Shown here: positions 1-64,000 of the stretch, in pieces | Layout of the letters: every line of letters starts with the position of its first letter | Numbering within the stretch: position 1 is the first letter of the stretch | Origin: Symploca sp. SIO1C2 | GTDB lineage: Bacteria; Cyanobacteriota; Cyanobacteriia; Cyanobacteriales; Coleofasciculaceae | Reading direction: 5' to 3' | NCBI GenBank assembly: GCA_010672925.1 | Contig: JAAHFP010000015.1 | Location: 62,001-126,000 of the forward strand | Length of the DNA stretch: 64,000 nucleotides | The notes under the pieces: generated by a model | The model's input: the letters and a program-made list of their open reading frames with translations, nothing else | Told to the model about the DNA's origin: nothing | Databases searched by the model: none | Position numbers and translations under genes: made by a program

Positions 1-1303
1 ACTTGACATTAAACTGATGCAAGAAGTCAATCAGACAGGATGATACTTCCCCATTGTCTACATCAGGAAGATGATAAATCCGACCCTGGTGATACTTCTG
101 GACGTATTCTGAGCTGAAACAGTCATCAGTTATTCCCTGAGCTAATACAGAAGCCCAACCAGGAACTACCGCCTCTTGCATTACTGTACCTCCTGTACCA
201 TCCAGCCAAAACCGGAAGATGATCACTCTTTCTGCCTGGAGTAATTTTTGGACTTCAGTAACCGTAGTTTGGAGAATTTCCTCCAATTGCAAAGAGCGGC
301 GAATCTTGAGGGTGAGTTCGGCAAATAGTTGCCCTCGCAAATTTTGATGCTGTAATTCGGCTTGTGCTTGCTGACGTTCACTAATTTCTTGAGCTAACTG
401 TTGGGTGCGCCAGCGAGCTGTTTGAGCCAGATAAGCCACCCCTGCTAGCAAAAAAGCTGTTGTCAGACCCCCTACCAAGACTACTTCCGGAAGCCAAGAT
501 TGTTCCTGAGCAACTAAGGTATTAGTAGGCCAAATCTTGAGCTGCCAGCTAACGCCATCAAGATCAACGGTTGTCTGATGATGCCATTTAGTTTTCAGCT
601 TTCTGCTGCTATCAGAACAATCACGGCAGTAAATTTCTTCACTATCATCAAAAATAGCGATCGCGTACCCTGGTGCAATATGATTCTCCAAAAGGGTATC
701 AAGTAAGGGCTGAAAGCGAAAAACCCCCATAATAAAACCGTCAAAAGAATTAGCTGGAGAGGCTTTGCTACCTCTGTTTTCTAGGAAAAGAGGGACACAT
801 ACCAGAAAGCCTTTACCACCTTGCACTAGGTTTACTGTACGGGTAATATTTACTGCCTGCCGTTTACGAGCCACTTCCAGGGCAATGCGTCGTCGCTCCT
901 CAAAGGCTAAATTAAGGTTTTGAGCTGCTTCATTTTCTGCTAAAGGCACTATCCAACGGACATAGGAGGAAGAATCTATCCATTCGATCGCCTGAAAACC
1001 AGGATAATCCTTGATGTAATTTTGAGCATCTGCATACCATTGGGCTTCAGGAGTCCCACCCTCAAGCTCCCAACGCCTCCCCATTCGCACCAAAGACAAA
1101 ATGCGATTTTGGGTTTGTCCTGTGATTTGCTGCTTAACACTCGCTAGTGCCAACTCTCCCTGCCGCTGAATCCGGGTAATTTCTTGAGCCGCTAGTGCTT
1201 GCCAGAGAAACAGAGTAAATCCTGAGATACTAACACCAACTAATACCGGCAGCGATAACCTGTGCCAGAACTTAGTTGTTTGCAGTACTCTCAACCTCAA
1301 CAT
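1..1303 (-). CDS. CHASE- and GAF-domain membrane sensor (partial, C-terminus outside window)
   Basis: Open frame from ATG at 1303 to the window edge, 434 codons with no stop. An N-terminal membrane segment (about residues 14-36) is followed by a roughly 220-residue extracytoplasmic region resembling CHASE (motif FLENRG, then GFIMGVFRFQPLL), a second membrane segment near residues 270-290, a short coiled coil (EISERQQAQAELQHQ) and the start of a GAF domain of the phytochrome-like class (DDCFSSEYVQKYHQGRIY). Proteins of this build normally continue into a histidine kinase or a GGDEF output, which lies outside the window. It is 209 bp upstream of, and on the same strand as, the response regulator that follows, so a two-component pairing is a reasonable inference. 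The ligand is unknown. Confidence 0.8.
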   Translation of the reverse strand, partial: MLRLRVLQTTKFWHRLSLPVLVGVSISGFTLFLWQALAAQEITRIQRQGELALASVKQQITGQTQNRILSLVRMGRRWELEGGTPEAQWYADAQNYIKDYPGFQAIEWIDSSSYVRWIVPLAENEAAQNLNLAFEERRRIALEVARKRQAVNITRTVNLVQGGKGFLVCVPLFLENRGSKASPANSFDGFIMGVFRFQPLLDTLLENHIAPGYAIAIFDDSEEIYCRDCSDSSRKLKTKWHHQTTVDLDGVSWQLKIWPTNTLVAQEQSWLPEVVLVGGLTTAFLLAGVAYLAQTARWRTQQLAQEISERQQAQAELQHQNLRGQLFAELTLKIRRSLQLEEILQTTVTEVQKLLQAERVIIFRFWLDGTGGTVMQEAVVPGWASVLAQGITDDCFSSEYVQKYHQGRIYHLPDVDNGEVSSCLIDFLHQFNVK

Positions 1304-1462
1304 GATTACTCAGCGGCAATACCCAATCCCCCATTCCCAAATAACGAATAAGACCAAATCCACTTTAGATACCCCTATTTTGAGAAAGCTGGGGAGGCTG
1401 GGGAAGCTGGGGGAGAAAAATCCTGGGGTAATAACAGGGGTGGAATAGGCAGGATTCAGTAT

Positions 1463-1531
1463 AACAAACAACAAATGACAAATGACAAACAACAAACAAC
1501 AATTCTCAATTCTCAATTCTCAATTTTCAAC
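1463..1531. repeat. Heptanucleotide tandem repeats
   Basis: Units of the ACAAACA/ACAAATG kind run directly into AATTCTC units. Both have a period of 7. The array overlaps the end of the response-regulator gene and supplies its stop codon. Confidence 0.85.
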
Positions 1532-2604
1532 AACTGAGGATTCTGCTGATTAATAGCTCGTTCTAGCTCCTGATGCATCGCTACTACTAATTCAGCAAGA
1601 CGTTGCCTTTGCTTAGGTTTAAGAGGCATCTTTGCCTCAAGCAGCTGTTCCATTTCTTGAGCCAAATTAGAGCCTTCGTCAAAATCAAACATACCCAGTG
1701 AACCTGCTAGCTTGTGAGCCTCCTGTTGTGCCTGTTGTCGCAAGGACTCATCAAGGTCGTCTCTCAGCATAGCAGTAGTTGCCTGCTCAATTACTGCCAC
1801 TCGGCTAGTGAACTTTTCTTGAACCCGCTGCCAAACATTAATCGCTGTTTCAATTGCTTGTTGCTCTAAATCAGAGGATAACTGCTTTGATTTTTTAGTT
1901 CGTTTACTTTTGCTCTTTGGTTGTTTTGGTTCTGCTGGTTTGAGGCGATAACCAATACCATAGACTGTTTCAATCGGATCTTCAGATAATCCTGCTGCTT
2001 TGAGTTTCCGCCGCAATCCCTTAATATGGGCTGTCACTGTCTCCTCTCCAGGCAATTCTTCAAATGACCATAAATGTTCTAAAATGAGGTCACGACTAAA
2101 GACCCGGTTGCTATAGCGAAGGAACAGTTCTAATAACCCATACTCCTTTGGTGTCAAAGGGATTGGCTGACCGTTATAGGTAACTTCACAGACACTAGGG
2201 TCAAGATGCAAGTTGCGCCATTCCAGGATGGGAGATGAGGTGGAGCTCCCCCGACGCAACAAAGCTCGAATACGAGCCAACAATTCATTTACATCAAAAG
2301 GCTTGGTTACATAATCATCTGCTCCAGCATCCAAACCCATAACTTTATCGGAACTGCTGTTGTGAGCTGTTAACAGAAGAATCGGTATCCGCAGTCCTTG
2401 CGATCGCAGCCGTTGACAAAGGGTGATACCATCAAGTTTCGGTAGATTGACATCTAGCAAAATTAGGTCATAGGTAAAAGCATCCACTAATTCCCAGCCA
2501 GCTTGACCATCGGCGGCAACGTCAATGGCATAGTTTTGACTAATGAGGTTTTTGACAAGCTTGTCGGCAACTAGCTCATCATCTTCTACCAGTAAAATTC
2601 TCAT
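1513..2604 (-). CDS. OmpR-family response regulator with C-terminal Hpt domain
   Basis: 363 residues. Residues 1-120 form a receiver domain with the acidic pair D8/D9, phosphoacceptor D51 (ILLDVNLP), T79 and K101 (TKPF). Residues about 130-225 form an OmpR/PhoB winged helix ending in YGIGYRLKP. After a lysine-rich linker (about 225-245) comes an Hpt-like four-helix segment with the motif EAHKLAGSLGMF near residue 300, whose His is the expected phospho-carrier. A DNA-binding regulator that also carries a phosphotransfer module suggests a branched phosphorelay. The gene follows the CHASE/GAF sensor on the same strand. Its last codons and stop lie inside a heptamer repeat array (AATTCTC units), so the C-terminus has probably been altered by repeat growth. 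Confidence 0.9.
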   Translation of the reverse strand: MRILLVEDDELVADKLVKNLISQNYAIDVAADGQAGWELVDAFTYDLILLDVNLPKLDGITLCQRLRSQGLRIPILLLTAHNSSSDKVMGLDAGADDYVTKPFDVNELLARIRALLRRGSSTSSPILEWRNLHLDPSVCEVTYNGQPIPLTPKEYGLLELFLRYSNRVFSRDLILEHLWSFEELPGEETVTAHIKGLRRKLKAAGLSEDPIETVYGIGYRLKPAEPKQPKSKSKRTKKSKQLSSDLEQQAIETAINVWQRVQEKFTSRVAVIEQATTAMLRDDLDESLRQQAQQEAHKLAGSLGMFDFDEGSNLAQEMEQLLEAKMPLKPKQRQRLAELVVAMHQELERAINQQNPQLLKIEN

Positions 2605-2814
2605 GGCGGTTAACTACCGCTTTTTTTGCAATGGTTGACAAAATACAAAAAACATGCTTTTACTGCTACACCAATTATAAAGGAACTACTTGCAGCCTAG
2701 CTTGATTTTGGTCGTAATTGGGGAAAAGCTTTGTAAATTTATACAGAAGTTTTGCAACAAAGTTTGCAATTTTTGATGCAACTGAAAAGATTCTGTTAAG
2801 ATGCCTGAAGATCG

Positions 2815-3294
2815 GTGAGTAACACAATGGGTGTCAACAGAATTAGAATTGCTAAAGACAAGGCTAATTTAGTACAAGCTTTAACTGCATCAAAGGATAC
2901 AACCGGACCTTTTCAGACTTACGCCGATGTAGTTGTATTTGCTGCTACCCTAGGGGCACAGAAGAACAAACGAATTCCTCTAGGTACTATCTCTAAAAAA
3001 GAACCTGCTCCCATTGGACTCGAAATCTTTGTGTCAAGGGGATATGACTTGGTACTGAAGTTAATTGCGATCGCGGAAACGAAGGACACGAAAATTATCT
3101 CACCTAGTGATAACGTTGCCCAAGAGAAACGCATCCGTATCTTTGAGGAGTATGCTAATGGCGGATTAGATATTTTGCGGGATGAGTTACGAGGAGCGGT
3201 AGATTATTCGGAGCAACTGTTGTTATTACTGAGTGCGGAACGATTTCAGGAGGAGCTTACAGAAGATAGTTTCGATTTGAGTAGGTTTTTATGA
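2815..3294 (+). CDS. DNA phosphorothioation (Dnd)-associated protein 4-like
   Basis: 159 residues from GTG 2815; ATG 2827 is an alternative start. It shows the conserved blocks I associate with the dnd-associated protein 4 family: [18 protein letters not shown] near the N-terminus, a PIGLEIF block, LIAIAETKD, and [18 protein letters not shown] towards the C-terminus. The family is known from phosphorothioate modification and restriction loci, but its biochemical role is not established. No dndB-E or dptF-H gene is visible in this window, so it is either an orphan or separated from its system. It is transcribed divergently from the response regulator. A heptamer array begins three bases after its stop. 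Confidence 0.7.
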
Positions 3295-3296
3295 GG

Positions 3297-3512
3297 TAGG
3301 TGGTAGGTGGTAGGAGGCAGAAGGCAGGAGGCAGGAGGCAGGAGGCAGGAGGCAGGAGGCAGGAGGCAGGAGGCAGAAGGCAGAAGGCAGTAACGATGAA
3401 AAATTTTTCACCACCAGGTGATGAAAGTAGGTTCTTCCCAATTCTCAATTCTCAATTCTCAATTCTCAATTCTCAATTCTCAATTCTCAATTCTCAATTC
3501 TCAATTCTCAAT
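3297..3512. repeat. Two heptamer arrays (GGTAGGT/GGCAGGA, then AATTCTC)
   Basis: About 3297-3390 carries GGTAGGT units passing into GGCAGGA/GGCAGAA units. About 3431-3512 carries at least eleven AATTCTC units. Both have period 7. Long open frames on either strand here are translations of the repeat and not genes. Confidence 0.9.
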
Positions 3513-3524
3513 TCCCCAACGATT

Positions 3525-4094
3525 CTACTGAATGTTCAAAATAAAACCAGGCAACACATTTTCTCCTGAAACCGTAGCAGGCAACTTCACTACCTCTACC
3601 TCCTTTCCCGGTTGGTATATCTCAACTGTTTTACCCTGAGGATTTACCAACCACCCCAGTTGTAGTCCACTATCAAGATATTCCTGTATCTTTTCCTGTA
3701 GTGGTTTCAATCTATCCCTCTCAGACCGCAGTTCAATCACAAAATCAGGACAAATTGGTGGAAATTTTGTCTGTTGCTCTTTTGTTAAACCATTCCAGCG
3801 TTCTAATTTTACCCATGCTAAATCAGGAGAGCGGTCTCCTCCATTAGGTAGCTTGAAAACTGTTGAAGAGCTAAACACGACCCCAAGACCTGTTTGGCGA
3901 TTCCAAATACCCAAGTCAATAATATAGTCTGCCTCTTTTCTGCCACTTTCTCCACCAACTGGGGACATAATGATCAACTCTCCTGTGGGACTCCTTTCCA
4001 TGGCAAGATCTTGGTTTACCATGCATAGATCATAGAACTGCTCATGGGTCAATCCCTGCACTAATGGCTCTAAGTTGAGGCTAATAGCAGTCAT
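3525..4094 (-). CDS. Uma2 family endonuclease-like protein (DUF820)
   Basis: 189 residues from ATG 4094. It has the Uma2 pattern of the PD-(D/E)xK restriction-endonuclease fold: [20 protein letters not shown], then [29 protein letters not shown] and [15 protein letters not shown], whose acidic residues form the expected metal site, followed by a C-terminal PGF block. The family is greatly expanded in cyanobacteria and lies outside classical restriction systems; its in vivo substrate is unknown. It is convergent with the Dnd-associated gene across the heptamer arrays. Confidence 0.85.
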
Positions 4095-4211
4095 CGCGAG
4101 TTACTTTACGTATCCCTACCTTACCATTCTAGACTAGATAGTAGGTGGTAGGCTTGGTTTTTAGCTGTGAGCCGTTGATTTTTAACTTTGCACTTATCTA
4201 ATGGGGGTTTC

Positions 4212-5825
4212 ATGACAATTAAACGGGTGATTTTGATTGGGCTGACGATTTTAGCGATCGCTAAAGTTATTCTTTCCTTAGTAGCAAGCTGGAATGAGCC
4301 TCAGATTCAAAGTCGCCTGGAATTGTATCAAACTAATTTGTTCCTGAGTAGCACTGAGTGGCAAGGGGACAATAATGACAACAGTCTCGATTTAACGGCT
4401 GCCCGGGATGCTATCATCGGCAATAAACCTTTCCAAAAAGCCCAGCAACAGTATCAGCAAGTCCTTGAATCAGCTCAGACAACTAAGTCTCAACTTATTG
4501 CGAAACTCCAAGAACTCTCTTCTGAGCCGGTATTAACCTTAACTAATGGTGAAACATCAGAAGCCATTGTTGAAGTAATTACTGATACTCCTGTTTCCCC
4601 CCAACAACAGCAATGGGAAAAGTCATTAGTTCAAGAGGAGAAGTTGATTGATGAGCTGGATTTGCGACTGGGTATTCTCCAAGTGCAGCAGGGGGAAACC
4701 AAGGCAGCGCTGGAAACTTGGACTAATTTAGTTGCATCGGCACAGACACCAGACCTTGTACCAGTTGCTCATACCTCATCGGTACAAACAGCTCAGGTGT
4801 TAATTGCCCTTTGGCAGGAGCCAGTAAACTTATTACCCAATGCCGAAGCAAAGATTAAGGGAAATTTAGATGGTTGGTTTAGCGATCGCGCTTTGACCCA
4901 ATTGTATCAATTACAGCAGAACCAAGATCAGCTAGCATCTCTCCAAACTAAAAAACAACAAAGAGCTGAGCAAGCAATATTAAAGTTAGGACTTATCTCC
5001 CTTATACCAGGAGTTGGGGGTCTATTAGGGGTAGGGTTAGTGATTTTCTTACTAGTCCAATGGCTACTTCAGGGTAAAAAATCTCTGTTAGCTACCAACG
5101 GTGGGATTCCTTGGGAAACACCTTGGGATGGGGAAGTCATTTGGCAGGTGTTGATTTTTGGTTTTTTCTTCATTGGTCAAATCTTACTACCGTTGTTGAT
5201 ACCAATCTTATTTGCTGTCTTAGGACTCAATCCTGGGAATTTTACGGTACAGATGAAGGCATTCTATACCCTTTTTTCCTACATACTGTTAGCAGCTAGT
5301 GGCTTATTGGTACTCTACTTCTCTATTAAACCTTTTTTGCCTGTTTCCGAAGATTGGTTTAGCTTGAAGTTTCGCAGTAACTGGATTTTATGGGGACTGG
5401 GAGGCTATTTAGTGGCGTTACCTTCGGTGGTTATAGTCTCCCTAATTAACCAGCAGCTATGGCAAGGAAAGGGAGGTAGTAACCCCATTCTTCCTCTAGT
5501 TTTGGAGGGAAATGACAGCATAGCTATGTTTATTTTTGGTTTAACAGCATGTGTTGCTGCCCCCTTGTTTGAAGAGATAATTTTTCGAGGTTTCTTGTTA
5601 CCCTCTTTAACTCGTTACTTGCCAGTTTGGGGAGCAATTGTTACCAGTGGCTTACTATTTGCGATCGCTCACCTGAGTCTTTCAGAAGTGCTCCCCTTGG
5701 CAACCTTAGGAATCGTCCTAGGGCTAGTCTACACGCGATCGCGCAATCTCCTAGCCCCCATGCTCCTTCACAGCCTCTGGAATAGTGGTACTCTTTTGAG
5801 TCTGTTTATTTTGGGTAGTCAGTGA
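4212..5825 (+). CDS. CPBP family intramembrane glutamic protease
   Basis: I prefer ATG 4212, which follows a G-rich stretch, over the upstream TTG at 4188. The protein is about 537 residues. One N-terminal membrane segment is followed by a soluble region rich in Gln (about residues 20-260), then about eight hydrophobic segments. The C-terminal CPBP/Abi domain shows the diagnostic motifs: FEEIIFRG (EExxxR), FAIAHLSL (conserved His) and LLHSLWNS (HxxxN). Members of this family, such as Rce1, cleave substrates within the membrane; in bacteria some are bacteriocin-immunity or processing factors. The long N-terminal region is typical of cyanobacterial homologues. Substrate unknown. Confidence 0.88.
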   Translation: MTIKRVILIGLTILAIAKVILSLVASWNEPQIQSRLELYQTNLFLSSTEWQGDNNDNSLDLTAARDAIIGNKPFQKAQQQYQQVLESAQTTKSQLIAKLQELSSEPVLTLTNGETSEAIVEVITDTPVSPQQQQWEKSLVQEEKLIDELDLRLGILQVQQGETKAALETWTNLVASAQTPDLVPVAHTSSVQTAQVLIALWQEPVNLLPNAEAKIKGNLDGWFSDRALTQLYQLQQNQDQLASLQTKKQQRAEQAILKLGLISLIPGVGGLLGVGLVIFLLVQWLLQGKKSLLATNGGIPWETPWDGEVIWQVLIFGFFFIGQILLPLLIPILFAVLGLNPGNFTVQMKAFYTLFSYILLAASGLLVLYFSIKPFLPVSEDWFSLKFRSNWILWGLGGYLVALPSVVIVSLINQQLWQGKGGSNPILPLVLEGNDSIAMFIFGLTACVAAPLFEEIIFRGFLLPSLTRYLPVWGAIVTSGLLFAIAHLSLSEVLPLATLGIVLGLVYTRSRNLLAPMLLHSLWNSGTLLSLFILGSQ

Positions 5826-5834
5826 TAATTTGTT

Positions 5835-6295
5835 GTTAGTTGTTGGTTATTGGTTATTTGTTGTTTGTAGTAATAATCAGTTAAAAAACTACCACCTAAA
5901 ACCTAAAACCTACCACCTACCACCTACCACCTAAAACCTAAAACCTACCACCTACCACCTACCACCTAAAACCTAACATCTACCACCTACCACCTAACAC
6001 CTAAAACCTAACACCTAACACCTAACACCTAACACCTAACACCTAACACCTAACACCTACCACCTACCACCTAAAACCTAACACCTAACACCTAAAACCT
6101 ACCACCTAACACCTAACACCTAACACCTAAAACCTAAAACCTACCACCTACCACCTACCACCTAACACCTAAAACCTAACATCTACCACCTACCACCTAA
6201 CACCTAACACCTACCACCTAACACCTAACACCTAACACCTAACACCTAACACCTACCACCTACCACCTACCACCTACCACCTAACACCTAACACC
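5835..6295. repeat. Long heptamer array (CACCTAA/CACCTAC)
   Basis: A short stretch of TTGGTTA-type units is followed from about 5890 by roughly 400 bp of period-7 units, mostly CACCTAA and CACCTAC with AAAACCT variants. It is the longest heptamer array in the window. It fills the whole gap between two genes and supplies the stop codon of the minus-strand gene at its right edge. Confidence 0.95.
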
Positions 6296-6711
6296 TAATT
6301 AAAAAGCTCAAAGACCTGTCGGCAGAAATGTTTCAGCTTGGGTGCAACTTCAACTGCTGGTTGGTACTTACCAACTAATTGCCAACTATCAACTGTGGAG
6401 AGTCGCCAAGCTTCTCCTTGATGATTAAATCCTGCCATTTCTAGGCCAATTAACCTTTGGTAGCCTTCCAAAGGGTCTTGATAAAACCGAATCTGCACTA
6501 GGATGCTGCGGCTTTGGAAACGCCTACTCCATCCAGGGAAGTGGAAGCCGATATCAATTGAATCTGGATCAACTAACTCGCGGGTGTCAGGATCATTTCG
6601 CCAAGGATTCAAGTCAGCTTTGGCATCAGGGAACTCTGACTTAAACAAATTGACAATTGCCGCAATCTTCGCCGTAACTTCTAACCCTCTTGCTTGTTCC
6701 GCTGCGTTCAC
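6295..6711 (-). CDS. Conserved hypothetical protein
   Basis: 138 residues from a GTG start at 6711. I do not recognise a named domain. The sequence is well formed, with a helical N-terminus (AEQARGLEVTAKIAAIVNLF), a middle region rich in Trp and Asp (DLNPWRNDPDTRELVDPDS, DIGFHFPGW) and an RSILVQIRFYQDP strand pair. That argues for a real soluble protein with homologues in other cyanobacteria. Its stop codon TAG is formed at the junction with the heptamer array. It is divergent from the downstream alpha/beta-hydrolase gene. Confidence 0.65.
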   Translation of the reverse strand: MNAAEQARGLEVTAKIAAIVNLFKSEFPDAKADLNPWRNDPDTRELVDPDSIDIGFHFPGWSRRFQSRSILVQIRFYQDPLEGYQRLIGLEMAGFNHQGEAWRLSTVDSWQLVGKYQPAVEVAPKLKHFCRQVFELFN

Positions 6712-6892
6712 AGTAAGTCTCCTATGATTAAGTTTTCTTAAAGGACTGCTTAATTATTGATTACAATTTACGGCAGATCTGCTGGATTGTTTGTTAGTCA
6801 TTAGCCATTATGCAGATTTTTCTGAAAACTTGCCCAAAGTCCCACTAGAGCGGTAAGCTCAAACAACAGTAAACGGGGCGTGGGAAATAACA

Positions 6893-7735
6893 GTGGGAAT
6901 CAGTGAAGAATTGATAGATGTCGGATCGCTGCAATGGTTCTATCGGGAAGCGAAACCAGCCCAGGAAAGTAACCAGCTGCCGGTGTTGTTTCTGCATGGT
7001 CTACCTTCCCAAAGTTTTTGCTGGACTGGGATTATGCCAGATTTAGCTCAAAAAGGTTTCAGATCGATCGCACCAGACTGGATTGGTTCTGGTTTCTCTG
7101 CTAAACCAGCCAAGCGACAATTTGCCTATACCCCTGATGCCTTCCTTAACAGCTTAGGGGATTTGCTCAAGACCCTGGAAATCGAGCAATGTCACCTAGT
7201 AGTCCAAGGATTTCTCGCTTCAGTGGGACTTCAGTATGCCCTACGCCACCCGGAACAAATTGAACGCCTAGCAATTCTCAATACACCCATCTCCTCTGAG
7301 TCTAAATTACCTTGGGTGATGCAGCAATGGGGTTTACCCTTTGTCGGCGATATGGTCACCCAAGACCCCCTGTTAGTGGATCGTGCCCTAGAAGGAGGAA
7401 GCCGTTTTGTGGTTGAAGACCAGTATTTAGATATTTACCGTAAACCATTCCTCAAAAGTTCTGATGTTGGTCGTAGTTTGCTGATGACGATTAAAAATCT
7501 CCAGATGAAGCAGTCAATGGCAGAGATTGAGTCAGGCTTCCGTAACTGGGAAAAGCCAATTCTCCTTATTTGGGGAATAAAAGACCCCTGGCTTCCTTTG
7601 ACTCAAGCCGAACAGTTTGCCAAGGGTATCAGGGATGTTGAACTAGTTAAGCTTGAAGAAGCAGGGCACTATCCTCAAGAACATTGGCCTCAAGAAATTA
7701 GTGAAGTCCTTCTTCCTTTTCTACGACGCCAATAA
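6893..7735 (+). CDS. Alpha/beta-hydrolase fold protein, nucleophile apparently missing
   Basis: 280 residues from GTG 6893. It has the overall pattern of haloalkane-dehalogenase-like hydrolases: LPVLFLHGLPS (oxyanion HG), APDWIGSGFSAKP, a nucleophile-elbow strand LVVQGFLASVGLQYAL, an acid-loop region IWGIKDPWLP and the His block EEAGHYPQEHWP. In active members the elbow is GxSxG or VQDWG; here it reads VQGFL, with Gly where Ser or Asp is expected. The late Asp and His are kept. This may be a non-catalytic or differently acting member conserved in cyanobacteria. It is convergent with a second protein of the same fold. Confidence 0.85.
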   Translation: MGISEELIDVGSLQWFYREAKPAQESNQLPVLFLHGLPSQSFCWTGIMPDLAQKGFRSIAPDWIGSGFSAKPAKRQFAYTPDAFLNSLGDLLKTLEIEQCHLVVQGFLASVGLQYALRHPEQIERLAILNTPISSESKLPWVMQQWGLPFVGDMVTQDPLLVDRALEGGSRFVVEDQYLDIYRKPFLKSSDVGRSLLMTIKNLQMKQSMAEIESGFRNWEKPILLIWGIKDPWLPLTQAEQFAKGIRDVELVKLEEAGHYPQEHWPQEISEVLLPFLRRQ

Positions 7736-7745
7736 AAAATAGTGT

Positions 7746-7767
7746 AGGGGCGCACCGACGTGCGCCC
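7746..7767. terminator. Hairpin between convergent genes
   Basis: GGGCGCAC-CGAC-GTGCGCCC forms a perfect 8-bp stem with a 4-base loop between the two convergent hydrolase genes. No clear T-tract follows, so it is either a weak bidirectional terminator or part of a dispersed repeat. Confidence 0.45.
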
Positions 7768-7792
7768 AGGTATTGCATATGCCCTCATTCAA

Positions 7793-8662
7793 CTAAACCC
7801 AATCTTTTAATACGGACACAAAATCCTGAGTAGATTCATAAGGAAGGACATTGCGTCCAGGTATAATTGTACCTTGACAATTGGTAAAACTTTTCTCATA
7901 AGATTCTAGTCTTTGTTTAGGAGTTTCTATCTCCACATTTCGACTAATACTAGAAGCTTGCTCTCCTAAGACAACAAAAGTAGGTTGATTAATTTTAGCA
8001 ATCATTGGAGAATAATCTTGTCGCCAAAATCCTGAAAGAAATGAGAAGACAGCATGACGACTGTCAAGATTTGCTGATCCTGCTTGCAAGGTCTTTAACC
8101 ATTCATTGTCCACATCCACCGGTTTAGCAAACAGTTGCTTCACAGAAAAAGATTGCAAAAATTGGCGACGACGAGCATAACGGTAAAAATAATTACCTAG
8201 GGGAGAGTCAAATAAGTTCCAAGCAAAACGTTGATTAAAAGAACTGTTATCCTCTGAGAGTAATTGCCAATTTGGAGGACCAGCTAAAACTAAACCTTTG
8301 ATTAAATTGGGTGCTATATCAGTTAGGGTGATGGCTACAGGTAATAATGCTCCCTGGCACACTACAATTACCGGAGTTTTGACTACTTCTTGAATAAAAT
8401 AGCGCAACTGTTGAGCCCAATCTTCAGGATAGTAGGCATAACGAGGCTGATCACTAGCTCCACATCCCAGTAAATCAGGATTATAGATAGGGTTAGGTTG
8501 GCTGGTTTTTAACCAAGCATCACAAAAACGCCGCCAGAAAAAGCGGGATAAACCGACACCAATAGGATGAATTAGTAATAAAGGAGGATTGCTTTGGTTG
8601 GTTGGATAGACTTCATAAGCACAGCGGAAGTTTTTCCAGGTGTAAAATTTTTCTGAAAACAT
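7793..8662 (-). CDS. Alpha/beta-hydrolase fold protein, nucleophile apparently missing
   Basis: I take ATG 8662 as the start; a TTG at 8674 is also possible. About 289 residues. It shows PPLLLIHPIGVGLS (the oxyanion strand, HP instead of HG), YNPDLLGCGASDQP, VIVVCQGALLPVAI at the nucleophile elbow and FVVLGEQASS at the acid-loop position. The elbow contains no Ser, Asp or Cys at the canonical position, as in the neighbouring plus-strand hydrolase-like gene. Resemblance to that neighbour is confined to the fold. Close homologues appear to be common in cyanobacteria; function unknown. Confidence 0.8.
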   Translation of the reverse strand: MFSEKFYTWKNFRCAYEVYPTNQSNPPLLLIHPIGVGLSRFFWRRFCDAWLKTSQPNPIYNPDLLGCGASDQPRYAYYPEDWAQQLRYFIQEVVKTPVIVVCQGALLPVAITLTDIAPNLIKGLVLAGPPNWQLLSEDNSSFNQRFAWNLFDSPLGNYFYRYARRRQFLQSFSVKQLFAKPVDVDNEWLKTLQAGSANLDSRHAVFSFLSGFWRQDYSPMIAKINQPTFVVLGEQASSISRNVEIETPKQRLESYEKSFTNCQGTIIPGRNVLPYESTQDFVSVLKDWV

Positions 8663-8735
8663 TAGTTTTGCCAATATATATAGTATTTGTACTCAATTCG
8701 CCTTTCAAACCCCTGTTATCAGTAAATGGTATAAA

Positions 8736-8822
8736 TGGACTAAATTCTTCGGCTTCACCTTAAGTTTAGTCATCTTTAGATGACTTGAGCTATTAGCCTG
8801 GGGTTTGAACCCCAGGCGAGAT
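8736..8822. repeat. Hairpin-rich dispersed element, copy 1
   Basis: Hairpin AGTCATC-TTTA-GATGACT (8768-8785), linker GAGCTATTAGC, then hairpin CCTGGGGTT-TG-AACCCCAGG (8797-8816). The same linker and first hairpin recur at 21027-21154, but the second hairpin has a different sequence with pairing preserved. Confidence 0.75.
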
Positions 8823-8905
8823 AAGGGTTTCACCTTAAATTGACTACGAGGATTTTAGATTCGCGATCGCGTTTTTAAAATCTAAAATCTAAAATCTAAA
8901 ATTCC

Positions 8906-9005
8906 AGAGATTATCGAGATTTGATATCCGCGATCGCATTTTTGGTCATGGCTGCAATCGCTTGGTAAGTTGCTTTTGGCTGATAGTAAAGTTCGTTTGC
9001 GAGCG
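8906..9005 (-). pseudogene. Duplicated 3' end of chlD
   Basis: Read on the minus strand this encodes LANELYYQPKATYQ, then a block ending [13 protein letters not shown] and a stop. The last 21 residues differ from the intact ChlD C-terminus (ending at 10044) at one position only. At DNA level about 43 bp are identical, and similarity decays upstream. A stop codon (TAG) lies just before the fragment, so only about 30 codons remain. The preceding TCTAAAA heptamers are also shared with the intact copy. Confidence 0.85.
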
Positions 9006-9119
9006 CCTAGTTACTGCTCAAAGTATAGCAAGCGATAAACTCGGAACTCCCACAACTGCAAACTAGTCTGGATGATACAATAGAAAAAAATCCAAAAACA
9101 TTTATGTACAGACAATAAG

Positions 9120-9434
9120 ATGACAAAGTATCCATATCCCCCACTGGTTTTAGAACCCCAACAGTACGATACCCTACTACAGTTAGCGAGTCAAAAACAT
9201 CAAACACTCTCTGAAGTAGCTGTGGAAGTGGTACGTCTGGGATTAGAAACTCTTAAACAAAGAAGCAATAAAATCTCTGGTGAAGGCGATCGCCAAGCTC
9301 AAAAAGCTTTAGATTGTTTAAATTCTATCCGAGCAGAAATCCAACAAACTCATGGTATCTATTCGGGCGATCTGGTTGCAGAAGTTAGAACTGAACGAGA
9401 AGAGCACAGGTCAAAAATAATTTGGGAACTATGA
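9120..9434 (+). CDS. VapB-like antitoxin
   Basis: 104 residues from ATG 9120. The N-terminal half resembles ribbon-helix-helix-like antitoxins (LASQKHQTLSEVAVEVVRLGLETL), followed by a charged tail (ALDCLNSIRAEIQQTH). The stop overlaps the start of a PIN-domain fragment by ATGA, the usual arrangement of a vapBC-type pair. Assignment is by context and general pattern. With the toxin truncated, this may be a residual or solitary antitoxin. Confidence 0.6.
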   Translation: MTKYPYPPLVLEPQQYDTLLQLASQKHQTLSEVAVEVVRLGLETLKQRSNKISGEGDRQAQKALDCLNSIRAEIQQTHGIYSGDLVAEVRTEREEHRSKIIWEL

Positions 9435-9523
9435 AAATTGTACCGGACTCAAATATAATTTTGGCGTTGGCGATTCCCCTACCCTATACATCAGTGGCTC
9501 CCGCTGCAATGAGGTGCACCTGA
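9431..9523 (+). pseudogene. Truncated PIN-domain (VapC-like) toxin
   Basis: Starts in an ATGA overlap with the antitoxin and reads MKIVPDSNIILALAIPLPY and on to a stop after about 30 residues. MKIVPDSNIILALAIPLP is the characteristic first strand of a PIN nuclease including its first Asp. Intact toxins run to about 130-150 residues, so nearly the entire catalytic domain is lost. AT-rich unrelated sequence follows. Confidence 0.7.
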
Positions 9524-9811
9524 ATCAGTTGTCAAGAATTGCCCAATCTCTATATCAAGATTTTCTTGTTAGAAAAACATAGCTTTTTAAGAAAAGACCA
9601 TCAGAGTGTTTTTTGTGAATATTTATTGCAATATTTTTTAACTATTATACTTCTGACTTCTGAAGAATCAAGCCCTAATTGCTTGATCAAACATATCTCA
9701 AGTAATATTTTCAATTTGTACGTCAAATTATTCCATCTTTTTCAAATTTTTTCATGATTTTATCATCCTGAATATATATTGTTGATTTTTACACATCCTT
9801 ACGATACAATG
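9524..9811. other. AT-rich stretch, no gene seen
   Basis: Markedly AT-rich sequence between two truncated toxin-antitoxin remnants. A 72-codon open frame (9539-9757) has no recognisable features, no good ribosome-binding site and a composition expected of random AT-rich DNA. Confidence 0.6.
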
Positions 9812-9997
9812 TCACGGTACTTTCTTCAACGATTTGAAGTACTCAATGAGGTTTGTATCTAGCGAAATAGTGATGCGTTGCTTGCGCACAGATGGATTAA
9901 GTCCAACGCGAAATGTTGCACGATCTAAATCTGCTTGTGTCACTTGGGGATATTCATCACTCTCATCAGAGGTTGGTGAAGAAGAGATGTTGCTCAT
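9812..9997 (-). pseudogene. Truncated BrnA-like antitoxin
   Basis: 61 residues from ATG 9997. It has the hallmark BrnA pattern TQADLDRATFRVGLNP, then RKQRITISLDTNLIEYFKS. Intact BrnA proteins continue with a ribbon-helix-helix tail (an AGxxGYQTLIN-like block); here the frame turns into KKVP and stops. No BrnT toxin gene is visible next to it. Probably a remnant, together with the truncated VapC, inside the segment bracketed by the chlD 3' duplication. Confidence 0.65.
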
Positions 9998-10043
9998 TTT
10001 TCAGTGATTCAATTCTTTAATCTAAAATCTAAAATTCCATAAA

Positions 10044-12107
10044 TTATCGAGATTTGATATCCGCGATCGCATTTTTGGTCATAGCCGCGATCGCTTGGTC
10101 TGTAGCTTTGGGTAAATGGTAATATTTGCCACCAGCATGTTTAGCTAATTCTTTGGCAAAGCCCGTGGAAATAAATTTATTTTCTGTATCAATTACCAAC
10201 AGCTGCATCCCTAGTGCTCTCATTCGGCTGGCAATTTCTAGCAATTCTCCTTTAATATCCGGCTTTTCTCCTTCTGGCATTGTCTCACCGAGAGAGCGAG
10301 CTAAGGGAATATTACCCCTGCCATCGGTAATTGCGACAACTACGACTTGACCGATATCTCCCGACATCTGAGCATTCGTCCCCACTCTCACTGCCTGAGT
10401 TAAGCCATGAGCTAGGGGAGAACCACCACCACAAGGTAAACGCTCTAAACGTCCCCTGGCTAAGGCAATGGAGCGAGTTGGGGGTAACAGTACTTCTGCT
10501 TGTTCTCCCCGAAAGGGAATAAGGGATACTTGGTCACGATTTTGATAAGCTTCTGTCAGTAGTTGCATTACTGCCCCTTTTGCCGATTGCATTCGGTTTA
10601 AGGCCATTGAACCAGAAGCATCAACGACAAATACTACCAAAGCACCGGCTTTTCTGGCCAACCGCTTGCTGCGTAAATCTCCCTGTTCAATAATTACCTT
10701 GCGGTGAGGCTGACGTTGTCGCCGCCCTTTCTGGTAAGGGGCTGAGGCTCTAAGGGTAGCATCTACAGCAATCCTGGTTACTGCTCCTTTGGGTAGCATC
10801 GGCTTGACATAACGACCCCGATCCTCTGAAAAGATGATACTACGGCTTCCTGACTTACCTTGGCGCTTAGCCATTTGAGCAAAGTAGAGTACGCTGGGGT
10901 CCAGGAGAATACCTTCAGGATCGAACATAAATTCTTCTGGGATGCTAGGAGGTTCCTGTTCCTTTTCCTCTTGGTCTTCCTCTTCTTGATCCTCTTGTTC
11001 ATCCTGCTCTTGCTGAGATTCATCCTGAGGAGGTGGCGGCGGTGGCGGTGGCTGCTCCTCCGGTGGAGTTTCCACAATAGTTGAGCGAGGTACAATTACC
11101 AATTCCACCGCACGGCGCAAATCCTCAGCATTAACTTCCTGACGCCCATCCAAGGCAGCAGAAACTTTAGCCACCCGCAGAGCAAATAACTCAGCTCGAT
11201 GTCCCTGTACTCCACCGCGAATTGCTTCTTCTACCAGATAGGTAATTTGATCATGGGTAATCTTAACTTCTTTGAGCCACTCCCGCGCTAGGATAATCTC
11301 CGTCTTGAGAGTGTCTAAGTCTTCGTTGTACTGTTCGATAAACTGCTGGGGAGAGTTGGCATACTCTAGCACCTGGTTTACTGCCTGGACTCGTTGATCT
11401 AATGCCAAGATCCCATCAGCAGAGAGAGTAATGGCAATTCTGTCGAGTAAATGTTCCCGCAGCGCTCCTTCTTCAGGGTTGTAGGTAGCAATTAATAGGG
11501 GTTTGCAAGGATGTTGAAAACTGATACCTTCCCTTTCTATTTTGTTGAACCCTTCGGTAAGAACTGTCAGCAGTTGGTTGGCAATTTGGTCATCAAGCAG
11601 GTTAATTTCATCTATATAGAGGACACCTCTATGTGCCTGTGCCAGTAGTCCTGGTTGGAATACAGATTCTCCCTTTTTTACTGATTGTTCCACATCTACA
11701 GAACCCAGCAATCGATCTTCGGTGATGCCTAGGGGTATTTGTACAAAAGGAGCGGAGATGATTTCTGTGGGAAAAGGGCAATGGGGAGTGAGCAAGGGAG
11801 CATCAGCATCCTTAGTTTCCTCATTGCTTATGCCTGCTGCTTGATTGAGTAATTGATCATCCCATTCTTCGGGATAGTTGGGATGACAGTTACAAAAAGA
11901 GTCTTTTACTACTTCAATTGGTGGTAGTAGGGAATGAATAGCCCTGGCCATAACGGATTTAGCTGTACCCCTACGTCCTGCGATCGCGACTCCTCCCAAT
12001 CCGGGATCAACTGCTGCCATAAGCAGGGCAAGTTTTATGGCCTCATGCCCGATAACAGCGGTGATGGGAAAGGTAGAGATAGAAGGAGTGAGAGTCGATG
12101 CAGGCAT
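10044..12107 (-). CDS. chlD: Magnesium chelatase subunit D
   Basis: 687 residues from ATG 12107. ChlD with ChlI and ChlH inserts Mg2+ into protoporphyrin IX, the first committed step of chlorophyll synthesis. The N-terminal AAA+ domain has a Walker A-like GRRGTAKS (residues 44-51) and a Walker B-like [11 protein letters not shown] Pro/Glu/Gln-rich linker (about 345-385) leads to a von Willebrand A domain with the MIDAS motif VVDASGSM. Length and order match cyanobacterial ChlD. The stop is followed by heptamers (TCTAAAA). A partial copy of the last 30 codons lies 1.1 kb downstream. Confidence 0.96.
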
Positions 12108-12266
12108 AATTTTACAGAATCTAGGGTGGCATAAGTCCCAAAGTTATTTTAGCTGACAGCGACAAGCCTTTACCTACATCAATAACGACTCCAGCTGTGT
12201 TTTGTGAATTTTTATGACAAGTTTGCTGACTTCTGTTGAACAATCCCGAAAGACTGTCACCCTATT

Positions 12267-13797
12267 TAAAGGACTCTCCTAAAGAAAAACTATTTTCCAA
12301 AAAAAGGGTGACACCCTCCACCCCTATCGTGTTATATTGAGTTAAGTAGATGCACCCTGATAAACCGAGAGCCACTTCCCGTGACTCTCTATTTTTTTGT
12401 CTAATTTCGGTAAGGCGATTTATGGACTCTTCACCGGCATCAGCCAGGAAAAGCGCTTCAATAGAAGGAAATAGACATTGATGAGAAAAAAATTTCCAAA
12501 TAGGGGTGACACCCCCCCACCCCTATGATGTTATATTGAGTTAAGTAGATGCACCCTGATAAGCCGAGAGCCACTTCCCGTGACTCTCTATTTTTTTGTC
12601 TAATTTCGGTAAGGCGATTTATGGACTCTTCACCGGCATCAGCCAGGAAAAGCGCTTCAATAGAAGGAAATAGACATTGATGAGAAAAAAATTTCCAAAT
12701 AGGGGTGACACCCCCCACCCCTATGGTGTTATATTGAGTTAAGTAGATGCACCCTGATAAGCCGAGAGCCACTTCCCGTGACTCTCTATTTTTTTGCCCA
12801 TAATTTCAGTAAGGTGATTTTTCGATTCTTCACCGGCGTCAGCGAGGAAAAGCGCTTCAATAGAAGTAAGTAGGCATTGATGAGAAGAAAATTTCCAAAA
12901 AGGGGTGACACCCCCCACCCCTATGGTGTTATATTGAGTTAAGTAGATGCACCCTGATAAGCCGAGAGCCACTTCCCGTGACTCTCTATTTTTTTGCCCA
13001 TAATTTCAGTAAGGTGATTTTTCGATTCTTCACCGGCGTCAGCGAGGAAAAGCGCTTCAATAGAAGTAAGTAGGCATTGATGAGAAGAAAATTTCCAAAA
13101 AGGGGTGACACCCCCCACCCCTATGGTGTTATATTGAGTTAAGTAGATGCACCCTGATAAGCCGAGAGCCACTTCCCGTGACTCTCTATTTTTTTGCCCA
13201 TAATTTCCGTAAGGGGATTTATCGATTTTTCACCGGCATCAGCGAGGAAAAGCGATTCAATAGAAGGAAATAGGCATTGATGAGAAGAAAATTTCCAAAA
13301 AGGGGTGACACCCCCCACCCCTATGGTGTTATATTGAGTTAAGTAGATGCACCCTGATAAGCCGAGAGCCACTTCCCGTGACTCTCTATTTTTTTGCCCA
13401 TAATTTCCGTAAGGGGATTTATTGATTTTTCACCGGCATCAGCGAGGAAAAGCGATTCAATAGAAGGAAATAGGCATTGATGAGAAGAAAATTTCCAAAT
13501 AGGGGTGACACCCCCCACCCCTATGATGTTATATTGAGTTAAGTAGATGCACCCTGATAAACCGAGAGCCACTTCCCGTGACTCTCTATTTTTTTGCCCA
13601 TAATTTCCGTAAGGGGATTTTTCGATTCTTCACCGGCGTCAGTCAGGAAAAGCGCTTCAATAGAAGTAAATAAGCATTGATGAGAAGAAAATTTCCAAAT
13701 AGGGGTGACACCCCCCACCCCTATGATGTTATATTGAGTTAAGTAGATGCACCCTGATAAGCCGAGAGCCACTTCCCGTGACTCTCTATTTTTTTAT
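12267..13797 (+). repeat. Eight-copy tandem array, about 200 bp per unit
   Basis: The segment beginning GTTAAGTAGATGCACCCTGA recurs at 12341, 12540, 12738, 12938, 13138, 13338, 13538 and 13738, giving periods of 199, 198 and then exactly 200. Each unit holds a GGGGTG...CACCCC hairpin, a TATATT box, a near-invariant stretch of about 55 bp and an imperfect stem (GAGAGCCAC / GTGACTCTC) followed by seven or so Ts. Because 200 is not a multiple of 3, no long frame spans the array. The 77-codon minus-strand frames that restart in each unit are best read as repeat artefacts. Confidence 0.95.
12730..12795 (+). ncRNA. Candidate short RNA module, one of eight near-identical copies
   Basis: Typical unit. 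GTGACA upstream and TATATT at 12730-12735 look like -35 and -10 boxes with long (about 19-base) spacing. A start near 12742 would give an RNA of about 53 bases, ending in the stem GAGAGCCAC-TTCCC-GTGACTCTC (one mismatch) and the T-tract at 12789-12795. Equivalent modules sit in the other seven units. Between copies this stretch varies at about one base, whereas the inter-module sequence varies at many. Transcription is inference. Confidence 0.5.
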
Positions 13798-13835
13798 CGG
13801 CAAGTAGGATAAGCGCACAATACCTTAAGCTAGAC

Positions 13836-13931
13836 TTATAGCAGTCGCCAGGATGGTTAAGACATTCTCAGGTAAGGCAAGTTAACAAGTGGCTTAAGCC
13901 CCTTGTCCTAATCGCCTTGGCGGTTGCTATA
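13836..13931. mobile_element. Small inverted-repeat element (MITE-like)
   Basis: About 96 bp with imperfect terminal inverted repeats of roughly 28 bp: the left end begins TTATAGCAGTCGCCAGG and the right end finishes with the reverse-complement-like CCTTGGCGGTTGCTATAA. It has no coding capacity and lies between the tandem array and the cysteine-cluster gene. Confidence 0.65.
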
Positions 13932-13960
13932 ACTTCAACTTATAGCTTTTAGTGAAATTC

Positions 13961-14308
13961 ATGGCGACTTGGCGTTGTGTCAAACAATGTGGTGCGTGCT
14001 GTTATCTTGACCTTGCTAAACGACCAGGATTAGAGGATTATCTTTCTTCTGAAGAGTTAGAGCTTTATCTAAGTATGATCGGGAAAGATGGATGGTGTGT
14101 GAATTTTGAGCACGCTACCCGTCAATGCCGAATTTACGAGAATCGACCTCGCTTCTGCCGTGTAGAAGTAGATGTTTTTCAAGAAATGTACGGTGTAGAA
14201 CCGGAGGAGTTGAGTGATTTTGCCATTGATTGTTGTCAGGGGCTAATTGAGGAAGTTTATGGGGAGCAAAGTCTGGAGATGCAGCGTTTTAACCAAGAAA
14301 TCTGCTAA
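13961..14308 (+). CDS. YkgJ-type cysteine cluster protein
   Basis: 115 residues from ATG 13961; a GTG at 13952 is an alternative. The cysteine pattern CVKQCGACCYL at the N-terminus, CRIYENRPRFCRVE in the middle and DCCQG near the C-terminus is that of the zinc/iron-chelating CxxCxxCC family (YkgJ). These are small cytoplasmic proteins thought to bind a metal ion or Fe-S cluster; function not established. It stands alone, upstream of the two half-size cation exporters. Confidence 0.8.
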   Translation: MATWRCVKQCGACCYLDLAKRPGLEDYLSSEELELYLSMIGKDGWCVNFEHATRQCRIYENRPRFCRVEVDVFQEMYGVEPEELSDFAIDCCQGLIEEVYGEQSLEMQRFNQEIC

Positions 14309-14443
14309 ATAGAGTAGCAGTAAGATACTTACCATCAACCAACACTAAGTAGATCAATAGGTGCAGGAGTATGATCAAGCTGTGCAAGCTTTAGATTTAA
14401 TGGGTTGCTGATTTCGGTAAAGTATGGAGAAGATGAGAAAAAC

Positions 14444-14779
14444 ATGAAATTGACAACTTCTGAAGATCCTAAACCAGTTGAATCAAGTAATCAGGGGATA
14501 TGGGCGATTTTTAGCTCAACTTTCCTAACGATTTTCTTGGCAGAAATGGGAGATAAAACCCAGCTGGCAACCCTACTGATTAGTGCAGAATCTCAATCTC
14601 CTTGGATTGTGTTCCTTGGTGCAGCGGGAGCACTGATTACCACCAGTTTGCTAGGAGTACTAGTTGGACAATGGCTGGCAAAGCGGTTGTCTCCGAAAAC
14701 TCTGGATACGGCGGCAGGAAGTTTGTTACTGTTGATTGCGGTGATGCTGCTGTGGGATGTCGTACAAATGGGTGGTTAG
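14444..14779 (+). CDS. Half-size GDT1/TMEM165 family cation transporter, first subunit
   Basis: I choose ATG 14444 over TTG 14405 because AGATGAG lies just upstream. 111 residues with three hydrophobic segments and one signature motif AEMGDKTQLATLL (ExGDK(T/S)). Full-length UPF0016 proteins have two such halves. Here two adjacent genes each carry one, so the working transporter is probably a heterodimer. Cyanobacterial members of this family export Mn2+; specificity here is inferred. The partner gene starts 45 bp downstream, after a short run of heptamer-like sequence. Confidence 0.85.
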   Translation: MKLTTSEDPKPVESSNQGIWAIFSSTFLTIFLAEMGDKTQLATLLISAESQSPWIVFLGAAGALITTSLLGVLVGQWLAKRLSPKTLDTAAGSLLLLIAVMLLWDVVQMGG

Positions 14780-14824
14780 TATCCAGCAAAGCCAACAACG
14801 AACAACCAATAACCAACAACTAAA

Positions 14825-15112
14825 ATGGACTGGCAACTTCTTGGACTGAGTTTCATTACGGTTTTTTTGGCAGAGATTGGAGACAAAAGCCAACTGGCCG
14901 CGATCGCTTTAGGTGGTAGTCTTAAGTCACCTCGTGCTGTATTTTTTGGTTCAGTGGCTGCACTGCTGTTGGCAACACTTATCGGAGTTCTATTGGGAGG
15001 AGGAATTGCTCAATTGTTGCCAGTACGTACTCTCAAAGCAATGGCAGCAATCGGCTTTACCTTAATGGCATTACGCTTATTGTGGTTCTCAAACTATTCT
15101 GAATCTGAATAA
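14825..15112 (+). CDS. Half-size GDT1/TMEM165 family cation transporter, second subunit
   Basis: 95 residues from ATG 14825, three hydrophobic segments and the motif AEIGDKSQLAAIA. It is the second half of the presumed two-gene Mn2+ (or Ca2+/H+) exchanger. The Glu and Asp of the two motifs together form the ion path in this family. The stop TAA at 15110-15112 coincides with the left end of a small inverted-repeat element. Confidence 0.85.
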   Translation: MDWQLLGLSFITVFLAEIGDKSQLAAIALGGSLKSPRAVFFGSVAALLLATLIGVLLGGGIAQLLPVRTLKAMAAIGFTLMALRLLWFSNYSESE

Positions 15113-15239
15113 TATCAAGTTCGGATAGTCACTTATGATTCCTTTCTACCTTGCACACTTCTTTCTTCCCTTCTGCCCTCTGTCTTCTGCCTTCTGCCTT
15201 GTTGCAACCAAAGTGTAAGTATTCAACCAAACTTGATAT
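15112..15239. mobile_element. MITE-like element with heptamer core, copy 1
   Basis: Ends are inverted repeats: ATATCAAGT at the left and ACTTGATAT at the right. The interior contains TACCTTGCA, TTCTTTCTTCCC, a run of CTGCCTT heptamers and AAGTGTAAGTATTCAACCA. The reverse complement of 56218-56345 has the same blocks in the same order. The left end overlaps the stop codon of the preceding gene. Confidence 0.8.
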
Positions 15240-15250
15240 AATTTTAAAAA

Positions 15251-15282
15251 AACTCCCCACTTTTAGTGAGGAGCTTTTGTTG
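15251..15282. terminator. Bidirectional Rho-independent terminator
   Basis: CTCCCCAC-TTTTA-GTGAGGAG forms an 8-bp stem with one mismatch. It has CTTTTGTTGTT on the plus side and, read on the minus strand, TTTTTTTAAAA. It lies between the convergent exporter pair and the membrane-protein gene and can serve both. Confidence 0.8.
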
Positions 15283-15297
15283 TTGCTTAATCTAGCC

Positions 15298-15819
15298 TTA
15301 GGCAGCAAGATTGCGAGAATCGCGGTAGCACCAACCTAGTACAGTAGCTCCTGCGATTAACTTAATCGCTTCTAGCACACCATATTCTCCGTGCATCTGA
15401 ACCATACCCTCAGGCATCCCTGTTACTGGTTGCAAAAGATTCAATTGCATTGCTAAAGCACTCATCTGCGGCGTCATGACATAAGTATAGATAAGAGCAA
15501 TTGCCAACAGAATTACAGACAACAAGATTGACCAGCGTCTTACATAAGAATATAGATTGGAAGTGCCACGGAGTACTAAAAGACTCGATAACACCACAGT
15601 GGCACAAACTAACTCAATGCGGTTAAAAATCCAGAAAATGGAATAACCTGCTGTAGCGAAACTTCCTTGGCTCATCATACCAGCACTAGATAGAGTAGGC
15701 ATGATCACAAAGTCCAGAATTAGGCTACAACTCAGCCAAAAACCTAAAGCAAACATAATAACTGCTTGCCAGGTAGGCTGTTTTTGTTCAGCTGAACCTA
15801 CCTTCAAACCAGCGCTCAT
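15298..15819 (-). CDS. Small membrane protein (DUF4149-like)
   Basis: 173 residues from ATG 15819 with four predicted membrane segments (about residues 18-40, 58-82, 95-115 and 150-168). The block FWLSCSLILDFVIMPTL and the following NRIE are reminiscent of DUF4149 membrane proteins. Function unknown. It is transcribed alone and ends at the bidirectional terminator. Confidence 0.6.
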   Translation of the reverse strand: MSAGLKVGSAEQKQPTWQAVIMFALGFWLSCSLILDFVIMPTLSSAGMMSQGSFATAGYSIFWIFNRIELVCATVVLSSLLVLRGTSNLYSYVRRWSILLSVILLAIALIYTYVMTPQMSALAMQLNLLQPVTGMPEGMVQMHGEYGVLEAIKLIAGATVLGWCYRDSRNLAA

Positions 15820-16039
15820 AGAATTTCCTCTACTTTTGATCTTATTTCCAGCTTAACCAATATTTGTGGCAAAATATAGGTAAAAAATATAAAGTATTTT
15901 CTCAATTGAGTATGAGACAAAAAGATATTTCATTTGTTAAGAATTGTTAATTTGGTTTATCTTCGTTCTCAGAAGCGATCGCATAACTCTCTTTCTACTC
16001 TCTGTGTACTCTGTGACGGGTTTGGTTCTTTAAAAAAGA

Positions 16040-16534
16040 TCAATCAAAAGCAGAGGGGATATAATCACGCAAAATAAGTTTATAATCTGCAACAAATACT
16101 GGTTTCCCTAGCTGCACTGATGCAACTTGTCTAAGATTGCCAACCGCAGAAGAGTTAGAAGTTGGCGACAAATACTCACAACTGACAAGGGCCACATCAA
16201 ACCGGCAAGAAAAATCGGCCATTTCTGGGTTTTCCGACAAAAATAGCTCAGCGGTTTGCCAGAGTTTCGCTTGTTTGTGGGGTGTAATTGCTAGCAAACC
16301 ATTGTTATCCCAATTTCGGCAACTGCGAGTTTTCACTTCGACAAATGCCAACATCCGCTGCTGATTAGTTCCTCCCTGAGCAATTAAGTCGATTTCCCCC
16401 CAACGACAACGCCAACGATAAGCTAAGATTACCCAATCTTGTGCCTGTAACCATTGGGCTACAAGATCTTCTCCTAATTTTCCAACCTCAAGCTTCTGGT
16501 TAGGGGTAGCTGAGGGGTGGTACTTAGAGTTCAA
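16040..16534 (-). CDS. YraN family endonuclease-like protein (UPF0102)
   Basis: 164 residues from TTG 16534. It has the YraN pattern GKLGEDLVAQWLQAQ, then RCRWGEIDLIAQ and FVEVKTRS (the D...ExK active-site arrangement of a PD-(D/E)xK nuclease), followed by AITPHKQAKLWQTAELFL. These small proteins are widespread and resemble Holliday-junction resolvases; a role in DNA uptake or repair is suspected, not proven. A heptamer array begins a few bases upstream of the start. Confidence 0.85.
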   Translation of the reverse strand: MNSKYHPSATPNQKLEVGKLGEDLVAQWLQAQDWVILAYRWRCRWGEIDLIAQGGTNQQRMLAFVEVKTRSCRNWDNNGLLAITPHKQAKLWQTAELFLSENPEMADFSCRFDVALVSCEYLSPTSNSSAVGNLRQVASVQLGKPVFVADYKLILRDYIPSAFD

Positions 16535-16538
16535 TATG

Positions 16539-16708
16539 TGGTAGGTGGTGGTAGGTAGTAGGTAGTAGGTGGTAGGTGGTAGGTTTTAGGTCTTAGATCT
16601 AAGTCTTAAAGCTACTGCATTAGGGAATAAGAAAAGACGTCCTAGAAGGACGGGGTTTTAGACCCAATTTTTTGATAAATCTAAAATCTAAAATCTAAAA
16701 TCTAAAAT
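16539..16708. repeat. Heptamer arrays flanking a short unique stretch
   Basis: GGTAGGT-type units at about 16539-16596 and TCTAAAA units at about 16677-16708. In between is a small hairpin, CGTCCTAGAAGGACG. The right array directly follows the stop of the ureidoglycolate-lyase gene. Confidence 0.85.
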
Positions 16709-16709
16709 T

Positions 16710-17207
16710 TCAAGTAATTTCAAATTCCAACTTATGACTTTTGAGAAAGCTGTGGGTAAAGTGGTCAACTACATTAGTATTACTCAGTTCCAGATTGTAA
16801 AAATCTACAAAATCATGGTCAATATAGGGTCCAGCGTGCCAAGTTCCCACTTCTAACTTGATAAAGCAGTTCCCTGGAATATGGAAAGCAGAAATTGCTG
16901 CTAAGGCTGGTTCCTTTGCCTGATTGGGAGGAGCAACTGCGATAAACCAATCTTTACCTTCTAGGGAACCTAAGCATTGAGTGCATTGTTTATGGCGAGT
17001 GATACTTTTAAACTTACGACCGTTATGCTTGAGTCGCATTATGTAGAACCGAGGAGTGCCATTCTGGAGATTTAGCTGAGCATCCTCAACACCGTAGGGT
17101 TTTTCATGTTCAGAAGCAAAAATAACTTGACCATACTGCCGGAAGTTTTCTGATGTTATCTGTTTTGCTGGTAACCTGAGAATAGTATGTGATTGGGAAG
17201 CTATCAT
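16710..17207 (-). CDS. allA: Ureidoglycolate lyase
   Basis: 165 residues from ATG 17207. It matches the AllA family: RFYIMRLKHNGRKFKSITRH, TQCLGSLEGKDWFIAVAPPN, a block of the kind IKLEVGTWHAGP and TNVVDHF. The Arg, His and acidic residues in these blocks form the cupin-like metal site. The enzyme converts ureidoglycolate to glyoxylate and urea, so it is the last step of allantoin/purine nitrogen salvage. No other purine-catabolism gene is visible here. Confidence 0.85.
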   Translation of the reverse strand: MIASQSHTILRLPAKQITSENFRQYGQVIFASEHEKPYGVEDAQLNLQNGTPRFYIMRLKHNGRKFKSITRHKQCTQCLGSLEGKDWFIAVAPPNQAKEPALAAISAFHIPGNCFIKLEVGTWHAGPYIDHDFVDFYNLELSNTNVVDHFTHSFLKSHKLEFEIT

Positions 17208-17357
17208 AAATAAAGTTAAAAAAAAGCTTTTAAGGAGAAAATCAATATATAATTTGCGATATAAGTAGAGGATTCATAACCAAATAGAAAGAAGAATTAG
17301 AGACTTTTTCCATCTACCCTAGAACCCTCTGCCTTGGAGCCTCCTGCCTTCAAATCA

Positions 17358-17669
17358 CTAGTCTGGATTAGAATCTTGAGAATGGGGTGGTATTTGTTCC
17401 GCTTCTGGGCAATCCTCAGATACCAATGGTTCAAGCTGACTTCTGACAACAGAAGCTAGCTTCTGTGTTACAGAACCGATACTTTCTAGGCGAACCATTT
17501 CTTCCCAGGCACTTACTTCATCTTCTTCATCAGTTTCATAACGGATTGTTACTAAATCTCCTTCAATGTCGATAATGCGGGCACGATCAATCCAGCGTTG
17601 CTGATCCCGCAAGAAGATATTGACCTCACGACTATCACAACAAAGTTGATAAATCTTGCGGTGTAGCAT
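17358..17669 (-). CDS. Conserved cyanobacterial protein (DUF6679-like)
   Basis: 103 residues from ATG 17669. The conserved part is the first 75 residues: LHRKIYQLCCDSREVNIFLRD, then RWIDRARIIDIEGDLVTIRY and a block ending VRLESIGSV. This is a compact beta-rich module that I recall from many cyanobacteria as a domain of unknown function (DUF6679; family number from memory). The C-terminal 30 residues are acidic and look disordered. Function unknown. Confidence 0.65.
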   Translation of the reverse strand: MLHRKIYQLCCDSREVNIFLRDQQRWIDRARIIDIEGDLVTIRYETDEEDEVSAWEEMVRLESIGSVTQKLASVVRSQLEPLVSEDCPEAEQIPPHSQDSNPD

Positions 17670-18490
17670 ATTTAGTTTCTCCTAAAAAAATAAATCTTTG
17701 AGTAATTATCAACTAGACAACTCCTGAGTTAGGAATGAAACCTACTAGTGAAGTTGGTGTGGGGGTTAACTTGCTTTGGTTATTCCTCTTCAAGGATAAA
17801 ATACGTTCATACTGTTTGCCCTACCATATTTATATAGTTTAATTTGCCTTCGGTGTTCATAGGGGAATGGGATTTCACAGTACTTTAAATCAGTGAAAGC
17901 AACCTTCGACATACTCATCTCAAGTATCTAAAGTAATCAGGAAAAATTATTTCAAGGCAACGTTGAAGAGCAATTTGCCCTGGGAGCAAAGGGAATATTC
18001 CTGGTAAATTAACATCGACAGGGAGCCAATGCTCTTCGGCGGCACAAGTGAACTTCGCCATTGCGACTATCGTAGTTTTTTCCAGTTGACACTACTCCTG
18101 CGCAGAACGCAGGTAATTGTTGTTTCATTAGATATTGTGACATACTCTTTGTCCTATCTGCTGGTTGCAGTGGCAAAAAGTCCAGAGATATTTGGGAGGA
18201 GGGAATGGGGAATTGAGAATTGAGAATTGAGAATTGAGAATTGGGAATGGGAAAAATATCCCCTGCCTGCCTCCTGACTCCTGACTTGAAAGGACGCAGG
18301 GACGGGGGGACACGGAGACACGGAGAGAGGGATTTTCATACATGGTGGTGAAAAAATTTTTTCATCGGGACTGCCTTGGAGCCTCCTGCCTGATTGCAAA
18401 GATTATACTTTTGTAAAGCGACAGAAGTTTGAGGCTGAGGTTTGTTAAAGTTTTGAAGGTCTCAGAATAGCTTGTTGAAGGGAAGGGAGG
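17670..18490. other. Long intergenic region with repeats
   Basis: 820 bp without a convincing gene. It holds a hairpin CCTGCG-CAGAA-CGCAGG near 18100, GAATTGA heptamers at about 18208-18243 and short CCTGACT-type repeats near 18265-18290. The last 60 bp probably carry the promoter of the epimerase gene. Short frames here are repeat translations. Confidence 0.6.
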
Positions 18491-18496
18491 TTGATC

Positions 18497-19360
18497 TTGG
18501 CGATCGCACGCTCATTAGAGCAGTACGAAACCTACACAATCACTGATGAAGAGGCTCAGTCCAAAGTAGTAGTCGTTCCTGAACGGGGTGGCATTGTCAC
18601 TAGCTGGAGTTTCCAAAATCGAGAGATTTTTTATCTTGACACCGAAAGATTTAAAGACCCCAACCTGAGTATTAGGGGTGGTATCCCGATCCTCTTCCCA
18701 ATCTGCGGTAACTTACCTGATGATACCTACACTTACCAGGGAAAACAGTATACCCTGAAGCAACACGGCTTTGCCCGTAATTTGCCCTGGTCAGTTACAG
18801 AACAGGGAACCGATGAACCCCTTAGCCTCACTCTAGTCTTCAGTAGTAACGATGAAACTCGTGCTGTTTACCCTTTTGACTTTCAAGTTGCCTTTACTTA
18901 CAAGCTTCAGGGAGATACTTTAGATATTCAGCAGCGCTATACCAATCACTCCCAGGAGCCAATGCCTTTTTCTGCGGGTTTTCATCCCTACTTTAAGGCA
19001 CCGGATAAAAACCAACTGCAATTTGCAATCCCAGCACCTGAGTACCAGGATCGGGAAGGTGTAGTGCATCCCTTCTCTGGTACATTTGATATGGAGCAGG
19101 ATGAAATTGATGTTGCTTTTGGTCAACTGCAAGCCGATTCTGCAAGCTGTACTGATACAGCAAGTCAGTTGCAAGTAACCCTAAGTTACAGCGATATCTA
19201 CTCCACTATAGTGTTCTGGACAGTTAAGGGTAAAGACTTTTATTGCCTTGAACCCTGGAGCGCTCCTCGTAATGCTATCAATACAGGAGAGCAGCTTACC
19301 CAAATACCTCCTGGGGAAACTGTTGAGGCATTATTCAGGCTGACGGTAAAATTTTTGTGA
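18497..19360 (+). CDS. Aldose 1-epimerase family protein (hexose mutarotase)
   Basis: About 287 residues. TTG 18497 is six bases after the strong GGGAGG (18485-18490) and so fits better than TTG 18491. It shows ERGGIVTSW, RGGIPILFPICGN, QHGFARNLPW (catalytic-site Arg/His region), SAGFHPYF (second His) and FYCLEPWSAP (catalytic Glu). These are the marks of the galactose mutarotase / glucose-6-phosphate 1-epimerase superfamily, which interconverts the alpha and beta anomers of sugars. Substrate (free or phosphorylated hexose) is not decidable here. Confidence 0.87.
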   Translation: MAIARSLEQYETYTITDEEAQSKVVVVPERGGIVTSWSFQNREIFYLDTERFKDPNLSIRGGIPILFPICGNLPDDTYTYQGKQYTLKQHGFARNLPWSVTEQGTDEPLSLTLVFSSNDETRAVYPFDFQVAFTYKLQGDTLDIQQRYTNHSQEPMPFSAGFHPYFKAPDKNQLQFAIPAPEYQDREGVVHPFSGTFDMEQDEIDVAFGQLQADSASCTDTASQLQVTLSYSDIYSTIVFWTVKGKDFYCLEPWSAPRNAINTGEQLTQIPPGETVEALFRLTVKFL

Positions 19361-19429
19361 TTTGCTTGCCAAATGTTTCCTGGTTTGTGCTATTATAGGA
19401 GACGTTGTGTTCAAGGAAACACTATCTAC

Positions 19430-19501
19430 GGGTCGCTAGCTCAGTGGTAGAGCACTCGGCTTTTAACCGATTGGTCCTGGGTTCGAATCCCAGGCGACCC
19501 A
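19430..19501 (+). tRNA. trnK: tRNA-Lys (TTT anticodon)
   Basis: 72 bases. The acceptor stem GGGTCGC pairs with GCGACCC. D arm is GCTC...GAGC, the anticodon loop CTTTTAA has TTT at the centre, and the T arm CCTGG-GTTCGAATCC-CAGG is canonical. The discriminator base is A and CCA is not encoded. Confidence 0.97.
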
Positions 19502-19529
19502 TATTTTAAATATATTTCCCACCCTGTCT

Positions 19530-19557
19530 GTAGAGACGTTGCATGCAACGTCTCTAC
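19530..19557. repeat. Perfect 28-bp palindrome (REP-like)
   Basis: GTAGAGACGTTGCA followed by its exact reverse complement, 29 bases after the tRNA. The arm GTAGAGACG recurs at 51004-51060 in a longer hairpin, suggesting a dispersed palindromic repeat. It could also end the tRNA transcript, but no T-tract follows directly. Confidence 0.85.
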
Positions 19558-19744
19558 GTCGTTTTAGCATCTCTACAGGGCTTTCGCGGTTGGCTCCGAG
19601 CTTCCGAAATGACCCATAATTCTAAAATCTTTAGATATAATTGCCTATAATTTGGTAAAATATCTTAAGATTGTTGTAAGAAGAATTAAGTTTGTCTTAA
19701 AAAACAACTACCTAACAACAAACAAAAATTTAGGAGGACTATCT

Positions 19745-20824
19745 ATGGCGCTCGTACCTATGCGGCTGCTGCTGGATCATGCAGCTGAAAACGGCTATGG
19801 CATTCCCGCTTATAACGTTAATAATATGGAGCAAATCCTGGCAATTATGCAGGCTGCTGATGAAGCAGATAGTCCAGTGATTTTGCAGGCTTCTCGAGGT
19901 GCTCGTAAATATGCAGGGGAAAACTTCCTGCGTCATTTAATTACCGCAGCAGTAGAAACCTATCCCCATCTACCCATTGCTATGCACCAAGATCATGGCA
20001 ATGCTCCATCTACCTGCTACTCTGCTATTCGCAACGGATTCACCAGCGTCATGATGGATGGTTCCTTGGAAGCAGATGCTAAAACACCATCTAGCTTTGA
20101 GTACAACGTCAATGTCACTGCTGAAGTAGTGAAAGTTGCTCATGCTGTTGGTGCTAGTGTTGAAGGTGAACTCGGTTGCTTGGGTTCCCTAGAAACTGGT
20201 ATGGGTGACAAGGAAGATGGTCACGGTGCAGAAGGTAAACTGTCTGAAGATCAACTCTTAACTGATCCTGATGAAGCAGTTGAGTTTGTTGAGCGCACTC
20301 AGGTAGATGCTTTAGCTGTTGCTATCGGTACCAGCCACGGTGCTTACAAGTTCACCCGCAAACCCACTGGTGAAATTCTCGCTATCAGCCGGATTGAAGA
20401 AATTCATCGCCGCTTACCTAACACCCACTTGGTAATGCATGGTTCTTCCTCTGTACCGGAAGATTTGATTGCTATTATCAACCAGTATGGTGGTGCTATT
20501 CCTGAAACCTACGGTGTACCTGTTGAAGAAATTCAAAAAGGCATCAAGAGTGGTGTTCGTAAAGTAAATATTGATACCGACAACCGCTTGGCAATCACCG
20601 CTGCTATCCGGGAAGCTGCTGTTAAAGATCCCAAGAACTTTGACCCCCGTCACTTCCTCAAGCCTTCTATCAAGTACATGAAGCAGGTTTGCTTAGATCG
20701 TTATCAGCAGTTTGGTACTGCTGGTCAGGCTAGCACAATTAAGCAGATTCCTCTAGATGAATTCGCTGCTAAGTATGCTAGTGGTGAATTGACTGCTGTA
20801 GCAAAGAAAGCTGTCACTGCCTAA
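19745..20824 (+). CDS. fba: Class II fructose-bisphosphate aldolase
   Basis: 359 residues from ATG 19745, preceded by GGAGG; the open frame extends to 19652 but that part is not conserved. It shows [10 protein letters not shown], the catalytic and zinc-binding AMHQDHGN, an SVMMDGS block, GCLG...GMGDKEDG (CbbA-type insertion), [10 protein letters not shown] (zinc His) and MHGSSS (zinc His). It is the CbbA-type class II enzyme of the Calvin cycle and glycolysis, making fructose-1,6-bisphosphate and sedoheptulose-1,7-bisphosphate. It ends before a strong terminator. Confidence 0.96.
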
Positions 20825-20894
20825 TCTGTTAGTTGACAATGGTTTAATTGAAATCGAACCATCAAATTTGTTTGACCAAACAGAAGAATCCTCC

Positions 20895-20924
20895 GGGTAG
20901 CTATTATGGCTACCCTGTTTTTTT
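20895..20924 (+). terminator. Rho-independent terminator after aldolase
   Basis: GGGTAGC-TATTATG-GCTACCC stem-loop followed by TGTTTTTTT, 71 bp after the aldolase stop. Confidence 0.9.
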
Positions 20925-21026
20925 GGTGATAGGGAGTAATTCCTGTCCACTTCGACCCTAAGGGCGTATGCAATCATTGGTGTCAAATTAAGCTGGGGAT
21001 AGCTTAACGACTAGCTTCCACACCCA

Positions 21027-21154
21027 CCCAGAACTCAAGTTCTGGGCTAATAGCTCAAGTCATCTAAAGATGACTAACTTAAGACAAATCGGAACAATTT
21101 AGTCCATTTTAATGGACTTAAGCTATTAGCTTTGGATTTGAATCCAAGGTGAGT
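21027..21154. repeat. Hairpin-rich dispersed element, copy 2 (inverted, with both arms)
   Basis: Hairpins CCCAGAACT-CA-AGTTCTGGG (21027-21046), AGTCATCTAAAGATGACT (21058-21075), AGTCCATT-TT-AATGGACT (21101-21118) and TTGGATT-TG-AATCCAA (21132-21147), with the linker GCTAATAGC or its complement next to the outer ones. Its reverse complement aligns with 8736-8816, but the outer stems have different sequences. Confidence 0.75.
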
Positions 21155-21634
21155 GAGGCAATCCAGCTAGTCAGTTATGTCTAGGCTTAAGTTGACACAA
21201 ATGAATGCTTGTGCCCTCAATGACTATGCCCTCAATGCTTGCACCCTCGATAGTGTAGGAACAGATCCGGAAGGGCGTAGCATTGGCGGACAGAAACTTT
21301 GGTGTTATGGGTAATATGCCAGCGCTAATGCTACACCCCTACAAACAATTCAACAATTATCGACTTTTGCACGAGATCTGTTATAGCAAGCCCCCAAACT
21401 AGGAAGCCGGGGGCTATCTTACTTATTCAATGAACCCATCAAACAGATTCACTAGGGAGTTGGGTTCCTTGACAACCGCAACTCGCCAAGAGGAATCAGA
21501 GACTTCGACTTCGACTGACATTCCCCCTGAGAGGAGAGCAAGTAGCAGAAATAAAGCCCAGTGCTTCTTCTCTACTTTTTTCAATTGCCCCCTTCCCTGA
21601 AGCTGGGGATTTTTGCTAGGATACATAATAATGA
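21155..21634. other. Repeat-rich intergenic DNA, no confident gene
   Basis: It contains an imperfect inverted repeat (CGTAGCATTGGCG near 21275 and CGCTAATGCTACACC near 21325) and a hairpin with GCCCCC / GGGGGC arms near 21390-21412. A 67-codon minus-strand frame (21626-21423) has no recognisable domain and lies between repeats; I do not call it a gene. The segment looks like eroded mobile-element DNA. Confidence 0.5.
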
Positions 21635-21746
21635 AGGCAGTTTATAGGACTGCCTGCTAGACAACAGTGATAGAAATTCATGAGAGAAACCAGTTTTAGT
21701 CTGGTTCTTTCCACTAGCCAGCAAAGGTGAGAGCTTGCTGGCTTTT
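21635..21746 (+). ncRNA. Candidate structured RNA: three successive hairpins ending in a terminator
   Basis: AGGCAGT-TTATAGG-ACTGCCT (21635-21655), AACCAG-TTTTAGT-CTGGTT (21688-21706) and AGCCAGCAA / TTGCTGGCT (21716-21743) followed by TTTT. A TACATAAT-like box lies just upstream at about 21621. It could be a small RNA or simply terminator-like repeats; no known family recognised. Confidence 0.35.
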
Positions 21747-21908
21747 GTGTTTCATCACGCATTTCTTACTATTTAGTATGAACTCTCATCAAATATTTGT
21801 CCATTTAAATAGAATTAAATCTACATTTAATTTGGAATTAATTTACTTACTTATTAAAAATACATTTAATTCACATTAAAAATAGATTGAATATTGGAGT
21901 AAGGTGAA

Positions 21909-22694
21909 ATGAAAGCTTATCTAGCTGTATATCGTCCAGGTGGGGAAGAGTATGAGAGATACTACTTCTCAAGCATGATGGAAGCTTCGCCGTCAGAGCG
22001 CTTTATAGTTATAGGTCGAGGATATGAAGATGGTGAATTTGACCGAGAAACGGATATTAAACTACCACCAGAAGAAAGGTTAATTTCGAGAAAGCATTTG
22101 CGAATTGAGTTAAAAGAAACAGGATACTTTTGGGTAAAAGATTTGGACAGTACCCACCCGGCTTTACTGAGGAAAGCAATTAGTTCAAACGGCGATAATA
22201 TTTTTACTGTTGAGGGTGAAACTCCCCATAGACTCGAAAATGGAGACCGACTTTTGCTACAGAGCAAGTTTCCTGTCGAGGGAAGCCCTGAGTGGGTATT
22301 ATGCTTTTATGATCCTGATCAAACTGAGGTCACTAGTGATATTTATCCCTCTCGTAATAAATATGAGTACGACTTGAGTTCTAAAATTCTATATTTACGT
22401 ACTACTGGCTCACAAGTCCAACAGATTCAGTTTACTGCTCAAAAGCTGAAAATCGTTGACTATATTGCACGGAAGGTTAAGGAGGAAGGGGAGCTTCATA
22501 TTGTTCCCTACAAAAAACTAATATCAGAACTCTGGCCTGGGGAAGAATCATATGATCGTACAACAGAGCATTTGCGTCCCCCTGTTTCTGGAATAAATAA
22601 AGAGGTTTCTCAACAATGGGGAGATGAGGCTCCAAAATTGATCTATAGTGTTCATGGTCACGGATATCGTCTGAATAACTGTATTGTTAGGTAA
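21909..22694 (+). CDS. FHA domain protein with C-terminal winged helix
   Basis: 261 residues from ATG 21909 (AAGGTG upstream). Residues about 30-125 form an FHA domain (IVIGRGYEDG, then RLISRKHLRIE and LENGDRL), a phosphothreonine-binding module. Residues about 165-260 resemble an OmpR-type winged helix (YKKLISELWPG, HLRPPVSGINKEV, YSVHGHGYRL). A phosphopeptide-reading, DNA-binding protein upstream of a Ser/Thr kinase suggests that kinase and regulator act together. No receiver domain is present. The DNA is more AT-rich than its neighbours, as are the next two genes. Confidence 0.8.
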   Translation: MKAYLAVYRPGGEEYERYYFSSMMEASPSERFIVIGRGYEDGEFDRETDIKLPPEERLISRKHLRIELKETGYFWVKDLDSTHPALLRKAISSNGDNIFTVEGETPHRLENGDRLLLQSKFPVEGSPEWVLCFYDPDQTEVTSDIYPSRNKYEYDLSSKILYLRTTGSQVQQIQFTAQKLKIVDYIARKVKEEGELHIVPYKKLISELWPGEESYDRTTEHLRPPVSGINKEVSQQWGDEAPKLIYSVHGHGYRLNNCIVR

Positions 22695-23112
22695 GCTACT
22701 GCCACTATCTACTGGAGATAGGGAACTAAAGTCTCAATTGCTGTTCTGTATCAATCATTACTGTTTGACTCTTGAAAATTACGTAAATACCGATAGTACC
22801 AGTAGATAGTTCAATTCCGATCCCTAACTGAGCTTCAGTATTTTCACGTAATTCTCCCCTAAACCATTGACAACTTGCTCCCTTTCTTTAATTTTCAGGC
22901 ATCGGTATGATATAACATTATTGATGCTGTCAATCATTCAAGCATCTCAAACAAGAGGTATTGATTGGCAAGTTGCCTGGAACTCTCAATCTGACTCAGG
23001 AGCAGCTTGCTAACGGGCTTGATGTAATGTTTCGATAGTCAACCTCTCAGAGAACCTACTCGATACTTGCTCCTGGCTTACTATTAAGCAGACCTCAAGG
23101 CTAGCACAATCA
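22695..23112. other. Intergenic region with nested inverted repeats
   Basis: 418 bp between the FHA and kinase genes. ACTATCTACTGG (22704-22715) and CCAGTAGATAGT (22799-22810) are perfect 12-bp inverted repeats 83 bp apart. Nearby AAAATTACGT and ACGTAATT boxes are a second, less perfect pair. It may be a small mobile element or a structured leader. Confidence 0.55.
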
Positions 23113-24513
23113 ATGAGCGATCGCGGACAGGATGTATGCAATATGCTGCCATGGAAAATAAAGGGAAACGACGAATCAGAGAACTCTTTCACTTGTATTA
23201 ATCCCGATTGTACGGCACCAAAGACTAAAGTTTCTTTCCAAGCGCCTGAACAGTTCCTCGAATCTCCAGTTAACTGCCATAACTGTGGAGGAAAATTGGG
23301 CTGGAAAAGTCATGGTGGGGAACTTTATTTTCTCAAGTCTACTGTCGGTAGTGGAATGAATGGAAGTGTATATAAGGCTTGTAAGACAACACCAAATGGA
23401 TTTGAGGAAAAGTATGTCGTCAAATTTCTTCGTCGGCGTGGTGGTGCTAGCATTAAGGAGTGTAGGAGAGAGTTAACACGGGAGGTTAAATCTCTTCAAA
23501 AAGCTTATGAAGTGGGAGCAAGAGTTCCTCGGTATATTGATTGCTACTTTCCTACCACTGAAGAGGAACAGAATCAATACAATAATTTTTTTCTAGTTCA
23601 AGAGTTTATAGAAGGCAAAAATCTCACAAGTCTATTGCAATCTAGAAGAGAAAAGATTACAGAAGGAAACAAGGTCAATAATTACTTCGAGGAAAAAGAA
23701 CTGTTCCAGTATCTCATCGACTTACTAGAGACGCTGCACTTACTCAAACAACAAAACATTCTTCATAGAGATATAAAACCTCAAAACATTATTCAAAGAT
23801 CCATTATCAGCGATAAGCAGAAAGAGGCAGGAGGAAATAAAAATCTATATTTAGTCGATTTCGGTTCTTCTAAACCACTAGAACCTGGTATCGAGAATGA
23901 GCGTCATACTAAAGATCATCCTCGTACACCCTTATATGCTCCCCCAGAAATTTTAAGAGATACAGATCTAGAAAAGTTGCAATTAGACCGGGACAGATAT
24001 CAGTCGTTAATAGGAGACTTTAACTCAGATATATCATTACGCAAGCACCGTTGGACAAGAGATATTTATTCACTGGGCATAACGATTTTTGATCTTCTGA
24101 TTGAAATTCCTAGAACAATATCTTATCGTTATCATCCATCACACAAGGAATGGAGCAATTGGATGTCTGAACTGAGGGAAAAAATTCCCAATCTATATCC
24201 AATTCTGGAAAGAATGACTCGATTTTATCCAGACGAACGATATCAGACAGCGATGGATGCTCTTGTAGAGGCAAGTGCCCAGGCTTGGTATATTTATGGT
24301 GATAGAGAGGGAGAGGATAAGAGTTGGTTGTTCAAGGAAAAACTATTGAATGATTTATCTAATGAAGAAACACAGCAAACAATAAATGTTTTACCCCAAA
24401 AACAGCAAAAATTTGTGAGAGCAAGCCAAGATGAAATAGAGAGAAAAAAGGAAGAAATAAAAAGGCAAAAAATAGAACGCTATAGTAAATACAAGAGGCC
24501 AGAAAATAAATAA
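23113..24513 (+). CDS. Serine/threonine protein kinase with N-terminal zinc ribbon
   Basis: 466 residues from ATG 23113. Residues about 25-65 have paired cysteines (CINPDC and CHNCGGKL), consistent with a zinc ribbon. The kinase domain (about 70-395) has a Gly-rich loop GSGMNGSVYKA, the VAIK-type Lys in YVVKFLRR, catalytic HRDIKPQN, metal-binding DFGSS and APPEI. All catalytic residues are present, so it should be active. The C-terminal 70 residues are highly charged and probably helical. No membrane segment is seen; membrane coupling could come from the next gene, 32 bp downstream and surely co-transcribed. Confidence 0.88.
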   Translation: MSDRGQDVCNMLPWKIKGNDESENSFTCINPDCTAPKTKVSFQAPEQFLESPVNCHNCGGKLGWKSHGGELYFLKSTVGSGMNGSVYKACKTTPNGFEEKYVVKFLRRRGGASIKECRRELTREVKSLQKAYEVGARVPRYIDCYFPTTEEEQNQYNNFFLVQEFIEGKNLTSLLQSRREKITEGNKVNNYFEEKELFQYLIDLLETLHLLKQQNILHRDIKPQNIIQRSIISDKQKEAGGNKNLYLVDFGSSKPLEPGIENERHTKDHPRTPLYAPPEILRDTDLEKLQLDRDRYQSLIGDFNSDISLRKHRWTRDIYSLGITIFDLLIEIPRTISYRYHPSHKEWSNWMSELREKIPNLYPILERMTRFYPDERYQTAMDALVEASAQAWYIYGDREGEDKSWLFKEKLLNDLSNEETQQTINVLPQKQQKFVRASQDEIERKKEEIKRQKIERYSKYKRPENK

Positions 24514-24545
24514 ATTTTTGCTGTTTATTTTATTTGTTAACATTT

Positions 24546-25703
24546 ATGATTAACGATAATACTGAAGACAATGTTAATGGGGATTCAAGCAATGAATTTG
24601 GCAAAATAGGCTTTGATTTTGATGAAAAATGGAAACATATAGATACAAAAGAATCCGATGGCGAGTTAATTGTTAAATGGGTAGGAAATTGGACAGGTTT
24701 AGAAGGTGACAACTTTATTGCTAAAAAAATATTTGATATATTTATTGAGTACCATCAAGAGTTTGCAGATTTTAATGAAGAAAACCAGGAAAAAATAAAA
24801 AAAACAGTCATTCGTTACTTAATGCAAGATGAGGATTTCTCACAGCGTTTATCAGCTCTACAGGATAACATTATCAATAACAAGCAATGTTCACGGCCTA
24901 AATTAGTACAAGTCCTCCAGGAAAGTTTTAAGTCAGCAAAATTCAATAGGAAGCAATACGAGTTAGAAATAAGGGAGTTAGAGAGAATTGGACTCATCGA
25001 ATTAAATTCTTCAGAACAAGTTATTGTTCACCCCATTTATAAAGATATTCTCGATTGTAATGAAATTTTACAAAGAATAGAAATAACTTCTGCTCCGAAG
25101 ACACTTGGAAGAGTTATAAGAGAGAGCTCTAGAGAGAAGAAAGTTAGCCAATTGGTCTGTCTATTTATTTCTGTTATAGTAATTATACCTTCCATTCTAT
25201 TTTTTATTGTTTCTAGCTTGACGGAACCTAGACATCCAATAGTTACAGATAATCCGAATCCATCAGACTTATTCCAAGAAGATTGTCAATATTTCAGGAG
25301 CAGACTGCGCGATATCAATAATGGAGAGCAGGAAAAACTTGTTGATCGCAGAGACTCCTTAATTGAAGATATAGACAAATTCCAACAAACCAATAGTAGC
25401 TATCTTAGCAATCTTTGCAAGACTCCGGGATTAGACACAATGTTTGCTGAGCTATTACGAAACCAAGCTTTCAGACTAGCAGGGTCTGCTCGTTTTATCG
25501 AAAGTGATCTAATTAGAAGCGATGGTGAATTTACTAAATATGGAGCTGTTAGATGCTTATGCCTTATCCCAGAAGAGTTGCCCGACTCTGAAACATTTAA
25601 CTATGTCCAGGATAAGATGGATGAATGGAAGAGGAGTGGGCAAGGAGAAAAAGTAAGAGAAGAACTAGAAAAGATTGAATTTTGTCCAGCTGATAGAGAG
25701 TAG
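24546..25703 (+). CDS. Membrane protein of unknown function in kinase operon
   Basis: About 385 residues from ATG 24546. I recognise no family. The N-terminal 195 residues are cytoplasmic in character and include a possible small helical/winged-helix region (NRKQYELEIRELERIGLIEL). A single strong membrane segment lies at about residues 205-230 (LVCLFISVIVIIPSILFF). The C-terminal 160 residues carry four Cys and are probably extracytoplasmic. This topology suits a sensor or effector that couples the zinc-ribbon kinase to the envelope. Confidence 0.7.
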   Translation: MINDNTEDNVNGDSSNEFGKIGFDFDEKWKHIDTKESDGELIVKWVGNWTGLEGDNFIAKKIFDIFIEYHQEFADFNEENQEKIKKTVIRYLMQDEDFSQRLSALQDNIINNKQCSRPKLVQVLQESFKSAKFNRKQYELEIRELERIGLIELNSSEQVIVHPIYKDILDCNEILQRIEITSAPKTLGRVIRESSREKKVSQLVCLFISVIVIIPSILFFIVSSLTEPRHPIVTDNPNPSDLFQEDCQYFRSRLRDINNGEQEKLVDRRDSLIEDIDKFQQTNSSYLSNLCKTPGLDTMFAELLRNQAFRLAGSARFIESDLIRSDGEFTKYGAVRCLCLIPEELPDSETFNYVQDKMDEWKRSGQGEKVREELEKIEFCPADRE

Positions 25704-25743
25704 TTTCAACTCGCTCCGGTTTACCGTGATTGTTGTTAGGAGG

Positions 25744-25805
25744 CTGGGGCGGGTTTAGTTAAGTTATTATTGAGTAGCTTCCATATTTGGTGAACCCGCC
25801 CCTAC
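25744..25805. repeat. Dispersed GGGGCGGGTTTAG inverted repeat, copy 1
   Basis: GGGGCGGGTTTAG at the left and AACCCGCCCCTAC at the right, about 60 bp overall. Related copies are at 28492-28576, 48813-48876 and 63022-63079. Confidence 0.7.
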
Positions 25806-25835
25806 ATATGAGACTAGGAATACTGAATCGGTGTT

Positions 25836-27530
25836 CTAGTCCCTAAATCTATGATCTTGAAGCTGTTTGACTCTCTCGTCACGTTGAGGATCGCTAAAGA
25901 AAGAGTAGCTTCCTACATACTCATCAATAATTGGGGCTCTGATTCCATACCTACCCCAAAGAAACAACTTCTGGAATAGCCCCAATTTTGTTCCTTGGTT
26001 TTTAAGTTTAATCTTTCCCTCAGTAAGAATTGATTTCCACCAAAAGATAATCCAACCAATTAAGAGCCACAATGTAAAAGTTGCGACAGCAGTGACTCCG
26101 CAAATTACCAGCCAACCCCAAAGTTGTGCCCAGAAAATTTGTACAGCACCAAGTAGACCACCTTGAGAGCTTTCGATCTTGTATAAAAGAGAGTCAGTAC
26201 TTGCCAAAGAAACTGCCAATGTTCCCCAACCACCGCAACCTAAATGAACTGGGATAGCACCTACAGGATCATCAATTTTCAACCAAGGTAAGATGATTTG
26301 TTCACCGACAACAACAATCACCGCACTTATAACGCCTATACAAAGTGCATCCAACAAATCAACATAAGCAGATGAAGCTGTGATGGCTACCAATCCTCCT
26401 AAAATACCATTAATAAAGGTACCCAGAGATGGATTTAGATTCGGTGATTGAGATATTCCTATGGCAACAATTCCACCTGTGGCAGAGGCGACTAATGTGG
26501 TAGCGACAATATGGGGTACAAAAGAAAGTTGAGGGGTTGAACCGCCATTAAACCCAATCCAGCCCAACCAGAGAATCAGTCCCCCTAAAGTGAGAAATCC
26601 CAGATTATGAGGAACAGCCAGCTCTTTTTTGAAATCATCTGGCACTCGATAATTGATAATGTTATCTAGATCATCGTACTCCTCGATTTCATTGTATGGC
26701 TCGTAGCCAAATCTAGTCCATCTCGGACCCAATAACCAAGCTCCCACTAGGGCTGCTGTCCCACCAACAGAGTGTACAACGGTAGAACCGGCAAAGTCTC
26801 TGAAGTTGCCTTGAGATAGCCAGCCCATTGGTCCCCAAACCCAGTGCCCTACCAAGGGATAGATTAACAAAACCAGAAAAAAGCTAAAGGGAAAGAAAGC
26901 CCAGAATTTAACTCGTTCGACTACAGCTCCAGAAACAATGGTTGCAGCAGTACCAGCAAAGACTAGCTGAAAGAAAAAGATGGAGGCAAAGGAACGGTTA
27001 GGCCACATTTCTTTGAGGCAAGAAAAACCCTGTTCCGGAAATCCTAGGGGATTTGCTCCTCCGTTATCGACAATTTCTCCGTTGGCTATTTCCAGAGTCG
27101 GAAAAGGTAGCTGAAAAGGCCGATTAATTGGACCGAAGTAGCTGTCAATATCAACATTAGCTGTGCTATCTACGGGACAAGTATATCGTTGGTTATCTGA
27201 GGAGTTTATTGGATCGCCAAACATGATGCTAAATCCCAGAAACCAGAAAGCTAAGGTAGCAATGCAGAAAACTACTGCATTTTTTGCCAAAACATTGATT
27301 AAGCTTTTACGGCTACAGGAACCGGCTTCTAACAGTCCAAAGCCAGCATTCATAAAAAATACTAAGGCTCCAGCGACGACAAGCCATAGGGAGTTGACGA
27401 AAATTTCTAGAGCTTCTGTCTTATCAATAGATGACCCTGTTTGTGCAACTGCCTTAAAACTGCTTACAGTCAAGATAGTTACCGAAAATAGCAATACTAA
27501 CCAAAGCCTCGATCGCCAAAACTTACTCAT
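25836..27530 (-). CDS. amt: Ammonium transporter
   Basis: Start taken as ATG 27530, with a GTG three codons upstream. About 564 residues, longer than usual Amt proteins (about 400-500). An N-terminal signal-like segment is followed by 11 membrane spans. Conserved blocks: GLLEAGSCSRKSLINV, FQLVFAGTAATIVSGA, the pore His in HSVGGTAALVGAW, GWIGFNGGS and the second pore His in PVHLGCGGWGTL. Extra length lies in a periplasmic insert (about residues 125-185, with Cys residues), a cytoplasmic loop (YEPYNEIEEYDDLDN) and a C-terminal tail. It conducts NH4+/NH3 inward. Confidence 0.93.
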   Translation of the reverse strand: MSKFWRSRLWLVLLFSVTILTVSSFKAVAQTGSSIDKTEALEIFVNSLWLVVAGALVFFMNAGFGLLEAGSCSRKSLINVLAKNAVVFCIATLAFWFLGFSIMFGDPINSSDNQRYTCPVDSTANVDIDSYFGPINRPFQLPFPTLEIANGEIVDNGGANPLGFPEQGFSCLKEMWPNRSFASIFFFQLVFAGTAATIVSGAVVERVKFWAFFPFSFFLVLLIYPLVGHWVWGPMGWLSQGNFRDFAGSTVVHSVGGTAALVGAWLLGPRWTRFGYEPYNEIEEYDDLDNIINYRVPDDFKKELAVPHNLGFLTLGGLILWLGWIGFNGGSTPQLSFVPHIVATTLVASATGGIVAIGISQSPNLNPSLGTFINGILGGLVAITASSAYVDLLDALCIGVISAVIVVVGEQIILPWLKIDDPVGAIPVHLGCGGWGTLAVSLASTDSLLYKIESSQGGLLGAVQIFWAQLWGWLVICGVTAVATFTLWLLIGWIIFWWKSILTEGKIKLKNQGTKLGLFQKLFLWGRYGIRAPIIDEYVGSYSFFSDPQRDERVKQLQDHRFRD

Positions 27531-27792
27531 GTTGAGCACAAATGTAGCTATTTACTCTCCGATATCTTAACGATATTAGACTAATAGCCTCAAAATTAGC
27601 GATCGCCACTGCCAAATCTTTTAGTTTAATGGGTAAGGAAATGGGGCTCTCTATCTGTACAAGTAAAGTTTTGTTGCGGTAGCAGAGTATAGACAGATAG
27701 TAAATAATTAATCGACAATAAGATAGTCTATAATGGTAATCCTCCTATACCTCACCTCTAGAACGGAAACTTGAAAGAAATTGAGGTGACCC

Positions 27793-27990
27793 ATGCAGAT
27801 GAGTGAATGGTCAATTGTACAAATCTCTGCCTATCCTGGGTGGATTGTAGGCGTGAGCCATACAAAAATTCGGGGTTATCAGTGCTGGGTGATTAATCCT
27901 GAACTGGATGTGTTGAGTGATGGAGAATCTTACCATACAAGTAGTGCTGCGATGGCAGCGGGTCGCACTTTTGTGGAAAGAAGTAGATAG
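27793..27990 (+). CDS. Small conserved protein
   Basis: 65 residues from ATG 27793, seven bases after GAGG. It is compact and rich in Trp, Tyr and Gly (WSIVQISAYPGWIVGVSHTK, WVINPELDVLSDGESY) and ends in an AAMAAGRTFVE helix. I do not recognise the family but the coding pattern is good. Its stop codon TAG merges into a GGTAGGT heptamer array. Confidence 0.55.
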   Translation: MQMSEWSIVQISAYPGWIVGVSHTKIRGYQCWVINPELDVLSDGESYHTSSAAMAAGRTFVERSR

Positions 27991-28012
27991 GTGGTAGGTG
28001 GTAGGTGGTAGG
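27988..28012. repeat. GGTAGGT heptamers on a stop codon
   Basis: Three to four period-7 units, the first overlapping the stop of the small plus-strand gene. Confidence 0.8.
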
Positions 28013-28035
28013 TTCTGAAAATTTTCTTCTCCCAA

Positions 28036-28419
28036 TCACGATTTACAAATCCATTTCCATAGAGGATGACTGGCTCCCTGCTGGCAAATCCGGCGAACTT
28101 GTTGCTCTAAACGCTTTTGTTCAGCGGGAGGTATGCCCCATAATATGTTGCGACTCTGCCAAACTAACACAGCAACAGTCATGCTAATACAGATACCTAG
28201 TCCTAGGGCAGGTAGACGATTATAGACAATACCATACCGTAGTGCTGCCCAGGTAAAGTGCGATCGCAACAAGGAAATTTCATAACGCCAACCCCATAAG
28301 CTCAATGGTCCTAGGGTAATCCAAAGGATACCAACAAGTAACCACCGAGCACAAACAGTTAGCTCGTGTAATCTCTGTACTTGTTTCTTGAAGGTAGGAT
28401 CGAGGTTATCTGGTAGCAA
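28036..28419 (-). CDS. Small two-span membrane protein
   Basis: 127 residues from TTG 28419. Two membrane segments (about residues 25-45 and 70-90) sit between a charged N-terminus (LDPTFKKQVQRLHEL) and a basic C-terminus (EQKRLEQQVRRICQQ). No named domain recognised. Heptamer repeats (GGTGTTA/GGTTTTA) begin about 10 bp upstream of the start and leave little room for a promoter, unless it reads through the repeats. Confidence 0.55.
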   Translation of the reverse strand: MLPDNLDPTFKKQVQRLHELTVCARWLLVGILWITLGPLSLWGWRYEISLLRSHFTWAALRYGIVYNRLPALGLGICISMTVAVLVWQSRNILWGIPPAEQKRLEQQVRRICQQGASHPLWKWICKS

Positions 28420-28427
28420 TTGGTGTT

Positions 28428-28623
28428 AGGTGTTAGGTGGTAGGTTTTAGGTTTTAGGTTTTAGGTGGTAGGTGGTAGGTGGTAGTTTTTTGTAGGGGTG
28501 AAGTTCTGCTTTGGGCAGGTTTTGTATCGAGATTATCGTGAATAGAGGTTAAATGTGACCCTAAACCTGCCCCTACAACTGTACAGAATTTTATTCTAAA
28601 TTCTAAATTCTAAATTCTAAATT
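28428..28623. repeat. Heptamers and a GTAGGGG...CCCCTAC element
   Basis: GGTGTTA/GGTTTTA/GGTGGTA heptamers at about 28428-28486, then the second GTAGGGG...CCCCTAC inverted-repeat element (28492-28576), then TTCTAAA heptamers (28592-28623) ending at the secF stop. Confidence 0.8.
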
Positions 28624-28627
28624 CTCA

Positions 28628-29647
28628 TCATTTTTCATCAGAAAATTCAGCATCAATTATTGGTTCAGTTATCGATGGGGGCTCAACTTCTTCTGTGACC
28701 AACTGGGGTTCAGGAGGCTGCTTTTGCGGGTTGCGCTCTCTCCAAAAAGCTAGTAGGGTACTGGCAATAAAAATACTCGAGTAAGCACCAGAGATAAAAC
28801 CAATAATTAACGTTAGAGCAAAATATTTGAGGGTTTCTCCCCCAAACAGAAAGATTGCCAATAGGGGCAGTATGGTAGTTAAGGTAGTATTAATTGACCT
28901 CGTCAGAGTTTGATTAACTGCACCTTCTACTACTTGGTTAATTGGTTGCTTGGGATTGAGTTTGATGACCTCCCGTACTCGGTCGTAAATTACCACTGTA
29001 TCGTTTACAGAAAAACCAATAATTGTCAAGAGGGCAACAATAAATAAGGTATTTACTTCCAAACCCACCACCAAACCCAAGATGGCGAAAATCCCCACCG
29101 TAATCAATACGTCGTGGAATAGGGCAATAAAAGCGAAGAAGGCATAGTCAAACTGGAAGCGGAAGGTGAGGTAGATGAGAATACCGACAAAGGCGAGAAG
29201 TAGGGCTAGTAAACCAGAAGCTAGCAATTCCCTTCCTAGGGTAGGACCAACGGTATCAATCTGGGTAGATTTAGGCTCGAAAGTACCAATTGTCTCTTCG
29301 AGAACAGTCTCGAGTTGAGTACGTTCCTCTACATCTAAGGTTTTTGAGCGAATACTCAGAACCGGTTGATCTCCCCCACCTTGGATAATTTGAATACTGC
29401 TTTCTCCCAAACCCTGGGCCGTCATTACTTCCCGCACGACGGATGTTTCAATTGGTTCGTCGCAGTTTCCTGGTTGAGTACAGTCTCGTTGTAACTGTAG
29501 CCTAGTGCCACCAACAAAATCGAGACCTAGACGTAAAGGGGCTCCTAGCTGGGCGGTGGAAATCACCATTGCGATTATACCAGCCAAGATAAACGTGGCA
29601 GAAATACCCCACCAAAGCGATCGCTGTTTGATTAGATTGAGTTTCAT
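28628..29647 (-). CDS. secF: Protein translocase subunit SecF
   Basis: 339 residues from ATG 29647. Six membrane spans; the first periplasmic domain follows [16 protein letters not shown]. The SecF signature [13 protein letters not shown] lies in the fourth-fifth span region, with the conserved tail [16 protein letters not shown]. With SecD it uses the proton gradient to pull secreted proteins through SecYEG. Downstream of secD on the same strand, separated by 132 bp of heptamer-type repeats. Confidence 0.95.
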
Positions 29648-29649
29648 GT

Positions 29650-29775
29650 TGATTTGGTTATTGGTTATTGGTTATTAGTTGTTGGTTGTTAGTCATTGCT
29701 CATTGGTGTTACAGTAGCTTGTTTTTTTATACAAACAACAAATAACAAACAACAAACGACAAACAACCAATAACA
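29650..29775. repeat. Heptamer arrays between secD and secF
   Basis: TTGGTTA/TTAGTCA-type units followed by ACAAACA/ACAAATA units, all period 7, occupying nearly the whole secD-secF spacer. Confidence 0.85.
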
Positions 29776-29779
29776 AAGC

Positions 29780-31174
29780 TTATTTAGCTGGTAGGTTAGG
29801 ACAAAATAGTTCTGGTTTCTGACGAACTCCAGGGAATCCCAATACTGTTACTAGCGTGAAGGTGCGGCTACAGGTAAGGGCTGTAAACATACTCACACCT
29901 ACCCCAATTCCTAAGGTTACGGCAAAACCCCTCACTAAACCTGAACCTTGCCAACCTAATACAGCACAAGCAATCAAAGTGGTGACATTGGCATCCAAAA
30001 TACTGGAAAATGCTCGGTAAAAGCCTGACTCAACTGAACGATACAAGGATTTACCGGCTCGTAATTCTTCTCTTGTCCTCTCAAAAATTAGTACGTTGGC
30101 ATCAACTGCCATACCAATGCTGAGGATAAAACCGGCAATACCTGGTAGGGTTAGGGTAACATTGACTAGAGCAAAGACAGCAAGGGTGAGTAAGGCGTAA
30201 ATGATCAGAGCAAGATCAGCAATTACTCCAGGAATTCGGTAGTAAACAACCATAAACACCAATACTAAGGCCAAACCAGCGATTGCCGCATAAACACTGC
30301 GTCGAACACTGTCTTGTCCGAGGGTAGCACCAACAGTGCGATTTTCCACAATTTCCACTGGTACTGGTAAAGCACCACCCCGCAGCTGCACAGCAAATTC
30401 ATTGGCAGATTCAAAGGTATAGTTACCTGTAATTACCGCAGAACCCCCGGTAATACCAGCTTGAGCAAATTCTGGCCCTACTGTAGGAGCGCTAATTAAA
30501 GCATCATCGAGGAAAATACCAATACTACGTCCTGTTCCTGCCAGATTTTTTGTCAACTCAGCAAAATCTTCCCCTCCTTTAGGATCAAAGCGAATAGCAA
30601 CTTCCCAGTTACCTCCAGCTTGCAGGGGTTGAGGACGAGCATCTCTGAGATTTTTCCCTGTGAGTTTGGCTGGTTCAAATAAGTCGAAGATTGCCTCAGT
30701 ACTAGTTTGGATCTCTTCTTGAAGGTTAGCGATCGCATCTTCATCATCGCTTTCTCTGAGTGATTCCTGTTCTTGCAATTTTACCTGTAGCAGCTGTTGT
30801 TCAATGAGTAGCTGGGATTCTGTGCCCGGTTTTTGCTCCCGAAACTCCAACTCTGCCGTGCCACCAAGAACTCTTTCTGCCTGCTGAGGATCATTGACAC
30901 CAGGTAATTGTACCAATATTTGCTCAGAGCCAACGGTTTGCACTACTGCTTCGGAAACCCCAAGTCCGTTAACCCGACGTTCTACTACAACTTTAAGGTC
31001 TTCTAGTTGTTCTAAGGTAATTTTGGGAATCTCTTCTGTCGCCTTTGCTTGAATAGTTAGTTGTGCCCCTCCCTGTAAATCCAGTCCTAAACGGATGGGA
31101 AATTTCAGCAGTATACCAATTGCCGCAATCACGAGGATGGCAATTAAGGCTAGTACCAAACGCTGTCTTTGCAT
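29780..31174 (-). CDS. secD: Protein translocase subunit SecD
   Basis: 464 residues from ATG 31174. Opens with a membrane span and RLGLDLQGGAQLTIQ; a periplasmic P1 region with a Gln/Glu-rich coiled stretch (about 120-155) follows, then the IGIFLDDALISAPTV block and five C-terminal spans with SIGMAVDANVLIFERTREEL, the SecD signature. Acts with SecF. The presence of pdhB immediately upstream on the same strand suggests a loose cluster. Confidence 0.95.
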   Translation of the reverse strand: MQRQRLVLALIAILVIAAIGILLKFPIRLGLDLQGGAQLTIQAKATEEIPKITLEQLEDLKVVVERRVNGLGVSEAVVQTVGSEQILVQLPGVNDPQQAERVLGGTAELEFREQKPGTESQLLIEQQLLQVKLQEQESLRESDDEDAIANLQEEIQTSTEAIFDLFEPAKLTGKNLRDARPQPLQAGGNWEVAIRFDPKGGEDFAELTKNLAGTGRSIGIFLDDALISAPTVGPEFAQAGITGGSAVITGNYTFESANEFAVQLRGGALPVPVEIVENRTVGATLGQDSVRRSVYAAIAGLALVLVFMVVYYRIPGVIADLALIIYALLTLAVFALVNVTLTLPGIAGFILSIGMAVDANVLIFERTREELRAGKSLYRSVESGFYRAFSSILDANVTTLIACAVLGWQGSGLVRGFAVTLGIGVGVSMFTALTCSRTFTLVTVLGFPGVRQKPELFCPNLPAK

Positions 31175-31182
31175 AAGTGTTA

Positions 31183-31372
31183 CTTGTTATTAGTTATTGA
31201 TTATTGGTCATTGGTCATTAGTCATTGGTTATTGGTCATTAGTCATTGGTTATTGGTCATTGGTCATTGGTTATTGGTCATTAGGACAAACAACAAACGA
31301 CAAACGGCAAACAACCCATAACAAACGACAAACAACAAACGACAAACAACACATAACCAATAACCAACAACT
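31183..31372. repeat. Heptamer arrays between pdhB and secD
   Basis: TTGGTCA/TTAGTCA/TTGGTTA units followed by ACAAACG/ACAAACA units. Period 7 throughout, filling the spacer; it begins three bases beyond the pdhB stop. Confidence 0.9.
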
Positions 31373-31375
31373 AGC

Positions 31376-32359
31376 TTAAATCTGAAGTGCCACCATTTTC
31401 TTCACTCCCTCCACAATCTGTTGTGGTTGCACAATGGTCAAGTTCTCTAAAGCACCGTTGTAAGGGGTAGGGATATCTTGAGAAGCTAGGCGGAGTACCG
31501 GCGCATCTAGCTCATCAAACAATTGTTCATTGATCGATGCTGTCAATTCTGCCCCAATACCACCAGTTTTCATACATTCTTCAACAATAATCACCCGGTG
31601 GGTTTTGCGTATTGAAGCACCGATAGTTTCCATGTCTAGAGGCTTGAGGGAGATCAGATCGATCACCTCAGGGTCAAATCCCTGTTGTTCTAGCTGCTTC
31701 GCTGCTTGTAAGGCATGGTGACGCATCCGGGAGTAGGTAAGAATAGTTACATCTTTGCCAGGGCGTACTACTTCCGCTTTGTCTAGGGGTACTAAGTATT
31801 CTTCCTCTGGCAAGTTTTCTTTTAAGTTGTAGAGTAGGACATGCTCAAAAAATAGCACCGGGTTATCGTCGCGGATCGCAGATTTGAGCAATCCCTTGGC
31901 GTTGTAGGGGGTAGAGCAAGCAACTATTTTTAAACCGGGAACTGCCTGAAAGTAAGCTTCCAGTCGCTGGGAATGCTCTGCACCTAACTGCCTACCGACA
32001 CCTCCAGGACCCCTGATCACTAAAGGAATTTTGAAGTTACCGCCAGAAGTATAGCGCAGCATCCCAGCATTATTAGCAATTTGGTTAAAAGCGAGGAGTA
32101 AAAAGCCCATATTCATACCTTCGATGATTGGGCGTAAACCTGTAATGGCTGCACCAACTGCCATCCCGGTGAAACTATTTTCTGCGATCGGGGTATCTAG
32201 AACCCGAAATTCACCATATTTTTTATATAAATCCTTGGTAACTTTGTAGGAACCACCATAGTGTCCCACATCTTCACCAATCACCAATACCGTCTCATCC
32301 CGCGCCATTTCTTCATCAGTGGCTGCGCGTAGAGCATTGAATAAAAGTGTTTCTGCCAT
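31376..32359 (-). CDS. pdhB: Pyruvate dehydrogenase E1 component, beta subunit
   Basis: I choose ATG 32359 ([13 protein letters not shown]), the usual cyanobacterial start; the open frame extends ten codons further. About 327 residues. It shows the transketolase pyrimidine-binding pattern: [11 protein letters not shown], then [46 protein letters not shown] and the C-terminal [14 protein letters not shown]. With E1-alpha it decarboxylates pyruvate using thiamine diphosphate to feed acetyl-CoA synthesis. The alpha subunit is not in the window. Confidence 0.95.
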
Positions 32360-32455
32360 TAATACGTCACCAGATGGGGCAAGTGCCATCCTAACATTGC
32401 CTGAAACTCTATGGGGAATGGGAAAGTGTGGGAAGTCTGACCAATAATAAACTAT

Positions 32456-32950
32456 CTACTCACCAGCAGTTTCTAGGACAGTTGCATAAAGTTGATTACT
32501 TACCCGAAAATCAGCCTCTTCAATCAACTCATCAATCATGGGTTTAACGATTTGAATCAAACCTTTGTGTTTGGCTTGCAATAAAACACCCAGTAGTCCA
32601 GTAATGCTGAGTCCATAATTTGCAGCCAATGCTCTGCCACGACGCTCATCCATCAACAGCAAGTCTGCTTTGAGTTCTAACGCCAAAATGATTGCTTCAG
32701 CTTCACCAAGATCAATGTCATCTTGGTTGGCTAGAATGTCTACAACACTTTGATGATTAGCTACTGTTTGAGTTTGAATCCAAGGGAGAGTTTGTACTTC
32801 AACTGCACCAGGGATAAACTTATCTACACCCACCATTTCCGTATAAACAGCTACAGGTATAACAATGTTTGTATAAAGTTGGTGCAAAAGCTCTAACTGA
32901 CCAATGGCAGCGAGGTTTGTAATAGGTGAGGTATCACTGACAACAATCAC
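32456..32950 (-). CDS. DUF3368 PIN-like toxin
   Basis: 164 residues from GTG 32950, overlapping the stop of the upstream gene by four bases (GTGA). It has VVSDTSPITNLAAIGQLELL, the opening strand of the DUF3368 PIN-like family with its first Asp, then the acidic DIDLGEAEAIILAL and LLLMDERRGRALA blocks. It is probably an RNase toxin neutralised by the UPF0175 protein encoded just upstream. Confidence 0.85.
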   Translation of the reverse strand: MIVVSDTSPITNLAAIGQLELLHQLYTNIVIPVAVYTEMVGVDKFIPGAVEVQTLPWIQTQTVANHQSVVDILANQDDIDLGEAEAIILALELKADLLLMDERRGRALAANYGLSITGLLGVLLQAKHKGLIQIVKPMIDELIEEADFRVSNQLYATVLETAGE

Positions 32951-33192
32951 AGCAAGCCTAGTGAATTTAGCATGTTAACATCCGATTGAAAATCTTCTAC
33001 ATCGTAGTTGAGATTAACTCCCCTTTGAGCCAATTCATGTTGGAACTCAATAACTGTTAACCCAGTCCAGGCACGGACTTTGCCACTGCTAATTTTTTGC
33101 TGTTTGTACAGCATAATGGCAATTTCTAGTTCTAATTCATCCTCAGTCATTTTGGTTGCTTTGAGGATGTCGTCAGGAATTACAACACTCAT
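32947..33192 (-). CDS. UPF0175 family antitoxin
   Basis: 81 residues from ATG 33192. It has the UPF0175 pattern: an N-terminal VVIPDDILKATKMTEDEL, EIAIMLYKQQKISSGKVR, AWTGLTVIEFQHELAQRGV (a helix-turn-helix) and a short acidic tail ending NYDVEDFQSDV. Overlaps the DUF3368 toxin gene by four bases, the expected arrangement for a type II toxin-antitoxin pair. Confidence 0.85.
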   Translation of the reverse strand: MSVVIPDDILKATKMTEDELELEIAIMLYKQQKISSGKVRAWTGLTVIEFQHELAQRGVNLNYDVEDFQSDVNMLNSLGLL

Positions 33193-33334
33193 TAGTTTTT
33201 ATCGAAGGAATTACTATCTTAATCTAAGGATAGGCGATCCTGAGTAGTGCGATCGCCTACAAGACCCAATACTTGAAGGTGAGTTATTATACAAAAGCTT
33301 AATTGAAATCAGAAAATATGGGAGTATTTTTGCT

Positions 33335-33829
33335 CTAAACTCCAGACCTAATATAAGGAACTAGCTGCTCCCAAAGATTGGGAAATTGTTGGCGAAAGTC
33401 ATCAGATTTAACAAACTCCATGTCCCGAAAATCGAAGCCTGGTGCAACACTTTCCCCCAGCAGTCCAAATTCACCTTCTTCTAATACCCCTGCTTTCCAA
33501 TAGCCACCAGGAACAAGAAGTTGGGGCACTTCTCCCTTAGCTAGATCTAGACCAAGTTTACACTTTTGCAAAGTTCCATCGGGAGGAATCAGAAAATATG
33601 TTATGGGGGAACCTAGATGGAAGTAGTGCATAATATCAGACTTGTTGATATGAAAGTAATCGATGGGGCTATCGTCAGTGAGAAGGTAATATATAGAAGT
33701 CATGGCTGAGCGTTGCTGCCCCACTCTATCAGTGTCAATCATCACTTCAGAGCGATAAATCTCAGAGTAGTAACCTCCCTCAGGGTGGCTTTGCAAAGAT
33801 AGTTGTTGGATGAGCTCATGCTTGTTCAT
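33335..33829 (-). CDS. Cupin superfamily protein (DUF985)
   Basis: Start taken as ATG 33829 (MNKHELIQQLSL); the open frame runs 31 codons further without conserved sequence. About 164 residues. LQSHPEGGYYSEIYRS, then TSIYYLLTDDSPIDYFHINKSDIMHYF and GEFGLLGESVAPGFDFRDMEF are the DUF985 cupin blocks. His and Glu in them form the barrel site. The family is related to sugar-binding or epimerase-like cupins; substrate unknown. Monocistronic. Confidence 0.85.
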   Translation of the reverse strand: MNKHELIQQLSLQSHPEGGYYSEIYRSEVMIDTDRVGQQRSAMTSIYYLLTDDSPIDYFHINKSDIMHYFHLGSPITYFLIPPDGTLQKCKLGLDLAKGEVPQLLVPGGYWKAGVLEEGEFGLLGESVAPGFDFRDMEFVKSDDFRQQFPNLWEQLVPYIRSGV

Positions 33830-34095
33830 CGTTATTGAGGTTGTCAACGCTTCTCTTGAGTTTAGTCGATGTTTGGAATCGGCTAAACTCAACTGTTCTG
33901 GTAGGTTGCTCTGTTGGCCCAAATTTACTGTAAGCCGAGTCGCAGAAAGAGAAAACCCACAGAGCGATCTTTGGAATCCCCCACTATATTCGGTACTCCG
34001 AATTAGTGGTGGGAGGATGTCAATCCCATTAATTCTTCCCTAAAGAAATAGAGACTGGTATCATTGCTGAGACCTAATTAGAGAATTTAGTAGCC

Positions 34096-34671
34096 ATGAC
34101 TCCAGAAAATTTTTCATCATCCAGTATTTGGGTTGCCAGGGTAAAGACTTACTTCAAGCTCATGGATGTTAACGGAGATGGGTTTTTGTCCCTCTCGGAT
34201 TACGAAGAAATCGCAAATCGGTTGATTGAACTTCAAGGTAATTCATCTGACCCTGAAGCAATCCGGACGCTGTTTTACAACCTATTTCAAAATATGATTG
34301 CTGGAGGGGCTTCAGTTGATGCCAACACGAAGATTACTGAAGAAGAAGCAGTCGCCAATGCTGCCAAGGCAGTCTCGGTACTCCAATCCGCACCGGAAGT
34401 GGGTAGACAAAAGAACGAAGTTTTCTTTGATATCATTGATACTAATAACTCCGGAGAAATCTCCCGTGAAGAATACCGGAAGTATATAGCAGTATACTCT
34501 GGAGGAGACCAACCCGAACGTGCTGACCAGGCTTTCGATAGCATTGATACCGATGGCAACGGCTCGATTACCCGCGAAGAGTTTGTTGATGGTCATATGG
34601 GATACTGGTTTACACACCCCGATGACCAAAACCACAATCCACTGCCCTATGGACCGTTGGTTGATGCTTAA
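34096..34671 (+). CDS. EF-hand calcium-binding protein
   Basis: 191 residues from ATG 34096. Three clear EF-hand loops: DVNGDGFLSLSDYE (about residues 23-36), DTNNSGEISREEYR (about 115-128) and DTDGNGSITREEF (about 152-164), each with acidic residues at positions 1, 3, 5 and 12. The region about 60-80 could be a fourth, degenerate hand. Size and spacing resemble calerythrin or sarcoplasmic calcium-binding proteins, so it is probably a cytoplasmic Ca2+ buffer or sensor. No signal peptide. Confidence 0.88.
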   Translation: MTPENFSSSSIWVARVKTYFKLMDVNGDGFLSLSDYEEIANRLIELQGNSSDPEAIRTLFYNLFQNMIAGGASVDANTKITEEEAVANAAKAVSVLQSAPEVGRQKNEVFFDIIDTNNSGEISREEYRKYIAVYSGGDQPERADQAFDSIDTDGNGSITREEFVDGHMGYWFTHPDDQNHNPLPYGPLVDA

Positions 34672-34778
34672 TTACTAGTGCTTTGAAGTTAGGAGGCAGG
34701 GGGCTCAGAAGGAAGAAAGCTTACGACACAAGCTTTTTCACCTATTCTTACTGGTGGGTGTGGAATGACTATAACTCA

Positions 34779-35486
34779 TTAAACACCAGTTGGTTTAATG
34801 AGTTGAGAACGTCTAGATTTGACAATTTCAGGTATGTAGCTATTTTTACCTTCTTGACCTTGAAAACCCAGACGCTCATAAACCATCCCACCAATTCCAG
34901 GGATTACTTCGCCTTGAGAAGTCCGTTCATCGTCTTTGGCAAAGTATAAAAACTGAAATTTGTCGTAGATATTCTTTTCAAATTCTTTTTGTAGCTTCTC
35001 TTCAGCGTTGTAATACATTACCGGAGCAACGATACAAATCTTTTCCGGTTCAATTTTTTGAATAAGGTCAACAAGATTGGTTCTAACTACACAAGCCCCA
35101 GAAATGATTGATTTGACTACGACTAAATAATTAACATGGCTTGAGGTAGGTTCTTGATATTTTTTTATAATTGGAGCAATCTTCATATCTTCAACTTCAA
35201 AAGGAGAAAATCGCTGGTTCCAAAAGCAGGCAAAAGCTACGGTATGAATTCTATTTTCTAGCCGACTCAAGATTCCTTTTGCTAAAAAATCAGCATCTTC
35301 AACTGTACAGGCAAGGTAGACACTGCCCTTTTTATTATCAATTTCAGCTAGGAGTGCATCACCGAAGTTCATACCAATTTTGGTCATGGTATCCTGGTAC
35401 AAAGTTGGTTCACTGCTCTTATCAGCAATAGTATTGAGTAGAACCTTAATATGTTCATTGACAAGGTTGGAGTATACTCTAGTCAT
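34779..35486 (-). CDS. Phosphoribosyltransferase-like protein
   Basis: 235 residues from ATG 35486. The central part resembles the Rossmann-like core of type I phosphoribosyltransferases such as uracil phosphoribosyltransferase: YLVVVKSIISGACVVRTNLV with a downstream KICIVAPVMY strand. The canonical PRPP loop is weak, so activity is uncertain. The start overlaps the stop of the upstream frame by ATGA, indicating translational coupling. I do not recognise a specific family. The pairing with a small unknown protein could be a little-studied nucleotide-related module. Confidence 0.55.
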   Translation of the reverse strand: MTRVYSNLVNEHIKVLLNTIADKSSEPTLYQDTMTKIGMNFGDALLAEIDNKKGSVYLACTVEDADFLAKGILSRLENRIHTVAFACFWNQRFSPFEVEDMKIAPIIKKYQEPTSSHVNYLVVVKSIISGACVVRTNLVDLIQKIEPEKICIVAPVMYYNAEEKLQKEFEKNIYDKFQFLYFAKDDERTSQGEVIPGIGGMVYERLGFQGQEGKNSYIPEIVKSRRSQLIKPTGV

Positions 35487-35916
35487 ATTAAAAAAGCCTC
35501 AAGTTCTTCAAAAGAAGTAGGATTATTTCTCTTGAGTAGTTCCTGAAATCGCGTAAACTTATCAGAATCGATACTGTATGGTAGTGTCCCCTGGTCTAGT
35601 CCATTGCTGTACTCCCAATGAAGAAAACCCTTGGTCAGATTGTAGGACAAACTTTCTATTTTATTCAAAATATTTTCAACTTCCGGATCCAACTGCAACT
35701 CCTGGCTGAAGGAACGGATAAAGGATTTTGACTATAAAAGTTTATTTCTCGTTTATTCTCAATGACATCTTGGGCTCGCAGAGCAAGCTGGTAAACTGCA
35801 AAGAAGTTTTCATAAGTATTTCCCTTCTCTCCACTGATTCCACCCCGATTCTTGTTTGCCAGATAACTGAGAACATCAGTACCAAAAAGCTTTCTGATTT
35901 GTTCATTTGTGTACAT
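35483..35916 (-). pseudogene. Frameshifted small gene upstream of the phosphoribosyltransferase
   Basis: Two overlapping frames read as one gene. The first part (ATG 35916, MYTNEQIRKLFGTDVLSYLA) is good coding sequence to about 35735. The second (from about 35715 to 35483) continues as SFSQELQLDPEVENILNKI and on to EELEAFLI. Between them the frames shift by one base around 35715-35735, and a TAG stop separates the second frame from further upstream. Restored length would be about 145 residues. Either a true mutation, a sequencing error or a programmed frameshift; family unknown. Confidence 0.6.
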
Positions 35917-36074
35917 TTGTTAAGTCAGCTAGCTTTTGTTGGTGCAAGTGTACCATATTCACGGGAAGCTTCATACGGCTAATAAGGATATAGCGATCCT
36001 AATTTGGAAGTACTACTAAGTTAGGATAATTTCGGTTATAATAGTCTGTTGGCCGATGATTAGCCTGTTATTGC

Positions 36075-36863
36075 ATGACTTCTGATTCTGCTGAACCATC
36101 AGTTTCCACTGCTTCCCCCAGTGATAAGGCAGTAGATTGCCAGATACAAGTCCGTCTTAAACGGGAGGGAGAACAATTACAATTAATCTTGCCCAAGTCA
36201 GCAGAAATGCCCGACGAAGCAACTTGGCTTGAACTTTGGCAACAGCTAAAACATCGTCTTAATACCGGTGAGCGTTTTTGGCAGGAGAGCACAATAGTAC
36301 ATCTGATAGCCGACGATCAACTGTTGGATGGACAGAAGCTACAGGTGCTCGCCGATGCTCTTTCTGAAGTAGACCTAAAACTACAGCGGGTTTTTACTAG
36401 CCGACGACAAACTGCCATTGCTGCAGTTACAGCTGGTTACTCCGTTGAACAACCAACTACGGCTCCATCTCTTGAGAAAAACCCTGCCGAATCTACCGAG
36501 GTGCTCGCCGAACCTCTATACTTACAAACAACAGTGCGAGCTGGTGTTGAAATTCGTCATCCCGGCACTATTGTTATACTAGGAGATTTAAATCCTGGTG
36601 GTACAGTAATCGCTAGTGGAGATATCTTCATTTGGGGACGTCTACGGGGGATTGCTCATGCTGGTGCTAGTGGCAATCGAGCTTGTCGGATTATGGCTCT
36701 GCAAATGGAGCCTACCCAACTGCGGATTGCTGATGCGGTAGCCAGAGCACCAGAAACACCCCTGTCTCAGGTCTATCCTGAGGTAGCTTATATCACCTCC
36801 AGCGGCATCCGCATTGCCAGAGCCCTTGATTTCTCTAAGACCAACTTGTTGTTGAATTCATGA
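36075..36863 (+). CDS. minC: Septum site-determining protein MinC
   Basis: 262 residues from ATG 36075. The N-terminal domain (about 15-110) is followed by a Pro/Thr/Glu-rich linker and the C-terminal beta-helix domain with RAGVEIRHPGTIVILGDLNPG, ASGDIFIWGRLRGIAHAGA and EVAYITSSGIRI. MinC blocks FtsZ polymerisation away from mid-cell and is positioned by MinD. First gene of minCDE; it overlaps minD by ATGA. Confidence 0.93.
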   Translation: MTSDSAEPSVSTASPSDKAVDCQIQVRLKREGEQLQLILPKSAEMPDEATWLELWQQLKHRLNTGERFWQESTIVHLIADDQLLDGQKLQVLADALSEVDLKLQRVFTSRRQTAIAAVTAGYSVEQPTTAPSLEKNPAESTEVLAEPLYLQTTVRAGVEIRHPGTIVILGDLNPGGTVIASGDIFIWGRLRGIAHAGASGNRACRIMALQMEPTQLRIADAVARAPETPLSQVYPEVAYITSSGIRIARALDFSKTNLLLNS

Positions 36864-37657
36864 GTCGCATTATTGTTATTACCTCCGGCAAAGGAGGGGT
36901 AGGAAAAAGCACCATTACTGCTAATTTAGGTATGGCGATCGCTAGATTAGGTCGTCGAGTTGCTCTAGTGGACGCAGATTTTGGTCTGAGAAACTTGGAT
37001 TTGTTGTTAGGGCTAGAAAATCGGGTGGTCTATACTGCTGTTGAAGTCTTAGCTAATCAATGCCGTTTAGACCAAGCTTTGGTAAAAGACAAGCGACAGG
37101 AAGGATTAGTACTGCTACCGGCTGCTCAAAGCCGCAATAAAGAAGCAGTCAATCCTGAACAAATGAAAAAGCTGCTGGCTTTATTAGCTAAAACCTACGA
37201 GTACATTATAGTTGACTGCCCAGCAGGAATTGAAACGGGTTTCCGCAACGCGATCGCTGCTGCCTCAGAAGCTTTAATTGTAACTACACCAGAAATTGCT
37301 GCGGTACGGGATGCTGACAGAGTTATCGGTTTACTAGAAGCCCACAGTATCAAACGTATTCATCTCATTGTTAACCGCCTAAAACCGGTAATGGTGCAAG
37401 CAGAACAGATGATGTCGGTTCAAGACGTTCAAGAAATTCTTGCTATTCCCCTTATCGGTGTTGTTCCGGATGATGAGCGGGTTATTATCTCCAGTAATCG
37501 AGGTGAACCCTTTGTCACCGAAGAGAAACTGTCTTTACCTGGCATTGCCGTCCAGAATATTGCCCGTCGCTTAGAAGGTGAGAAGATTCCCTTGCTCGAT
37601 TTGATGGCAGAACACGACAACTTGATCAACCGCCTCCGCCGTATGTTCCGCAACTAA
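36860..37657 (+). CDS. minD: Septum site-determining protein MinD (ATPase)
   Basis: 265 residues from ATG 36860. Deviant Walker A SGKGGVGKST (about residues 9-18), VDADFGLRNLDLLLGLEN and DCPAGIETGF are diagnostic, and the C-terminus LMAEHDNLINRLRRMF is an amphipathic membrane-targeting helix. It binds MinC and the membrane in its ATP form and is stimulated by MinE. Overlaps minC by four bases. Confidence 0.97.
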   Translation: MSRIIVITSGKGGVGKSTITANLGMAIARLGRRVALVDADFGLRNLDLLLGLENRVVYTAVEVLANQCRLDQALVKDKRQEGLVLLPAAQSRNKEAVNPEQMKKLLALLAKTYEYIIVDCPAGIETGFRNAIAAASEALIVTTPEIAAVRDADRVIGLLEAHSIKRIHLIVNRLKPVMVQAEQMMSVQDVQEILAIPLIGVVPDDERVIISSNRGEPFVTEEKLSLPGIAVQNIARRLEGEKIPLLDLMAEHDNLINRLRRMFRN

Positions 37658-37736
37658 GTTTTGGGGTAATTTGATTTGGTCACCAATGATGATACTTCTT
37701 TTTCTTTTCTTGATGTAATAACTCCTTGAACATCCC

Positions 37737-38033
37737 ATGATTAGCGAACTTCTGGAGAGACTTTTTCCCTGGACTAGTGCTACTAGTAGTCGCACCCAAG
37801 TCAAACAACGCCTCCAATTGGTAATTGCCCATGACCGGACTGATCTTAGCCCGAAAAAGATCGAGTTGATGCGCAATGAAATTTTGGAAGTAGTCTCCCG
37901 CTATGTAGAAATTGATACCGAGGAGTTAGAATTTACTTTAGAGAGTAACCAAAGAGCAACGGCATTAATTGCTAATTTACCTATCCGACGGGTCAAGGAT
38001 GAAACAACTGTACCTTCCGTAGATGCAGAGTAA
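37737..38033 (+). CDS. minE: Cell division topological specificity factor MinE
   Basis: 98 residues from ATG 37737, 79 bp after minD. It has the MinE pattern: [19 protein letters not shown], then [20 protein letters not shown] and a C-terminal dimerisation region. It stimulates MinD ATPase and drives pole-to-pole patterning. The unusually basic/hydrophobic start ([11 protein letters not shown]) is the expected membrane-targeting helix. Confidence 0.95.
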
Positions 38034-38165
38034 GAGTGCTCAAGGAGTAAGTTTTCCGCTCCCACAACAAATTGGAAGAAACACTACCTCCTGCTTATTG
38101 CCTATTGTTGGTATAATCAAAACTTGTAATGCTATATCATTATATGATGTGAGAAACTTTAGCGT

Positions 38166-40244
38166 TTACTGGCCAGATGCCCGTTCCAATTGACGCTTGA
38201 GAATGAGTAAAGTAATATCATCAAAAACTTTCTGCTCACCAATATGTTGCCGCACATCCTCAATAACTATTTTACGGATTTCTTCCGCCGATTGTTGACC
38301 ATTGTGTTTAACTACTTCACACAAGCGTTCTAGTCCGTATTGTACTCCTCTAATATCTTCTGCTTCAGTAATTCCATCGGTGTATAGTACCACCATATCA
38401 CCTGGATTTAATTTAACTTTTTCTTGAGCAATAAAATCAGCAATCTCTTCATCCAAGCCAATGGGAAAGCCTAGATCTATGGTATCTATCAGCTCAATGC
38501 TGCCATCAACTCGTACTATAATCATTTCTTCGTGTTGACCGCTTAATCTGAGGTCACCATCACTATATTCTAGTAACGCCAGCGTCATGTTTTTATCAGA
38601 TTTCATGCGTTCGACGTTGTGGTAAATGGTGCGGTTGATCACATCCAAGCATTTTACCGGATCGGTTTCATTCATTTCCTGTAGAGTTCTGACCGCTGTT
38701 TGTGCCATAATCATTAGCACCCCACTGGCTAAACCATGTCCAGTAACATCTCCGATACCAATTTTTACTCGACCATTCTGTTGTAAGACATCGTAGTAGT
38801 CACCACCTACTTCATCGGCAGGTTCCATAAATCCAGCAATATCTAATTCCTTAATTGACTTTAGTTCTGACTCCTTGGGTAAAATCATCTGTTGCAGTTG
38901 CTTCGTTACCTCCAACTCAGCACTCATCCGTAGATTTTCAGCTTTGAGCTTTTCATTAAGGGCAGTAATTTCTTCATTAGCTTGAGCTAGTTGGGCAGTG
39001 CGTGCTTCTACTTTTTGTTCTAAAGTTTGGGCATACTCTTCTAATTTATTATAAGAAAGTTTGAGGTTTGTCCAAAGAACGTAGCCTATACTAGTAATTG
39101 CCGAACTAGTCAGGGCAAGCAGTGGGGTAAACACAGGAATCCACCAACCTATGAGAAAAGCCAGGTAAGAAGTAACTATAATGATGATTCCTGCAAGGAA
39201 AATAGCTACTACACTCCAGCGACTACGGAGCCACATTGCACCTAAACTTGCACTAAAACTAGACCAGAAAACAATCCACAGCCAATTCAAAGACTTACTC
39301 GAAGCCCTAAGCATAGGACGCCCTTCTAGAGCAGCACTCAAAATTTGGCTAGTTAAATTAGCATGAATAACTACCCCTGGTGTGAGGTGGGAAGCAGTAA
39401 ATAGCTGGTTAGTGTAAGGAGTTTGGAACAAGTCATTGAGACTGGGTGCTGTTGCCCCAATAAAAACGATGCGATTGTGCATAAACTCTGGGGGAATGCG
39501 GTTTTCTAGTACATCTGTCATTGAAATACTAGGAAAGCGCTCGATTTCCCCTCGATAGTTCAACAGAATCTGGTATCCTCCTGTTTCCTTCTTGCTATAT
39601 TCTCCTTGTTTACCGGTCAAGGGTGTAAATACTGCTTTACCTAATCCATATATGTTCTTGTCAGCATCAATAACTTCTAGTTCAATTCCTTTTTCTTGAA
39701 GATACATTAACGCCAGTTTAGTGCTTAATCCTTCTTGATTATCAACAATAACCAGCCCTCGGCGAATCTTGCCGTCTTGATCTAATACCATATCATTAGC
39801 TGCCACTTGTTCAAGTTCGGCTAAAGTAGGTGCTGGAGCAATCGGTTCTCCTGCAACTTTCTGTACCCCAATCGCTTCTGGGATGGACTTAAACACTTCC
39901 ACTAATTCTTGATGTCCAGGTTCAACCGGTAAATCTCGATAAACATCGATACCAATTGCTTTAGGTTGTTGAGCATGGATGTTAAGAAGTAGTTGAGCCA
40001 TAATTTTGTCAGACATTGGCCATTTTTTGACATGCTTAATATCCGACTCTCCAATGGTGACAATTACAATACGTTCATCAATCGGCTCCGTTGGACGCAG
40101 GTTGACGAATTGATCAAAAATCACCCATTCGAGTAAGTGGAATATACCAGCAGCACTACCAGCAATGATCAATCCTGCTATGCTAGGAGCAATAATTAAC
40201 ACTCCTCGCCATTGTTGAATGTGCTGTCTTAAATTTGGCCACAT
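38166..40244 (-). CDS. CHASE2-domain membrane protein with PP2C-type (SpoIIE/RsbU) phosphatase
   Basis: 692 residues from ATG 40244. A membrane segment (about 18-38), a CHASE2 extracytoplasmic sensor domain (about 45-300; PKAIGIDVYRDLP, NRIVFIGATAPSLNDLF), three membrane segments (about 320-390), a coiled coil (EEYAQTLEQKVEARTAQLAQ) and a PP2C/SpoIIE domain with ADEVGGDYYDVL, GIGDVTGHGLASG and LYTDGITEA. CHASE2 responds to an unknown extracytoplasmic signal; the PP2C part dephosphorylates Ser/Thr targets, classically anti-sigma-factor antagonists. It is downstream of DUF928 and CHAT genes on the same strand. Confidence 0.92.
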   Translation of the reverse strand: MWPNLRQHIQQWRGVLIIAPSIAGLIIAGSAAGIFHLLEWVIFDQFVNLRPTEPIDERIVIVTIGESDIKHVKKWPMSDKIMAQLLLNIHAQQPKAIGIDVYRDLPVEPGHQELVEVFKSIPEAIGVQKVAGEPIAPAPTLAELEQVAANDMVLDQDGKIRRGLVIVDNQEGLSTKLALMYLQEKGIELEVIDADKNIYGLGKAVFTPLTGKQGEYSKKETGGYQILLNYRGEIERFPSISMTDVLENRIPPEFMHNRIVFIGATAPSLNDLFQTPYTNQLFTASHLTPGVVIHANLTSQILSAALEGRPMLRASSKSLNWLWIVFWSSFSASLGAMWLRSRWSVVAIFLAGIIIIVTSYLAFLIGWWIPVFTPLLALTSSAITSIGYVLWTNLKLSYNKLEEYAQTLEQKVEARTAQLAQANEEITALNEKLKAENLRMSAELEVTKQLQQMILPKESELKSIKELDIAGFMEPADEVGGDYYDVLQQNGRVKIGIGDVTGHGLASGVLMIMAQTAVRTLQEMNETDPVKCLDVINRTIYHNVERMKSDKNMTLALLEYSDGDLRLSGQHEEMIIVRVDGSIELIDTIDLGFPIGLDEEIADFIAQEKVKLNPGDMVVLYTDGITEAEDIRGVQYGLERLCEVVKHNGQQSAEEIRKIVIEDVRQHIGEQKVFDDITLLILKRQLERASGQ

Positions 40245-40307
40245 TAGAGTTTGTTGTTAGTTATTTGTTGTTGGTTATTTGTTATTGACTTTTTCTGGCG
40301 ATTATAA

Positions 40308-40357
40308 TATAACATTAAAAATATTAACCCTAGATTAACTAATCTAGGGCTGTTATA
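40308..40357. terminator. Nested hairpin between DUF928 and CHASE2 genes
   Basis: CCCTAGATTA-AC-TAATCTAGGG (40328-40349) is a perfect 10-bp stem. Around it ATATAACA and TGTTATAT form a second, outer stem. No long T-tract, so it is either a weak terminator, a processing site or a small mobile element. Confidence 0.5.
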
Positions 40358-40557
40358 TGAACCTCTTGAGGGTACAAGTTGCTCCGTATCATTGATCTCA
40401 ACCATGAGCTAAGCTGTTGTGTGTTTAAATTTTCAGCTAGTCCCAAAATTGTCATTAAGTAAGATCTAATAATCCTACTCTACAAGAACTGCTAGGGCGT
40501 CTATGTTATTAGTAATTAGTACAAATAACAAAGAACAAATGACAAAGGACAAATTCA

Positions 40558-41511
40558 TTACAACTGCTCGGCAATCGGTTGAGATGCGATCGCATCTAAT
40601 TCGACCTGTTCTAAGAGTTCCGTCCACTCACTGACCAAAGTTACATCGTTGGGCTGGTCAAGTTGAGCCGCAACTAAGATATTTAATGTATCGTACCAAA
40701 TACCTTGTTGGGCATATTCGGTGGCCAACTTAATCGGTTCTGAGGATAAAACTGTACCATCCTGGGCTAGAGATTCAACTCGTTTAACCCAGCCAGTCAC
40801 TCCAGCATTATCTGGTCTAAGAATACTATTAGGTTCAATGGGAGCAAAAAACCACATATAGTTTTTACCAACCTCTAGTTCAGGTGATTCATCGGGAAGA
40901 GTAATACCGATAATGCCCCCACGACCAGAAATCTTTAGGGTCGTCTGGTAGTGATGATTACCTTGCTCATCTTGCAGACTAAAGAATACTTCTTTCGAGG
41001 AGGTTGCAGGTAAGTACACAAAAAATGTGGGACGAGCTACCACTGTACGCCCATGCTGGTTGGTAGGCAACAAAGCAGTCATAGCTAGTAGTTCATCAGT
41101 ACGAGTTCCTCCGGATATAGTATTAACTGGTGAGTCATCTCCTGGGGGATCAAATGAGACTTCACCTCTAACACCTCCGCCGACGCTATTATCTGGTGCA
41201 GCCTCTCCTGGAGTTGAGAATTGTACCGTGCCTCGGACACCTCCACCGACGCTGCTTTCTGGTGCAGCTTCTCCTGGAGTTGAGAATTGTACCGTGCCTC
41301 GGACACCTCCGCCAACGCTGGTTTCTGGAACAGTGTCTCCTGGCGCTTGAAAGCTGATACTGATGAGAGAATTACTTGGTAAAGTTTCCCTTGCTCCCTT
41401 TGGTTGAGGGTTTGCCTGTACCGAATGGTAGAAGCTACTTGCTAGTACAAGAGTACTGGTTAGGGTAGCTGATAGGAGAGCTGGGAAAAGGTCGTGGTTA
41501 AATTTATTCAT
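40558..41511 (-). CDS. Secreted DUF928 protein with internal repeats
   Basis: 317 residues from ATG 41511. A signal peptide (about 1-34, cleaved near QANPQPKG) is followed by four tandem 22-residue repeats of the type PGEAAPESSVGGGVRGTV (about residues 55-145), then the DUF928 domain (ALLPTNQHGRTVVARPTFFVYLP, PDESPELEVGKNYMWFF). The repeats are also visible at DNA level (about 66 bp). DUF928 proteins occur in cyanobacteria near CHAT and CHASE2 proteins; probably periplasmic. Function unknown. Confidence 0.85.
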   Translation of the reverse strand: MNKFNHDLFPALLSATLTSTLVLASSFYHSVQANPQPKGARETLPSNSLISISFQAPGDTVPETSVGGGVRGTVQFSTPGEAAPESSVGGGVRGTVQFSTPGEAAPDNSVGGGVRGEVSFDPPGDDSPVNTISGGTRTDELLAMTALLPTNQHGRTVVARPTFFVYLPATSSKEVFFSLQDEQGNHHYQTTLKISGRGGIIGITLPDESPELEVGKNYMWFFAPIEPNSILRPDNAGVTGWVKRVESLAQDGTVLSSEPIKLATEYAQQGIWYDTLNILVAAQLDQPNDVTLVSEWTELLEQVELDAIASQPIAEQL

Positions 41512-41600
41512 CGTTGAGAGCTCTATCCTGGTAGAATTTGCAGATACTTTCTAAGTAGTTACACCCAATTTCAATTTACTCTTGATACTTTACCAACATA

Positions 41601-44285
41601 TTAGAGCCAATTTCCGACTAACACAAAAGATGCCCAAAAGTAGGGATGATTATATTGGGGATCGCTCAACAGAGTCAGTTGAGCTTGTCGCAAGGCTTCT
41701 GCTTTGGTAATTGGGAGATTGGTTTGGGTCAGCTGGCGGTAAAACTCACTCATTAGAGCAGCGGTAGATTCGTCATGAACTGACCAAAGGCTTGCCATGG
41801 TACTGCGAGCACCTGAGCGCAGTGCAAATCCTGCTAGCCCCAAGGTTGCCCTCTTATCTCCCGCTGCTGTTTGGCAGGCACTGAGCACGAGTAAGTCAAT
41901 TGGTTTGAGAATTCCTAGTCTCCTCTTCTCAAACAAAAGATCGAAGTCTTTAATACTGATTCGCTCATCCCAAGTTAGTAAAAAGGTTTCTTGTGGATTA
42001 GAACTGAATTGACCATGAGTAGCTAGATGAACTACAGGGAAGGGTTTGCCATTAATCTCTTTTTGGAAAGCAGTGCGGGTAAATTCTTGATTGAGCAGTA
42101 CTTGAGCATCCACCTCAGAGGCAATTTCTTTGACTTCATCTTCGACAGCCGGTAGTTCAGCAAAACCTTGACGGGCTTCAGTTAAACCAGCGGTTAGGGC
42201 TTGTAGCTCCTCCCGTTTTAATCCTTGAGGAAATAGCTGCAATCCTGGACTCAAAGCAACACTGTACTTTTCAACAATATATTGCTCACCGTCGTAGAGA
42301 GCAGCGATGGGTAGATTGCGCAGGAAGCCATCTGGTACAAAGACAAGAGTTTCGATACCACTGTTGGCTAAATCAGCTTCAGCGGGTCGGAGCAACCAGT
42401 CATAAACTTCTTCAGCAAGGCGCAAACGTTGGTCACGGGAATAACCTGGGTAAAGAGAAGAGTAAAATTGTTGAAGAATATTTTCAATTTCCTCTTCTGG
42501 TAGTTGGGTGGCGTAGTGGCGTAGAGGTTGATTTGGTAAGGAGATAACCACTTCTAGGCGTGAAGCGGAGTTACCCCGAAAGGAATCGTGCAAAATAATC
42601 GGATAGATTACTGCTGCTTGAGTATCAATTTCATCAAGAACTACTGGCTGAGTATCTAAGCAAGCGTCTCTAAAAAAATTGTCTAGTTCAGCTAATTGCA
42701 AGGCTTCAATCACTTCACGAGCTTGTTTGATGTTAGCTTGACTGGTATCTTCTATTTGTCCATGAGTAAGAGTGGGTTGTAAGAGAAGATTGACCAATTC
42801 CCGATAAACAGGTTCTACACTTTCCTTAAAGTTAAATTGCACATCAGGACTAACTGCAACTAAATCACTCCGCAGAGATTGTAGATGAGCGAAGGCTCCC
42901 TGAAAAGCTGCAATTGATCCAGTCAGGTCTCCCCGTTGTTCTAGAATACGACCTAACTGCCAAGCTGCACGAGCCGTAATATCAGCAGCCTCAATGCTTT
43001 GAGAAATCTGTAGAGCTTGCTCTGTCAGACTTTGAGCATCTTGCCACTGCTGAGTTTGTTCATAAAGTTTTCCTAGTTGAGTTAAGGCGTAGGCTTCGGC
43101 ACGGGAGTCCTTTATTTGTCTAGCCTGTTGGACTGCGGTTGCTAAGGATTGAGCAATATTGTTTGTTGTTTGTTGTTTGTTGTTTGTTAATAGCAACTGC
43201 ATCAAACTCTCTGCTAGGTTAACTCTGGCATAGACAGAGGCTCTACTGGGGGAGAGTTGAGAGAGGTTGGATTCGATTTGTGGCATTAGGGAGCTTGCCG
43301 TTTGCCACTGTTGAGTTTGTGCTAATAAACTCAGTTGGTTGAGTTGAGCCTGTAAAGTAGTAATTGGGGTTTGTGCCAGATTAGCCGCTTCTTGGTAGAA
43401 TTTCCAAGCTACGTCATATCGTTGTACATCTCTGGCAATATTACCAATGCCCAAGAGAGTGGCACTAGTATCAGCACTGGCATTGAGTTGCTGACTAATA
43501 GCCAAACTTTGCTCTAAAATTGCCTTAGATTTCACTAAGTCGCCAACGGTTTGCAGGGCAATACCTAAACTTCGCAGTCCATCAGCTTTAAGTACAGAGT
43601 CTGGCTGGGTTTGCAATTCCTCTACCAACTTCTTTAAGAGTTCATTGGCTCTTCGGTACTGACCCAAAGTTTGCAAAGCTTGAGCCTGGTTAATGCGGCT
43701 TCCTAGCTTCCCCGTTTCATTGCCAGCAAGTTCATAAGTAGCTTCTGCTTGCTTCCAAGTTGCTAGAGCAGTTTCCGTTTTTCCCTGGGTGAGTTGGAGA
43801 CTTCCTTGGGTATTCAAGGCTTGGGCTAAGATAGCCACACCTCTTGGTTCAAGTTTCTTTCTACTTTGTAGCAACTCCAAGCTGGTCGTGATCGCTTCCT
43901 GGGCTTGCTTCCCTTGTCCCAAATCCTGATAGGCTAAGGAGAGGTAATTGAGAGCTTGAGCTTGGTTAAGAATAGTTCCCTGATTTTTATAGGCTTGAGC
44001 TGCTTGTTGCCAGAGATTGGCTGCTTCAAAAAACTGTCCTGCTTCATAGAACTCTCTTCCTTGTTTGAGAATTTGTTCTGGGGTTAGCTGCTGCTGCCTT
44101 ACTTCTTGAGAGACAATACTAATTGAGGATTGGGCAACTGCTGGAACAATGATGGTTACCAACAGTAGACTTAGGATAAACAAACCGGGCAAAAGAAACT
44201 TATAATTTTTGCCTTTGGTAGTTTTTTTGGCGGTAGATCGCCTTTTGCCTTTTGGTAATATGCTTGCCATAACTTGCTCAATCAC
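41601..44285 (-). CDS. CHAT domain caspase-like protein with TPR repeats
   Basis: 894 residues from GTG 44285, or 889 from ATG 44270. An N-terminal membrane/signal segment (about 28-50), about ten TPR-like helical hairpins (about 65-470), then a CHAT domain (about 590-894) with the catalytic His in HLATHGQFSS and Cys in LVLSACQTAAG. It belongs to the Caspase-HetF-Associated-with-TPRs family, a clan CD cysteine protease. A TTGTTTG heptamer run inside the gene (43159-43188) encodes NNKQQTTNN, an unusual in-frame repeat insertion. Confidence 0.93.
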   Translation of the reverse strand: MIEQVMASILPKGKRRSTAKKTTKGKNYKFLLPGLFILSLLLVTIIVPAVAQSSISIVSQEVRQQQLTPEQILKQGREFYEAGQFFEAANLWQQAAQAYKNQGTILNQAQALNYLSLAYQDLGQGKQAQEAITTSLELLQSRKKLEPRGVAILAQALNTQGSLQLTQGKTETALATWKQAEATYELAGNETGKLGSRINQAQALQTLGQYRRANELLKKLVEELQTQPDSVLKADGLRSLGIALQTVGDLVKSKAILEQSLAISQQLNASADTSATLLGIGNIARDVQRYDVAWKFYQEAANLAQTPITTLQAQLNQLSLLAQTQQWQTASSLMPQIESNLSQLSPSRASVYARVNLAESLMQLLLTNNKQQTTNNIAQSLATAVQQARQIKDSRAEAYALTQLGKLYEQTQQWQDAQSLTEQALQISQSIEAADITARAAWQLGRILEQRGDLTGSIAAFQGAFAHLQSLRSDLVAVSPDVQFNFKESVEPVYRELVNLLLQPTLTHGQIEDTSQANIKQAREVIEALQLAELDNFFRDACLDTQPVVLDEIDTQAAVIYPIILHDSFRGNSASRLEVVISLPNQPLRHYATQLPEEEIENILQQFYSSLYPGYSRDQRLRLAEEVYDWLLRPAEADLANSGIETLVFVPDGFLRNLPIAALYDGEQYIVEKYSVALSPGLQLFPQGLKREELQALTAGLTEARQGFAELPAVEDEVKEIASEVDAQVLLNQEFTRTAFQKEINGKPFPVVHLATHGQFSSNPQETFLLTWDERISIKDFDLLFEKRRLGILKPIDLLVLSACQTAAGDKRATLGLAGFALRSGARSTMASLWSVHDESTAALMSEFYRQLTQTNLPITKAEALRQAQLTLLSDPQYNHPYFWASFVLVGNWL
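43159..43188. repeat. Heptamer array inside the CHAT coding region
   Basis: Four TTGTTTG-type units of period 7 within the reading frame, encoding a Gln/Thr/Asn-rich loop between two TPR units. It resembles the ACAAACA heptamers found between genes. Confidence 0.85.
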
Positions 44286-45076
44286 TACTACCAGAATCTT
44301 TACCCCTCATGCCAAATCTGGAGAAGTTTTTAGGGCAGCGGAGCACATGCCCAATAGGGATGCTTTGCTGAGCTCACACCATAACGGAGCATAGCCCAAT
44401 TCGGGAGCTGGGGGTAGAAAAGCTACTAAGTGATAACGGAAGTTTTCATATCATGTCCTGCAAATAACCCATAATCAAGATTTTTCCGTGTCCGGTGCGT
44501 CTCCGTGTCTGGAGCGTCAATCTTAATTATGGTTATTCAAGCAGACATGATATCAAGGTTGATTTATATCCCCTATACAACTCAACTGGTTTTACTTACT
44601 TTTACAATAATCTGAATTGTACACCAATCGGTAAAATAAATCTAACTTTTGGTAGATGTTTATCTTTCTTTATATATCTAAACAAATCATGAAGTTATTG
44701 TAAATTTATCAGTAGCACAAGCGATATTTTTATGTAATTGACAATTTTGGTTAAATTTTTCCCTAGATTTTAGATTGGGGATTTGTTGGTATACTTTTAA
44801 ATAATGGGATACGTTTACCCTTGTAGGGTCTGTGAAATCATATACTTAAATTTGATAATAATTAGCGACGTAGCACATAAAAGAGGTTAATCTGTGCTAA
44901 CGTCGCTTGATCTAGAAGATGCACCACTACAGGAGGACATGATATTGACAAGTAGAAAGTATTATATTAAATGTCTCCACAGTGGTAAATATACAACTTG
45001 AGATATAAAGTTTACTATTACCTGAGTATGAAATAGCAATCTCAAACTACTCAGTTAAGCTTTTATTCTTCTTTGT
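44286..45076. other. Long intergenic region: small inverted-repeat element and hairpin
   Basis: 790 bp without a convincing gene. It contains the inverted-repeat element at 44447-44553 and the near-perfect hairpin AGCGACGT-AGCACA / TGTGCTA-ACGTCGCT at 44863-44908, which has one bulged base and could be a terminator or RNA structure. The rest is AT-rich. Confidence 0.7.
44447..44553. mobile_element. Small inverted-repeat element related to 15112 and 56218
   Basis: About 107 bp with long imperfect terminal inverted repeats: ATATCATGTC...AATAACC and its complement ending GACATGATAT. The outer ends match the right end of the 56218 element, but the core differs and lacks heptamers. Confidence 0.65.
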
Positions 45077-45337
45077 TCATTCTTCATCCTTTTGTTTGAG
45101 AGTAGATTTTTCTGAAAGAGAAATATCTTTTGGTTTTAATTCGTACCAGGAAAGTCCAAAGACCAGATGCATCAAGCCACGATACTTTAGTCGAAAGCTG
45201 GAGTTGGGTACAAGAATTGATTTGCGACACCGAAATTGAGACTTGACTCCCCTATACTTGCCAGTAATCTCAGTTTCAGTAGTTTCTAAAGTAGCAGGTT
45301 GATGTTCATAACTGACACCACGATAAGTTAGTTTCAT
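45077..45337 (-). CDS. DUF4278 domain protein
   Basis: 86 residues from ATG 45337. The start KLTYRGVSYEHQP followed by GKYRGVKSQFRCRK and a second LKYRGLMH is the DUF4278 signature, a cyanobacteria-specific short domain with repeated YRG motifs. The C-terminal 20 residues are charged. Function unknown; monocistronic. Confidence 0.85.
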   Translation of the reverse strand: MKLTYRGVSYEHQPATLETTETEITGKYRGVKSQFRCRKSILVPNSSFRLKYRGLMHLVFGLSWYELKPKDISLSEKSTLKQKDEE

Positions 45338-45740
45338 AAGCTTGTTGTCTTTATCAAAGTCTTACAGTTGTTTACTCTGATGCCTAGGCAAAAAACTGCC
45401 TCTATATCATCAGTCCTATAAGTAGACTTCAAAGTCAATCAACCCTTTGCCGGAAGATTTAGCAAAACAATCAAATTATTTTTGTTAAGTAGACAACGAA
45501 AAAGATTATAGCGTTTCTCCTTGGGTGATGGTACTTTCGTTAGATAGTTTTTGGTTTTTAGCTGTGGTAGATGACGGTGAATTTTAGCGTAGCGGAGCAA
45601 CGTTAGCAACTAAGCTCTCTTTATTAAGGTGATTCCCTCCAAAAAATGTACCTATCGTAGGGTATGGTAGCCTTTGCACAGCATTCCGTACCGAAAGCGT
45701 AAAGCACCACATAGCGGGTACAACCATTTTCAAAAATAAC
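45338..45740. other. Intergenic region, nothing confident
   Basis: About 400 bp. It has GCGTAGCGGAGCAACGTTAGC, a motif of a kind also seen near 61680-61720, otherwise no gene, terminator or RNA seen. Confidence 0.4.
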
Positions 45741-46145
45741 CTAAGAGGAGGGAGTACACACTCCTCCTATTCCTATTGTTACAGCTCTCATCAAATCCCA
45801 GGCTGTACTATCCACCAAACTAATTTCTTCTTCTTCTGTTTCAGATACATCTAACACAGCCCTAATTTTCTGAAGAGCTTCTTCGAGGTCTCCTCCCCGA
45901 GTTTCCAAATCTCCAATCGTATTCAGTAATTGATCTTTCCCTACAGTTTTGAAGGGACTGCATAGGGTATCGCGATCAATCATACTCTCCCTCAACTCCT
46001 CGGTTGACTCAATTGACTCGACAGATTTATCTTCTTCAGTTATAGTTCCCGTCTGTCCGTATCCAGGACTAGCCAGTATCGCTAGATTCAGCAAGGCGAA
46101 GCTAGCAGTGCCAACTGTGAGTTTTTGAAAAAATTTGCTCTTCAT
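45741..46145 (-). CDS. Small secreted protein of unknown function
   Basis: 134 residues from ATG 46145. A clear signal peptide (about residues 1-30, ending SPGYGQ) is followed by an acidic Ser/Glu-rich segment and a helical part (DQLLNTIGDLETRGGDLEEAL). Two Cys (LCSPF and VCTPS) could form a disulfide. Family not recognised. Confidence 0.6.
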   Translation of the reverse strand: MKSKFFQKLTVGTASFALLNLAILASPGYGQTGTITEEDKSVESIESTEELRESMIDRDTLCSPFKTVGKDQLLNTIGDLETRGGDLEEALQKIRAVLDVSETEEEEISLVDSTAWDLMRAVTIGIGGVCTPSS

Positions 46146-46285
46146 GTGATTCGTTTCCCTTCCCTGTTCCCAATCAATACTACAAAATTGGGGAGTATGA
46201 TGCTCCTCCTTTTGCCTAATGGCTTCTGGATTAACTCCACCACTATGGTTGAATTGACGGTTAAAGGAGCCTGAAGGTTTCTTCT

Positions 46286-46324
46286 GAAGGCAGGAGGCAG
46301 GAGGCAGAAGGCAGAAGGCAGGAG
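46286..46324. repeat. GGCAGGA heptamers
   Basis: About five period-7 units of GGCAGGA/GGCAGAA between two minus-strand genes. Confidence 0.85.
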
Positions 46325-46504
46325 GAAGTCCTGATGAAAAAATTTCACCACCAAGTAATGAAAGTTGACTGTTGACTTGTCCCTACTTTCAAGTCAGACT
46401 CCCATGAACTTTAACCCCACAAAGTAGGATGAAAATCTCTTTTTCTCCGCGTCTCCGGGTCACCTTGTCCCCGCGTCTACTTTCAAAATTTCTGCATCTC
46501 CCCG

Positions 46505-47485
46505 TTAGGCAACTTCTCTTTCTTCAACCAGCGGTTGCTTGCGAACAGATTTCTTCAGCATCCAAGTACTTATCCCCAGCAAAGCCAACACTACTCCTGG
46601 TTCTGGAACTGATGTATTATTGTTACTGCTGACTGTAGGAGCTGACGATGCAATCAAATTGTTGGCAGTAGTAGTGGATGGGGTAAACAAACTACTAGTG
46701 GAAGGAGCAGTAGTATTGGAAGCTGGACTGGTGTCTAATCCTAAGTTGAAAACTCCAGATGCTAGGGGTAGCTCATCTCCAACAAAAGTTTGGTAAAAGC
46801 TAATGACTTGAGAAATATCAGCAGGAATCCCTAATCCTAGTGAATCACTTAAATCAACCAACCCACTTAACACAGCACTCATACCGAAAGTCCCATCGGC
46901 AGTGATGGTGCAGGCTCCAGTCAGGCATTCGGAGACAATATTAGGGTTGTATCCGTCAATAACAATGGCATTGGTCTCGTTCAAGTAATTAATCGCAAAG
47001 TTAGTGGTCTGGGAAGTGCCATCAACAACAAGGTTACCAGTACCAGTCAAATTAGCGTTAAATAAACTATCCAATAAGTCAATCCCATCATTGGGGGTAG
47101 CAATCAAAGCAGAAAGTCCGCTTAACTCAGGAGGCAGTAAGTCAAAATATTCTGAGGGAATCGGTTCAAAAAGACCACCAAAGAGGGAGGCATCTATAGT
47201 TATATCTCCATCTTCAAATTGCGCTGGGTCATCTAAAACAGTGAAACTACCACTTAAAGATTCGGAGAAGTTATACTCCGTCGGTATATTACCAGGATCT
47301 AACCCCAGTAAAGCTTCAATTTCAGGAATGATCAGTAGCTCTGCTACTGGGCTAGCAGTAACATTCCCAGAAACATTACCACTATAGTCAAAATTTATGG
47401 TATCTGCTGCTGTTGCTGGAGATATGCCAATTGCTCCTACCGCCAGAAATGCTGTGGTGGCAGTAACCATAGATAATGTTTTCAT
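46505..47485 (-). CDS. PEP-CTERM sorted secreted protein
   Basis: Start taken as ATG 47485. About 326 residues. A signal peptide (about 1-28, ending SPATAA) is followed by a beta-rich secreted domain, a Ser/Thr/Asn-rich linker and a C-terminal sorting tail: VPEPG, a hydrophobic stretch (VVLALLGISTWML) and basic residues (KKSVRK). This is the PEP-CTERM signal recognised by exosortase in polysaccharide-producing bacteria. An unusual 11-residue acidic extension follows the basic cluster. Function of the secreted domain unknown. Confidence 0.88.
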   Translation of the reverse strand: MKTLSMVTATTAFLAVGAIGISPATAADTINFDYSGNVSGNVTASPVAELLIIPEIEALLGLDPGNIPTEYNFSESLSGSFTVLDDPAQFEDGDITIDASLFGGLFEPIPSEYFDLLPPELSGLSALIATPNDGIDLLDSLFNANLTGTGNLVVDGTSQTTNFAINYLNETNAIVIDGYNPNIVSECLTGACTITADGTFGMSAVLSGLVDLSDSLGLGIPADISQVISFYQTFVGDELPLASGVFNLGLDTSPASNTTAPSTSSLFTPSTTTANNLIASSAPTVSSNNNTSVPEPGVVLALLGISTWMLKKSVRKQPLVEEREVA

Positions 47486-47608
47486 CGTCAATCTCTCTTG
47501 CCCCTGGTAGATTTTGGGATGACTTTACCAATGCCCAATATATACAATTACTTTAGCCAATGACTCTAAAGTAACTGTACAAATGATCTTTATTGTCAAA
47601 AATCTTCA

Positions 47609-48244
47609 TCAAACAAGCACTGTTGTCTTGACCTGGGCAACAAAATTAGATAAGATATGCAACCCTGCACTGGAAGATTTTTCTGGGTGGAATTGTACTG
47701 CCATTAAGTTGTTCCTTGCGATCGCAGCAGTTACCCTCTGACTACCGTGAGTGACAGTGGCTGACCTAATATCAGGATCAACTGGGTCAACATAGTAGGA
47801 GTGAACAAAATAAACATAAGGGTTGTGTGGTAATTGCTGCCACAAAGGACAATCTGGTTGAGTAAACTCCAATTGATTCCAACCCATGTGGGGAATGGTT
47901 ATTCTGGGTTCTGGATGAAAGCGGCGCACTGTACCAGCAATAATTCCCAGTCCTGGTTCCTTGCCTTCTTCAGAACCATCAAACAAAATTTGTAATCCGA
48001 GGCAGATCCCTAAAAATGGTTTGCCGCTGGAAATGGCATTTTTAATTGGTTCGACTAAATTGCGCGATCGCAAATGTTGCACTGCTGGATCAAAGGCTCC
48101 CACTCCCGGTAAGATTACTGCATCAGCTGCCTCAATATCTGCTGGAGAATCAGTAACTTTAGTTATTGCCCCAGCTTTCTCTAAGCCTTTGCAAGCAGAG
48201 TGCAAATTTCCCATATCGTAGTCTACAACGGCAATCACTGCCAT
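47609..48244 (-). CDS. hisH: Imidazole glycerol phosphate synthase, glutaminase subunit
   Basis: 211 residues from ATG 48244. A class I glutamine amidotransferase: VVDYDMGNLHSACKGLEKAG, nucleophile Cys in FLGICLGLQILF, and the His/Glu pair in VQFHPEKSS. It supplies ammonia to HisF in histidine biosynthesis. The hisF gene is not adjacent. Confidence 0.96.
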   Translation of the reverse strand: MAVIAVVDYDMGNLHSACKGLEKAGAITKVTDSPADIEAADAVILPGVGAFDPAVQHLRSRNLVEPIKNAISSGKPFLGICLGLQILFDGSEEGKEPGLGIIAGTVRRFHPEPRITIPHMGWNQLEFTQPDCPLWQQLPHNPYVYFVHSYYVDPVDPDIRSATVTHGSQRVTAAIARNNLMAVQFHPEKSSSAGLHILSNFVAQVKTTVLV

Positions 48245-48284
48245 GAGCTAATTCTCCCCTACCTTGATTCTTCAAGTTTATTGT

Positions 48285-48803
48285 ATGTCCAGAAAACTTC
48301 TCCTAACCTCTTTTCAAACCTGGCTACCTCATCAAAAATCTAATTCGTCGGATGATTTACTAGAGAAAATCGCCCAACAGGAGAGTTTTCCTTACTCTTT
48401 AAACTACTTGAGACAGTTGCCGGTGGATACTGTCCAAGCTAGCAGTCGTGTGATTGCCAAAATTGAGCACTTACGACCTGATAGCATTCTATTATGTGGC
48501 ATGGCAGAGAAGCGGACTCAATTAACGGTAGAGTCTTGTGCTACTTGTGGAGATACCCAACTCAGAACCAAGGTGGATTTAAAACAATTAGTAACGGGTT
48601 TGGCAGTAACAGAGATTAGCGATGAGGCAGGTAAATTTGTCTGTGAGGGACTTTACTACCAGATTTTAAAGCATCTGCAAGGGCGAAACTTTAACATGAA
48701 TTGCATTTTTGTCCATGTTCCGTTATTGACAGGAGACAATTTTTCTGGTGTTATCGATGATTTTAGATTACTTATCAAGGGACTTGCCTACTGGGGAGAT
48801 TAA
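48285..48803 (+). CDS. Peptidase C15 (pyroglutamyl peptidase I)-like protein
   Basis: Start chosen at ATG 48285 (MSRKLLLTSFQTWLP); the frame extends seven codons upstream. About 172 residues, shorter than the usual 200-220. DEAGKFVCEGLYYQIL corresponds to the catalytic-Cys block and IFVHVPLL to the catalytic-His block of C15 peptidases. The Glu region is less clear. The family removes N-terminal pyroglutamate from peptides; activity here is likely but not certain. Divergent from hisH with only 40 bp between. Confidence 0.75.
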   Translation: MSRKLLLTSFQTWLPHQKSNSSDDLLEKIAQQESFPYSLNYLRQLPVDTVQASSRVIAKIEHLRPDSILLCGMAEKRTQLTVESCATCGDTQLRTKVDLKQLVTGLAVTEISDEAGKFVCEGLYYQILKHLQGRNFNMNCIFVHVPLLTGDNFSGVIDDFRLLIKGLAYWGD

Positions 48804-48812
48804 CAGGCAACA

Positions 48813-48950
48813 GTAGGGGCGGGTTTAGGGAAAACAGATACCACTTTACCTGAATATTGAAATCAAAACCCGCCCAACACGGTTCCCCAATTAACTCTTT
48901 TAGGGAACTGTGTTGGGTCTCGCTATTGCAAGATCCAACCTACATTTTTA
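48813..48950. repeat. Dispersed inverted-repeat elements
   Basis: A GTAGGGGCGGGTTTAG...AACCCGCCC element (48813-48876) overlaps a CCCAACACGG...TGTGTTGGG hairpin and a CCAACCTACAT tail. A similar GTTGGGT...CAACCTACAT arrangement occurs near 57686-57730. Confidence 0.65.
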
Positions 48951-48964
48951 GGTGTGTCGCGCCA

Positions 48965-49837
48965 CTACAAATATTTTTTCAATAACAACTCCAGCTTCTC
49001 CTTAGTTGCTGCTGGAGCCTTATCTAAAGGTGTCAAAATCGCATATTTTAAGGCTGAGTGTGCCTCGGATACCGGTGGATTGGTGGCTAAACGCTTGACT
49101 GTTTCTTGAATTACCTTCTGAGCATTAGTAGCATTGCGCTGCAAATTATCAATGATCATCTCCACCGTCACACTATCATGTTCAGGATGCCAGCAGTCGT
49201 AATCTGTTACTAGAGCTAAAGTAGCGTAAGCGATTTCTGCTTCCCTTGCCAACTTTGCTTCCGGCAAATTCGTCATACCGATTACTGTTGCTCCCCAACT
49301 GCGGTAAAGTTCAGACTCTGCCTTTGTCGAGAAAGCAGGACCTTCCATACAAACGTAGGTGCCACCCCGATGGAGATTAACATCTGTTAACTCTAAGCTA
49401 GCTACAGCATCTGCCACAACCCCAGCCAGTTGATCGCATACCGGATCTGCGAAGGCAATGTGAGCAATAATTCCTTCCCCAAAAAAAGTAGAGACCCGGT
49501 TCTTCGTCCTATCAATAAACTGTTCCGGTACTACCATATCCAAAGGTTTTGCTTCTTGCTTGAGAGAGCCAACAGCTGAGGCGGAGATAAGATACTCCAC
49601 ACCTAACTGCTTCATCGCATGGATATTGGCGCGGAAAGGTAGCTCAGAAGGCATCAGATGATGATTGCGCCCGTGGCGAGCGAGGAAAGCTACAGGAGTT
49701 CCTGCTAAATTGCCGACAATTAAGGCATCAGAAGGAGCACCAAAAGGGGTATCAAGCTGCACCTCTGTGACATCCTGGAGAGCGTCCATTTGGTAAAGTC
49801 CGCTACCACCAATAATCCCAATTTTTGCCTGAGTCAT
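48965..49837 (-). CDS. mtnP: S-methyl-5'-thioadenosine phosphorylase
   Basis: Start taken as ATG 49837 ([15 protein letters not shown]); the frame extends ten codons upstream. About 290 residues. [12 protein letters not shown], then [44 protein letters not shown] and [16 protein letters not shown] are the purine nucleoside phosphorylase / MTAP blocks. It splits 5'-methylthioadenosine to adenine and methylthioribose-1-phosphate in methionine salvage. Confidence 0.95.
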
Positions 49838-49877
49838 GTTCCTCGCTTGTTGCTGCTTGTTCTCCAAGCTATTTTAT

Positions 49878-50168
49878 CAGGGAGCTGAGGGAGCTGGGGA
49901 AGCTGAGGGAGCTGAGGAAGCTGAGGGAGCTGGGGAAGCTGAGGGAGCTGAGGAAGCTGAGGGAGCTGAGGGAGCTGAGGAAGCTGAGGAAGCTGAGGAA
50001 GCTGGGGGAGAAACCTATTACATCATTTTAGGTGTACCACGGCACTGGCTTTCTTCCCTCCAATCTTCTGCTCCCTGCCTCCTGCCTCCGGTTCCCCTCC
50101 TGGGAGGGGTTAGGGGTGGGTTCTGCCTGCCTCCTGCCTCCTGCCTCCTGCCTCCTGCCTCCTGCCTT
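49878..50168. repeat. 9-bp minisatellite and heptamer array
   Basis: About 49878-50010 repeats a 9-bp unit (GAGCTGAGG with AAGCTGAGG and GAGCTGGGG variants), the only clear period-9 array here. About 50125-50168 carries CTGCCTC heptamers; between them is GGGAGGGG-type sequence. The frames over it (Glu/Ala/Gly repeats) are not genes. Confidence 0.9.
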
Positions 50169-50180
50169 CAAAGCACTGGC

Positions 50181-50474
50181 TTAATGGTAGATTTCCCCAT
50201 TGGTAGCAGCTTGCTTAATACCTAGGATGATTGGTGGCTGAGTACTGACTGGCACCAATGCCCATTTGTCTTGGATGTATTTTAAATCTTCTGACTTAGA
50301 TACATAGCTTTCCACGTAGCCACAGCTACCACAAATATAGGTATCCAAGGGAGCATAACGCTTATCACAACTACCGGAGCCTAAGGTTATCGTATTAAGA
50401 GCTGGAAATTGGCGATTAGTGTTGCTTCTAACATTACGCTCACCGCATTTAGGACATTGACCATTTTTCATCAT
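50181..50474 (-). CDS. Small zinc-ribbon protein
   Basis: 97 residues from ATG 50474; a second ATG follows immediately. Two Cys pairs, CPKCGERN (residues about 8-15) and CGSCGYVE (about 48-55), bracket a short beta segment, giving a rubredoxin/zinc-ribbon knuckle. Family otherwise unknown. A structured intergenic segment (50589-50688) lies upstream. Confidence 0.65.
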   Translation of the reverse strand: MMKNGQCPKCGERNVRSNTNRQFPALNTITLGSGSCDKRYAPLDTYICGSCGYVESYVSKSEDLKYIQDKWALVPVSTQPPIILGIKQAATNGEIYH

Positions 50475-50530
50475 TACGAATTCCTTAAAAGTTTCAACCA
50501 GCTTTAATTAATTTTTCTGCCTTGGTAGAA

Positions 50531-50536
50531 TATAAT
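50531..50536 (+). promoter_or_regulatory. Possible -10 box
   Basis: TATAAT matches the -10 consensus exactly; no good -35 at the expected distance. It could drive a plus-strand RNA through the structured region. Confidence 0.3.
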
Positions 50537-50580
50537 CAAGAAAATCTATACGCCAAGGTAGAAATTGCTGGCATAAAAAA

Positions 50581-50840
50581 AGTGAGTAGCAAGGCTGTCA
50601 GGGTCGGTATTATCTCTCATTCCGAGGGAATATACTGAAGCACTTCAGCCCTTGAGGTTGTAAGACAACCCAAGGATTACAACCTTGCTCAATTTTCTAT
50701 GCCATTAGACACTAAGGTATCTCCGTCTATAGAAAGATGGCAACTATTTTGATAAAGCCGTAAGCCCCCGAAGGACTGAGCTGCCGTGTATCGTAAAGTT
50801 TCAATCAGCTCTTCGGTGCGGCGGGACGTTTTTTTATTTG
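50581..50840 (+). ncRNA. Candidate structured non-coding RNA(s)
   Basis: Part 1 (50589-50688): closing stem GCAAGG / CCTTGC enclosing hairpins CTGAAG-CA-CTTCAG (50635-50648) and CCTTG-A-GGTTGT / ACAACC-CAAGG (50650-50675). Part 2: CCGAA...GAGCTG pairs with CAGCTC TTCGG (50768-50816) and a T7 tract ends at 50835. I cannot match it to a known family. It could equally be a leader for the minus-strand zinc-ribbon gene. Confidence 0.45.
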
Positions 50841-51499
50841 GGAGTCCCTTAATGCCCCGCTATACAGCTAGAACATCAATCCAGTAATAAAAGTTGACAA
50901 ATTGGGAAAGGAAAAATCAGTACCTTTAGCTTTCTCCAGTTTCCAATGGTGCAAGGATTTACTCTCATACCAAATCCGGTATCGATATACCCGCTATGCC
51001 CACATTGTAGAGACGCGCCTGCCTTTATAATGCCCGTAGGGCTGTTGGCACGTCTCTACAGGATTTTGTACGGTTTTACTCCCTTGTCACCAAGTCTTCC
51101 TTGTCCCCCTTGTCTTGTCCCAACCCGAAAGTAAAAAACCTACCCTTTCCAGGGGGTCTGGGGGAGCATCCCATTTTGGAAAAGCATTACCCACAATAAG
51201 GGCATGGCAATAGTTTTAGACCCCTTAAAAGAGCTAACTCACCAAAGAGGATGTCACAATTACGCTCATCAACGCTCTAGTGCAGTGCAGCGGAAATAAC
51301 CTACCTGATTAACAATGGACGAAAAGTAGATACCATAAACATTAAAGTATCCTGCCTCGTGACTTGTAAGTAGGCAACAGGCAACTTTGGAAGAGCCTAC
51401 TCTCATAACCCGGTGGTGAAATTTTTTCATCAGGACTGCCTTCTGGCACTAGTGATGTTACTCTTGAGCATCTTCAGATATTATTTTTGAAAACTTTTC
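50841..51499. other. Intergenic DNA with a palindromic repeat
   Basis: TGTAGAGACG at 51004 and CGTCTCTACA at 51051 flank about 40 bp; the arms match the 28-bp palindrome at 19530. The rest has no gene; a 62-codon frame (50946-51134) lacks any conserved feature. The promoter of the Crp-family gene is probably in the last 100 bp. Confidence 0.6.
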
Positions 51500-52189
51500 A
51501 TGCAAACTAAGGCTTTTAGCGAGATTTTCCCACTGTTCAATACAGCTAATCCACAGACATTGGAATTGTTCTTGTCTGTTGCAGTAGAACACGAATACCC
51601 AACAGGTAGAGCAGTCTTAATGGAAGATTCCTGGGGCAATGCAGTGTACTTTGTTGTCTCTGGCTGGGTAAAAGTTCGACGCCTCTACGGAGAAAATGCT
51701 GTAGCGCTGGCAATTTTGGGTAGAGGTGATTTTTTTGGTGAGATGGCAATTCTCGATGAATCGCCCCGCTCCACCGATGTTGTTGCTCTTTCTACCGTTA
51801 AACTACTCAGTGTACCTGCTCAGCGTTTTATTCAAACTCTGTTCAAGGATCCCCAGTTACACCACCGCATGTTGCAATTAATGGTGCGGCGGCTACGTCA
51901 GACTAATATCCGTCTCCAACTACGCCGTCAGCCACCAGCGGTGAGGCTGGCTAATACCCTGGTTAACTTAGCACAAAGCTACGGTCAATCAACTGCGCAG
52001 GGTATGGAAATATTGAACATACCCTACAAGGATTTAGCTGATGTCACAGACATCAGTGTTGAAGATACCACCAAAATTATGCAAAAACTCGACAGTAAAG
52101 GTTGGGTTAAAATTGATGAGCAATATCAGACTCTGTGCTTAGCCAATATCAAGCAACTTAATCATCTAGCAAGAGTAGTTAGGGGCTAG
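51500..52189 (+). CDS. Crp/Fnr family transcriptional regulator
   Basis: 229 residues from ATG 51500. Residues about 10-125 form a cyclic-nucleotide-binding beta-barrel (AVYFVVSGWVKVRR, GDFFGEMAILDESPRSTDVVA). A dimerisation helix follows (about 125-150), then an HTH_Crp domain (about 150-225; NIPYKDLADVTDISVEDTTKIMQKL). It differs clearly from NtcA. The FGEMAIL...RSTDV block is close to cAMP-binding pockets, so nucleotide binding is possible. Targets unknown. Confidence 0.88.
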   Translation: MQTKAFSEIFPLFNTANPQTLELFLSVAVEHEYPTGRAVLMEDSWGNAVYFVVSGWVKVRRLYGENAVALAILGRGDFFGEMAILDESPRSTDVVALSTVKLLSVPAQRFIQTLFKDPQLHHRMLQLMVRRLRQTNIRLQLRRQPPAVRLANTLVNLAQSYGQSTAQGMEILNIPYKDLADVTDISVEDTTKIMQKLDSKGWVKIDEQYQTLCLANIKQLNHLARVVRG

Positions 52190-52372
52190 TACCGCTGCGC
52201 GGAATTAAGAATTAAGAATTAAGAATGCTTATAGAGTAAGGATTCTATCAATCTCAAACTGGTGGGCTATTTCCATGCCCGCTGCACTAGTGCTTGGAAG
52301 ATAGGAGGCAGGATTCAGGAGGATTTTCAAGGAAGAGAAAATTTTTAAAACCTAACACCTAACACCTAACAC
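52190..52372. repeat. AATTAAG and CACCTAA heptamers
   Basis: AATTAAG units at about 52202-52225, starting 13 bp after the Crp stop, and CACCTAA units at about 52350-52373, abutting the end of the next gene. Confidence 0.8.
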
Positions 52373-52702
52373 CTACTCACTACTTTGTCCGGGAATTTCA
52401 CTACACACTTCATAAAAAGAGGTGGTTGGAGATTGAGTAAACAAAGGAGACATTTGATGCAAAATTGATTGGTAAGCCTCATTTTGATTAGCTTCCATAT
52501 CGTCGATGTTTTCCCAAAAAATAACGGCAATGCCTTTATCTGTACCAGGTTCTCGCAGGAGATAAGCTCCCTTGAAACCTTTGGTGTAAGTTGATACAGC
52601 TTTTTCAAAGAGCTGCTCTGCTTCTTCAAATTTACCTGGTTTGAATTCTCCGATCGCAACATAAGCAAATTTATGCTTAAGAAAATCTAAAAATTCTGTC
52701 AT
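52373..52702 (-). CDS. ABM-like (antibiotic biosynthesis monooxygenase) fold protein
   Basis: 109 residues from ATG 52702. KFAYVAIGEFKPGKFEEAEQLFEKA, then GFKGAYLLREPGTDKGIAVIFWENIDDMEAN is the beta-alpha-beta pattern of dimeric ABM/ferredoxin-like proteins. Many are heme- or quinone-related monooxygenases, others have no assigned role. Its stop merges with the CACCTAA heptamers. Confidence 0.75.
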   Translation of the reverse strand: MTEFLDFLKHKFAYVAIGEFKPGKFEEAEQLFEKAVSTYTKGFKGAYLLREPGTDKGIAVIFWENIDDMEANQNEAYQSILHQMSPLFTQSPTTSFYEVCSEIPGQSSE

Positions 52703-52754
52703 GGCTTCCTCCTTAGACTAAGCTTACTATTAACAACTTCCATACAGATAACCT

Positions 52755-54740
52755 CTAAAATCTCTGAGGCATTTGCCAAATTTTGATAGTTTTATCCAAA
52801 CTCCCGCTCACTAGGGTCTGTCCATCGGAGCTAATGGCAAGGGAGTAAATCCAAGCATCATGTCCAGGAAAAATATCTTGAAGAACACCTGTGCTCAAAT
52901 TCCACAGCTTGATATTTTTGTCTACTCCTCCACTTACTAGGGTCTGTCCATTAGAGCTCAGAGCCAGGGAATAAACACGACTCCAATGCCCTTCCATGAT
53001 ATCCTGTGGCTCCCCAGTATTGAGATTCCAAATCCTGATTTTTTCGTCACCTGTAGTCACTAACCTAGGTCCTAAACCTTCAAAGAAGGCATCGGGATTA
53101 GCATTAATAGCAAGGGAGGCAACATAGTTGGCATGTCCGGTGAGAGTATTTTTTAACTCTCCTGTCTCCAGATCCCAAATTTTGATTACTTCATCACTCC
53201 CACTCACTAGGGTTTGTCCGTCCTCACTAATGGTAAGGGAGACAATGGAGTCGGTATTTCCTTCAAGAGTGTTTTGTAACTCTCCTGTTTCTCGCTCCCA
53301 AATTTTAATCGTTTTATCAGAACTGCCACTAACAATATTTTTGCCATCGGGACTAAAGGTTACAGCTAAGATAGCTCCCTGATGCTCATCAAAAGTATTA
53401 AGCAACTCACCGGTATTGAGATCCCAAGTTTTAAGAGTATTGTCGAGAGAGCCACTAACAATAGTTTCTCCATCCGGACTAATAGCTAAAGCCCAAATTG
53501 GTTGCTCGTGTCCCTCCAGGGTATTAAGCAACTCACCATTATTGAGATTCCACGTTTTGAGAGTCTTGTCAAGCGAGCCGCTGACAATAGTTTCTCCATC
53601 AGGGCTAATGGCTACAGCGCGAACCCCCTCAGTATGACCAGTGAGGGTCTTGAGTAATGCGACTTCTTCTTTCCCAGAGATCGTTTCTGCTAAAGGAGAG
53701 ACTTCCCAAACTTTGACCTGCCTGTCACCACCACCACTAGCAAGGCTTTGACCATCGGGACTCAGGACAATATCATAAATCGGTTCCTCATGTCCAATAA
53801 AATTACCTTTAAGTTCACCAGTCTTCAGATCCCAACTCTTGAGGGTTTTGCGATTCGTGCCACCAATCAAGGTTTTACCATCCCCAGAAAAAGCAATTGA
53901 GTAAACCCAATCTCCAGAACTAATGGTTCTTCTGAGTTTGCCAGTCCGCAGATTCCAAACTTTAATGGTATCTTTGTTGTCTAAACTACTACTAACTAAG
54001 GTTTGATCATCAGGGCTGAAAGCTAAAGACCTCGCCCAAGTTGAATGCCCAGTCAAAGTATAGAGAGGGTCATCGGACTCCATATTCCAGACATTAACCA
54101 CCCCTTCAGAATCACCACTGGCAATTAATGAACCATCTGAACTAATAGCCAGGGAGACAACTAAGCCTGGATGTCCAGAGAGTTTACGCATTAACTCCCC
54201 TGTCCTCAGATCCCATACTCGGATAGTTTTGTCCCAACTGCCACTCACAAGAGTTTGTCCGTCAGGGCTAAAAGCAACAGCTATTACATTGTCTGTATGT
54301 CCAGCGAAAGTCTGGATTAACTCCCCTGTATACAAATCCCAAATCTTGATCGTTTTATCACTACTACCACTAGCCAGAGTTCTACCATCTGGGCTTATAG
54401 CGATGTCGTACACCCATTTTTCTGAGGAAATGGTACGAACTAGCTCACCACTAGCTAAATCCCAAATATTGATAGATTGGTCATCGCCCCCACTAACAAG
54501 AATTTGACCATCAGGGCTAATGGCCAGGGATTTGATATTTTCCGTGTGCCCAGAGGGTTTAGGGATAGGTGGAGCATCCTCTGGCTGAGGTGGAGCCTCT
54601 TCTGGCTGAGCCTGGGCAATTAACTGCCCTGTTCTTGCGATCGCTAGAGTAGATCCAGACCAATATAAGCTACCAGTAGTGGCAACTCCTGTAACTATGA
54701 AAACTGATAGTGCTTTCCAAGATGATTGAGACAGACCCAT
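52755..54740 (-). CDS. Membrane-anchored or secreted WD40 repeat protein
   Basis: Start taken as ATG 54740. About 661 residues. An N-terminal hydrophobic segment (about 12-32) and a Pro/Glu/Ala-rich linker lead to about 14 WD40 repeats (LAISPDGQ...GSxDKTIKIWDL pattern), enough for two beta-propellers. The first segment is a signal peptide or anchor, so the propellers probably lie outside the cytoplasm. Such proteins act as interaction scaffolds; partners unknown. Confidence 0.9.
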   Translation of the reverse strand: MGLSQSSWKALSVFIVTGVATTGSLYWSGSTLAIARTGQLIAQAQPEEAPPQPEDAPPIPKPSGHTENIKSLAISPDGQILVSGGDDQSINIWDLASGELVRTISSEKWVYDIAISPDGRTLASGSSDKTIKIWDLYTGELIQTFAGHTDNVIAVAFSPDGQTLVSGSWDKTIRVWDLRTGELMRKLSGHPGLVVSLAISSDGSLIASGDSEGVVNVWNMESDDPLYTLTGHSTWARSLAFSPDDQTLVSSSLDNKDTIKVWNLRTGKLRRTISSGDWVYSIAFSGDGKTLIGGTNRKTLKSWDLKTGELKGNFIGHEEPIYDIVLSPDGQSLASGGGDRQVKVWEVSPLAETISGKEEVALLKTLTGHTEGVRAVAISPDGETIVSGSLDKTLKTWNLNNGELLNTLEGHEQPIWALAISPDGETIVSGSLDNTLKTWDLNTGELLNTFDEHQGAILAVTFSPDGKNIVSGSSDKTIKIWERETGELQNTLEGNTDSIVSLTISEDGQTLVSGSDEVIKIWDLETGELKNTLTGHANYVASLAINANPDAFFEGLGPRLVTTGDEKIRIWNLNTGEPQDIMEGHWSRVYSLALSSNGQTLVSGGVDKNIKLWNLSTGVLQDIFPGHDAWIYSLAISSDGQTLVSGSLDKTIKIWQMPQRF

Positions 54741-54746
54741 TGTCAC

Positions 54747-55060
54747 TTAGTCAAAAAAATTTACAATTGACTTGATTAAACCAAATCCTGCTTACTTACG
54801 GGGAGATATTAGAAATTTTTTCTGTGGGGCAACAGCTAGATAGACGAGAACTATGGAAGGGTTAATTCTAGATCAAATAATGTGGCTATTGTCAAGTACA
54901 TCCTATACCAAAATTAGATGAGCTTACTCTGCCTGCTTAGGGAGTTATTCACTGGGTTTGAATTTTCATTCATGGGGGTTAATTTTTTTCCTAGGGACTG
55001 CCTTCCTACCCTAGATAGCTAGTAGACTTGCATAGTTCTTAAACACTAATCGACAAGGCA
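54747..55060. other. Intergenic region, nothing confident
   Basis: About 310 bp with no gene or clear signal; the element at 55061-55195 follows. Confidence 0.4.
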
Positions 55061-55195
55061 CATAAGTAAGTAGGTGGAAATAAACCGAACTATGTTACAA
55101 AACGTAAATACGGCTCAAACTCTTACAAATGACTAATGACCAAGCACAAATGACGACCTTCACCAGTTAACTTTAATATCGCCGATCTACTTATG
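55061..55195 (+). mobile_element. Inverted-repeat-ended element, copy 1, supplying the dppB start codon
   Basis: Begins CATAAGTAAGTAGG and ends CCGATCTACTTATG, an inverted terminal pattern. Blocks AAATAAACCGAACTAT, TTACAAA and CACCAGTTAACTTTAATAT are shared with 56505-56646. The terminal ATG is the start codon of the permease. Confidence 0.75.
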
Positions 55196-56218
55196 TCTCG
55201 CTCCAAAGCTCTACAGTACTATATTCTGACCCGTCTGCTGCTAGCTCCTTTGATGCTGTGGACAATTACTACTTTGGTGTTTTTACTACTGAGAGCAACT
55301 CCTGGAGACCCGGTGGATGCAGTACTAGGGAATCGTGCTCCGGATAGTGTTAAGGAGGAGTATCGTGAGCGATTAGGACTAGCAGAGCCCTTGTGGTTGC
55401 AGTATATCCGCTATATGAGTTCTTTACTACGCCTCGACTTAGGTACTTCGATCACTAGTCAGGGAGAAACAGTTTGGGAGATTATTCAACAACATTTCCC
55501 TGCGACAGCGGAGTTGGCAGTATGTGGTATGGCGGTTGCTTTCCTAGTAGGGTTGGGGGTTGGTACTGTTGCCGCTTCCCGCAGCGGTACGGCTTGGGAT
55601 ATAGGGGGCAGGCTCTTTGGCATTATTACTTATTCCCTACCTTTGTTTTGGATGGGGATGGTTGTCCAATTAATTTTTGCGGTTCAATTGGGTTGGTTTC
55701 CCCTTGGATCTCGCTTCCCCATTGCTTCAGCAACACCAACAGGCATTACGGGGCTTTATACGGTTGATAGCCTCTTGAGTGGTAATCTGAGTCATTTTTT
55801 CACTTCTTTATACTATCTAGCTCTGCCTAGCATCACTTTAGGGCTGCTTCTGAGTGGCATCTTTGAGCGAATTGTGCGGGTGAACTTGAAGCGAACCCTT
55901 AAAGCTGATTATGTAGAAGCAGCTAGGGCTAGGGGAATTCCGGAAAGGCGAATTGTGCTGGCTCATGCCCTCAAGAATGCCATGATTCCAGTGATTACGG
56001 TTCTGGGACTAACCTTGGCTGCTTTGTTAGGAGGGGCAGTATTAACCGAAGTAACTTTTTCTTGGCCTGGGTTAGGCAATCGATTATATGATGCTATTTC
56101 TGGGCGCGATTACCCCACTGTCCAGGGAATTATGGTATTTTTCGGAGCAATTGTGGTTTTAGCTAGCATTGCGATCGATATCATCAATGCTTTAATTGAT
56201 CCACGTATTCGGTACTAA
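55193..56218 (+). CDS. Peptide/nickel-type ABC transporter permease (DppB family)
   Basis: 341 residues from ATG 55193. Six membrane spans; the DppB N-terminal block LLRATPGDPVDAVLGNRAP, RLGLAEPLWLQYIRYM, and the EAA loop YVEAARARGIPERRIVLAHALKNAMIPV that docks the ATPase. It takes part in oligopeptide or related solute import. No binding protein, second permease or ATPase gene is adjacent, which is common for scattered cyanobacterial transporters. Substrate unknown. Confidence 0.93.
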   Translation: MSRSKALQYYILTRLLLAPLMLWTITTLVFLLLRATPGDPVDAVLGNRAPDSVKEEYRERLGLAEPLWLQYIRYMSSLLRLDLGTSITSQGETVWEIIQQHFPATAELAVCGMAVAFLVGLGVGTVAASRSGTAWDIGGRLFGIITYSLPLFWMGMVVQLIFAVQLGWFPLGSRFPIASATPTGITGLYTVDSLLSGNLSHFFTSLYYLALPSITLGLLLSGIFERIVRVNLKRTLKADYVEAARARGIPERRIVLAHALKNAMIPVITVLGLTLAALLGGAVLTEVTFSWPGLGNRLYDAISGRDYPTVQGIMVFFGAIVVLASIAIDIINALIDPRIRY

Positions 56219-56345
56219 TATCATGTCTGGTTGAATACTTACACTTGGGTAGAGAGAAGGCAGAAGGCAGGAGGCAGGAGGCAGGAGGGAAGAAAGAAGG
56301 TTGCAAGGTATAAGGGAATTATCACTTTTTATCCGAACTTGATAT
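56218..56345. mobile_element. MITE-like element with heptamer core, copy 2
   Basis: Inverted relative to the 15112 element. Ends ATATCATGT and ACTTGATAT; interior carries GGCAGGA heptamers (about 56255-56290) and GAAAGAAGG/TGCAAGGTA blocks. The left end overlaps the permease stop codon. Confidence 0.8.
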
Positions 56346-56504
56346 AACGACTTTGAAGGAACAAGGTATGAGGTTTTAGATTTTAGAAGACCTTGCGCTT
56401 GAATAAAACTGTCCTGGTTGACCTATGAAGCGGGGGTCTTTTCTCAGGGTTGTACAAAAGCGCGATCGCGTCCCTTGATTCCTGTCAAACTGTTATGATG
56501 TTAG

Positions 56505-56646
56505 ATATAAGTAGGTAAGTAGAAATAAACCGAACTATTTTACAAAACCTAAGTACGGATCAAACCATTACAAATGACCAATGACCAATGACCAATGACC
56601 AATGACGATCTTCACCAGTTAACTTTAATATTGCCGATCTACTTAT
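56505..56646 (+). mobile_element. Inverted-repeat-ended element, copy 2
   Basis: Second copy of the 55061 element, ending CCGATCTACTTATG at 56646. The internal ACCAATG heptamers have grown to four or more units (56570-56606). Its terminal ATG opens a four-codon frame (MSAK) whose TGA overlaps the next gene's ATG. Confidence 0.75.
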
Positions 56647-56655
56647 GAGTGCCAA

Positions 56656-57042
56656 ATGATTTCTAATATCGATCACCTTGTGCTGACAGTTCGAGACATT
56701 GAGCAAACTGTCGAGTTCTATACAAAAGTTTTGGGAATGGAAAAAGAGGTCTTTGGCAAAGGGCGCATTGCATTGAAATTCGGTAAGCAAAAATTCAATC
56801 TTCATGAAGTAGGAAAAGAATTTGAACCAAAAGCAGCGTTTCCTACTCCTGGAGCCGCCGATATATGCCTCATCACAAAATTACCAATTCAAGAAGCATT
56901 TGATTGCGTAAAGAATAAAGGCATTGAGATTCTTGAAGGGATAGTGCCACGCACCGGTGCAAATGGGTCTATCGAGTCATTTTATTTTCGTGACCCAGAC
57001 CAAAATTTAATTGAAATATCATCATATAGAAATGCAATATAA
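56656..57042 (+). CDS. VOC family (glyoxalase/bleomycin-resistance fold) protein
   Basis: 128 residues from ATG 56656. ISNIDHLVLTVRDIEQTVEFYTKVLGM, then RIALKFGKQKFNLHEVG and SFYFRDPDQNLIEISSY are the paired beta-alpha-beta units of the vicinal-oxygen-chelate fold; His and Glu at both ends fit the metal site. Resembles the STM3117-like group. Substrate unknown. Followed 24 bp later by a GNAT gene, probably one transcript. Confidence 0.87.
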   Translation: MISNIDHLVLTVRDIEQTVEFYTKVLGMEKEVFGKGRIALKFGKQKFNLHEVGKEFEPKAAFPTPGAADICLITKLPIQEAFDCVKNKGIEILEGIVPRTGANGSIESFYFRDPDQNLIEISSYRNAI

Positions 57043-57065
57043 GTGGTTGCAAGGTTGATAGGTTA

Positions 57066-57524
57066 ATGAGCATAAACATACGTCCCTATGAATCTACTGA
57101 TTGGTCTAGATTGTGCGAAATACATGACGCATCACGTCTTGATGAACTGGGTTTAACTGTAGGTACGGATGCGTTTCTTACCCTTGAGCAAACTGCTGAC
57201 AACGAAAGTCTTTTTGATAATAAACTCTTTGTCGCAGAAGTCGATAATGTTGTGCAAGGGTTTGTTGCTTATAAAGATGAAGAACTCACTTGGCTTTACG
57301 TTGATCCGAAATTTTATAGAAAAGGAGTGGGACGTGCATTAGTTCAACATGCTGTTGCAAACTCAGCGCCAACGATGGAAATTGAGCTACTTGAAGGCAA
57401 TACACCTGCTCTGGAGCTTTATCTTTCAGAAGGCTTTAAAGTGATAGAGCGTGTAGAGGGTCAGCTTGTAGGTAATGAGGAGTTTCCAGCAGTAGGTTTT
57501 GTTTTGAGACGTGAGAATACTTAA
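57066..57524 (+). CDS. GNAT family N-acetyltransferase
   Basis: 152 residues from ATG 57066. Acetyl-CoA binding motif A is ELTWLYVDPKFYRKGVGRALVQ (RKGVGRAL loop), followed by LLEGNTPALELYLSEGFKV. A cytoplasmic acetyltransferase; substrate unknown. Likely co-transcribed with the VOC gene, a pairing typical of small detoxification or resistance cassettes. Confidence 0.87.
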   Translation: MSINIRPYESTDWSRLCEIHDASRLDELGLTVGTDAFLTLEQTADNESLFDNKLFVAEVDNVVQGFVAYKDEELTWLYVDPKFYRKGVGRALVQHAVANSAPTMEIELLEGNTPALELYLSEGFKVIERVEGQLVGNEEFPAVGFVLRRENT

Positions 57525-57952
57525 GACGGGAAAAGGTGGACATTAGCAGTAATTCTCATTGGTCTGATCCAGCAGGCGATCGCACTGTTCTTGATCCTCA
57601 CATCTTGCACCAGTACAAAAATACTGAATAAGGTTAATCAGAACAATCAATTCCAATGCTGAAGTAGTAAAATCTTATCACTACCCAACAAAGTCTGACG
57701 GATGTTGGGTCTTGTTGCCTCGACTCAACCTACATCTATTACTAGAGCGTGTTTGCAAACAGCTAGAGAAGCGAAGCATTTAGACAGTATATTTTGGATT
57801 TCATAGATTAATTATCGCCCAAATGGTATGCTGCTACAAACCATGCCACGCAAACCCTAATACTAAATTATCTAAAATATTGGGAAACTGGTAGAGTTGG
57901 GAAGGTATTAAAGAGGAGAACACTTACCTAGGTCAACCTAGAAGCCGTAATT
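57525..57952. other. Intergenic region with gene and repeat relics
   Basis: GATCGCACTGTTCTTGATCC at 57575-57596 matches 61358-61377 (the C-terminal coding end of an antitoxin-like gene), suggesting a decayed copy. ACCCAACA/GTTGGGT near 57686-57712 plus CAACCTACAT is the repeat also seen near 48880-48943. GAGCGTGTTTGCAAAC at about 57746 resembles an insertion-sequence end. Confidence 0.5.
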
Positions 57953-59389
57953 ATGGAAAAACAAATTTGGATTGCGGTAACATTTATTACCTTTCTACTA
58001 TTATTTGCAGCAGTAGGTATCTATTCAGCAAAACAAAAACAAAATACAACAACTGATTACTTACTGGCTAGTAGAAAAGTTAATCCTTGGTTAACAGGAC
58101 TATCAGCAATAGCAACACGTCATAATGGAGGTTTATTTATTGCTGCAACTGGTGCTGCCTATACTATTGGATGTTCTTTTATTTGGATCCCTGTCGCCAT
58201 AGCAATAGGAAACCATATTGCTTGGTGGTTGATCTTCAAAAAGTTGAGATTAGTTTCTCAGCAAACCAACTCGGATACAGTTTCCTCATTCTTGGGTCAA
58301 GAAAATCTGGGTAAAAACAATCAAGGACGAGCAATAACAATAATTTCAGCATTAATTATTATAGTATTTCTTGGTACTTTTGCTTCTGCCCAACTAGTAG
58401 CAGCAAGCAAAGGACTGAGCGCTATATTTGGCTGGAATTATCAAGTAGGGGTTGTTATTGGAGCTGTAATTGTAGTTATCTACTGTTTTTCAGGAGGTAT
58501 CCGTGCTTCTATCTGGACTGACTCTGTGCAGATAGTTTTAATGATAGTATCTTTATGGGTTTTATGTATAGCAGGTTTAATTGCCTGTGGAGGGTTTGGA
58601 GAACTTTGGATTAAGCTGAATGCTATTGACCCTAACCTAACAAATTGGATACCTAGAAATTTACCTTGGGGATTTTTTCCTTACTTTTTAGGATGGGTGG
58701 TAGCAGGGTTTGGCGTCGTTGGTCACCCTCATATCTTAGTAAGAGGAATGGCAATTGACTCGGCAGACAATATAGGTTTAGCTCGTAATATACAAATTTT
58801 CTGTAGTCTAATGAATTCTGTTGCAGGTTTGGGTATAGGATTAACTGCCAGAGTATTATTGCCTGACTTAATCACATCTAAGAGTGTAGAGTTAACATTG
58901 CCAAATTTATCTATGGAGTTGTTGCCAGCTGTTTTGGTCGGGTTGATGTTAGCGGGACTTTTTGCTGCCACTATTTCCACAGCAGATTCCCAAATAATAT
59001 CATGTTCTGCTGCTTTAAGCCAAGATTTATTTTCCGGTACGGCTCACTCCTATAGAAAAGCAAAGATAGCAACCCTAGCTGTGACTGCTCTTGTATTAGC
59101 GATCGCTCTAATGGCAAACAATAGTGTACTTTTTTTGGTGATTTTCTCTTGGTCAGTTTTAGCTTGCGGTTTAGGTCCGTTATTGGTATTGCGAGTATGG
59201 CAAAAACCTGTAAGTGTTCCAGTAGCAATAACAATGATGATTACTGGTATAGTTGTTTCTATAGTCTGGAACTTAGGACTTAATCTATCAAGTGCTATTT
59301 ATGAAGTATTTCCCGGTATGCTAGCAGGCTTTATTGTTTATGTACTTGCTAATTTTATGACTAAGCAAAATAAGGAACAAAGTAAGTGA
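57953..59389 (+). CDS. Sodium:solute symporter family protein
   Basis: 478 residues from ATG 57953. Twelve to thirteen membrane spans with the SSS pattern: TTDYLLASRKVNPWLTGLSA near the N-terminus, FSGGIRASIWTDSVQ in span 5, GVVGHPHILVRGMAIDSAD, and LFAATISTADSQIISCSAAL, which contributes the sodium site. Imports an organic solute with Na+. Substrate not decidable. Monocistronic. Confidence 0.9.
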   Translation: MEKQIWIAVTFITFLLLFAAVGIYSAKQKQNTTTDYLLASRKVNPWLTGLSAIATRHNGGLFIAATGAAYTIGCSFIWIPVAIAIGNHIAWWLIFKKLRLVSQQTNSDTVSSFLGQENLGKNNQGRAITIISALIIIVFLGTFASAQLVAASKGLSAIFGWNYQVGVVIGAVIVVIYCFSGGIRASIWTDSVQIVLMIVSLWVLCIAGLIACGGFGELWIKLNAIDPNLTNWIPRNLPWGFFPYFLGWVVAGFGVVGHPHILVRGMAIDSADNIGLARNIQIFCSLMNSVAGLGIGLTARVLLPDLITSKSVELTLPNLSMELLPAVLVGLMLAGLFAATISTADSQIISCSAALSQDLFSGTAHSYRKAKIATLAVTALVLAIALMANNSVLFLVIFSWSVLACGLGPLLVLRVWQKPVSVPVAITMMITGIVVSIVWNLGLNLSSAIYEVFPGMLAGFIVYVLANFMTKQNKEQSK

Positions 59390-59399
59390 TTAAGCAAAT

Positions 59400-59843
59400 C
59401 TTAAAGAAGAGATTAAAATTACCTATATATGCAAGGCAAGTAAACCGGCATTTTGGGGGACAATTCTTTTCAAATTAATCCGCAAGTTGAAGCCATTATC
59501 CTGTGTTGAACTTGGCTCATGTGTAGGAATATCCGCAGCATACCAAGGGTTTGCACTCAATCTAAACGGAAAGGGTCACCTAACTACTCTCGAAGGTTCT
59601 CCAGAAATAGCCAATATTGCCAAAGAAACCCTTGGGGCTTTAAGTCTAAACAATACATCAGTCGTAATTAGCCCATTCCATGAAACCCTAAAGAGTGTCT
59701 TGGAGTTATCAAAGCCTGTGGATTTCTTTTGTAACGACGGCCATCATGACCATTACGCAGTAATCGCAAACTTTAATACAGCTGTCTTGATGGACTTTTT
59801 TAAGTATTTTTGTACTGGTGCAAGACGTGAGTCTTGGAAATAA
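59400..59843 (+). pseudogene. Truncated SAM-dependent methyltransferase
   Basis: The recognisable part starts near 59430 and includes VELGSCVGISAAYQGFALNL (the SAM-binding GxG-like strand), LEGSPEIANIAKETL and PVDFFCNDGHHDHYAVI. After that the sequence turns into LMDFFKYFCTGARRES and stops, so the C-terminal half of the class I methyltransferase fold is lost. No convincing ATG: the frame begins with TTG. Degraded copy or a fragment left by rearrangement. Confidence 0.65.
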
Positions 59844-59954
59844 ATATAATCTTTGAAGCGCATCATTGTACTATGTTATGTTGTCTGGCATTGCTTAATC
59901 CGGGCAGTTAACAATTTTCCTGTTTTTCATTCAATAACCAGAGGGGAAACTACT

Positions 59955-60488
59955 ATGATTAAAGGAGCTCTTACAGCTAGCGTGGTCGGGGTTCTTGCTA
60001 TGGGTAGTCCGGTAATCGCGCACCCAATCACAGAAGCCGAGGTAATGGAAGCCCAGAAAATTTGGGGTAACGGCATCGTTGCCATCGGCAAAGCCTATTC
60101 AAATAATGGCAACTATGAGGCATTGGCAGCAGAGCACGTAGATACGCTCTACGGCTATGATGAAGGTACTGTCCTCTTCAAGCCGACTAAGGCTGCGACT
60201 CATCAGTTTCGCCTCACTGAAGAAGAAGCCCTCTCCTATTTCGTTGGCGGTATCATTAGTGAAGACGGCGGCTTCGCGTTGCAGCCATGGAGTGCGGTTC
60301 GCTTTGAAAATGCCGAGTTTATCACTGACACAGACTCTGCTGTTGCCATGGGCAACTACTTTTTTACGGATGCAACGACTGGTAATGAAGTGAAGGTGGA
60401 GTTCACCTTTGGGTATATTCGTGGTGACGACGGCAATCTCTTGATCAATATCCACCATTCAGCGCTCCCGTACAAACCGGCTAATTGA
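59955..60488 (+). CDS. Secreted NTF2-like protein
   Basis: ATG 59955, preceded by GAGGGG, starts a signal peptide (MIKGALTASVVGVLAMGSPV, cleaved near IAHP); the frame extends upstream to 59853 without support. About 177 residues. ITEAEVMEAQKIWGNGIVAIGKAY and TVLFKPTKAATHQFRLTEEEALSYF resemble a family often annotated as phosphoribosyl-AMP cyclohydrolase by similarity, but with an NTF2/SnoaL-like pattern. True function unknown; periplasmic or secreted. Confidence 0.65.
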   Translation: MIKGALTASVVGVLAMGSPVIAHPITEAEVMEAQKIWGNGIVAIGKAYSNNGNYEALAAEHVDTLYGYDEGTVLFKPTKAATHQFRLTEEEALSYFVGGIISEDGGFALQPWSAVRFENAEFITDTDSAVAMGNYFFTDATTGNEVKVEFTFGYIRGDDGNLLINIHHSALPYKPAN

Positions 60489-60712
60489 TGGCTTGATTCA
60501 AGAGTCCGAAGCTGAAGCTGTTGATAGCTTTTACGATCGCCACTTGATTTTCTTCTTCAAGATAATTTGGCGATCGCGGATATTCAGATTCAGTCAAAAA
60601 TACCAAATCAGGCTACCCATTGCTATGCCAAGATTCCTACTATTTTTTTCTAAAAATGTTTATATTGTTAGGAGTGATCGCTACTCTGTTAATCGCAGTA
60701 CCACCATTCTCA

Positions 60713-61006
60713 TCAAATCGATAAAGATTCTAAATCTCGATAGCCACTGATAATCCGGACAACATCAATACCGTCTGATCGCGGGAAATAGAAAACAATA
60801 TAGTTATTAACGACAAAATCTCGCAAATTAACCTTAATTTCGCCATAATTTTTTCCCATATTTGGGAATTGAGCAACTTTGCGGCATTTCTCTCGGACAT
60901 TTTCAAAGAATTTAACTGCAAAATCTCTATTGGTTTCTGACATCGATTCACAAATAGCTTCTAAATCTGCGATTGCCTTTTCCGATAATGAATAAGTTTT
61001 CATCAT
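60713..61006 (-). CDS. RelE/ParE-type toxin
   Basis: 97 residues from ATG 61006. YSLSEKAIADLEAICES, then FENVREKCRKVAQFPNMGKNY and LRDFVVNNYIVFYFPRSDGIDVVRIISGYRDL match the ParE/RelE fold (beta-hairpin plus two helices). Starts 11 bp after the antitoxin gene. Type II toxin acting on gyrase or ribosomes; target not decidable. Confidence 0.87.
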   Translation of the reverse strand: MMKTYSLSEKAIADLEAICESMSETNRDFAVKFFENVREKCRKVAQFPNMGKNYGEIKVNLRDFVVNNYIVFYFPRSDGIDVVRIISGYRDLESLSI

Positions 61007-61017
61007 TAACCATCAGA

Positions 61018-61254
61018 TTATTGCTGTAACTGATTTAAGAGGCGATCGAAAACCTGTTCCCCATCTGTAACACGACCTTGTGCGATCTGCTCTGCACCAA
61101 CTGCTATTTGTTGGCGCAATTGAGTCAAACGTTCTTCCCTTGCTTCTAACAACTGTAGTCCAGCTAAAATCAACTCATCTGCAGACTCATAACGCCCTCT
61201 CGCAAGTTGCTCTGTAATCAGTTTTTCGGTTGCCGGTGTGAGAGATAAACTCAT
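61018..61254 (-). CDS. ParD-type antitoxin
   Basis: 78 residues from ATG 61254. SLTPATEKLITEQLARGRYESADELILAGLQLLEAREERL is a ribbon-helix-helix DNA-binding/dimerisation region of ParD type, with an extended acidic tail that wraps the toxin. Gene order antitoxin-toxin and short spacing support a type II pair that autoregulates its own promoter. Confidence 0.85.
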   Translation of the reverse strand: MSLSLTPATEKLITEQLARGRYESADELILAGLQLLEAREERLTQLRQQIAVGAEQIAQGRVTDGEQVFDRLLNQLQQ

Positions 61255-61339
61255 AGGATCATTCTCAATTGTGCAGATTAGCTCAATTATACTAAGAAAT
61301 TTCGAGCCAAAGGATGCTGTGAGTTGTCCTCTGGTCTAC

Positions 61340-61582
61340 CTAAAGTCTGAAAGTGGGATCGCACTGTTCTTGATCCTCACGACGAGAACGAGATACCCAA
61401 ACTTGAGCATCCTCTCCCAGCAGAGGGTATGGAGACGTACCGGCCAGATCTAGCCATCTGCGCTTGGGTTGTTGCAACTCTCGCTGTTTCAGCCGATTGG
61501 TGATATGGCTGATAATCTCCAATTGCTCTGGAGTTGAAAGTTGATCGATGCTACGGAGTACTTCTTCAAGGTGGGGGGACAT
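61340..61582 (-). CDS. Orphan antitoxin-like small protein
   Basis: 80 residues from ATG 61582. LEEVLRSIDQLSTPEQLEIISHITNRLKQRE followed by RRWLDLAGTSPYPLLGEDAQVWVSRSRRE resembles the short cyanobacterial antitoxin-like proteins often found upstream of PIN or MazF-type toxins. No toxin gene follows, and the tail (EDQEQCDPTFRL) looks rearranged; its DNA is partly repeated at 57575-57596. Confidence 0.55.
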   Translation of the reverse strand: MSPHLEEVLRSIDQLSTPEQLEIISHITNRLKQRELQQPKRRWLDLAGTSPYPLLGEDAQVWVSRSRREDQEQCDPTFRL

Positions 61583-61953
61583 GGCTTCTTTATTAATCTA
61601 ACAGTAGATTGCGATCGCTCTTTTCTCAGTCAAAACAATTCAAAATCTGCCGGACTCCGTCCCGCTGCGCTCTCACGTTAGCGAAGCGGCGCGTAAGCGC
61701 AGTGTAGCGTTAGCGTCTACGCTTGGCTCACCATGCTACGCAAACAAAATTATCAATTCAAAATTGAAGACAATAAGTGGGGGCTTGTACCCACCAGTAA
61801 TTGAAGACCACCCAATCAAAGATTATGGTAGGGGTTTGTACCCACAATTAATCAATTCAAAATTATCTTTTCCTACATTTTGAATTTTGAATTTTGAATT
61901 TTGAATTCAAAAAACGGTCACTGGTGTTTTGGATTTCATTTTGTTCTAATATA
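61583..61953. repeat. Repeat-rich intergenic DNA
   Basis: It holds GCGTAGC/CGTTAGCG-type inverted repeats (61660-61745), then near-repeated TTTGTACCCAC segments and a TTTTGAA heptamer array (61877-61905). No gene. Confidence 0.7.
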
Positions 61954-62769
61954 TTATCTTTTTTTTCTAGCAACGTGAACAGCAGAAAGAAATGAGAGTT
62001 GTATGCTATCTCCAAATTTCTCCAATTTTTCGCGCAACCTTGTAAAGAGCAATTCCTTTGTTTGTGTTTCTAGTTTCCGAAGAGTACTTAGAAGATTCAG
62101 GTATTCATCAATACGATAAGTAACTTCACACGGGATTTGCTCAGTGACCAATTCCTTAAAACAACCAGAGTCTACAATATCTTGTCCAAATCCCCTTAAA
62201 ATCTCTGATTGAGTTTCAGCTCCTTCATATCGCACCAGTGAGGGGGCATAGGCTTGATAGATTTCCTCAATTGCCTGATAAATTTCAAATCTTGGTTCGG
62301 GGGTCATATTCCATAACAAAATCAGAAAACCATTATCTTTTAATGCTTCTGCTGACCTGGCATATCTAATCTCTGGTGGTATCCAGTGAAAAGCATTGGC
62401 AAATAGAACAGCGTTGAATTGATTTGCTTCCATCTGCCACTCTTCAAATGTACTATTGTAAATCTCAACGTTTGGATAGGATAGACAGTTATGTTGTGCT
62501 AAATGGTGAAAGTCTTGATTTGGCTCAATACACTTTATTAAAAAGCCGAATTGAGCAAAAGCTACTGTCGCATTTCCTGGCCCACAACCAACCTCAAGGA
62601 TTGATGCATCTGGAGAAAGTTTGGCTAGAGTGATAGCACGACTGATATGTTCTTTAGGATAAGATGGTCTGGCACGGTAGTAGATTTTTGCAACGGGAGA
62701 ATACCAGGTTTTCTTCTGAGCAATATCTATAGAATATGCTGCTTTTCTTGATTTTTCAGATTCTTTCAT
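61954..62769 (-). CDS. SAM-dependent methyltransferase (class I)
   Basis: Start taken as ATG 62769 (MKESEKSRKAAYSID); a TTG at 62808 is upstream. About 271 residues. ASILEVGCGPGNATVAFAQFG is the SAM-binding motif I, FNAVLFANAFHWIPPE motif II and FLILLWNMTPEPRF motif III. Typical small-molecule methyltransferase of the Methyltransf_11 type; substrate unknown. Monocistronic. Confidence 0.9.
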   Translation of the reverse strand: MKESEKSRKAAYSIDIAQKKTWYSPVAKIYYRARPSYPKEHISRAITLAKLSPDASILEVGCGPGNATVAFAQFGFLIKCIEPNQDFHHLAQHNCLSYPNVEIYNSTFEEWQMEANQFNAVLFANAFHWIPPEIRYARSAEALKDNGFLILLWNMTPEPRFEIYQAIEEIYQAYAPSLVRYEGAETQSEILRGFGQDIVDSGCFKELVTEQIPCEVTYRIDEYLNLLSTLRKLETQTKELLFTRLREKLEKFGDSIQLSFLSAVHVARKKR

Positions 62770-62808
62770 AACTGGTTTGTGCACACAATGAGAGGATGTT
62801 TTACGCAA

Positions 62809-63145
62809 ATCGTTGGTAATTATCTATTCAACTCTCTATTGGCAGATATGATGTAGCCTTACTCTCCAGGTTCATCAATACCAATATTGAATTTAACAAT
62901 AGTTTGCAATCTATCGTAGTCTCCTTTTCTGAATCAAGTTTTGCGTACTATTTGGCTTAAACAGGGTATAATCGACCTATAAAACCCGAGCAATGCTCCC
63001 CCCAGGTTATCGTTTGGGCGGGTTTTGATCGGAATATTCGGGTCAAAATGCCTAGATTGTCGCTAAACCCGCCCCTACAAATCGCAACTCCATTTTTGGA
63101 TAAACACTCGATTCATTTGGCTTCGTCTACTCTTTACATGATGAC
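62809..63145. other. Intergenic region with a dispersed element
   Basis: It includes the fourth GGGCGGGTTTTG...GCTAAACCCGCCCCTAC element (about 63022-63079). Nothing else recognised. Confidence 0.6.
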
Positions 63146-64000
63146 TCAATATCGCTGCCGCACGGTTACTTTAATGCCATATTTGGGACGCAATGTAAAT
63201 TGAGGATCGATAGCAATAGGTTGATTGGGAACCAATTTAAGATGAAACCGCTGGGCAATCATGACTAAAATTAGAGTAGCTTCCATCAGTGCAAAATTCT
63301 TGCCAATGCAGGAATGCGCTCCACCTCCAAAGGGAAGATAAGCAAACTTTGACCTTTGTTTTTCAAATTCAGGCAGAAAGCGATCGGGGTCAAATTGGTC
63401 TGGATTATGCCAAAATTCAGGATGACGACCAATAAAATAAGTTGCAATATTGAAGACCGAGCCCTTGGGAATAAAATATCCCTGAATCTCATCATCTTCT
63501 AGCGCGATTCTAGGAGCTAACCCCATTCCTGGAGGACATAAACGTAAAGATTCATCTAATACTCGACGGGTATATTGCAGTTGGGAAATTTGTTGCCAGG
63601 TTGGAGCCTGATCATGTAAAATTGTGTCTAATTCATGGAGCAGATTGGCCATAATATGAGGATGTGTTCCCAACAAATACCAAGTCCAGGCTAAGGTGGT
63701 TGCCGTAGTTTCATGACCAGCGTTAATTAAGGTAATCACTTCATCAAGGAGTTGGCGATCGCTCATACGTTTTCCTGTTTCTTCATCCTGGGTTGCTAAC
63801 AGCATCGACAATAAATCATGCTGAGCAGTTGGGTTTTGACGCCGGGATTGAATAATTTCGAGGACAACACGATCAAGGGTTTGTTTGGCTTGACGAAAGC
63901 TACGGTTTTTAGATGTGGGTATCCAAGCAGGAAATGCCAGTGGTGTATTCAGACGATAATAGACATAGTTGAGTGCTGTTCGGAATGCTTGTCCCAATTG
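63146..64000 (-). CDS. Cytochrome P450 (partial, N-terminus outside window)
   Basis: At least 283 residues to the window edge; the first codon is not a true start. I-helix AGHETTATTLAWTWYLLGTHP, ExxR in DESLRLCPPG, the PERF-like block DPDRFLP and the heme Cys in FGGGAHSCIGKNFALME. A bacterial class P450, possibly of the CYP110 group abundant in cyanobacteria (group assignment from memory). The N-terminal third lies beyond position 64000. Confidence 0.9.
   Translation of the reverse strand, partial: QLGQAFRTALNYVYYRLNTPLAFPAWIPTSKNRSFRQAKQTLDRVVLEIIQSRRQNPTAQHDLLSMLLATQDEETGKRMSDRQLLDEVITLINAGHETTATTLAWTWYLLGTHPHIMANLLHELDTILHDQAPTWQQISQLQYTRRVLDESLRLCPPGMGLAPRIALEDDEIQGYFIPKGSVFNIATYFIGRHPEFWHNPDQFDPDRFLPEFEKQRSKFAYLPFGGGAHSCIGKNFALMEATLILVMIAQRFHLKLVPNQPIAIDPQFTLRPKYGIKVTVRQRY

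Follow-up and report, generated by a model that had tools for sequence, protein, structure and literature searches.

A tandem array of eight predicted NsiR1-like small-RNA genes with HetR-type promoter palindromes in Symploca sp. SIO1C2, and a candidate link to the hetR leader

The array between chlD and a CxxCxxCC-domain gene

The window (the whole stretch of DNA that was analysed, 64,000 nucleotides of contig JAAHFP010000015.1 of Symploca sp. SIO1C2) contains eight near-identical units flanked by chlD on the left and, on the right, by the gene of the protein that a first-pass annotation had described as cysteine-clustered, and which is a CxxCxxCC-domain protein (Table 1). The eight-unit array proposed there, with periods of 199, 198 and then 200 bp, is real. 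The anchor TTATATTGAGTTAAGTAGATGCACC recurs at 12332, 12531, 12729, 12929, 13129, 13329, 13529 and 13729 (i.e. at spacings of 199, 198 and five times 200), and TRF returns a single array (12294-13795, period 200, 7.5 copies, score 2601) that scores far above chance.

Each unit consists, in this order, of the palindrome GGGGTGACACCCC, TATATT, 7 bases, GTAGATGCACCCTGAT, 5 bases, the hairpin GAGAGCCAC/GTGACTCTC and a T-tract of seven bases, the palindrome of unit 1 being shorter (GGGTGACACCC) than that of units 2-8. GTGACA, TATATT, the stem and the seven-T run are thus present in all eight units as originally described, but GTGACA fits better as the centre of the palindrome than as a simple -35 box. 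The RNA part is indeed nearly invariant and the spacers variable: only 1 of 53 aligned columns varies among the eight RNA parts, compared to 19 of 102 among the seven spacers, while the promoter part varies in 7 of 46 columns. The hairpin of unit 1 folds at -9.9 kcal/mol (z -2.6) and is followed by the T-run, so that a -10 box, a short predicted transcript and a hairpin with T-run together give the layout of an intrinsically terminated small-RNA gene.

Table 1. Positions in the window of the array's predicted elements and of the neighbouring genes
Feature	Position	Strand	Basis
Unit 1 HetR-type core GGGTGACACCC (GGGN5CCC), about -40 from the RNA 5' core	12306..12316	+	sequence; class statistics
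Unit 1 -10-like TATATT	12333..12338	+	sequence
Unit 1 predicted small RNA (5' core 12346-12361, hairpin 12367-12389, T-tract 12392-12398)	12345..12398	+	sequence; Rfam alignment; folding
Unit 2 palindrome GGGGTGACACCCC	12503..12515	+	sequence; class statistics
Unit 2 predicted small RNA	12544..12597	+	sequence; Rfam alignment
Unit 3 palindrome GGGGTGACACCCC	12702..12714	+	sequence; class statistics
Unit 3 predicted small RNA	12742..12795	+	sequence; Rfam alignment; folding
Unit 4 palindrome GGGGTGACACCCC	12902..12914	+	sequence; class statistics
Unit 4 predicted small RNA	12942..12995	+	sequence; Rfam alignment
Unit 5 palindrome GGGGTGACACCCC	13102..13114	+	sequence; class statistics
Unit 5 predicted small RNA	13142..13195	+	sequence; Rfam alignment
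Unit 6 palindrome GGGGTGACACCCC	13302..13314	+	sequence; class statistics
Unit 6 predicted small RNA	13342..13395	+	sequence; Rfam alignment
Unit 7 palindrome GGGGTGACACCCC	13502..13514	+	sequence; class statistics
Unit 7 predicted small RNA	13542..13595	+	sequence; Rfam alignment
Unit 8 palindrome GGGGTGACACCCC	13702..13714	+	sequence; class statistics
Unit 8 predicted small RNA	13742..13795	+	sequence; Rfam alignment
chlD, Mg-chelatase subunit D, left neighbour, outside the system; kept in G001	10044..12107	-	
CxxCxxCC-domain protein (PF03692), right neighbour, outside the system; kept in G001 and G002	13952..14308	+	

The two congeners of the window genome (G001 and G002, the window genome itself being G000) both carry orthologous arrays that adjoin the same flanking genes. 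G001 has five units between chlD and a contig end and one more next to the CxxCxxCC gene, where a second contig ends; the three units of G002 likewise adjoin the CxxCxxCC gene and a contig end. Between the window and G001 the modules are on average 89.0% identical and the spacers 68.2%; between the window and G002, where two modules and two spacers were usable, the averages are 85.8% and 54.0%. The first-pass annotation had asked whether the module is as variable as the spacer at homologous loci, and in neither congener is this the case. Within the window array the spacers are on average 90.5% identical, and since they are that much more alike inside the array than against the congeners (68% and 54%), the array appears to evolve in concert. 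Of the two causes originally offered for the uniformity of the module (i.e. selection or gene conversion), selection is supported by the contrast between module and spacer across species, as well as by the hairpin covariation described below, while the homogeneity inside the window array looks to be partly the product of concerted evolution.

Two further features were noticed. Beyond the intact chlD of G001, on the side opposite to the small-RNA array, lies a 26-residue match to the ChlD C-terminus (L042:4032-4109), and the window holds many heptanucleotide tandem repeats of differing sequence (e.g. 5889-6298, 3293-3390 and 3435-3514), the longest with 58.6 copies.

An RNA family that includes NsiR1

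A 100-nt module query matched 57 of 97 genomes, that of the window included, and a pattern scan of named genomes found at least 115 stretches with the RNA. Among the matches listed are Nostoc, Anabaena, Scytonema, Calothrix, Rivularia, Moorena, Okeania, Spirulina, Microcoleus, Planktothrix and other genera, several of which (again among the matches listed) have tandem copies. Across the matches the 5' core GUAGAUGCACCCUGAU is nearly invariant and the hairpin varies, to the point that in some lineages it has been swapped outright for a CGCCC/GGGCG stem. The covariance check that had been suggested for the module came out positive: in 53 aligned RNAs, 91.3% of the hairpin cells are paired and 7 of the 10 pairs have changed on both sides, and none of 500 shuffles scored as high on either measure. 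A conserved RNA structure as the functional element was nevertheless rejected, and the hairpin is read as a terminator, because it has been replaced wholesale in several lineages.

The earlier proposal of a small-RNA gene repeated in tandem is thus backed by homology, compensatory hairpin changes and the constraint on the module between species, and it is near certain that the units are homologous small-RNA-gene modules under constraint. A functionless dispersed repeat, amplified by slippage or recombination and kept uniform by gene conversion only, would account for the likeness of the spacers inside the array, which is a sign of concerted evolution. Such a repeat is highly improbable, given the very different divergence of module and spacer between species, the hairpin covariation and a 5' core that is kept across many families despite wholly different terminators and that is common to NsiR1, an expressed regulator (PMC9045159). 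Even less probable is that the product is a tiny reading frame (AUGCACCCUGAU...) instead of a non-coding RNA. There is an ATG in the core, four bases downstream of the first base, which opens frames of 43 aa, but the third positions of CAC, CCT and GAT vary no more than the others (310 units, chosen by core similarity), the downstream frames differ with each terminator, and the ATG probably lies so close to the predicted 5' end that no ribosome-binding site would fit.

The first-pass annotation saw no sequence link to NsiR1 and cited it as a precedent for architecture alone, which turns out to be wrong on the first count and unsupported on the second. The first 16 nt are identical, all eight units align over the full length of the Rfam model (RF02399, model positions 1-60), and the window genome has an 11-copy array of this same core behind promoters of the NsiR1 type. 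NsiR1 and these promoters, named DIF1, are already known (PMC9045159, PMC7377430), a DIF1 promoter with TCCGGA at -35 being reported for NsiR1, patS, patX and hetR (PMC7377430). Besides the 16-nt core, the window units share with NsiR1 a length of about 55-60 nt, a promoter for each copy, a terminator hairpin and the arrangement in multicopy tandem arrays. They differ in scoring 30.4-31.2 bits against a cut-off of 39 (at gathering level, the Rfam scan of the window gave tRNA as its sole match), in having a HetR-type palindrome instead of the DIF1 box, which is absent from all eight units, and in their terminator sequence. Whereas NsiR1 is heterocyst-specific and belongs to the Nostocales, the host family of the window array is not known for heterocysts, and the array sits between chlD and the CxxCxxCC gene instead of beside hetF, which was found as a neighbour neither here nor within 12 kb around the 11-copy array on C146. 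Because cut-off, DIF1 box and hetF linkage all fail, the window units are not filed as NsiR1; judged by sequence, the two RNAs are siblings.

The border between them is in fact blurred. Three palindrome-type copies, two in Okeania (L099) and one in L061, pass the Rfam cut-off at 39.6-44.9 bits, while the arrays in two other genomes (L211 and L213) reach 54.5-69.5 bits and adjoin a CHAT protein of 822-837 aa that is taken as HetF; the 16-nt core is identical in hetF-linked arrays. For Nodularia spumigena CCY9414, 12 repeats upstream of hetF have been reported (PMC3610870). In the genome taken as this strain (G344), 12 units stand in a row, not counting three off-pattern matches at L351 of which one is a degenerate copy next to hetF. 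TCCGGA is present in 11 of the 12, 10 of the 12 begin with GTAGATGCACCCTGAT exactly or one base off, and model R1 (used below) detects 10 of them; the array lies upstream of a gene 61% identical to the presumed HetF of L211 and L213. The same genome also has an RNA-model match that shares the strand of hetR and lies 3.6 kb away from it (L308, G344:C1:1707787-1714333).

Outside the heterocyst formers, the nearest described likeness is RNA162 of Limnospira indica PCC 8005, a 57-nt RNA said to resemble NsiR1, for which expression values are given and whose host is a filamentous species that has HetR but forms no heterocysts (PMC8400943). By analogy, this suggests that RNAs of the NsiR1-like kind are expressed outside heterocyst formers, RNA162 being a single gene from a radiation study that is likened to the window RNA by its description, not by sequence (PMC8400943). 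Other multicopy sibling small RNAs, as described alongside NsiR1, likewise consist of redundant copies with small differences, a likeness in layout and not in sequence (PMC9045159). The literature search found the 5' core written out nowhere.

Promoter classes and co-occurrence with HetR

HetR-DNA complexes are reported to need GGGnnnnnCCC, the site at hetP being GAGGGGTCTAACCCCTC (PMC4192349). This reported core (GGGN5CCC) is present in all eight window units. Compared to the hetP site, the window palindrome has matching half-sites and the same N5 spacing, but its centre is TGACA instead of TCTAA and it overlaps the -35 region of the predicted RNA gene (PMC4192349). Among 311 candidate units (a set that includes a few coding-sequence false matches), 242 have an exact GGGN5CCC upstream, versus 0.2% of mononucleotide-shuffled upstreams, and 154 of the 246 matches in this set start at -40. 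With at least 5 of the 6 core letters and a start between -44 and -29, the core is found in 268 of 275 non-DIF1 units from the window and the other loci, in none of 18 DIF1 units, in none of 7 units from three HetR-lacking lineages and at 4.6% of random places; in this comparison the DIF1 array of the window genome itself lies outside the set, and the copies of two genomes with no HetR match (G010 and G027) are counted among the HetR-bearing lineages. The pattern scan of named genomes gave, among the matches listed, 185 units of which 129 have the exact HetR core, 56 neither motif and 0 DIF1, figures in which DIF1 copies are under-sampled since the scan required a TANNNT box.

Both promoter classes drive the same RNA core within the window genome. 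At up to one mismatch it has 26 copies of the RNA, 13 with a HetR-type palindrome (the eight in the window, two singles at C112 and one each at C186, C187 and C202) and 13 of DIF1 type (11 at C146:79227-80936 and singles at C35 and C1); automatic classing had given 12, 12 and 1, the C187 copy being added by eye. TCCGGA is present in 10 of the 11 units at C146, the first copy having TCCGGG. The neighbours of the C146 array (L261:5228-6937) are VOC-like and PAS/adenylate-cyclase proteins, named by reading their sequences.

The host encodes HetR (PF03574 match at G000:C1:550345, E 2.9e-75), and the distribution of the RNA follows that of HetR closely. A BLAST-based count by eye over 97 genomes found both in 55, the RNA only in 2 (G010 and G027), HetR only in 6 and neither in 34; model R1 detected the RNA in 5 of the 6 HetR-only genomes, the sixth (G024) being outside the R1 rows. 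Over 386 cyanobacterial genomes, some of which also supplied training sequences for the model, R1 found the RNA at E<=1e-5 in 80 of 80 genomes with HetR and in 9 of 306 without. The Fisher p of 3.6e-73 for this co-occurrence ignores phylogeny and overstates the evidence, because HetR and the RNA share their phylogeny. The 1e-5 cut was chosen after the output had been seen. At the preset cut of 0.01, 72 of the 306 genomes without HetR match, 63 of them more weakly than 1e-5 and 53 belonging to family f47 (small genomes); these weak matches, mostly f47, are read as chance.

The nine HetR-lacking genomes that have the RNA at E<=1e-5 are seven of one Microcystis-like genus (f8 g72), G027 and G035. 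From HetR-lacking genomes come seven copies of the RNA that have no palindrome (three from Microcystis, two Microcystis-like, one from Hydrococcus and one from G035); they represent three lineages only, five being near-identical Microcystis sequences. The upstream sequence of these copies is different (L073, L081, L092, L221 and L222 for Microcystis and Microcystis-like, L077 for Hydrococcus and L220 for G035). In Microcystis, Hydrococcus and G035, where the RNA is retained although no HetR match was found, it must serve a HetR-independent use.

Because every copy carries a promoter of its own, in which a HetR core centred near -35 is followed by TATATT as the predicted -10 box, each would most likely be switched by HetR directly, and it is likely that the array is transcribed as RNAs of about 54 nt under direct HetR control. 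A site match need not mean binding, because in the published gel shifts, as that study describes them, a distinct shift was obtained for the hetP control only, 6 of 9 new sites giving smears or loss of free probe (PMC4192349). The palindrome could also be read by another regulator with the same distribution, for example another factor of filamentous species: HetR binding is a prediction and the co-occurrence does not by itself identify the factor, the copies differ at the centre of the palindrome, and the palindrome is present in G010 and G027, both fragmented drafts with no HetR match (HetR possibly being missing from the G027 draft itself). We consider such a regulator improbable, as the conserved half-sites with N5 spacing are the published HetR requirement (PMC4192349) and three lineages lacking HetR have the RNA without the palindrome.

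Candidate pairing with the hetR leader

The predicted product would be a trans-acting RNA of about 54 nt, with an unpaired 5' core AGUAGAUGCACCCUGAU followed by the hairpin as intrinsic terminator, that would act by base-pairing through this core; the many copies would raise its dose. Among its predicted targets, the leader of the hetR mRNA itself ranks best. Over 43 hetR loci (L064 and L065 being left out as close to L063, and 7 of 25 loci in one set having failed the hetR motif filter), the most stable duplex between the 16-nt core and the stretch from -300 to +20 has a median of -16.7 kcal/mol, compared to -11.9 kcal/mol for 306 control leaders (Mann-Whitney p 1.4e-14, on related loci), the controls being other genes from other loci and not from the same genomes. 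Against 200 permuted cores, 30 of the 43 hetR leaders reach p<=0.05, versus 3 of 43 for a stretch of the coding region; 13 miss this level, eight of them being above 0.2, and the leader of the window genome itself is borderline (p=0.055).

A contiguous 10-bp site is present in 17 of the 43 hetR leaders, in 1 of the 306 controls and in 0 of 43 on the opposite strand, where the site pattern was written after the sites had been seen and 13 of the 17 sites come from f1, the family of the window genome. In the window genome the site is at -207 to -195 of hetR. Within f1, 13 of 16 leaders have [AG]T[CT][AG]GGGTG[CT], mostly as ATT[AG]GGGTGC, and in families f12 and f4 the site is ATCGGGGTGC; the sites of all three families can pair over 10 bp with GCACCCUGAU, partly through G-U. 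In the Nostocaceae (f33), a bulged GGGTGTATACTACT or a close variant is found at about -67 to -52 in 3 of 5 loci. It is therefore plausible from these complementarities that the 5' core pairs with the hetR leader, although the leader motif could instead be a DNA element of the hetR promoter.

If it is such a DNA element, the same small-RNA genes would have their main targets in mRNAs other than hetR, a reading that is possible, if somewhat doubtful. In Nostoc, NsiR1 is reported to regulate hetF through antisense overlap and the hetP-like alr3234 through pairing in trans (PMC9045159), a target other than hetR must exist in the HetR-less Microcystis that keep the RNA, and other target sites are possible in the window genome as well: of its 72 near-complements of the core (up to three mismatches) 26 are the RNA genes, leaving 46 versus 25 for a reversed control. 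A HetP-like mRNA as universal target, by analogy with alr3234, was rejected for the window genome; it is an unlikely target here, given that no member of the HetP family turned up in G000, G001 or G002 (the family is present in 15 of the 37 genomes searched). Likewise, the 12 kb surrounding the DIF1 array yielded no hetF-like gene, and, against other main targets, the hetR leaders stand out from 306 others and their variants keep the pairing via G-U.

Pairing with the hetR leader remains the preferred reading, and the array probably consists of eight trans-acting small-RNA genes of the NsiR1 kind that would be switched by HetR and pair with the hetR leader, thereby closing a feedback loop from HetR via the small RNA to hetR. 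Overexpression of NsiR1 is reported to raise HetR, which is explained through hetF (PMC9045159); direct action of the RNA on the hetR leader would be another, hypothetical route. The literature search did not find the HetR-site class of this RNA, or hetR as its target, parts of which may already be published in Ionescu 2010, Muro-Pastor 2014, Brenes-Alvarez 2020 and Elhai and Khudyakov 2018. With the palindrome class alongside, NsiR1 is recast as one of two promoter classes in a wider family. More tentatively, NsiR1 might, instead of having originated with heterocysts, be a DIF1-driven branch of an ancient small-RNA family found together with HetR throughout the filamentous cyanobacteria, in which case the loop from HetR via the RNA to hetR would be the conserved core of the HetR circuit, with its dose set by arrays of either class.

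HetR and PatX are reported from almost all filamentous cyanobacteria, and their role without heterocysts has been called a mystery (PMC11298460). The window strain is probably non-heterocystous, as its family (f1) holds Moorena, Symploca and Coleofasciculus. The RNA is found in all 80 sampled genomes with HetR, one of its two promoter classes has a HetR-type site, and the hetR leader contains a candidate site for it; it could thus serve as a probe, to learn whether it is an ancestral output of HetR, and offer a handle on the role of HetR in species that form no heterocysts. Upstream of hetR in the window genome and in G001 (L265, G000:C1:547500-553500; L311, G001:C1:8026-11572) lies the gene of a small PatX-like protein, probably secreted, whose 21-residue tandem repeats contain four (G000) or five (G001) RGSGR pentapeptides, i.e. 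a multi-morphogen PatX.
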